Shown here in pieces: positions 1 through 33,049 of a stretch of 33,049 bases of DNA. Position 1 is the first letter of the stretch, and every line of letters begins with the position of its first letter. The position numbers and the translations under genes were made by a program. The stretch spans positions 1 to 33,049 of the forward strand of contig CAMGDG010000009.1 of NCBI GenBank assembly GCA_946041635.1, in the 5' to 3' direction. The stretch comes from an uncultured Clostridia bacterium. GTDB taxonomy: Bacteria > Bacillota > Clostridia > Oscillospirales > Acutalibacteraceae. The notes beneath the pieces were generated by a model. The model had not been told where the DNA came from. It was given only the letters and a program-made list of their open reading frames with translations, and made no database searches.

Positions 1-5
1 CAATA

Positions 6-686
6 ATGAGCAAGACAAAAAAAATTAAACAAAAAACAACGGGGTTTGACATTTTTTATCGGGTAATAACGGTAATTATGACCGTTGCGATGTATCCGCT
101 GTTTTATTATAAAAATCTTTTATATTTTCAAATTGATCACACTTCCATTTCGAACTTAATAAACACGTTCGCCAACAAAAGCGAACTTCAAATTACATTT
201 GATTATATTTCCCTTGCCGGCCTTCCCAAATGGCTTGAAACAATTAAGCCATACATAGGCGAAGATACCGCCATTGGCGCAGATTTCTTTTCAAACAGTC
301 TTTACCGCCCTGTAATTGTTGCCATTGTTCTAATTGCGGTGGCACTTATATTGGGCCTTGTAATTATCGGTTTTGCGCTTTTCTCAAACAAGGTTAAAGT
401 TATTGCGGCTCTCTCAGGCTCCGGACTTGCTTGCACCATAGCGTCATATATCTCATTTACACAGTTCTTTGCAAAGCCGTTGATCAATGGTGAAATAACG
501 CTTTCCCAGCTTTTCGATGTTCAAAATACAATCGTAAATATGGTTTTAAATTTGGCAGGTGATGTAACGGTATTTCGGCTTGAAGGCGCGTTTTTCTCGG
601 TTTTATTCCTATTGCTTGCGGTTTTCATTTGGTCAATTGCCGTTGTTATCGTAAATAAAAGCGAAGAAAAAGAAAATGAAAAATAA
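6..686 (+). CDS. multi-pass membrane protein of unknown function
   Basis: 226 aa ORF with about four hydrophobic segments; ends just before a hairpin terminator. Confidence 0.7.
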   Translation: MSKTKKIKQKTTGFDIFYRVITVIMTVAMYPLFYYKNLLYFQIDHTSISNLINTFANKSELQITFDYISLAGLPKWLETIKPYIGEDTAIGADFFSNSLYRPVIVAIVLIAVALILGLVIIGFALFSNKVKVIAALSGSGLACTIASYISFTQFFAKPLINGEITLSQLFDVQNTIVNMVLNLAGDVTVFRLEGAFFSVLFLLLAVFIWSIAVVIVNKSEEKENEK

Positions 687-701
687 CAATTTTCATTAAA
701 C

Positions 702-740
702 AAAAGAACCGTGTTCCGTTAAAGGAATACGGTTCTTTTT
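702..740. terminator. bidirectional intrinsic terminator between convergent genes
   Basis: AAAAGAACCGTGTTCCgttaaaGGAATACGGTTCTTTTT with A/T tracts on both sides. Confidence 0.8.
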
Positions 741-2085
741 ATTTCTTCTCTATAAACTTTAAAATTTCTTCGTAATCGTTTTTTATTCTTCCGTCGATTA
801 CCCCGTCAAGGCAAATTCGGAGAGCTTCTCCGATTTCTTTTCCCTTATAGCCCATTCGGAGTAAGTCGTTTCCGTTGATTTTCAAATCCTTAACGGAAAA
901 GCACTCTTTTCCCCCTATGATTTCATCAATCATTTCAAGAGTTTTACCGTAAAATTCATCGCCCCTGTAATAATCCGGATTTTGCGCCGAATTATCACAC
1001 CTTTTTATCTCAATCAAATCGTAAATCAGTTCTTCTCCGATTTGTGACATAATCCGCTTAATTCTGCGGCGGTCGGGAGAATTGCTTCCCTGCACCGTTA
1101 TTGGTGAATCGTGAAATTCCACAAGGGTTACAACCTTGTTTTTTGTGTCGTTATCAAATCGAAGCCGAGTCATAATGTTTGCCGTTATTTCTGCGCTCTT
1201 TTTCGGGTGAGAGTAAAAATGCATTTCACCCTTTTCGTCAAAGGAAACGCAGGCAGGCTTTCCTATATCGTGGAAAAGCAAAGCCAAACGGATTGTCTTG
1301 CTCGGTCGGCTCTTTGTCATCGCTTTAAGAGTATGTGTGTAAACATCGTAAATATGATGACGGTTTATCTGTTCAAACCCGATTAAAGGCTTGATCTCAG
1401 GTAAAATCACACCTAATACATCGGAAAACTCCTCTAAAACCTCATAAGCATTTTTTCCGCAGATAAGCTTGACGGTTTCTTCACGGATACGCTCTGCGGA
1501 AATATTTTTAAGCAATTCCTTGCATTTTCTTATGGCGATTTTCGTGTTTTCCTCAATAGTAAAGCCCAGCACGGAGGAAAAACGCAAAGCACGCATTATG
1601 CGGAGTGCGTCCTCACGGAAACGGGTTTCGGCGTCTCCGATACAGCGGATAATGCCGTTATTTATATCCTCAATACCTCCCACAAGGTCGCAAAATCCGT
1701 TTTCAAAGCTATACGCCACACCGTTCACTGTAAAATCACGGCGTATAACATCGTCACGCAGGGAGCGGGAGAACTCAACGCTGTCCGGGTGGCGGTTATC
1801 GGAATACTCCCCCTCGCTTCTGTATGTTGTTATCTCAACAGGCTCGCCCTCTAAAAGGACCGTTACGGTGCCGTGCTTTATCCCTGTTTCGATTACATTA
1901 TAATCCTTAAAAACATCTTCAACCTCATATGGCGTGGCATTTGTGGTAACATCAATGTCCCCTATGGGCAAGCCCATAAGGTAATCACGCACGCTTCCGC
2001 CTATGAGAAACGCCTCAAAGCCGCCCTCTTTCAGCATTTCGAGAGCGGTTTTTGCGGCGCTTTTAAAATTATTCTCCCTTTTCAC
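739..2085 (-). CDS. cca: CCA tRNA nucleotidyltransferase / poly(A) polymerase family, HD domain
   Basis: GGSVRDYLMGLPIGDIDVTTNATP nucleotidyltransferase motif and LLFHDIGKP HD motif. The ORF track extends to 2172, but a GTG at 2083-2085 leaves only a short overlap with the upstream gene. Confidence 0.9.
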   Translation of the reverse strand: MKRENNFKSAAKTALEMLKEGGFEAFLIGGSVRDYLMGLPIGDIDVTTNATPYEVEDVFKDYNVIETGIKHGTVTVLLEGEPVEITTYRSEGEYSDNRHPDSVEFSRSLRDDVIRRDFTVNGVAYSFENGFCDLVGGIEDINNGIIRCIGDAETRFREDALRIMRALRFSSVLGFTIEENTKIAIRKCKELLKNISAERIREETVKLICGKNAYEVLEEFSDVLGVILPEIKPLIGFEQINRHHIYDVYTHTLKAMTKSRPSKTIRLALLFHDIGKPACVSFDEKGEMHFYSHPKKSAEITANIMTRLRFDNDTKNKVVTLVEFHDSPITVQGSNSPDRRRIKRIMSQIGEELIYDLIEIKRCDNSAQNPDYYRGDEFYGKTLEMIDEIIGGKECFSVKDLKINGNDLLRMGYKGKEIGEALRICLDGVIDGRIKNDYEEILKFIEKK

Positions 2086-2329
2086 TTTCCAACGCCTCTT
2101 GAAGAGCCACCGCCAACTGGTCGGGGCACGAGGTTTTCTTAAAGCCGCAGGTAATGCCTTTAAAAGTATCAATAACCTCTGTGGCAGGCTTGCCCTTTAC
2201 GATGGCAGAAATTCCTTTTAAATTACCGTTACAGCCGCCGTAAAAAACAACATCCTTAATAATTCCGTTTTCCAGTTCGAAATCAATCTGCCCCGAACAG
2301 GTGCCTTTTGTTCTGTATGAATATTTCAT
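2069..2329 (-). CDS. TSCPD domain-containing small protein (TIGR03905-like)
   Basis: 86 aa; contains KKTSCPDQLAVAL and VFYGGCNGNLKGI. Confidence 0.85.
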   Translation of the reverse strand: MKYSYRTKGTCSGQIDFELENGIIKDVVFYGGCNGNLKGISAIVKGKPATEVIDTFKGITCGFKKTSCPDQLAVALQEALESEKGE

Positions 2330-2333
2330 TTTT

Positions 2334-3215
2334 TTAATCCTTTACTTTAAATATTTCATTGGACAAATTCACAAGCTGCTCCATTGTAAGTGCTTCTGCC
2401 CTTGCATTTTCTGAAACACCTGCATTTTTAACCGCTTGTGCAATTTTGCTTTTTTCAATGCCCATTCCGCTTGAAAGGGCGTTTAGTACCGTTTTTCTCC
2501 TCTGGGAAAAGGCGGCTTTAACCGTTTGAAAGAAAAGCTTTTCGTCAATAACGGGATAATCTCCCTTTTGTGTTAAATCAAGCTCAATAACACAGCTATC
2601 CACCTTGGGGCTGGGAAAAAACGAGCCACGGGACACATCAAAAAGTTTTCTCGCCTTTGCATAATAATTTACAGCAACGGTAACGGCTCCGCTTTCTCTT
2701 GTGCCAACCTTGGCGCAAAGACGGTCGCCCGCCTCTTTCTGCACCATTACGATTATCTTTTTAAAGGGTAGTTTTTCCTCCAAAAGCCGCATAATTACGG
2801 GAGATGTGATGTAATATGGCAGATTTGCGCAAACAAACACCTCCATACCGTCAAAATGCTCCGCTATTACTTTTTTAAGGTCGATTTTTAAAATATCGCC
2901 GTTTATAAGAGTAAGATTTTCATAGCCCGACAGAGTATCGTTAAGCACGGGGAAAAGACGGGTATCAAGCTCAACGCACACTACTTTATCGCACCGTTCC
3001 AAGAGCTCCTTGGTAAGCACTCCAACGCCTGCGCCTATTTCAAGTACGCCTGTTTTGTTATCGGTGCTTTCCCTGACAGCCTCCGCCATTTTGGGGCAAA
3101 CCGTGGGATTTACAAGGAAATTCTGCCCAAGGCCTTTTGAAAATGTAACGCCGTGCTCCCCCATTACTCTTTTTATAACCGAAAGGTCGGTAAGAGTGTA
3201 GTTTTTCTTATCCAA
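2334..3215 (-). CDS. rsmA: 16S rRNA (adenine(1518)-N(6)/adenine(1519)-N(6))-dimethyltransferase
   Basis: KGLGQNFLVNP, VLEIGAGVGVLTKEL, NLPYYITSP motifs typical of KsgA/RsmA. Confidence 0.95.
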   Translation of the reverse strand: MDKKNYTLTDLSVIKRVMGEHGVTFSKGLGQNFLVNPTVCPKMAEAVRESTDNKTGVLEIGAGVGVLTKELLERCDKVVCVELDTRLFPVLNDTLSGYENLTLINGDILKIDLKKVIAEHFDGMEVFVCANLPYYITSPVIMRLLEEKLPFKKIIVMVQKEAGDRLCAKVGTRESGAVTVAVNYYAKARKLFDVSRGSFFPSPKVDSCVIELDLTQKGDYPVIDEKLFFQTVKAAFSQRRKTVLNALSSGMGIEKSKIAQAVKNAGVSENARAEALTMEQLVNLSNEIFKVKD

Positions 3216-4395
3216 TATATTTTTCCTTAACTTTTCCTAAAATTTTCATACCCTCAACGATTTTTTCATTGGAGGGCGTGGAGAAATTCATTCTGAAACA
3301 GTTTGTTTCCTCATCGTTTATCATAAACGCCGTACCGGGAACAACCGCAACCTTGTTTGCAATACATTCCTTTACAAATTCAATCATATCAACATTTTCA
3401 GGCAATTTGCACCATACGAACAGGCCGCCCTCGGGACGGACATATTCTACAAAATCGCCCAATTCCGAATCAATAAGGTCGCACATAAGGTTCAGCTTTT
3501 CACGGTAAATTCCGCGGATTTTCTCAATGTGAGCGTTAATATCATACTCCGCCATCCATTTATCCACAAGCATTTGTGAAAACACGGGCGTATGAACATC
3601 CGCAGCCTGCTTGCCCACCGTCATTTTTGCAACAATGGGTGCGGGAGCGCAAATATAGCCCACACGGATGCCCGGTGCCAGAAGCTTTGAGAAAGATCCT
3701 GCGTAAATAACAATTCCGTCCTCATCAAAGCTCTTGATTGAGGGAACCTCTTCACCTGCAACTCTCAAATCGCCGTAAGGGTTGTCCTCCACAATAAGAA
3801 GGCCATATTTTTTTGCAATTTCATAAACAGCCTTTCTCTTTTTAAGACTCATAGTGACTCCCGAGGGGTTCTGGAAATTGGGAATTGTATAGATAAAACG
3901 GGGATTTTCAGCGGTTTTAATAGCGTTTTCAAGCTGTTCTATATTCATTCCGTCCGCCTCAACATCAACGCCGGCAAGCTTACAGCCGTAAGAACGGAAG
4001 CAGTTTAATGAGCCGATAAAGGAGGGGCGTTCGCATATAACCGTGTCGCCGAAATCGCACAGCGCCTTTGTTGCAAGGTCCATAACCTGCTGTGCGCCCG
4101 AAGTTATAATAAGGCTGTCGAACTCTCTGCCGATATTGAATTTTTCCTTTAAATAGCCCGTCATACGGTTACGCAGAGGCGTGTAGCCCTCGGTAACGCC
4201 GTACTGCAAAGCTGTAACGGGTTCTTTTTCAAATATTTCCGCTGAAATCTTCTTAACTTCCTCAATGGGGAAAGCCGCCGCATCCGGGTTGCCCGCCGCA
4301 AAGGGAATTATTGCAGGGTCCTGCGTGGCTTTAAGTATTTCACGGATTGCAGAGGGCTGAAGCCCCGAAATTCTTTTTGAAAAATTGTACTCCAT
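3208..4395 (-). CDS. PLP-dependent class I/II aminotransferase (2-aminoadipate aminotransferase-like)
   Basis: 395 aa; GNPDAAAFP, ITSGAQQVMDL, PNFQNPSGVTM, GSFSKLLAPGIRVGY; 8-bp overlap with rsmA. Confidence 0.9.
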   Translation of the reverse strand: MEYNFSKRISGLQPSAIREILKATQDPAIIPFAAGNPDAAAFPIEEVKKISAEIFEKEPVTALQYGVTEGYTPLRNRMTGYLKEKFNIGREFDSLIITSGAQQVMDLATKALCDFGDTVICERPSFIGSLNCFRSYGCKLAGVDVEADGMNIEQLENAIKTAENPRFIYTIPNFQNPSGVTMSLKKRKAVYEIAKKYGLLIVEDNPYGDLRVAGEEVPSIKSFDEDGIVIYAGSFSKLLAPGIRVGYICAPAPIVAKMTVGKQAADVHTPVFSQMLVDKWMAEYDINAHIEKIRGIYREKLNLMCDLIDSELGDFVEYVRPEGGLFVWCKLPENVDMIEFVKECIANKVAVVPGTAFMINDEETNCFRMNFSTPSNEKIVEGMKILGKVKEKYIG

Positions 4396-4406
4396 TTTAT
4401 ATCACC

Positions 4407-5276
4407 TTAATCGTTTATAGTATCCTGTTTTCTGACAAAGTCCTTTATATCCTGCAATCTTTGCAAGCAGTCAAGCCGACCTCTGTCATAGCAGGCGTCA
4501 AGCTTTGTCCGTGAAAGAGCAACCTCCCACACATCAAGCGGTCTTTCGCTTTGCACAACAATTGCCCTGCCCTCGTTTTCAAGCTTATCAATGAGTTTCA
4601 GAGTTTCGTTGTACTTTATGTGACGCTGTTCCAAAGACTCTGCAACCTTAGGATAATCGGACAGTATTTTTTTATAAACGGGAGGCAGTGCCTCGGGCCG
4701 TTTTTGAAAGCCTTTTTCACGGGTAAGCACTATAACAAGCCTGTCGCACCCGTCCTCCAACGCTTTTTTTACCGGTATGGAATCGGCAACGCCGCCGTCA
4801 AAATACGGTATTCCGTTAATCATTACGGGCTGACAGAATATGGGCACCGCACAGCTTGCCTTAAAGGGGTCAAGGGTGTTATTCTCCACAAGAAAATCCT
4901 TTGTAAAGTATTCGTCCTGCCCTGTCAGCGCATTTGTAACGCCGATTACAAGCTCCGTTTCATCACGGTAAAACTCATCAAAATCGAAAGGCTCCAAATC
5001 ATACGCCATACCGTCAACTATAAAATCAAGTCCGAAAAACGAGTGGTGCTTTAAAAGAGGGTCAACCCCCATAAAGCGTTTATCGTGAATATAATTGGTA
5101 TTGCACCTATAAGCCCTGCCGTTTTGCTTTGAAATATATGAAGCGGAATTGCCCGCCCCTGCGGAAACGCCTATAAGATAATCAAAAAATATGCTGTTTT
5201 CCAAAAGAACATCAAGCACACCTGCGTTATAGACGGCACGCATTGCGCCGCCCTCTACAACTATTCCCGTTTTCAC
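4407..5276 (-). CDS. patatin-like phospholipase family protein
   Basis: GVSAGAG (GxSxG) nucleophile elbow and FDGGVADSIP (DGG) dyad motif. Confidence 0.9.
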   Translation of the reverse strand: MKTGIVVEGGAMRAVYNAGVLDVLLENSIFFDYLIGVSAGAGNSASYISKQNGRAYRCNTNYIHDKRFMGVDPLLKHHSFFGLDFIVDGMAYDLEPFDFDEFYRDETELVIGVTNALTGQDEYFTKDFLVENNTLDPFKASCAVPIFCQPVMINGIPYFDGGVADSIPVKKALEDGCDRLVIVLTREKGFQKRPEALPPVYKKILSDYPKVAESLEQRHIKYNETLKLIDKLENEGRAIVVQSERPLDVWEVALSRTKLDACYDRGRLDCLQRLQDIKDFVRKQDTIND

Positions 5277-5418
5277 TTACGGTCACCCCAAAAAATCTGT
5301 ATAATAAAGTATATTTGCAATAATTTGTTGTATTACGCATAACTGCCGATATTTTACCACATACGCCGCTGTTTTTCAAGGTGCTTAATAATACCTTAAA
5401 TAAATAAAAACAAAACAG

Positions 5419-5447
5419 TTGTTAAACCGTGAAAAGTATGGTAAAAT
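5419..5447 (+). promoter_or_regulatory. candidate sigma-A promoter for proBA
   Basis: TTGTTA-N17-TAAAAT upstream of the 5478 ATG. Confidence 0.6.
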
Positions 5448-5477
5448 AAAATGATATTTTATGTCAGGAGCAGAAAA

Positions 5478-6266
5478 ATGGCTGTTTTGAAGGATGTTAA
5501 GCGTATTGTTGTTAAGGTTGGCACCTCAACTCTTACATACAGTACGGGCAAAACGAATATAAGAAGAATGCACAAGCTTGTGAGCGTGCTTTCCGATATT
5601 GTAAATTCAGGAATTGAGGTAGCCCTTGTAACAAGCGGAGCAATCGGCGTGGGTGCAGGCAAATTGGGACTTCCCGAAAAGCCCCGTGATACGGCGGGAA
5701 AGCAGGCGGCGGCAACTATCGGTCAATGCGAGCTTATGTTTATGTACGATAAGCTTTTCGGCGAATACGGTCACACCGTAGGTCAGCTTCTCATAACAAA
5801 AAGCGATGTTGAGAACGACGAAAGGCGGCAAAATCTTATAAACACCTTTAACAGGCTGTTCGATTTCGGAGCAATTCCCGTTATAAATGAAAACGACAGC
5901 GTTGCGGTTGAAGAAATTGTTTACGGCGACAACGACTCGCTTTCGGCAATCGTTGCAAAGCTTATAGGAGCCGACGCTCTTATTATTCTCACGGATATTG
6001 ACGGCCTTTACGATGCAAATCCCACAGAAAACGAAGACGCAAAGCTTATTCCCCTTGTAACGGAAATAAACGACGAGCTTTTCGCCATTGCAGGCGGTCA
6101 CGGCTCACGCTTCGGCACGGGCGGAATGGTAACAAAGCTCCATGCGGCGCAAATCGCCATGGAGGCAGGAATTGATACAATTGTTATGAACGGGGAAAAC
6201 CCCACGGAAATTTATAAAGCTCTTGACGGCAAGCAGACAGGTACATTTTTTAAGGGCAGGAATTAG
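5478..6266 (+). CDS. proB: glutamate 5-kinase
   Basis: RIVVKVGTSTLTY, VTSGAIGVGAGKLGL, NENDSVAVEEI, GTGGMVTKLHAA. The 5478 ATG follows AGGAG; the track start at 5451 lies too close to the promoter. Confidence 0.95.
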   Translation: MAVLKDVKRIVVKVGTSTLTYSTGKTNIRRMHKLVSVLSDIVNSGIEVALVTSGAIGVGAGKLGLPEKPRDTAGKQAAATIGQCELMFMYDKLFGEYGHTVGQLLITKSDVENDERRQNLINTFNRLFDFGAIPVINENDSVAVEEIVYGDNDSLSAIVAKLIGADALIILTDIDGLYDANPTENEDAKLIPLVTEINDELFAIAGGHGSRFGTGGMVTKLHAAQIAMEAGIDTIVMNGENPTEIYKALDGKQTGTFFKGRN

Positions 6267-6268
6267 AT

Positions 6269-7507
6269 ATGCTTAACGAAATCGGTAAAAGGGCAAAAGA
6301 CGCCGCGGCAAAATTAGCCGTTACCTCAACGGAAGATAAAAACAGAATACTTCAAGCCATGGCGGACGCCTTGCGTGAAAACCGTAAAAAAATTCTTGAA
6401 GCAAACTCAGAAGATATAGAAAACGGCAGAAAAAACGGTATGGCAGACACACTCATTGACCGCCTGATGCTGAATGACGAAAGAATTGAGGGTATGGCGC
6501 AGGGCATTGAGGGCGTTATTTCCCTCCCAGACCCTGTCGGCAGAGTGCTTTGGGAAACAGAACGGCCAAACGGTCTTAAAATTCAGCGTGTCAGCGTACC
6601 CTTGGGGGTAATCGGCATTATCTACGAGGCTCGTCCCAATGTTACAAGCGATGCGGCGGCTTTGGCGGTTAAAGCAGGCAACGCCGCAATTCTCAGGGGC
6701 GGTAAAGAGGCATTTTGCTCCAACGCCTGCATAACGGATATAATGAGAAGTGCCGTTCAAAACGCAGGATTTAACCCCGATATTATAGACCTTGTCCGTG
6801 ACACTTCAAGAGAGAGTGCAACGGCAATGATGAAAATGAACAAGTATATTGATGTGCTTATTCCTCGGGGCAGCGCTTCACTTATAAATGCGGTAGTGGA
6901 AAATTCAACCGTACCCGTAATTGAAACAGGCGTTGGCAACTGTCACATTTACATAGACCGTGACGCAGATATTGATATGGCGGCAAACATTGTATTCAAT
7001 GCGAAAACACAGCGTATTTCTGTTTGCAACACAGCGGAAAGTCTGCTTATTCACAAGGATATTGCAGAGCTCGCCCTGATAGCGGTCAAAGCCCGTCTTG
7101 ACGAAAAAGGCGTTACACTTTACGGCGACGAAATATGCCGTGAAATATGCCCCGATATTGAAAAAGCAACGGAAGATGATTGGGCAAGAGAGTATCTTGA
7201 CTATAAAATGTCCGTTAAAATCGTTTCTTCTCTTGACGAGGCGATGGAACATATCAGAAAATACTCCTCGGGTCACAGCGAAAGCATAATTACGGAAAAT
7301 ATTGACGCCGCTGAAAAATTCCTTTCGGGCGTTGACTCGGCGGCGGTTTATCACAATGCCAGCACACGGTTTACCGACGGCGGCGAGTTCGGCTTCGGTG
7401 CGGAAATCGGTATTTCTACGCAAAAACTTCACGCAAGAGGTCCCTTGGGGCTTCCACAGCTTAATTCCTTTAAATACAAAATATACGGCAACGGTCAGAT
7501 AAGGTAG
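6269..7507 (+). CDS. proA: glutamate-5-semialdehyde dehydrogenase
   Basis: PLGVIGIIYEARPNVTSDAAALAVKAGNAAILRGGKEA; HARGPLGLPQLNSFKY C-terminus; adjacent to proB. Confidence 0.95.
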   Translation: MLNEIGKRAKDAAAKLAVTSTEDKNRILQAMADALRENRKKILEANSEDIENGRKNGMADTLIDRLMLNDERIEGMAQGIEGVISLPDPVGRVLWETERPNGLKIQRVSVPLGVIGIIYEARPNVTSDAAALAVKAGNAAILRGGKEAFCSNACITDIMRSAVQNAGFNPDIIDLVRDTSRESATAMMKMNKYIDVLIPRGSASLINAVVENSTVPVIETGVGNCHIYIDRDADIDMAANIVFNAKTQRISVCNTAESLLIHKDIAELALIAVKARLDEKGVTLYGDEICREICPDIEKATEDDWAREYLDYKMSVKIVSSLDEAMEHIRKYSSGHSESIITENIDAAEKFLSGVDSAAVYHNASTRFTDGGEFGFGAEIGISTQKLHARGPLGLPQLNSFKYKIYGNGQIR

Positions 7508-7517
7508 GTGCTGCAAT

Positions 7518-8330
7518 ATGTCAGAATCCAAAAAAATTAAACACAGCGGCAGTCACAAGGCGGCTTTCCCCGTAGGAATGCTGATTATTCTTCTTGCCGC
7601 CGTGGGCGTTGTTGCGATTGTAATTTCAGCGGTAAAGGGTATATCAACCGCCGTTGAAAACCGCAAAAACTTTGATGAATACAATCGCCTTTTAACTCCC
7701 GTTGTTCTCATTGACCCCGACACTTTCGACGATATTACAAAGGCTGATATGAACCAGCTTATTGAAATTTCTGTGTGGTCGCTTTTAAAAAGTGATATTT
7801 CCCCCGATAAATATGCAGGTACGGGCAGCGGTCTTTCTATTCCCAAAGGCGATGTTGAAACGGAATTCAAAAAACTTTTCGGTACGGAAATTGCCCCCGT
7901 CCACGCAACCGTTGAGGGTTACGGATACGAATTTACATATGACGAAGCATCGGGAACATACACAATTCCCCTTACGGGAATCGTGCCTATTTACACCCCC
8001 AAGGTTGTTGACAAAAAGACCTCGGAGCACACAGTTGTGCTGACCGTGGCGTGCCTTGCAGGTGACGCATGGGAACAGGGCGATAACGGCGAGATGATTG
8101 AGCCTTCCCCCGACAAGTATCTCAAAATAACTCTGCGTGAAAAGGACGGCAGTCTGTTCATTTCCGCAATTCAGAACACAACAACTCCCGAAACGGCAAC
8201 AACCGTATCGCAAAGCGAAACAACCACCGAAAACAAGGATTTGTTGGCTCAGGCAGAGCAGGTTGCAAGCGACACAACCGCCGCAACCGAGGGTGAAAGC
8301 TCGTCTGAGGAAAGCACCTCCGCCGCATAG
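7518..8330 (+). CDS. single-pass membrane-anchored protein of unknown function with Thr/Ser/Glu-rich C-terminal tail
   Basis: N-terminal hydrophobic segment FPVGMLIILLAAVGVVAIVISAV; low-complexity C-terminus; 10 bp after proA. Confidence 0.7.
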   Translation: MSESKKIKHSGSHKAAFPVGMLIILLAAVGVVAIVISAVKGISTAVENRKNFDEYNRLLTPVVLIDPDTFDDITKADMNQLIEISVWSLLKSDISPDKYAGTGSGLSIPKGDVETEFKKLFGTEIAPVHATVEGYGYEFTYDEASGTYTIPLTGIVPIYTPKVVDKKTSEHTVVLTVACLAGDAWEQGDNGEMIEPSPDKYLKITLREKDGSLFISAIQNTTTPETATTVSQSETTTENKDLLAQAEQVASDTTAATEGESSSEESTSAA

Positions 8331-8536
8331 CAAAGTCGGAGCATCTCTTTTGAAACACTCCGACGGAATTTATATCATATCTGCACGGGGCGTACAGGCT
8401 GTTTTAAAAAGCAGGGCTTACCTGTGTCCGCTTTGCAGTTATCTTACTACATAGTATGCTTTTTTGCGGACAAGTGACAGTTTAAAAATTCAGAAAACAC
8501 ATATAATACAAAGAACATATTAAGCGAGGTAAATTT

Positions 8537-9658
8537 ATGCTTCAGTATGAAGAATTAAAATTAAGACTTTCAAGCCACGAGGATGAGCTTAAAAACTTGG
8601 CGGAGGCTCTTGGGCTTGAAAAAATGAAGGCTGAAATTGCGTCCTTGGAACAACAGGCGGCAGAAGACGGCTTTTGGGACGATATTCAGAACTCCCAAAA
8701 GGTGCTTCAACGCACAAGCTCATTGAAAAACAAGGTTGCAAGTTATGAAAAGCTGAAATCCGATTACGAAGACGCCCTTGTTATGATTGAACTTGCAGAC
8801 GAAGAAGAGGACGAGAGCCTTTTGGCGGAGTGCACCGAGAGCGTTGAGGAGTTTGAAAGAACGCTTGACAGCCAAACTCTTGCAACGCTTTTAACAGGAG
8901 AATACGACTCTAAAAACGCCATTCTCACTTTCCATGCAGGCGCAGGCGGAACAGAGGCTCAGGACTGGGCGCAGATGCTTTTCAGAATGTATAACCGTTG
9001 GGGTGAACGCCACGGCTACAAGGTTTCAACCCTTGACTATCTTGACGGCGACGAGGCAGGGCTCAAATCCGCAAGTATTCTCATAGAGGGTGAAAACGCC
9101 TACGGCTTTATGAAAAGCGAGGCAGGAATTCACCGTCTTGTGCGGATTTCTCCCTTTGACGCATCGGGCAGGCGCCACACCTCCTTTGCCTCATTGGAGG
9201 TTATGCCCGAAATTGACGAGGACACAAATGTTGAGATAAATCCCGACGATATTGAAATGGCGGTTTACCGTGCCAGCGGCGCAGGCGGACAAAAGGTTAA
9301 CAAAACCTCCTCGGCGGTCCGTCTTACCCATAAGCCCACGGGCATTGTGGTTTCCTGCCAGGTGGAGCGCAGTCAGCACCAGAACCGTGAGGTTGCCATG
9401 ACAATGCTTAAATCAAAGCTTATTGAGATTAAAGAGCGTGAGCACCTTGCAAAGATTGAAGATATTAAAGGCGACCACAAAGAAATTGCATGGGGCAGTC
9501 AGATTCGTTCTTATGTTTTTATGCCTTATACCCTTGCAAAGGATCACAGAACCTCCTTTGAAAACGGTAATATCAACGCCGTTATGGACGGCGATATTGA
9601 CGGCTTTATAAACGCCTACCTTAAAATGCAATCACAAAAACAGTTGGAAAACAGTTGA
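8537..9658 (+). CDS. prfB: peptide chain release factor 2
   Basis: GGQ motif ([21 protein letters not shown]) and SPF motif ([18 protein letters not shown]); continuous ORF; GAGG upstream of ATG. Confidence 0.95.
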
Positions 9659-9662
9659 TTTT

Positions 9663-9795
9663 GCGGGACGATGAAAGGCATCGTCCCCTACAAGGAATCT
9701 ATAAAATGTTTAGCGTGCTTGTAGGGTGCGACGACCTCGGCGCACCGTAGGTTTTTCCTGTGATTTTTCGGGCGATTCGTGATTTACCCCTACAA
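9663..9795. repeat. intergenic hairpin-repeat array A (three units)
   Basis: GGGACGATGaaaggCATCGTCCCctacaa (9665-9693); TTGTAGGGTGCGACGACCTCGGCGCACCG (9719-9747); degenerate CGGGCGATTCGTGATTTACCCCTACAA (9769-9795). Confidence 0.85.
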
Positions 9796-9810
9796 TACCT
9801 AAATATGCAA

Positions 9811-9848
9811 AAACCGTCCGCCTTCCGGCGGACGGTTAATTTTTTTTA
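9811..9848. terminator. intrinsic terminator between convergent prfB and pnp
   Basis: AAACCGTCCGCCttccGGCGGACGGTTaattttttttt. Confidence 0.85.
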
Positions 9849-9877
9849 GTACTGCTGTTTTTTGCTACTGACCTTAA

Positions 9878-12076
9878 TTATTCGTGGTCACGGCGGCGGT
9901 TGTTAAAATGACGCTTTTTGTTATCTCTTTTGGGAGCTTCCTCAACATCATTTTCGGGAACAAGACCCTTAACCTCAATAAGCGCATCACGGCGTGAAAG
10001 GTTAAGTCTGCCCTGGTCGTCTATTTCAAGAACCTTAACAAGCACGCTGTCGCCAACATTGACAACATCCTCGACCTTATCAACACGCTTAACATCAAGA
10101 CGGCTGATATGAACAAGTCCCTCTTTGCCGGGAGCAATCTCAACAAATGCGCCGAAGCTCATAAGTCTTGTTACAACGCCGTTATATACAGCGCCGATTT
10201 CCGGGTCTTTTGCGATTGTTTCAACAATAAGCAAAGCTCTTTTTGCATTATCAATATCAATAGCGGAGATAAACACATTTCCGTCCTCTTCAATATCAAT
10301 CTTGCACTCGCACTCTGCCTGAATTTTCTGAATAACCTTGCCCTGTTTACCGATAACATCACCGATTTTTTCGGGGTCAATCTTTGTGGTGAGCATTTTG
10401 GGAGCATATTTTGAAAGCTCTGCTCTGGGCTGGGAAATAACGGGCAGCATAATCTCATCAAGAATATAATTTCTTGCCTTGTGAGTTTTTGCAAAAGCCT
10501 CTTTAATGATTTCGGGAGTAAGACCGTGAACCTTTAAGTCCATCTGGATAGCTGTGATACCGTTCTTTGTACCTGCTACCTTAAAGTCCATATCGCCGTA
10601 GAAATCTTCAAGTCCCTGAATATCAACCATTGTCATAAAGTCGCCGTAAACGCCTTCATCGCCTGTGATAAGACCGCAGGAGATACCTGCAACGGGAGCC
10701 TTAATGGGAACGCCCGCCGCCATAAGAGCAAGTGTTGAGCCGCAAACGGAGCCCTGTGAGGTTGAACCGTTTGAGGAGAGAACCTCGGATACTACACGGA
10801 TAGCATAGGGGAATTCCTCAACTGACGGAAGAACGGGAATAAGCGCTTTTTCAGCCAATGCACCGTGACCGATTTCACGGCGTCCCGGACCTCTTGAAGG
10901 CTTAGTTTCGCCTACTGAATATGAGGGGAAATTGTAGTGGTGGATATATCTCTTTTCGGTCTGCTCGTCAAGACCGTCAAGCTGCTGTGCGTCGCTTATG
11001 GGGCCGAGTGTTGCAACGGAGAGAACCTGAGTCTGACCTCTTGTAAACATACCTGAACCGTGAGCACGGGAGAGCAGGTCAATCTCGGCATTAAGAGGAC
11101 GGATTTCGTCAATTCCTCTGCCGTCAACACGCTTGTGCTCATCTTTGAGCCATGCACGGACAACATGTTTCTGAACAAGATACATAATCTCGTCAAGCTT
11201 TGCTTCACAGCCCTCAAAACGCTCGTCAAACTTCTCGTGAACAGCCTCGTAAATGGGGAGGAGAGCCTCGTCACGGACAAGCTTATCATCTGTATCAAGA
11301 GCCTTTTTAACATCCTCAATGCAGAAAGCCTCAATCTCTGCCATTATTTCGGGATCGGGGTCTGACGACTCATAAGAGAACTTCGCCTTGCCTACCTCGT
11401 CAACGATGCCCTGAATAAACTTAACAATCTTCTTATTTTCCTCATGACCTGCCATAATGGCGTCAAACATTGTGTCGTCGTCAATCTCATTACCGCCCGC
11501 CTCAATCATGGCAACAAGGTCGGCAGTTGAAGCAACGGTCAGAACAAGGTCTGATTTTCCGCGCTGTTCCAAATTGGGGTTGATAACAATCTGACCGTCA
11601 ACAAGTCCTACATTTACGCCTGAAATAGGGCCGTCCCACGGAATATCGGAAATTGCGATTGCAGTTGAAACACCGATCATGGCGGTGATTTCAGGTGAGC
11701 AGTCGGGGTCAACCGACATTACCGTTGCAACAACGGAGCAGTCGTTTCTCAAATCCTTGGGGAAAAGGGGACGGATGGGGCGGTCAATACAGCGAGAAGT
11801 AAGAATAGCCTTTTCGCTTGCTCTGCCCTCACGGCGCTGGAATGAGCCGGGGATACGGCCTACGGAATACATCTTCTCTTCATAATCAACTGAAAGGGGG
11901 AAGAAATCAACGCCCTCTCTCGGTTTTGCGGAAGCAGTTACGGTGCAGAGAACCTCTGTTTCACCGTAGCGTGCCATAACGGCGGCGTTTGCAAGGCCTG
12001 CCATTTTGCCTGTTTCAAGTGTCAGCTTTCTGCCGGCAAGCTCGGTTTCCCAAACTTTGAAATTCTTGAAAAACAT
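9878..12076 (-). CDS. pnp: polyribonucleotide nucleotidyltransferase (PNPase)
   Basis: FFPLSVDYEEKMYSVGRIPGSFQRREGR; RGQTQVLSVATLG; KH (IGDVIGKQGKVIQKI) and S1 (GAVYNGVVTRLMSFGAFVEIAPGKEGLVHIS) domains. Confidence 0.97.
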   Translation of the reverse strand: MFFKNFKVWETELAGRKLTLETGKMAGLANAAVMARYGETEVLCTVTASAKPREGVDFFPLSVDYEEKMYSVGRIPGSFQRREGRASEKAILTSRCIDRPIRPLFPKDLRNDCSVVATVMSVDPDCSPEITAMIGVSTAIAISDIPWDGPISGVNVGLVDGQIVINPNLEQRGKSDLVLTVASTADLVAMIEAGGNEIDDDTMFDAIMAGHEENKKIVKFIQGIVDEVGKAKFSYESSDPDPEIMAEIEAFCIEDVKKALDTDDKLVRDEALLPIYEAVHEKFDERFEGCEAKLDEIMYLVQKHVVRAWLKDEHKRVDGRGIDEIRPLNAEIDLLSRAHGSGMFTRGQTQVLSVATLGPISDAQQLDGLDEQTEKRYIHHYNFPSYSVGETKPSRGPGRREIGHGALAEKALIPVLPSVEEFPYAIRVVSEVLSSNGSTSQGSVCGSTLALMAAGVPIKAPVAGISCGLITGDEGVYGDFMTMVDIQGLEDFYGDMDFKVAGTKNGITAIQMDLKVHGLTPEIIKEAFAKTHKARNYILDEIMLPVISQPRAELSKYAPKMLTTKIDPEKIGDVIGKQGKVIQKIQAECECKIDIEEDGNVFISAIDIDNAKRALLIVETIAKDPEIGAVYNGVVTRLMSFGAFVEIAPGKEGLVHISRLDVKRVDKVEDVVNVGDSVLVKVLEIDDQGRLNLSRRDALIEVKGLVPENDVEEAPKRDNKKRHFNNRRRDHE

Positions 12077-12228
12077 AGTTTTTACCTCTTTTCTTTTTCT
12101 TTATTTTACAAGGCAAAAACCGTTTTTTAGCAATAAACGCAACATTCAAGCCGCAACTGCTTAAATGCTCTGTTTACCGCTAAAATCAAAGATTTTTGCC
12201 CCGTTTTACCGTGCTTTAAAAGCAATTC

Positions 12229-12261
12229 AAGGCAGACGGAGTAAAAAACTCTGTCTGCCTT
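12229..12261 (-). other. stable hairpin in rpsO-pnp intergenic region (attenuator or processing-site candidate)
   Basis: AAGGCAGACgGAGtaaaaaaCTCtGTCTGCCTT inverted repeat 10 nt after the rpsO stop, not followed by a strong minus-strand U tract. Confidence 0.6.
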
Positions 12262-12271
12262 AATTGTGGAA

Positions 12272-12535
12272 TTACTTACGAAGACCGAGTCTTGCAACGA
12301 TTGAACGGTATCTTTCGATATCCTTATCAGCAAGGTATGCAAGAAGGTTTCTTCTGTGACCAACCATTTTAAGAAGTCCTCTTCTTGAATGATGGTCTTT
12401 CTTGTTTGTTTTGAGATGCTCGGTCAAATCGTTAATTCTCTTTGTGAGAACTGCAATCTGAACCTCGGGTGAGCCTGTGTCGCCCTCGTGAGTAGCATAC
12501 TCAGCCATTATGGCCTGCTTTTCTTCTTTTGTCAT
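12272..12535 (-). CDS. rpsO: 30S ribosomal protein S15
   Basis: 87 aa; [56 protein letters not shown]. Confidence 0.98.
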
Positions 12536-12585
12536 TGTTTTTCACCTCATTAAAATTATTTCTCAAATGCCCCAGATGAAAGACA

Positions 12586-12616
12586 GGTGAACACCCTTTG
12601 GGTTTTCTCAATCACC
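12586..12616 (-). promoter_or_regulatory. nested stem-loop in rpsO 5' leader (candidate S15 autoregulatory element)
   Basis: Outer GGTGA/TCACC stem enclosing ACCC-aaa-GGGT hairpin, between predicted promoter and rpsO. Confidence 0.45.
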
Positions 12617-12640
12617 CGAGCGCACAGAGATAGCCTTGAT

Positions 12641-12669
12641 ATTGTAACACAAGTTATTTTATTTTGCAA
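12641..12669 (-). promoter_or_regulatory. candidate sigma-A promoter of rpsO
   Basis: minus strand TTGCAA-N17-TACAAT, about 100 nt upstream of the rpsO ATG. Confidence 0.65.
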
Positions 12670-12730
12670 GTGTTTTTTCACTAAAATATAGTATCTCGCT
12701 TTTGCATTGCACTATTCACCGTTTTACTGT

Positions 12731-14830
12731 TTATCTCAGCACCGTATTGCTCTGCTGGGAGCCTGTAACAACGGAATTGCGATTGAAATACGCCTCGTAA
12801 ACATCACGGACATATGTGGGAAGTCCGGCGCTGGATACATTTTCGATTGCCGCAACAACGGCGATTTGAGGATTGTCGGCAGGAGCATATGACATAACGA
12901 AACCGTTTGTAAAGCTGACAATCTGACCGTTAACACGCTTTTTTGCCTGCGCAGTACCTGTTTTTGCGGCTACGGAATAATCAAGCCCGCGAATTGAAGC
13001 GTATGTGTTTGCCATTGCCACCATACCCCGTCTTACAGCCGCATATGCTTCGTCGGACGCCTCAACCTCGCCCAGCAAAACAGGCTCCGCCTCATAAATT
13101 GTCTGAGAATAATCCGCTGATTTTATGCTTTTTACGAAATGAGCCTTATATCTTTTGCCGTTATTTGCAAGGGCTGAAACATAGGACGCAAGCTGTATGG
13201 GAGTGAACAGGCTATCGGACTGACCGATAGCCGCCTGAATAGTATCGCCGGGATACCAACTTCCCCCTGCGTTGATGCGGTTTTCCGCACTTGCCACAAC
13301 GCCTGTTGCCTCAGTAAGCTCCACGCCTGTTTTTTGCCCCAGACCGAAAGCCGAAAGATAACTGCTTATTCTGTTAATACCCAACTGACTGCCCACAGTA
13401 TAATAGAATATGTTGCAGGAGTGCTTTATTGCCTCTTCAACGGTTATCTCTTTACCGCCGTGGCCGCCGAGACCTACGCATTTCCACTGAGGGAAGGGAG
13501 TATAGTTGATTGTGCATTTAATTCTTGTCTGAGGAGTTATTATACCCTCATTCAGCGCCGCAATACTCATGGCAGGCTTTACCGTTGAACCGGGAGCATA
13601 AGTGCTTCGCAAAGCTCTGTTCCAAAGGGGTGCGGAGGGGTCAGTATTAAGTTCTACCTGATTTTCCTTATAATAGGACAAGTCAAAGGTAGGATATGTG
13701 GCACAGGCAAGCACGGCGCCCGTTTTTACATCCATAACAACTATACTGCCTGCCGCCGCTATGTTTTTAAGGTCACGGGTATCGTTAATTCGTGCGGCAA
13801 GTATCTTCTGTACCTCTTTTTGGAAGTCCGCCTCAATTGTAAGAATAACATTGTTGCCGTTTACGGGCTCTTTTGTTATTGAGGTGGTTTTTGTGCCGTC
13901 GCTGTTTGTAACGGTGGTCTGTTTACCCTTTGTGCCTCTTAATTCCTCCTCCATTGCGCTTTCAATACCGAATTTACCGATTTTATCGGTCATTCCGTAT
14001 GCACGCAGGCGAAGCTCCTCTTTCTGTTCATCGGTAAGCGTTTCGTCTTTAAGCTGTTCTTTATACTGCTCTGTTACCGCCTTGTATTCATCGGCGTCGA
14101 TATAGTCGTAATAACCTACTATATGAGGGGCTATCGTTCCGTCGTAATATTCACGGCGAACATCGGTGCGAATTTCAATTCCCTCATAAAAACGGCTTTG
14201 CTCCTTCAAAATGAGCACCACATTATCGGGCACATCTTCTGCTAATGTAAAGGGATTTGCCGTTGAGAAATCGGCTCTTCTCATTCTGAAAAGTATTCCG
14301 CCCACTTTCAGCGCGTCGTCTGCGGTCATACCCCCCAGGGAATAATATTCGCAAAGAGCGTCAAAACAGTTCTGCGCCGTTGCATATGAATTTAGGTTAA
14401 GATAATCCGCCTTGAAAAGATACGCCTTATCGCTTTCACTTTTCTCCGCAAACACCAATCCGCCCTCCGAAAGCTCAATGGGCAGGGCGTGTGAATATTC
14501 CACCTGATTTTCATCAAACAGTTTTATAAGAGAAAGGAGTATTTCGTTTCTCTTTTCCTGCTGTGCGGAACGGGGGAAATACGAAGCGTCAATATAAACG
14601 GTGTTTGACTGCACATTATATACAAGGGGCGTTCCGTTGCTGTCCAGAATTTCGCCTCTTACGGCATCCACCGTGTTTGAAACGGACGAAAGAGAGAGTT
14701 TTTTTGAGGCGTATTCGTCACGCATAATCACCTGAATACGGAAAAGGTCGCCGATAAAAACAGAAATGACAAAAACTACCGCCGCAATAAATGCGGCAGC
14801 TCTGATTTTAAAGCTGTAATTGCTTTTCAT
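12731..14830 (-). CDS. penicillin-binding protein 2-type transpeptidase (elongasome)
   Basis: SxxK (APGSTVKPAMS), SxN (KHSCNIFYY) and KTGTAQ motifs; N-terminal TM; directly downstream of mreBCD. Confidence 0.92.
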   Translation of the reverse strand: MKSNYSFKIRAAAFIAAVVFVISVFIGDLFRIQVIMRDEYASKKLSLSSVSNTVDAVRGEILDSNGTPLVYNVQSNTVYIDASYFPRSAQQEKRNEILLSLIKLFDENQVEYSHALPIELSEGGLVFAEKSESDKAYLFKADYLNLNSYATAQNCFDALCEYYSLGGMTADDALKVGGILFRMRRADFSTANPFTLAEDVPDNVVLILKEQSRFYEGIEIRTDVRREYYDGTIAPHIVGYYDYIDADEYKAVTEQYKEQLKDETLTDEQKEELRLRAYGMTDKIGKFGIESAMEEELRGTKGKQTTVTNSDGTKTTSITKEPVNGNNVILTIEADFQKEVQKILAARINDTRDLKNIAAAGSIVVMDVKTGAVLACATYPTFDLSYYKENQVELNTDPSAPLWNRALRSTYAPGSTVKPAMSIAALNEGIITPQTRIKCTINYTPFPQWKCVGLGGHGGKEITVEEAIKHSCNIFYYTVGSQLGINRISSYLSAFGLGQKTGVELTEATGVVASAENRINAGGSWYPGDTIQAAIGQSDSLFTPIQLASYVSALANNGKRYKAHFVKSIKSADYSQTIYEAEPVLLGEVEASDEAYAAVRRGMVAMANTYASIRGLDYSVAAKTGTAQAKKRVNGQIVSFTNGFVMSYAPADNPQIAVVAAIENVSSAGLPTYVRDVYEAYFNRNSVVTGSQQSNTVLR

Positions 14831-14846
14831 CTCTGTTTCTCCCTTT

Positions 14847-15365
14847 CTAATATTTATCCGAAAATCTTCTGTTGACCGCCCTTATAAGAACATACCACAG
14901 GGGCGTAAGCACCAAAGAATATAATGCCATGGGCAGATAATAACGCAAAAGCATTGCGAGAGCGCCGTCGATACCCCTTGCCGTAACAAAAAACAGGGCA
15001 TAAGTGATGTAATAAAACAATGTTATACAAGTATTCATAATAATATATGTTATTATGTTATTACGCAGAAAAACACGCATCAGCACACCGCACACAGCGC
15101 ACATAATCATAAGGAAAAGAGCATTGTAGCCATCGGCAGTTACCGTGACGGTATCCCATAAAGCGCCCGCCGCAAGCCCTGCCGCCGCACCTATAAGCTC
15201 GCCCTCAAACACGGCAATGCACACCGCGGCAGAAATCAGCAGTTCCGGACGGACTGACGCAATTTCGGGAAAAATCTGCAGTGTGTTTTGAAAAATATGT
15301 GCGGCAAAAAGTATTAAAGCATATACAAGATACCGCTTGGCTTTTGTTTTTGTTTGAACGGTCAT
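14847..15365 (-). CDS. mreD: rod shape-determining protein MreD
   Basis: 172 aa multi-pass membrane protein located between mreC and PBP2. Confidence 0.85.
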   Translation of the reverse strand: MTVQTKTKAKRYLVYALILFAAHIFQNTLQIFPEIASVRPELLISAAVCIAVFEGELIGAAAGLAAGALWDTVTVTADGYNALFLMIMCAVCGVLMRVFLRNNIITYIIMNTCITLFYYITYALFFVTARGIDGALAMLLRYYLPMALYSLVLTPLWYVLIRAVNRRFSDKY

Positions 15366-15373
15366 AGAAAATA

Positions 15374-16207
15374 TTATTCCTCAAAAGCAGTAATAACAAA
15401 GCAATCGTGAATATCCTTTGAATCTACCGCAAGATTAAGCGTTGCATACGAAGTCAAATCCGTACTGCTCTGCTCAACGGCTGAAACCGTGCCTATAATC
15501 AAATCCTTGGGGAAAATTCCGCCTGTGCCCGAGGTACAGACAATTCCGCCCTTTGATATGCCCGTGCTCTTATCAAGCCCGGAAAGGCGGCAGCCGCCGT
15601 TTACGGCTGTATCGTAAGACGAGGAAACATATCCCAGCTCGCCTGTTCTGATTTCGTAAGCGGCAACATTAACCGAGGGGTCGGAAATTGAGCGCACCAC
15701 CGCCGAGGTGGGGTTGACCTCCGTAACAACGCCTACAAGGTACTCGCTGTAAATTACGGCGTCGTTTACCTTTATACCGTCAAGAGAACCCTTGTTTATT
15801 GTGAAGGAGCCGAACAAATCCGCCGAATCTCTGCCGATAACCGTGGAATAAACCCATGTGAAATCGGGATTTTTTTCACGCACATCGAGAAACTCCTCAT
15901 ATGAGCTCAGCTGTTTTTTCGTTTTTTCGTAATCTACAAGCTGTTTTTGATAATCGGCCACCTGCTGTTCAAGCTGAGAAATTCTTTCCTGATATGATTT
16001 GGACGAGATAAATCCGCCTGTTACACCGTCAAATTTAGAATAGATAAACGATGTTGCCTCTTGAAGCGGCGAGGTTAAAAAGCTTAAAGCGTTTGTCAGG
16101 GGGGAAGTGGCTTTGCTTGTAACGGTTGCCAAAACCGTTGCACACAACAGCAAAACGGCAACTGCCAAAAGCACCCTGAAAGTTGTACTTTTAAAAAATC
16201 TGTTCAT
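15374..16207 (-). CDS. mreC: rod shape-determining protein MreC
   Basis: N-terminal TM, coiled coil, VIGRDSADLFGSFTINKGSLDGIKVNDAVI; adjacent to mreB. Confidence 0.92.
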   Translation of the reverse strand: MNRFFKSTTFRVLLAVAVLLLCATVLATVTSKATSPLTNALSFLTSPLQEATSFIYSKFDGVTGGFISSKSYQERISQLEQQVADYQKQLVDYEKTKKQLSSYEEFLDVREKNPDFTWVYSTVIGRDSADLFGSFTINKGSLDGIKVNDAVIYSEYLVGVVTEVNPTSAVVRSISDPSVNVAAYEIRTGELGYVSSSYDTAVNGGCRLSGLDKSTGISKGGIVCTSGTGGIFPKDLIIGTVSAVEQSSTDLTSYATLNLAVDSKDIHDCFVITAFEE

Positions 16208-16218
16208 TATACCGCCCT

Positions 16219-17208
16219 TTACATATTTCCTTTTTCAAGGCAATAGCCCATTCCGTTTGCAACACAGTCCATAGGCTCTGCCGCAACATGAACGGGAATT
16301 TTCATCTCTTTTGAAATAAGCTTGTCCAGTTCTCTGAGCAGCGCTCCGCCGCCTGTGAGCATAATCCCGTTATCCACAATATCCGCCAAAAGCTCCGGAG
16401 GAGTTTTTTCAAGGGTTGAGCGTATTGTTTCAAGAATTTGCGCCAAAGGCTCTGAAAGAGCCTCACGCACATCCTCCGATGTAATTTCAATGTTTTTGGG
16501 AAGACCGTCCACAAGGTTGCGCCCTCTAATATCCATAGCGCCCTCGCCGTCGTATTCCATTGCGGAGCCGATTTTTATTTTTACATCCTCCGCCGTTCTT
16601 TCACCTATAAGCATATTGTGCTTTTTGCGTATGTACTCGATTATTGCTTCGTCAAAATTATCCCCTGCAACACGCACGGATTTTGAGGTTACAATATCAC
16701 GGTACGAAATAACGGCAACCTCGGTAGTACCGCCGCCGATATTTATTATCATACTTCCCACAGCCTCGGTTATGGGAAGCCCTGCGCCCATTGCCGCCGC
16801 CAAAGGCTCCTGGATAAGAGAGGCGTATTTTGCGCCTGCGTTTCTCGCCGCGTCGTGAACGGCTTTTCTTTCAACCTCGGTTATACCCGACGGCACGCAG
16901 ATAAGCACTCTCGCACGGCTGAAAGGCGAACGCTTGATGGCTTTTTTAATAAACTCCTTTAACATTTCGGAGGTAATTTCAAAGTCGGCGATAACTCCGT
17001 CTTTAAGCGGTCTCACCGCAGTTATCGAACCGGGGGTTCTGCCAATCATTTCCTTTGCCTCGTTGCCCACGGCAACAACCTCGGGAGTGCCGGTTTTTTC
17101 ATTTACCGCCACAACGGATGGCTCACGCAGTACAATCCCCTTACCTTTAAGATAAACCACCGTGTTGGCAGTTCCCAAATCTATTCCTATATCCTGCGAA
17201 AAAAGCAT
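16219..17208 (-). CDS. mreB: rod shape-determining protein MreB
   Basis: [29 protein letters not shown]; the 17208 ATG is preceded by AGGAG with 8-nt spacing; the ORF track starts at 17226. Confidence 0.95.
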
Positions 17209-17264
17209 TTCAACATCTCCTGTCACAATTTATACAGCAAAAAATCACACAAATAATCTATTTT

Positions 17265-17293
17265 ATTATAACAAAAATGCGGATATTATACAA
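17265..17293 (-). promoter_or_regulatory. candidate sigma-A promoter of the mreBCD-PBP2 operon
   Basis: minus strand TTGTAT-N17-TATAAT. Confidence 0.65.
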
Positions 17294-17369
17294 TACCCGC
17301 AACAAAAAATTAACCTTATAATTAAAGTTTTTTAATATCCTTTGAAGAAATACCCGCATATTCAAAAAT

Positions 17370-17397
17370 AAAAAACGCCCGCCCTATTGGGCAGACG
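17370..17397 (-). terminator. intrinsic terminator downstream of 5S rRNA
   Basis: minus strand CGTCTGCCC-aata-GGGCGGGCG-TTTTTT. Confidence 0.8.
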
Positions 17398-17408
17398 CTT
17401 TGGTTTGT

Positions 17409-17523
<115 letters not shown>

Positions 17524-17557
17524 TTCACGAAATACCGTTTCCGTGAGTGCAAGAGGT

Positions 17558-17586
17558 ATTCTATCACCAATCGTTTAAAAATGCAA
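17558..17586 (-). promoter_or_regulatory. candidate sigma-A promoter of the 5S rRNA gene
   Basis: minus strand TTGCAT-N17-TAGAAT. Confidence 0.65.
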
Positions 17587-17724
17587 GTGTTTTTTTCAAA
17601 AAATTTAATAAAAATCCAACTTCTTGCATTTTTACCAGTTTGATTGTCGCATTTCCCCGCTAAACCGTGGAAAATACACAAAACTGTCCTGCAAGATACA
17701 GCTTTTCACCTTGCAGGACGCTCT

Positions 17725-19452
17725 TTATTTCGCTTTTGACACATCCAGCACAACATACTCCTTGCCCTGATTGGGGTCAACAACGGTATAAACAACGGTT
17801 GTGTTGTTTATAAATGTAAGGTCCGCATGTACAGATGGGTTTTTGTCAACATATTTCGCATAATCCCCTGTTTCAAGGTTGAATATATGCACCTGATAAT
17901 CCAATAAGCTCTTAACCGTGCCAAGCATTACAAGATACTTTCCGTCAGGGCTTATCTCCATCATCTCGGCGCTCATTCTGTATCCCACCAGCGTTTTTTC
18001 CTCGCCGGTACGCATATTGTAAAGCTTTCCGTTGTCCTTATTGAGAATGTAATCGTCGGAGTGAAGATACTCTGACATTGTGCCGTAGAACGACTTTTGT
18101 ATTTCTTCCGTTTCGCCCGTTTTGCGAATCAAATCAAAACCTGTGTTTGTCTTTTTCATAAATATTACGGATTCGCCGTCGGTCAAAAAGAACTTTCCGT
18201 AAACATCGCTTGCAAAAACCTCTTCCTTATTTCCGTTTTTAACGAAAATATCCTGCTTGCCGCTGTCGGGACCGTATTCCCTTGATGAAAAGAACGGAAT
18301 TTGCAAGGTTTTTGAAACGTATCCCTGCGTGGGAAGCATACAGAAATCGGCAACACCTGCGCCGCTCATATCCATTGTGCGGTTTACTATGCTTAAAAAC
18401 CGCTCTGTTTTGCCACTCTGAATATCAACGGTAAAGCTTTCGGGCCAGAGAATTTCCTTTTGAGATAGGGCATTTTCGCTTGTGGTTGCAAGCAGCAACG
18501 CTTTCGAGTCCTGCCTGTATGCCTCGGGAAGATTTGTAAGCTTAAATATCATTTTGTCATAGAAATAAACGCCCTCGTGCTCGTCGGCACGGAAAAGACC
18601 TATTCCGAAAATCTTATCGCCAAGTTCAACATAATTGATTGTTACGGGCAAAACCTCATTGCCGAAGTCAATATCTGTTGTAATTGTTCCCGTGTGCGAC
18701 ACCTGCACCATTTTGTTGTCACGGTACTGATAATAGCAAAGCTTCATATCTGCCGTAAAGCCGTAAAACACATCGGGAATATCCGACTGAATAAGGTTTA
18801 CCACGCCCACACTGTCACGGGCTATCTGTATATCGGCTATTTTCGATTCGGCAGTATTCTGATCGGGCGGCGATACCTGCGGCTCTCTTGAAATGTAATA
18901 TTTATAGCCGAAATATCCTGCAATGAGAAGCACGGCAAGCAGAGCCACGCCGATTGTTGCAAAATCCTTTTTGGTCAGCGGCTCTCGGGGCTTTTTTTCC
19001 TTGACGGGCTTTTCCTTTTTTTCTTTGGGCTGTTTCGGCTCTTTGATTTTCTTTTCTTTTGGCGGCTTTTGCTGCTTTTCTTTTTTTGCCGCTGATTTTT
19101 TGTTCTTTTTTGTGTCTTTTCCGGGAGTGAACACTATTTCCTCGGTTACACGCCTTTTTTCGGCAGGAGCTTCTGCCGCTAAATCAAGGGAAGCCTCAAC
19201 AGAAGGCATAAAACTCTCTTGAAAAATTTCCTCGCTTTTTTCAGACTTTATAGGTTTCTTAATTTTTTTCTCTTTCGGAGGCTTGGGCTCTTTTACCTTT
19301 TTCTCCTTGGGCGGTTTAGGTTCTTTTACCTTTTTCTCCTTGGGCGGTTTGGGCTCCTTTACCTTTTTTACCTTTGTTTCTTCAAGGGGCGTTTCAACTG
19401 TTTCCGCATCAATTTTCTGATATTTATTATTGAGAGATTTTTCCTTGTCCAA
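17725..19452 (-). CDS. membrane protein with Lys/Pro-rich repetitive N-terminal tail, one TM and a large C-terminal (possibly beta-propeller-like) domain
   Basis: KEPKPPKEKKV repeats, TM FATIGVALLAVLLIAGYFGYKYY; probable TTG start at 19452 behind GGGAGG (track starts at 19482). Confidence 0.75.
   Translation of the reverse strand: MDKEKSLNNKYQKIDAETVETPLEETKVKKVKEPKPPKEKKVKEPKPPKEKKVKEPKPPKEKKIKKPIKSEKSEEIFQESFMPSVEASLDLAAEAPAEKRRVTEEIVFTPGKDTKKNKKSAAKKEKQQKPPKEKKIKEPKQPKEKKEKPVKEKKPREPLTKKDFATIGVALLAVLLIAGYFGYKYYISREPQVSPPDQNTAESKIADIQIARDSVGVVNLIQSDIPDVFYGFTADMKLCYYQYRDNKMVQVSHTGTITTDIDFGNEVLPVTINYVELGDKIFGIGLFRADEHEGVYFYDKMIFKLTNLPEAYRQDSKALLLATTSENALSQKEILWPESFTVDIQSGKTERFLSIVNRTMDMSGAGVADFCMLPTQGYVSKTLQIPFFSSREYGPDSGKQDIFVKNGNKEEVFASDVYGKFFLTDGESVIFMKKTNTGFDLIRKTGETEEIQKSFYGTMSEYLHSDDYILNKDNGKLYNMRTGEEKTLVGYRMSAEMMEISPDGKYLVMLGTVKSLLDYQVHIFNLETGDYAKYVDKNPSVHADLTFINNTTVVYTVVDPNQGKEYVVLDVSKAK
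19271..19372 (-). repeat. 33-bp tandem repeat (about 3 copies) encoding KVKEPKPPKEK
   Basis: ...ggctcttttacctttttctccttgggcggttt... repeated in frame. Confidence 0.85.
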
Positions 19453-19631
19453 AACTATACCTCCCGAACAAAAATTTCGCATTTAGTACATTATACATTT
19501 TTTGCCCCCATATTGCAACATGAAAAACTTTGCAAATCGCCGCAGACGCTCAAATAATTGGCTGTGGTTGTTGATTTTTCAGACGCTTTGTGGTAACATA
19601 TAATTTAATATATAATGTACGGAGCGATAAA

Positions 19632-20876
19632 ATGAGTATTGTTCGTGATATTTCACTTTTCCCCTCAGGTCAGCAAAAAATCGACTGGGTAAAGGCGCAT
19701 ATGCCTGTTCTTTCAAGCATTGAGAGAGATTTCAGCCTTTCAAAACCCCTTAAAGGACTGCGTGTTGCGCTTTCAATCCATCTTGAAGCCAAAACCGCAT
19801 ATCTTTGCACGGTGCTCGCCGCAGGGGGAGCGGAAATGTATGTTACGGGCTCAAATCCCCTTTCAACACAGGACGATGTTGCCGCGGCCCTCGCTCACAA
19901 CGGGCTTAATGTTTTTGCCTGGTACAACGCAACGGCAAAGGAATACAAAGACCATTTAAAATGCGTTATTGAGGCAGAGCCCCATATCATTATTGATGAC
20001 GGCGGCGACCTTGTTAACCTTATACACAACGAATATCCGCAGTTTTTGCCCAATGTTCTGGGCGGCTGTGAGGAAACCACAACGGGAATTATCCGCCTTA
20101 TGTCCATGGCAAAGGACGGAGAGCTTAAATTCCCCATGATTGCCGTTAACAATGCAAAATGCAAGTATCTTTTTGATAACAGATACGGCACGGGGCAATC
20201 TGTGTGGGACGGTATCAACAGAACAACCAATCTTATTGTCGCAGGAAAAACGGTAGTTGTTGCAGGCTATGGCTGGTGCGGTAAGGGCGTTGCAATGCGT
20301 GCGAAGGCGCTGGGCGCACAGGTTGTTATTACCGAAATCGACCCCATAAAGGCGATGGAAGCGAGAATGGACGGCTTCTCCGTTGCAAAAATGGAGGAGG
20401 CGGCAAAAACAGGTGATTTCTTCGTTACCGTTACGGGGTGTAAAGATGTTATTACCGAAAAGTCCTTTAAAAATATGAAGGACGGCGCAATTCTTTGCAA
20501 CGCAGGTCACTTTAATGTGGAAATTAACCTGACAGAGCTTGAAAGGTTGGCGGTTAAAACAATACCGCAGAGAAATAATATAACGGGGTATGTGCTTCCC
20601 GACGGCAGAACCATAAGCGTTATTGCCGAGGGCAGGCTTGTGAATCTTGCGGCGGGCGACGGTCATCCCGCAGAAATTATGGATATGAGTTTTTCTATTC
20701 AGGCTCTCTGCGCGGAATACATTGTCAAAAACCGCGGTTCTCTCAAAATTTCGGTGAACGATGTTCCCGAGGAAATTGACAGAAAGGTAGCGTTGAGAAA
20801 GCTTCAGAGCTGGGGAACGCAGATTGACACTCTTACTCCGGAGCAGGAAAAGTACATCAACAGTTGGAATGTGTAG
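19632..20876 (+). CDS. ahcY: adenosylhomocysteinase (S-adenosylhomocysteine hydrolase family)
   Basis: NNAKCKYLFDNRYGTGQSVWDGINRTTN; NAD site VVVAGYGWCGKGVAMRAKALGAQVVITEIDP; NAGHFNVEI; ATG at 19632 behind GGAG. Confidence 0.9.
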   Translation: MSIVRDISLFPSGQQKIDWVKAHMPVLSSIERDFSLSKPLKGLRVALSIHLEAKTAYLCTVLAAGGAEMYVTGSNPLSTQDDVAAALAHNGLNVFAWYNATAKEYKDHLKCVIEAEPHIIIDDGGDLVNLIHNEYPQFLPNVLGGCEETTTGIIRLMSMAKDGELKFPMIAVNNAKCKYLFDNRYGTGQSVWDGINRTTNLIVAGKTVVVAGYGWCGKGVAMRAKALGAQVVITEIDPIKAMEARMDGFSVAKMEEAAKTGDFFVTVTGCKDVITEKSFKNMKDGAILCNAGHFNVEINLTELERLAVKTIPQRNNITGYVLPDGRTISVIAEGRLVNLAAGDGHPAEIMDMSFSIQALCAEYIVKNRGSLKISVNDVPEEIDRKVALRKLQSWGTQIDTLTPEQEKYINSWNV

Positions 20877-20877
20877 T

Positions 20878-21849
20878 ATGGAGAGCAATTATTTCAGATA
20901 TGTAAATCAAAAATGTCCCGTTTGCGACAAGCCTTTTTCCGGTGACGATGATATTGTTGTGTGTCCCGTTTGCGGAACGCCTCATCACCGTGACTGCTAT
21001 AAGAAAAACGGCGAATGTGCAAACAGCGACCGTCACCGTGACGGTTACCGTTGGGCACCCGAAGCCGTGAACAGTACCGCAGGGGAAAGTGAAAATCCTT
21101 TTCCTCCCTTTTCAAACGGAGCGGAAAGCCGTCAGGCTCCCCCGCCCTTTGCAGACGGTGCGCCTTACAATTCACAGCAGGCGTCATCTACCGTATTTTT
21201 CGGCAATCAGCCCAACCCCTTTGCGCTTTTTCCCAAAGAGATTGCCGACGGTGTTTTAACAGAGGAAGCCGCTGAATTCGTGCAGGTCAGCAGTTTTAAA
21301 TATGTTCAGAAATTCTTTTACAATAAATCGGGAAAGAAAACATGGAACTGGGCGGCGTTTTTCTTTGCGCCTTATTGGTTCTTCTACCGCAAGCTTCATA
21401 AGCTGGGTGCAATTTTCTTGGCAGTTCTGCTTTTGATTTCCGTCGGTCTTTCGCTGCCGTCTGCGGCTGTTAAATTTTCAAACGATATGAATACTTTTGT
21501 AAGAGAATACAGCAACGAAGCAACTGTCAGCGATGAAAATGCCGACGCGTATATAGAAGATATGACTTCTGACTTTAAAGCTGTTTTTGCAAACAACCCT
21601 GTCGGTTCTGCGATATATGCTGTTCAGGGATTACTTTTAATCGGACTTCATATTGCCGCCGCTTTGATTGCAGACAAGCAATATTATAAGTTTACGGTTA
21701 ATAAAATCCGCAAAATCAAAGAGGAAACATCAGACGAAAATCAGCGCAAGCTCTTGTATTTCAGGAGCGGAGGGCTTGCTGTTGCAATAACAATTGCGGT
21801 TTTGCTGGGAGTGGAGTTATTTACAACTGCCCTCAGCTTGCTGCTTTAA
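20878..21849 (+). CDS. prokaryotic RING-finger-like / DUF2628-like membrane protein
   Basis: N-terminal CPVCDKPFSGDDDIVVCPVCGTPHHRDCYKKNGEC zinc-binding motif; W-N-W-A-A-F-F-F-A-P-Y-W-F-F-Y-R-K and TM segments; start overlaps the end of ahcY region. Confidence 0.75.
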   Translation: MESNYFRYVNQKCPVCDKPFSGDDDIVVCPVCGTPHHRDCYKKNGECANSDRHRDGYRWAPEAVNSTAGESENPFPPFSNGAESRQAPPPFADGAPYNSQQASSTVFFGNQPNPFALFPKEIADGVLTEEAAEFVQVSSFKYVQKFFYNKSGKKTWNWAAFFFAPYWFFYRKLHKLGAIFLAVLLLISVGLSLPSAAVKFSNDMNTFVREYSNEATVSDENADAYIEDMTSDFKAVFANNPVGSAIYAVQGLLLIGLHIAAALIADKQYYKFTVNKIRKIKEETSDENQRKLLYFRSGGLAVAITIAVLLGVELFTTALSLLL

Positions 21850-21876
21850 TAAAATATTCAGTACGGAGAGCTTACT

Positions 21877-22752
21877 ATGAAAATTACAAAAGCAATTATC
21901 CCCGCCGCAGGTCTCGGCACAAGAGTTTTGCCGGCTTCCAAAGCCGTGCCGAAGGAAATGCTCAATATTGTTGACAAGCCCGCAATTCAATATCTTGTTG
22001 AAGAAGCCGCAAAATCAGGCATTACCGATGTGCTTATTATTACAAATCGAGGCAAAGGAGTTATTGAGGATCACTTTGACCACGCTTATGAGCTTGAAGA
22101 CAAGTTAAGCAAAAATCCCGACAAAAAGGACCTTTACGATTCCGTTGTTGAATGTTCCCGTCTTTGCAACACTTATTTCCTCCGTCAAAAAGAAACGGGG
22201 GGCTTAGGTCACGCCGTTCTTTGTGCAAAGAATTTTGTGGGCGATGAGCCTTTCGCAATCCTTTACGGCGACGATGTGTTTATTTCCGACGGTGAGCCTG
22301 TTACAAAACAGCTTATTGACGCTTACGAAAAATACGGCAAGGGCGTTGTTGGAGTTAAAGAAGTTCCCGCAAAGGATGTTACGAAATACTGTTCCCTTGC
22401 GGTTGAGCCTATTGAAGACAGAGTTTTTAACTGCACGGATATGATTGAAAAACCGAAGCCGGAAGAAATTTTGTCAAACTATTCTATCCTCGGCCGTGTT
22501 GTAATGCCTGCGAAAATTTTTGAAATTCTTGAAAACACGCCGAAAGGCGCAGGCAATGAGCTGCAACTTACCGACGCTATGAAAACTCTTGCCCGAACCG
22601 ACGGCGTTATAGCCCTTGATTATTACGGTACCCGTTACGATATGGGCAATAAAATGGGCATTATGAAAGCAAACTGCGAGGTGGCTCTCAATCATCCCGA
22701 AATCGGCGAAGATTTCAAAGCATATATTAAAGAACTCGCAAAAACATTATAA
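21877..22752 (+). CDS. galU: UTP-glucose-1-phosphate uridylyltransferase
   Basis: KAIIPAAGLGTRVLPASKAVPKEMLNIVDKPAIQYLVEEA. Confidence 0.96.
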   Translation: MKITKAIIPAAGLGTRVLPASKAVPKEMLNIVDKPAIQYLVEEAAKSGITDVLIITNRGKGVIEDHFDHAYELEDKLSKNPDKKDLYDSVVECSRLCNTYFLRQKETGGLGHAVLCAKNFVGDEPFAILYGDDVFISDGEPVTKQLIDAYEKYGKGVVGVKEVPAKDVTKYCSLAVEPIEDRVFNCTDMIEKPKPEEILSNYSILGRVVMPAKIFEILENTPKGAGNELQLTDAMKTLARTDGVIALDYYGTRYDMGNKMGIMKANCEVALNHPEIGEDFKAYIKELAKTL

Positions 22753-22766
22753 GTTAAAATAATTTT

Positions 22767-22805
22767 AAACGCAGAACAGCAAAAACTGTTCTGCGTTTTG
22801 TTTTT
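22767..22805 (+). terminator. intrinsic terminator of galU
   Basis: AAACGCAGAACAGcaaaaaCTGTTCTGCGTTTTGTTTTT. Confidence 0.9.
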
Positions 22806-22836
22806 ATGAAGTTTCCAATGAATAATTATATGTATC

Positions 22837-22989
22837 TTGTAGGGGACGATGCCTTCATCGTCCCGCAAAAATCACACCAAAACCCACGGCATGCTTGTAG
22901 GGTAGGGTTTCTGCGCCCGCCCGTTGATTTTACTGTCAACCGGTAACTCCCTCAGTCGGCTTAGCCGACAGCTCCCTCAAAGAGGGAGC
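22837..22989. repeat. intergenic hairpin-repeat array B (three units)
   Basis: TTGTAGGGGACGATGccttCATCGTCCCGC (22837-22866); TTGTAGGGTAGGGTTTCTGCGCCCGCCCG (22895-22923); CTCCCTCAGTCGGCTTAGCCGACAGCTCCCTCAAAGAGGGAGC (22947-22989). Confidence 0.85.
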
Positions 22990-23011
22990 GGAATGGGTTG
23001 CGATGCTGCCG

Positions 23012-23875
23012 TTATTCCTGTGGGGTGAGTCCGGTTAATTCCGTAAAGGCGGGCAACTCATAACTTGGAAAATAAATTCCCCACGACTCACCGTTGTGCA
23101 AAACTTCGAGTATGTAATAGGGTTTAAAGTGCACACAACCATAGTCGTCAACCCCTAACTTATACTCTTTATATTTTCCTTTTTTCGGGTCTTCCTCTTT
23201 ATTCCAACCCAAAGCGCTTATATGTTTGTTCTCCTTATGAATAGCCTTTAAAGATGACAACGGGAACGCGTATTTATTCTCTAAATCCGCAAGTATCAGT
23301 TTATCGTTTTCAATAAACGCTTTGAATTCAACATTAATATACGGCGTCGAGTTAAACCCTGTTTCTTTTGCTTTCGGCTCGCCGTTTTTTATTTTATATG
23401 TAAAGGCTAATATATCAACGGTTTCAGTGTTGTCGGGCACATCTAATTCGGAATATATGCCTTCGCTGACTGATTCAATTTTTCTTACTACATTTTCGCC
23501 CGTATCTGTATTAAGTGTTTCTTTTTGCTTCTTTACGCTTAAAATTTTAAGAATTGCCCAAGTAACAAGACAAGTGCCGCAAACCCAGAACAACCACGGT
23601 GCGTTCTGATAACACTGTGAAATAGTAATATCCGACCACGCTCTCATAATTCCTGATAAACACAACACACCTGCCACTCCGCACACGCCCTGAATTATGC
23701 GTAACGGTAACGGTATTTTTGATTCTTCAACTAAACCGAATGCGTCTTCCTGTGCATTTTCAAGGGTTTGCTTTTGTATTTGTGACACCGTTTTTACTAT
23801 AAATTCTTCCCCGTTAAACTTTTCATTTTTCTTATTCTCTGTAATATCAATACCAATAAACGGCTTCATTTTCAC
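23012..23875 (-). CDS. membrane protein of unknown function with two TM segments
   Basis: 287 aa ORF; hydrophobic segments IIQGVCGVAGVLCLSGIM and APWLFWVCGTCLVTWAILKI; GGGTG upstream of start; no family recognised. Confidence 0.65.
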   Translation of the reverse strand: MKMKPFIGIDITENKKNEKFNGEEFIVKTVSQIQKQTLENAQEDAFGLVEESKIPLPLRIIQGVCGVAGVLCLSGIMRAWSDITISQCYQNAPWLFWVCGTCLVTWAILKILSVKKQKETLNTDTGENVVRKIESVSEGIYSELDVPDNTETVDILAFTYKIKNGEPKAKETGFNSTPYINVEFKAFIENDKLILADLENKYAFPLSSLKAIHKENKHISALGWNKEEDPKKGKYKEYKLGVDDYGCVHFKPYYILEVLHNGESWGIYFPSYELPAFTELTGLTPQE

Positions 23876-23914
23876 CCATCCTTTATATTAAATTCAGCGA
23901 GGTCAAAGGGGTCT

Positions 23915-24142
23915 GCCGCAAAAAAATCATATCAAACCCAATGCCATATTTGTAGGGTGCGACGACCTCGGCGCACCGAAAAAAATGAATAATGTTTCCA
24001 ACCTGTGATGTTGTAGGGGCGGGGCTTATGTTCCCGCCCAGAATTTTTATGTGATTTTGCGGCGGGGGCAAGCCCCCGCCCTACCTTGCTTATTTTGATT
24101 TTATGAAATTTCACAGGGTGGGCACAAAGACCCACCCCTACA
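23915..24142. repeat. intergenic hairpin-repeat array C (linker plus four units)
   Basis: TTGTAGGGTGCGACGACCTCGGCGCACCG (23950-23978); TTGTAGGGGCGGGGCTTATGTTCCCGCCC (24011-24039); GGCGGGGGCAAGCCCCCGCCCTACC (24061-24085); GGGTGGGCACAAAGACCCACCCCTACA (24116-24142). Confidence 0.88.
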
Positions 24143-24165
24143 TTCACATTACGGTTTTACGGCAA

Positions 24166-25059
24166 TCAATCCTTCTTCGCCAATTCGGTTAATGAGGTTG
24201 CAAGACCTGCAATTCCCTGAATTTCCGAGGGGATTATTATCTTTGTTGCTTTGCCGTCGGCGGCTTTCTGGAAGGCTTCGAGAGCCTTTATGCTGATAAC
24301 CTCTTGGCTGGGGTTAACCTTGTTAATCATCTCAATACCGGCGGCGGTTGCCTGCTGGATTTTGAGAATTGCCTCAGCCTCACCCTCTGCCTCACGGATT
24401 TTAGACTCTCTTACAGCCTCGGCACGGAGAATTGCAGACTCCTTTTCACCCTCGGCTACAAGGATTGCGGACTTCTTTTCGCCCTCTGCCTGCAAAATCT
24501 TTTCACGGCGCTCACGCTCCGCTTTCATCTGCTTTTCCATGGAGTCCTGAATTTCTTTGGGAGGCATAATGTTTTTAAGCTCAACACGGTTAATTTTAAT
24601 ACCCCATGCGTCCGTTGCCTCATCAAGAACCTGTGTAATCTGTGAATTGATTGTATCTCTTGAAGTAAGGGTTGCGTCAAGTTCCATATCACCGATAATG
24701 TTACGGAGTGTTGTTGCGGTGAGGTTTTCAATAGCCATCATGGGGCGCTCAACGCCGTAGGTATAAAGCTTGGGGTCAACAATGCGATAGAATACAACCG
24801 TATCAATCTGCATTGTAACATTATCCTTTGTGATAACGGGCTGGGGCGGAAAATCCACAACAGCCTCTTTTAAACTTACTCTTTTAGCAACTCTGTCGAT
24901 AATCGGGATTTTTACATGCAAGCCTGTTTCCCATGTTGTATGGTATGAGCCGAGACGCTCAATAACAAAGGCGTTTGCCTGAGGTACTATGCGTACATTT
25001 GCCACGATAATTGCAATAAGTATTACTGCGATGATGATAGGGATAATTAAGAATTCCAT
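24166..25059 (-). CDS. SPFH/Band 7 (stomatin-like, QmcA-type) protein
   Basis: VPQANAFVIERLGSYHTTWETGLHVKIPIIDRVAKRVSLKE; Ala/Glu-rich coiled coil. Confidence 0.93.
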   Translation of the reverse strand: MEFLIIPIIIAVILIAIIVANVRIVPQANAFVIERLGSYHTTWETGLHVKIPIIDRVAKRVSLKEAVVDFPPQPVITKDNVTMQIDTVVFYRIVDPKLYTYGVERPMMAIENLTATTLRNIIGDMELDATLTSRDTINSQITQVLDEATDAWGIKINRVELKNIMPPKEIQDSMEKQMKAERERREKILQAEGEKKSAILVAEGEKESAILRAEAVRESKIREAEGEAEAILKIQQATAAGIEMINKVNPSQEVISIKALEAFQKAADGKATKIIIPSEIQGIAGLATSLTELAKKD

Positions 25060-25078
25060 AAAATTTTCTCCTTTTTAA

Positions 25079-25522
25079 TTAGTTTTCTCTTTTTATAATA
25101 AGGGTTGTGCCCTGCACTCCCGTTATTATTACTGTTTCGTCTTTTTCGATTTTTTCACCGTTTTCGGTTACGGCACGCCAATAGACATCGCCTGCCAGCA
25201 CTCTGCCGCCGTGGGAATCGGTATCTTCGGATGTTTTTGCGGTTTTGCCGATAAGGTGTTCTTCCTGCTTTATTTCGTCCTTGTCTTTTTTGATGTACTT
25301 ATTGTAGATTTTACGGAACACTACCATAAATACTGCGCTCAGCACAACAAACAGGGCAATTTGCCACACGAGACTGTGAACAACAAGTGAAAACAGGCAG
25401 GTTATTATTGCCGCAGGTACAAACCAGATTGACACCAGCGCCGTTGTGAGCAGTTCAACTATGAGGAAGAAAACTCCAACCGCAACCCAGGCAATCCATA
25501 AATTTTCCATTATATATTCCAT
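25079..25522 (-). CDS. NfeD family membrane protein
   Basis: 147 aa with TM segments and C-terminal OB-like region (IGKTAKTSEDTDSHGGRVLAGDVYWRAV); adjacent to SPFH gene. Confidence 0.85.
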   Translation of the reverse strand: MEYIMENLWIAWVAVGVFFLIVELLTTALVSIWFVPAAIITCLFSLVVHSLVWQIALFVVLSAVFMVVFRKIYNKYIKKDKDEIKQEEHLIGKTAKTSEDTDSHGGRVLAGDVYWRAVTENGEKIEKDETVIITGVQGTTLIIKREN

Positions 25523-25542
25523 AATTCTTTCCTCCTTTTCCG

Positions 25543-26109
25543 TTACCCTAACTGTGCAAAGGCTTTTTGCGCCAACTCCCTCATCTGTGTTGAAAGTATG
25601 GCGAGCACCATTGCCCGCAAGGCTGTTCGCAATTTCTTTTGGGATATTGCGTCGCTTATTTTCACTTTTTCAAGCTGTGCGTCAATCACCTTATCAAGGT
25701 ACTTCTCATCGGAAACCGAATTTTGCTCGCATATATATATTATGCTGCACAGTATGTTGAAAAGCTCTCTGTCGGGTAAAATATCGTCTGAGCGGTCCTC
25801 CACCGAGCCGTTGATATAACTCATCAGAAACGCTATTTGTTCCATTTGCATTGAACCTCGCATCATATTGATAAGTATAATGCGCATCAACTGTTCTTCG
25901 CCGTAGCGTTTTCCTTCGGGATTTTTCACCCAGCCACGCTTTACCCAATTTTGAATTGTTGACGCTTCAAGCCCTGTCAGCGACCTTACCTGCGCCAAGG
26001 TAAGCCCTTTTGTCACAGTCAGCAGCGGCGCTATAACGGAGTAGCAATCCTCTGCCGCCGAGCTGTTAAATCTCAATACTGTTCCGGGTATATATTCCGG
26101 CATCAACAC
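25543..26109 (-). CDS. DUF1836-like protein with helix-turn-helix region
   Basis: LAQVRSLTGLEASTIQNWVKRGWVKNPEGKRYGEEQLMRIILINMMRG. Confidence 0.75.
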   Translation of the reverse strand: MLMPEYIPGTVLRFNSSAAEDCYSVIAPLLTVTKGLTLAQVRSLTGLEASTIQNWVKRGWVKNPEGKRYGEEQLMRIILINMMRGSMQMEQIAFLMSYINGSVEDRSDDILPDRELFNILCSIIYICEQNSVSDEKYLDKVIDAQLEKVKISDAISQKKLRTALRAMVLAILSTQMRELAQKAFAQLG

Positions 26110-26269
26110 CCCTCCTCTCTTGACTGTACTGTGATTATATCACAGGTTCATATGAACCTCAAATACGATTTTATAACTTTTAAAGTCATTTTCCGCCGTT
26201 TTTTTAACGGAAGATATGTTTTTCTCGTTTTTTCATAATTTTTCGCTTATTTTTATCCTTTTTTTGCGT

Positions 26270-26293
26270 AAAAAAGCCCCCAAAAGGGGGCTT
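26270..26293 (-). terminator. intrinsic terminator of the GGDEF gene
   Basis: minus strand AAGCCCCCttttGGGGGCTTTTTT. Confidence 0.85.
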
Positions 26294-26303
26294 GCGAAAA
26301 ATT

Positions 26304-27485
26304 TTATTTTCCCTGCGGTGTAAAAATCATGTCACGGTAAGAAACGCAGTTCTTCCCGCTGTTTTTGGCATTGTAAAGCTGACGATCCGCCTTGTCAATC
26401 CGCTCTTTTATATCGCTGTTATCGTATTTTGACGAAAAAACGCCCACACTTACCGTAACGCTCTCGTCAATATCTTCAATTTTCAGCTTGCTTATCTTGA
26501 ATAAAACATTTTGCAAATGGGTTATCAATCTTCCCATATCTCTTTGCGCCGTTACAATCAAAAATTCCTCGCCGCCGTAGCGCACGCACAAATCAGTTGG
26601 GCGAGAAAAGTCCTTTTTTAAGCATGCCGCAACATCTCTCAGGCATGAATCGCCCTTTAAATGGCCGTAAGTATCGTTAAATCTTTTGAAATTGTCAATA
26701 TCTATCATGATAATGCACAAATCGTAACCGTTATTGTTACAGAACTCCGTGAGGGGTACAAAGCGGCTCAAAAATCCCCGCCTGTTCATAAAGCCCGTGA
26801 GCAAATCACCGTTGGCTGAAAATTCAAGATTTTTCGTAGTGAGTTTATCGGAAATATAAAAGAAAAACCTTACACAAGAGAAGAAGATTCCCGCCGCTGT
26901 AACCGCCGCACACACTGCAATACTGCCAATTGAAGAACCAACATAAATCATCGTCCAAAGCTGAGCCGCCATAGCCGCAGCAAACACAAGTGTTTTCGGC
27001 AACGGCTCTAATATGGGCAAAACCGTGAACACAATTATAAAGGTAATATAGTTATTAACCGTGCCTCGGTCAAAAAGCTCCATTAAGGAGAAGGACATTG
27101 CCTCGGCAGTATAAAAAAGCCAGTACAGGGTGTATATAAAACGCCGTTTCTTTGCGGAGGTGCTTTTTTTCAGCCCCGAATTTATATAGAATATGAAAAA
27201 TACGGAAATAACGCAGAAAATTATACAGGAAATCAGAAATTTCATGCCGTAATCAAACTTTATCTTTGCCCAAAGCGCCCAAAGCATACCGCAGACTTCA
27301 ACCAAAAACAAAAGCAGGGACGCAGGTATAATTCTGATAAAATTAGTATGCACTCTGTCGGCTTCTATTTCACGGAAAATAATATTGTCGCCGTTTCTGC
27401 CTTTTCTTGCGGCGATAAAATCCCTGCTTTTTCTTAAATATTTAATACGGGTTTCACTTATTTCTTTTGAAATATTATTAAGCAC
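26304..27485 (-). CDS. membrane-bound diguanylate cyclase (GGDEF domain)
   Basis: Several TM helices then NGDLLTGFMNRRGF, DIDNFKRFNDTYGHLKGDSCL, RYGGEEFLIV; GTG start behind GGAG. Confidence 0.93.
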   Translation of the reverse strand: MLNNISKEISETRIKYLRKSRDFIAARKGRNGDNIIFREIEADRVHTNFIRIIPASLLLFLVEVCGMLWALWAKIKFDYGMKFLISCIIFCVISVFFIFYINSGLKKSTSAKKRRFIYTLYWLFYTAEAMSFSLMELFDRGTVNNYITFIIVFTVLPILEPLPKTLVFAAAMAAQLWTMIYVGSSIGSIAVCAAVTAAGIFFSCVRFFFYISDKLTTKNLEFSANGDLLTGFMNRRGFLSRFVPLTEFCNNNGYDLCIIMIDIDNFKRFNDTYGHLKGDSCLRDVAACLKKDFSRPTDLCVRYGGEEFLIVTAQRDMGRLITHLQNVLFKISKLKIEDIDESVTVSVGVFSSKYDNSDIKERIDKADRQLYNAKNSGKNCVSYRDMIFTPQGK

Positions 27486-27577
27486 GGGTTCAACTCCATC
27501 TTATGTTTATTGCTACATTTATTTTACCACGGTACGGTTTTTTTCGCAACCGCCCAAAATATCTTTTTTCTTTTTGT

Positions 27578-27604
27578 AACAAACACCGCCCATATTCATA
27601 CAAT
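27578..27604 (+). promoter_or_regulatory. candidate mother-cell sporulation sigma (sigma-E/K-like) promoter
   Basis: AACA-N15-CATACAAT, about 40 bp upstream of the Cys-rich ORF. Confidence 0.35.
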
Positions 27605-27643
27605 GGTACTGTCAGTTGATAATTTTTAACGGGAGGAATAACA

Positions 27644-28495
27644 ATGTCAGAAACAAGAAACTGCATTACCCATGAAAAAATGCCGTCAAAAATAAAAGAA
27701 GCCGTTTGCATTGATACAAACCGTGTTTACGATTCCTGCGCCGATAAGGACTGCCTTGAAGACCTGCGTGTGTATTTTACAGATTCGGCACAGTGTATCA
27801 TTGACAGAGCAACAAATATTCGGTGCAGAGGAAGCGAAGTACTTAACGCATTTATCGAGGTGGAAAAAGTCCCCTTTAACAGAGGCTTTTACTCCGTCGA
27901 TATTACCTACTTTTTCAAGGTTTGCCTTGATGTGTTCTGCGGTCCTGCAAATCCCCCCACAACGGTAGAGGGGCTTGCAACATTCTCAAAGAAATGTATC
28001 CTCTACGGCTCGGAGGGCAATGTTAAGGTATTTTCATCGGAATTTTCATGCGATGAAATCGACCGCCAGCTTGATATGGTCAGCACAAATCCCAAGGCAA
28101 AGGTGCAAACCGTTGACCCCATTTGCCTTGAAGCGAAGCTTTGCCGCCCCCATGACTGCTGCAATATGTCCGACTACTGCTGCAAGCCCTCACGAATTCC
28201 CCGCTCTGTATGCCGCTGCTTTGACGGAGATTTTGACTGCTGTGACCGTGAGCCCGAAAAAGCCGTTACAGTCACTCTGGGAATTTTCACAATCGTACAG
28301 TTGGAACGGGATGTTCAGATGCTCATTCCCGCATACGATTTCTGCATACCAAACAAGGAGTGTAAGTGCGAAACAGACAATCCCTGCGACGCTTTCCGCA
28401 AGATTCAGTTCCCGGTGGATGAGTTTTTCCCACCCAAGGAGGGCTGTCTTAAAGACTGCTTCCCCACTAACAATACCTGCGGCTGCGGTGAATAA
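27644..28495 (+). CDS. cysteine-rich protein of unknown function (possible spore-associated protein)
   Basis: 283 aa with 28 Cys; CC pairs and C-terminal CGCGE; GGGAGG upstream of ATG. Confidence 0.75.
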   Translation: MSETRNCITHEKMPSKIKEAVCIDTNRVYDSCADKDCLEDLRVYFTDSAQCIIDRATNIRCRGSEVLNAFIEVEKVPFNRGFYSVDITYFFKVCLDVFCGPANPPTTVEGLATFSKKCILYGSEGNVKVFSSEFSCDEIDRQLDMVSTNPKAKVQTVDPICLEAKLCRPHDCCNMSDYCCKPSRIPRSVCRCFDGDFDCCDREPEKAVTVTLGIFTIVQLERDVQMLIPAYDFCIPNKECKCETDNPCDAFRKIQFPVDEFFPPKEGCLKDCFPTNNTCGCGE

Positions 28496-28507
28496 CAGCA
28501 TAAATTT

Positions 28508-28545
28508 AAGCCGCTCCGAGGGGTTTTTCCCTTGGGGCGGCTTTT
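28508..28545. terminator. intrinsic terminator between convergent genes
   Basis: AAGCCGCTCCgAGGGgtttttCCCTtGGGGCGGCTTTT. Confidence 0.85.
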
Positions 28546-28557
28546 CTGATTCTTTAA

Positions 28558-30972
28558 TTATTTCTCAAATACGGATTTTGTATGCCAGATATTCTCTGCA
28601 TACTCATTTATTGCACGGTCGGCGGCAAAACGGCCTGCGCCTGAAATGTTCATAAGGGACATTCTGTTCCAATTATCTCTGTCAAGATAATCCTTTGCAA
28701 TTCTCTGCTGAGTGTTTCTGTAATCCTCAAAATCAGCCAGAACCATATAAGGGTCGTGGTGGATTATTGACGATGTAACTTCGTGGAAGAACTTTCCGCC
28801 GATACCCTTCTGATTTGCAAAGTCAAGAATCTTATGAATTTCTGCGTTGTTGTTGTAGTAACTCTGGGGATCGTAGCCTCTCTTTTTGAGTTGTTCAACC
28901 TCGGGAGTGCTCATACCGAAGATATAAATATTATCCTTACCTACTGCGTCGAAAATCTCAACATTTGCGCCGTCCATTGTGCCGAGGGTAACGGCGCCGT
29001 TAAGCATAAGCTTCATATTACCCGTACCGCTTGCCTCTGTTCCCGCAAGGGAAATCTGCTCGGAAATATCCGCTGAGGGCATAAGCTTTTCGGCAAGTGT
29101 TACATTGTAATCTTCAACATAAACAACTTTAAGTCTGCCCTTAACATCGGGGTCGTTATTTATCACATCGGCAAGGGCGCAGATAAAGGAGATAATCTTT
29201 TTGGCAACGAAATAACCCGAAGCCGCCTTTGCGCCGAAAATATAGGTGTGGGGAATAAACTCACCGTTGGGATTTTCTTTAATTGCAAGGTATTCGGAAA
29301 GAATATTGAGTGCGTTAAGGTGCTGACGCTTATACTCGTGAAGTCTTTTTACCTGAACATCAAAAATTGAATCGGGGTCAAGCTCTACGCCGTTGTGCTT
29401 CAACACATATTTTGCAAATTCTTCTTTGTTTGCACGCTTAATCTTGCCTAACTCTTCCAAAACAGCCTTGTCGTCCTTATACTTTCTCAAATCAAGGAGC
29501 GTATCCGCATTTTTAACATAGCCGTCACCGATAAGCTCCGTAAGAAGTGCGGAAAGCTTGGGGTTTGACTGACAAAGCCAGCGGCGGTGTGCAATACCGT
29601 TTGTAACATTTGTAAACTTGTTGGGTGTGAGGGCATAGAAATCGGAGAATACCGTATCTTTAAGAATATCGCTGTGGAGAGCGGAAACACCGTTTACGCA
29701 ATGTGAGCCTGCAACGCAAAGGTTTGCCATTCTCACAACGCCGTTTGAAATAATCGCCATTCTCTCAACTGTGTCGGCATTGCCTGTTCCCTGCCATACA
29801 AATGAACGGAAGCGGTTGTCAATTTCCTTTGTGATTTGCCAGATTCTGGGCATAAGTCTTTTGTAAAGGTCCTCGGGCCAACATTCGAGCGCCTCTTTCA
29901 TAACCGTGTGGTTTGTATATGCCACGGTATTTGTAACAATGTTCCATGCGTCGTCCCAGCCGTAGCCGCACTCGTCAAGAAGAATACGCATAAGCTCGGG
30001 GATAGCCATTGTGGGGTGAGTATCGTTAATATGGATTGCAACCTTTTGCGCAAAGTTATCCATTGTGCCGAATTCACGGAGATGGTGCTGAACAATATCC
30101 TGAATTGAGGCGGAAACAAGGAAATACTGCTGACGAAGTCTTAATGACTTGCCCTCGGGGTGATTATCGGCAGGATAAAGCACCTTGCTTATAACCTCTG
30201 CCATGGCGTTGCGCTCCATAGCACGCATATAGTCACCCTGATTAAAGAGCGTCATATCAAGACCGGGAGCCTTTGCCGACCACAGACGAAGCACGGAAAC
30301 ACCCTTGCCGTCCTTACCCGCAACATGCATATCATAGGGGATAGCCTGAATTGTGCTTGCGTTTTCAAGCTCAACATGGTGGTAGGGTCCCTCCCATGTA
30401 TCTTTTACATTACCTTCAAACTTTACCTCGAAGGCGCTTTCTTCATGGGGAACTAACCATACCTCGCCGCCGGGGAGCCAGAAATCGGGAAGCTCTGTCT
30501 GCCAGCCGTCAACGATTTTCTGCTTGAAAATACCGTATTCATAAAGAATGGAATAACCCTTTGCCACATAGCCCTGAGTTGCAAGGCCGTCAAGATAACA
30601 GGCGGCAAGACGGCCCAGACCGCCGTTGCCGAGGCCTGCGTCGGGCTCACAGTCATAAATACTTTCCATCTTTACGCCGTAATCCTTTAAAACGCTTTCA
30701 AAAACGCTTGTGAGATTAAGGTTATAAAGGTTATTTTTAAGGGAGCGTCCCATAAGGAACTCCATGCAGAGATAATAAACTCTCTTTGTTCCCTTTTGAG
30801 AGCCTTTTTTTGAAAATTCTGCTCTGCCTTGGCTCATCATATCTCTGACTATAAGCGAAATAGCCTTATAGAACTGCTCATTGGTAGCCTCCTTGGGGCT
30901 TACGCCTATAAAGTGGGAAAGCTTTGACTCCACAAGCTCCTTTGCTTGCTTCTTTGTAAGCGAATAATTCAT
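28558..30972 (-). CDS. glgP: glycogen/starch/alpha-glucan phosphorylase
   Basis: YYLCMEFLMGRSLKNNL; DAGLGNGGLGRLAACYLDG; EASGTGNMKLMLNGAVTLGTMDGANVEI (PLP region). Confidence 0.96.
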   Translation of the reverse strand: MNYSLTKKQAKELVESKLSHFIGVSPKEATNEQFYKAISLIVRDMMSQGRAEFSKKGSQKGTKRVYYLCMEFLMGRSLKNNLYNLNLTSVFESVLKDYGVKMESIYDCEPDAGLGNGGLGRLAACYLDGLATQGYVAKGYSILYEYGIFKQKIVDGWQTELPDFWLPGGEVWLVPHEESAFEVKFEGNVKDTWEGPYHHVELENASTIQAIPYDMHVAGKDGKGVSVLRLWSAKAPGLDMTLFNQGDYMRAMERNAMAEVISKVLYPADNHPEGKSLRLRQQYFLVSASIQDIVQHHLREFGTMDNFAQKVAIHINDTHPTMAIPELMRILLDECGYGWDDAWNIVTNTVAYTNHTVMKEALECWPEDLYKRLMPRIWQITKEIDNRFRSFVWQGTGNADTVERMAIISNGVVRMANLCVAGSHCVNGVSALHSDILKDTVFSDFYALTPNKFTNVTNGIAHRRWLCQSNPKLSALLTELIGDGYVKNADTLLDLRKYKDDKAVLEELGKIKRANKEEFAKYVLKHNGVELDPDSIFDVQVKRLHEYKRQHLNALNILSEYLAIKENPNGEFIPHTYIFGAKAASGYFVAKKIISFICALADVINNDPDVKGRLKVVYVEDYNVTLAEKLMPSADISEQISLAGTEASGTGNMKLMLNGAVTLGTMDGANVEIFDAVGKDNIYIFGMSTPEVEQLKKRGYDPQSYYNNNAEIHKILDFANQKGIGGKFFHEVTSSIIHHDPYMVLADFEDYRNTQQRIAKDYLDRDNWNRMSLMNISGAGRFAADRAINEYAENIWHTKSVFEK

Positions 30973-31137
30973 ACAAATCCTCCAAAAAAATTTATAAAAA
31001 GCATTAAAAATTAAAGTCTGTTTGTTTATTTTACACTAAAATACAGCTTTTTTCAACTGTAATAAAGAAATTTTTAAAAAATGTATTTCTTTCCTATATA
31101 ACATATGTCTGTTTTTCTTTATTTTGGGAGGTTTTAC

Positions 31138-31169
31138 AAAAAATCGGCAGGTAAACTACCTGCCGATTT
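31138..31169 (-). terminator. intrinsic terminator of the lipoprotein gene
   Basis: minus strand AAATCGGCAGGTAgttTACCTGCCGATTTTTT. Confidence 0.85.
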
Positions 31170-31183
31170 ATATGCTGCTTATT

Positions 31184-32173
31184 TTATGCGTAATTCTGAT
31201 AACCGGCCTTTACCCAGATAATTCTGAAAGTATTTCCGTTTCTTATGTAGAAATCGCTTCCCGTACTGTTTTTACCTGTGTATTGCTTAAAGGCGTTAAG
31301 GTTGCCGTTTTTATCGGTAACGGCTTTAAGGCCTTTTTCAATACCGTTTGCCATAGCGGTATCCTTTGCATTAAGTGTCATTTCCATTACGCAAACCTTG
31401 GGATCGCAATATCCGAACTGGAAGCCCGTAAGCCACCAATGCTCCTGGAGTTTGCGCTCAAACGCAGGGGCTTTTCTGTTGAAATCGCCTACGGATTTAT
31501 AAAACTTAAAATGCATTTCAAGCAGGTTTTCGTCAGAAGCGCACTCATAGAATTCAGACGAGGTATCGTTGGGGTTCTTTGTGTAAACGCCCATCTCGCC
31601 GCCTGCAAGAACACCGTACTGACCTTTCCAGCACTGAATTCTCCAAAGCAAGCCCTGGTAAACAAAATCAACCTTTATTGTGGTGTATCTCATATTGGCA
31701 TAAACTGCCGCCTCGTCATATGCGTCGCCGAAGCCGAAATGGCGCTGCCATGGATTAAGCGTTGAATAGAAAATGCCCTGCTCCTCATCATATTCATAGC
31801 CCAAGGCTTTAACTGTTCTGATAACATCCTCTGTTGTGAGCTGTGTTGAAGTAGCGTTCTGATTTCCGCCGGAGGTATTTCCGCCCGAGGTGTTGCCGCC
31901 GGAGGTGTTTCCGCCGGAAGTATTGCCGCCGGTAGGAGCTTCCGCAGCGGTAGTGCTTTCGTCACCGGAAGAAGGCTCGGTGCTTTCGGGGTCTTCAAGG
32001 AGCAACTCATCAAAATCTATTAAATCGCCGGTGTCGCCGGGACCCTCAACAGAATCGGGCTTTGTAACTTCGGGAGTTTTTTCTCCGCCGCCCTTTCCGC
32101 AAGCGGCAAGGCAGGTACACATCAAAACAACGGCAGTAATCCCCGCAATAATTCTCAAAATTCTTAATTTCAT
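31184..32173 (-). CDS. lipoprotein with low-complexity Gly-Asn-Thr-Ser linker and C-terminal domain of unknown function
   Basis: Signal peptide and lipobox VVLMCTCLAAC; ATG at 32173 behind GGAGG (track starts at 32203). Confidence 0.85.
   Translation of the reverse strand: MKLRILRIIAGITAVVLMCTCLAACGKGGGEKTPEVTKPDSVEGPGDTGDLIDFDELLLEDPESTEPSSGDESTTAAEAPTGGNTSGGNTSGGNTSGGNTSGGNQNATSTQLTTEDVIRTVKALGYEYDEEQGIFYSTLNPWQRHFGFGDAYDEAAVYANMRYTTIKVDFVYQGLLWRIQCWKGQYGVLAGGEMGVYTKNPNDTSSEFYECASDENLLEMHFKFYKSVGDFNRKAPAFERKLQEHWWLTGFQFGYCDPKVCVMEMTLNAKDTAMANGIEKGLKAVTDKNGNLNAFKQYTGKNSTGSDFYIRNGNTFRIIWVKAGYQNYA
31866..31932 (-). repeat. 15-bp tandem repeat (about 4.5 copies) encoding GGNTS
   Basis: ccgccggaggtattt / ccgcccgaggtgttg / ccgccggaggtgttt / ccgccggaagtattg / ccgccgg. 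Confidence 0.9.
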
Positions 32174-32345
32174 CTTTTTCCCTCCAAGACTTTCAAAAGA
32201 CAAATTAGTTTGTATATTATATTATGACATAATCTCAACACAATGTCAAATAAAAATACTTGCGCCGATACTCTATGCTTTATATAATTTTATGCCTGTT
32301 TATTTCCGCAAACGAGCAAAAACCGTGCATATTGTGATGTGGGTA

Positions 32346-32504
32346 GCGTCCCCTACAAGGCAACTATAATTTTTTGCGAACTTGTAGGGGCGGGTCTCTG
32401 TGCCCGCCCGATAGTTTTACTGTAATTTGGCGGCGGGAGCAAGCTCCCGCCCTACCCGGATATAATTGGTTTTGGGTTGATTTTACGGTTATTTGTAGAG
32501 GACG
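32346..32504. repeat. intergenic hairpin-repeat array D
   Basis: GCGTCCCCTACAAGG fragment (32346-32360); TTGTAGGGGCGGGTCTCTGTGCCCGCCCG (32382-32410); GGCGGGAGCAAGCTCCCGCCCTACC (32432-32456); TTTGTAGAGGACG fragment (32492-32504). Confidence 0.85.
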
Positions 32505-32536
32505 AAAAAAATTGCCCCCTCGAAAGAGGGGGCGAT
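32505..32536 (-). terminator. intrinsic terminator of the dockerin gene
   Basis: minus strand GCCCCCTCtttcGAGGGGGCaattttttt. Confidence 0.85.
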
Positions 32537-32583
32537 AAATTTTTGCGCTTGTTTTTTTGCGATTGTTTTTTGCGATTATTTAA

Positions 32584-33049
32584 TTAAGCTACTGTTTTTT
32601 GTGCAATCTCCGTATAACCTTTTATGGAGAGGTCAACTGCCATTGCATCGTAGGCGTCATAAGCACCGTCACGGGTTACATCTGCCGCCATAGCAAGCCA
32701 TTTATTATCGAGCTTTGCGTTTGCGTTTGCCGCATTTTTCAAAATAGTGTAGTCATCAGCATCGCAAAGTCCGTCGCCGTTAACATCGCCGTAAAGGACA
32801 ACCGTTACGGTTTTAATTTCCGCATTTGTGGTACGGTCATAGAATGTGATTGTTGCGCCCGTGCCCACAAGGTCGGTATCGGTGAGTGCTACGCCGTTTA
32901 TATTCTTAATTGCCACATACATATCCGATGTGTTCAATTCCGCGATGCAGTCGGATGCCGTATTTGCACCCAAAATCAAGCCTTCGGCGTGCAGATCCGC
33001 CTCAATAATCACAATGCTCTTTTCGGCACCGCACATATCGCAAACACCG
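32584..33049 (-). CDS. C-terminal part of a dockerin type I-like protein (truncated by the window edge)
   Basis: YGDVNGDGLCDADDYTILKN...AADVTRDGAYDAYDAMAVDLSIKGY repeat pair; the frame stays open past 33036 as ...GVCDMCGAEKS. Confidence 0.8.
   Translation of the reverse strand, partial: GVCDMCGAEKSIVIIEADLHAEGLILGANTASDCIAELNTSDMYVAIKNINGVALTDTDLVGTGATITFYDRTTNAEIKTVTVVLYGDVNGDGLCDADDYTILKNAANANAKLDNKWLAMAADVTRDGAYDAYDAMAVDLSIKGYTEIAQKTVA

Follow-up and report, generated by a model that had tools for sequence, protein, structure and literature searches.

Two intergenic regions in the 33,049-nucleotide stretch of clostridial DNA analyzed here (the window) carry a two-hairpin element of 75 bp, which raises the question of what kind of element this is and how it spreads. 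A preliminary description of this DNA had placed the two units at 24011–24085 and 32382–32456, and both are present at these positions. The element is a pair of GTAG-headed REPs, i.e., a REP-iREP pair (BIME/REPIN), and not a new structured RNA. We put at roughly 0.87 the probability that both units represent one non-autonomous REP-iREP element, the spread of which is driven by REP-associated tyrosine transposases (RAYTs), with an in-frame REP pair inside the RAYT gene as the cognate substrate.

The two copies have the same layout: a type-A REP (GTAG-GGGCGGG/CCCGCCC), a linker, and an inverted type-B REP (GGCGGGGGC/GCCCCCGCC-CTAC), with heads pointing outward (table 1). The 50-bp phasing described earlier was reproduced, as the distance from the start of TTGTAGGG to that of the second hairpin (GGCGGG) is 50 bp in both copies (24011 to 24061 and 32382 to 32432). 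This phasing is a trait of the A-iB subfamily, whose GTAG-to-CTAC distance is 72 bp in four G000 copies; head-out REP pairs outside the subfamily measure 51 to 81 bp, are common, and often join two different types. The GTAGGG-hairpin pattern GTAGGGNNGGG...CCCNNCC matched the window five times, compared with no match in 100 dinucleotide shuffles. By the hairpin scan, GTAG is located at the foot of a short hairpin, as in GTAG REPs, and two inverted REPs are joined by a short linker, as in BIMEs/REPINs.

Table 1. REPs in the window and neighbors of the two A-iB units
Feature	Position	Strand	Sequence, basis, or remark
Inverted type-C REP	9665..9691	-	GTAG-hairpin scan
Type-D REP, identical with 23952-23977	9721..9746	+	GTAG-hairpin scan
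Type-C REP	22839..22864	+	GTAG-GGGACGATG-cctt-CATCGTCCC
Degenerate type-A REP	22897..22922	+	GTAGGGTAGGGTTTCTGCGCCCGCCC
Type-D REP	23952..23977	+	GTAG-GGTGCGACGA-cc-TCGGCGCACC
A-iB unit 1, head-out REP(A)-linker-iREP(B)	24011..24085	+	sequence, BLAST, GTAG-hairpin scan
Neighbors of unit 1	24011..24085		3' of SPFH-type gene (24166-25059, -); 5' of ORF 23012-23875 (-)
Type-A REP of unit 1	24013..24039	+	GTAG-GGGCGGG-gcttatgtt-CCCGCCC
AT-rich linker of unit 1, 21 nt	24040..24060	+	sequence
Type-B inverted REP of unit 1	24061..24084	-	minus-strand reading GTAG-GGCGGGGGC-tt-GCCCCCGCC
Inverted A-like REP	24116..24141	-	GTAG-GGGTGGG-tctttgtg-CCCACCC
Inverted type-C REP, remnant	32342..32356	-	...GCGTCCCCTAC; repeat family D8, inverted pair I1
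A-iB unit 2	32382..32456	+	sequence, BLAST
Neighbors of unit 2	32382..32456		5' of ORF 31184-32203 (-); 3' of dockerin-like ORF (32584-33036, -)
Type-A REP of unit 2	32384..32409	+	GTAG-GGGCGGG-tctctgtg-CCCGCCC
Type-B inverted REP of unit 2	32432..32455	-	GTAG-GGCGGGAGC-tt-GCTCCCGCC

Scanning the window for GTAG followed by a hairpin revealed nine elements with at least four stem types: A (GGGCGGG; variant GGGTGGG), B (GGCGGG[G/A]GC), C (GGGACGATG), and D (GGTGCGACGA); the degenerate copies at 22897 and 32342 come in addition. Beyond the two units, seven sites are REPs or REP-like. The preliminary description was right in suggesting a REP-type element, and it overlooked the other REP types of the window and the in-frame REPs in RAYT genes. 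Repeats were also seen within two ORFs of the window: the ORF at 17725–19482 (minus strand) encodes Lys/Pro-rich tandem repeats (KEPKPPKEKK) followed by a probable transmembrane segment, and the dockerin-like ORF at the contig end contains DVNGDGLCDADD... and DVTRDGAYDAYD... repeats.

The two units differ in one arm (GGGGGC/GCCCCC vs. GGGAGC/GCTCCC), which had been taken as evidence that the fold is conserved. This change is indeed present, but it does not prove a double compensation. In a set of 44 type-B REPs drawn from seven genomes, 28 have a G.T mismatch at this base pair, 13 have G-C, and 3 have A-T; since the mismatch is the commonest form, each window copy is only one base change away, and the evidence for covariation is therefore weak. 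Covariation between REP types is much stronger than within the type-B arm, and the wider argument for the fold holds because different REP types keep GTAG and a hairpin with unrelated stems.

The host is a gut clostridium, whose own genome assembly (1.48 Mb) is 83% complete and was scanned for REPs over 422 kb; our sample consists mostly of incomplete metagenome assemblies, and hairpins were detected with fixed thresholds. BLAST with the 75-bp unit gave 44 matches in the own genome, full-length ones including those on contigs C7, C50, and C34. The unit also matched 18 of the 24 other genus members; at the DNA level, it had no match in 15 genomes that represent other families in the order. A GTAGG head with a hairpin occurs 54 times in the 422 kb, compared with 2–20 times for control heads, and 113 times in 98 kb (about 115 per 100 kb) of one relative, G048, compared with 0–5 times. 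Across all hairpin scans, control heads gave 0–20 hits, mostly 1–5, and in five genus members without a RAYT match the density of GTAG hairpins was 0–6 per 100 kb and their stems were of the chance type. ORFs of at least 150 aa cover 85% of the scanned DNA of the own genome, and 42 of its 48 scored REPs lie outside such ORFs; the remaining six are all pairs in three RAYT genes. Eight relatives have few in-ORF REPs beyond the known pairs, and these are mostly further RAYTs, chance hairpins, or, in G048, a probably spurious ORF across a REP array. Like GTAG REPs, the element is thus present in many dispersed and mostly extragenic copies. G048 (L107–L111, L312) appears to have undergone a REP expansion, with many hybrid pairs and arrays and at least nine RAYT matches.

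Although the preliminary description recognized no named family, the element agrees in its features with the GTAG REP superfamily and the REP-iREP pairs therein (PMC3733652, PMC3116915). GTAG REPs and BIMEs/REPINs have GTAG at the foot of a 20–30 nt palindrome and are dispersed, intergenic, and often paired (PMC3733652, PMC8266576). The clostridial elements share with this superfamily the GTAG, the 20–30 nt hairpin, the intergenic location, the multiple copies, and the short-linker pairs. They differ from it, as described, in being clostridial, in that pairs are often hybrids of two types, and in the presence of several unrelated types in one small genome; the main text of PMC3733652 contains neither the word Firmicutes nor the word Clostridi.

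A REP-associated tyrosine transposase, as predicted from the element, was found in the own genome. A PF01797 search detected two RAYT-like genes, and protein and profile searches together revealed four RAYT/TnpA_REP loci (two on C18 and one each on C45 and C51), of which the C45 gene and one C18 gene contain an internal stop codon. By profile search, the RAYTs match Escherichia coli TnpA_REP (PDB 4er8) with an E-value of 7.5e-8, and an AlphaFold model of the L173 RAYT from a close relative (pLDDT 85) has 4er8 as its best fold match, so that an HUH/Y1 fold like that of the E. coli enzyme is predicted. Alignments place the proteins with RAYT/TnpA_Y1 subclass 2.4, as they have an N before the first H of HUH, WQ, and YIxxNP; one own-genome protein and two from relatives match NF047646 (REP_Tyr_transpos) with E-values of 1e-15 to 1e-19, under its curated cut-off. 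The GTAG-contacting residues W94, Q95, H101, and R104 of the E. coli protein (and E100, as D) appear, by alignment, to correspond to a conserved clostridial WQ...DH..R. Unlike the clostridial proteins, E. coli TnpA_REP lacks REP-coded loops; its REPs, which have a bulged stem, are located on the flanks of the gene.

Each of the four RAYT genes contains an in-frame REP 5' of the HUH motif and a matching inverted REP 3' of it; the C18 gene, for instance, has GTAGGGGACGATGcccaCATCGTCCC (read as VGDDAHIVP) and GGGACGATGagggCATCGTCCCCTAC (read as GTMRASSPT). Dispersed REPs of types C and D in the window are similar to those inside the C18 and C45 genes: the in-frame reading of the type-C REP at 22839–22864 is VGDDAFIVP, near the C18 peptide, and that of the type-D REP at 23952–23977 is VGCDDLGAP, near VGGDDLGAP of the C45 gene. 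Of the REP types in the window, C- and D-like ones are thus carried by RAYTs of the own genome, whereas types A and B were found in RAYTs of relatives only.

These observations bear on two other explanations of the units. They might be cis-regulatory or small RNAs, with the hairpins acting in the transcript 3' of the upstream gene; both are located between same-strand genes just 3' of a stop codon and are, given this position, probably transcribed, and REPs elsewhere can influence mRNA stability and termination (PMC3733652). However, an Rfam search found no family for the unit (5S rRNA was the only match in the window), the unrelated stems have only the DNA head GTAG in common, in either orientation, and match DNA within RAYT genes, and most relatives have no REP at the SPFH-gene site. 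A secondary effect at the RNA level is possible, yet it would leave the dispersal unexplained, and the structured RNA proposed earlier is in our view very improbable. It is harder still to believe in a classical MITE that would depend on a DDE transposase and have GTAGGGGCGGG/CCCGCCCTAC for its terminal inverted repeats. Being bounded by GTAGGG...CCCTAC and present in many copies, the unit has the look of one, but each REP type is also found singly and in hybrid pairs, no target-site duplication can be read next to either window copy, and the matching enzyme is an HUH/Y1 protein.

RAYT genes were collected by searches over the genus, order, and class (66 non-redundant genes) and from GTDB genomes, with a non-redundancy filter of 85% identity, beyond which kinship still leaves the counts non-independent. 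A forward REP is present in 51 of the 66 genes, an inverted REP in 55, and both in 44, compared with means of 0.7, 0.5, and 0.01, respectively, in synonymous-codon shuffles, and in no gene do the internal REPs have the opposite orientation. Stem arms are 96.5% identical within a gene (perfectly so in 35 of 44) and 59% (0.594) identical between genes, with 27 arm types; this within-gene matching was reached by none of 2000 permutations. In the GTDB-derived set plus four plasmid/phage loci, both internal REPs are present in 44 of 72 genes; plasmid and phage collections contained few relatives.

Across 69 genes with a pair, taken from the sets combined, the reading of the forward REP is GTA-GGG (Val-Gly) without exception, whereas the inverted REP is read in two main frames, resulting in ...PT or ...PL peptides, and the GTAG-to-CTAC span is 176–378 bp (median 194). 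The REP peptides thus vary in sequence and frame, the DNA design being the constant part. In the L173 model, the REP-coded residues form a beta-hairpin turn (44–52) and a low-confidence loop after the HUH strand. In three RAYT proteins (L136, L208, and L219), peptides encoded by REPs are repeated in tandem (e.g., TGVLDCPSETGVLDCPSETGVLDCP; three units similar to GTGPSGTPAPTRE), which gives the impression of an in-frame duplication of internal REPs.

Both flanks were available for 111 non-redundant RAYT genes; in 52 of these, the internal pair is present and the 350 bp on either side contain no REP. Genes with a REP in loop 1 tend to lack one in the 5' flank, and vice versa (Fisher P = 5e-5); the exclusion is weaker between loop 2 and the 3' flank (P = 0.08). 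This pattern fits a movement of REPs from the flanks into the RAYT gene. In a tree of 111 RAYTs, which has too few columns to order the steps or count origins, the pair state changes at least 27 times. The in-frame pair is best read as the cognate substrate shifted from the flanks of the gene into two exposed protein loops.

REPs within RAYT genes are already known from Quentin et al. 2018 (PMC6006769), whose main text reports in-frame REPs often in TnpA_REP subclass 2.4 genes, generally between HuH and Y, and describes this subclass mainly from Cyanobacteria and Bacteroidetes. Judged against that text, the clostridial RAYTs resemble TnpA_Y1 subclass 2.4/RAYT group 4 in the NHxH, WQ, and YIxxNP motifs and in frame-keeping REPs within the gene; the HuH-to-Y interval, which is clostridial loop 2, is a shared site and contains an in-frame REP in 55 of 66 genes. 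They differ in that there is usually an additional forward REP between beta1 and alphaA, so that a matched head-out pair surrounds HUH; the 350-bp flanks are often devoid of REPs. As the main text of PMC6006769 mentions neither a second REP before HUH, nor a matched head-out pair, a tendency to replace the 5'-flank REP, or a clostridial range, the matched pair around HUH and the occurrence in Clostridia look new. Directly 3' of the RAYT gene on a Spirosoma plasmid (L251, 1978–2005), we observed a perfect palindrome, GTAG-GAGACAAGGCatGCCTTGTCTC-CTAC, similar to the 'double foot' REPs of Quentin et al. Intragenic REPs have also been listed in other genes (Di Nocera et al. 2013), and Rickettsia palindromic elements (RPE) are palindromes located in frame in protein genes (cited in PMC3733652); unlike the clostridial pairs, RPE are scattered over many genes and are not paired inside their own transposase gene.

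The internal REPs might alternatively be tolerated insertions in flexible loops that have no role, the RAYT gene being hit often owing to its proximity to its own product or to its dispensability. This is a serious possibility for the RAYT part of our reading, though we think it somewhat improbable. REPs and other palindromes do enter unrelated genes in frame elsewhere (PMC3733652), the REP-coded residues occupy a beta-hairpin turn and a low-confidence model loop, the pair state changes at least 27 times on a poorly resolved tree, and gene conversion between internal copies could explain the stem matching without function. Against it, the REPs are always at the same two sites and head-out, their stems match within each gene across 27 arm types, and other genes are almost free of REPs. 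The stronger proposal, that the clostridial RAYT gene is itself built as a REP pair, with a matched in-frame substrate around the catalytic motif kept by selection at the DNA level, is speculative and on balance doubtful.

The dispersed copies with GTAG heads and intergenic placement, the related REPs in the genus, and the RAYTs with matched pairs of their own type suggest that clostridial RAYTs mobilize REPs. E. coli TnpA_REP binds, cuts, and rejoins REP DNA in vitro (PMC8266576). A clostridial RAYT may similarly bind a single-stranded GTAG hairpin, cleave next to it, and rejoin the ends, by which REPs and REP pairs would spread through intergenic DNA. The spread of the A and B REPs would be due to RAYTs having stems of these two types, and such RAYTs are known from relatives: L031 (G041) has type-A stems, and L036 (G009) and L109 (G048) have type-B stems. 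Protein and profile searches found no RAYT with A or B stems in the 83%-complete own genome, so the A-iB copies of the window may be relics. Dispersed REPs matching the stems of a genome's own RAYTs occur at 1.67 per 100 kb, compared with 0.24 expected (permutation P = 0.009); without G048 the match is not significant (P = 0.12). As the cognate match depends on G048, the spread of A and B by RAYTs of the same stem type is presumed.

Three sites offer REARRANGEMENT snapshots, which reveal breakage at REPs and are no proof of enzymatic transposition. At the G020 site orthologous to unit 1, the iB and the next inverted A-like REP are present, whereas the D REP, the A REP, and the linker are absent; the break is at the base of the iB hairpin and only the left part is missing, which could reflect a deletion there instead of an insertion in the own genome. 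Also in G020, a RAYT on C3 (L079, 4422–4775) has lost its 5' part, starts exactly at the internal GTAG, and is joined to an inverted type-B REP within the loop of that hairpin, next to a type-A REP. The C18 RAYT has an orthologue in G009, with the same dapL-purB neighbors (C4, L083:8099-8408), which has lost the segment between its internal REPs. Precise excision of the internal unit by the RAYT was considered for this case; slippage between the inverted copies is more likely, since the junction keeps CCCCTAC and lies on a 5-bp microhomology, ATCGT.

The mode of REP spread and the reason for the housekeeping-like behavior of RAYTs are open questions (PMC8266576). For annotation, it matters that two variable loops of clostridial RAYT proteins are encoded by REP DNA; this is probably one of the reasons for the low Pfam and NCBIfam scores of these proteins. 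If the RAYT gene is itself a REP pair, the enzyme could regulate, copy, or silence its own gene, and dispersed REP pairs could be seeded upon loss of the middle part. With enzyme and substrate fixed in one short gene and at least 27 stem types, the clostridial RAYTs provide ready-made cognate pairs for the study of co-evolution.
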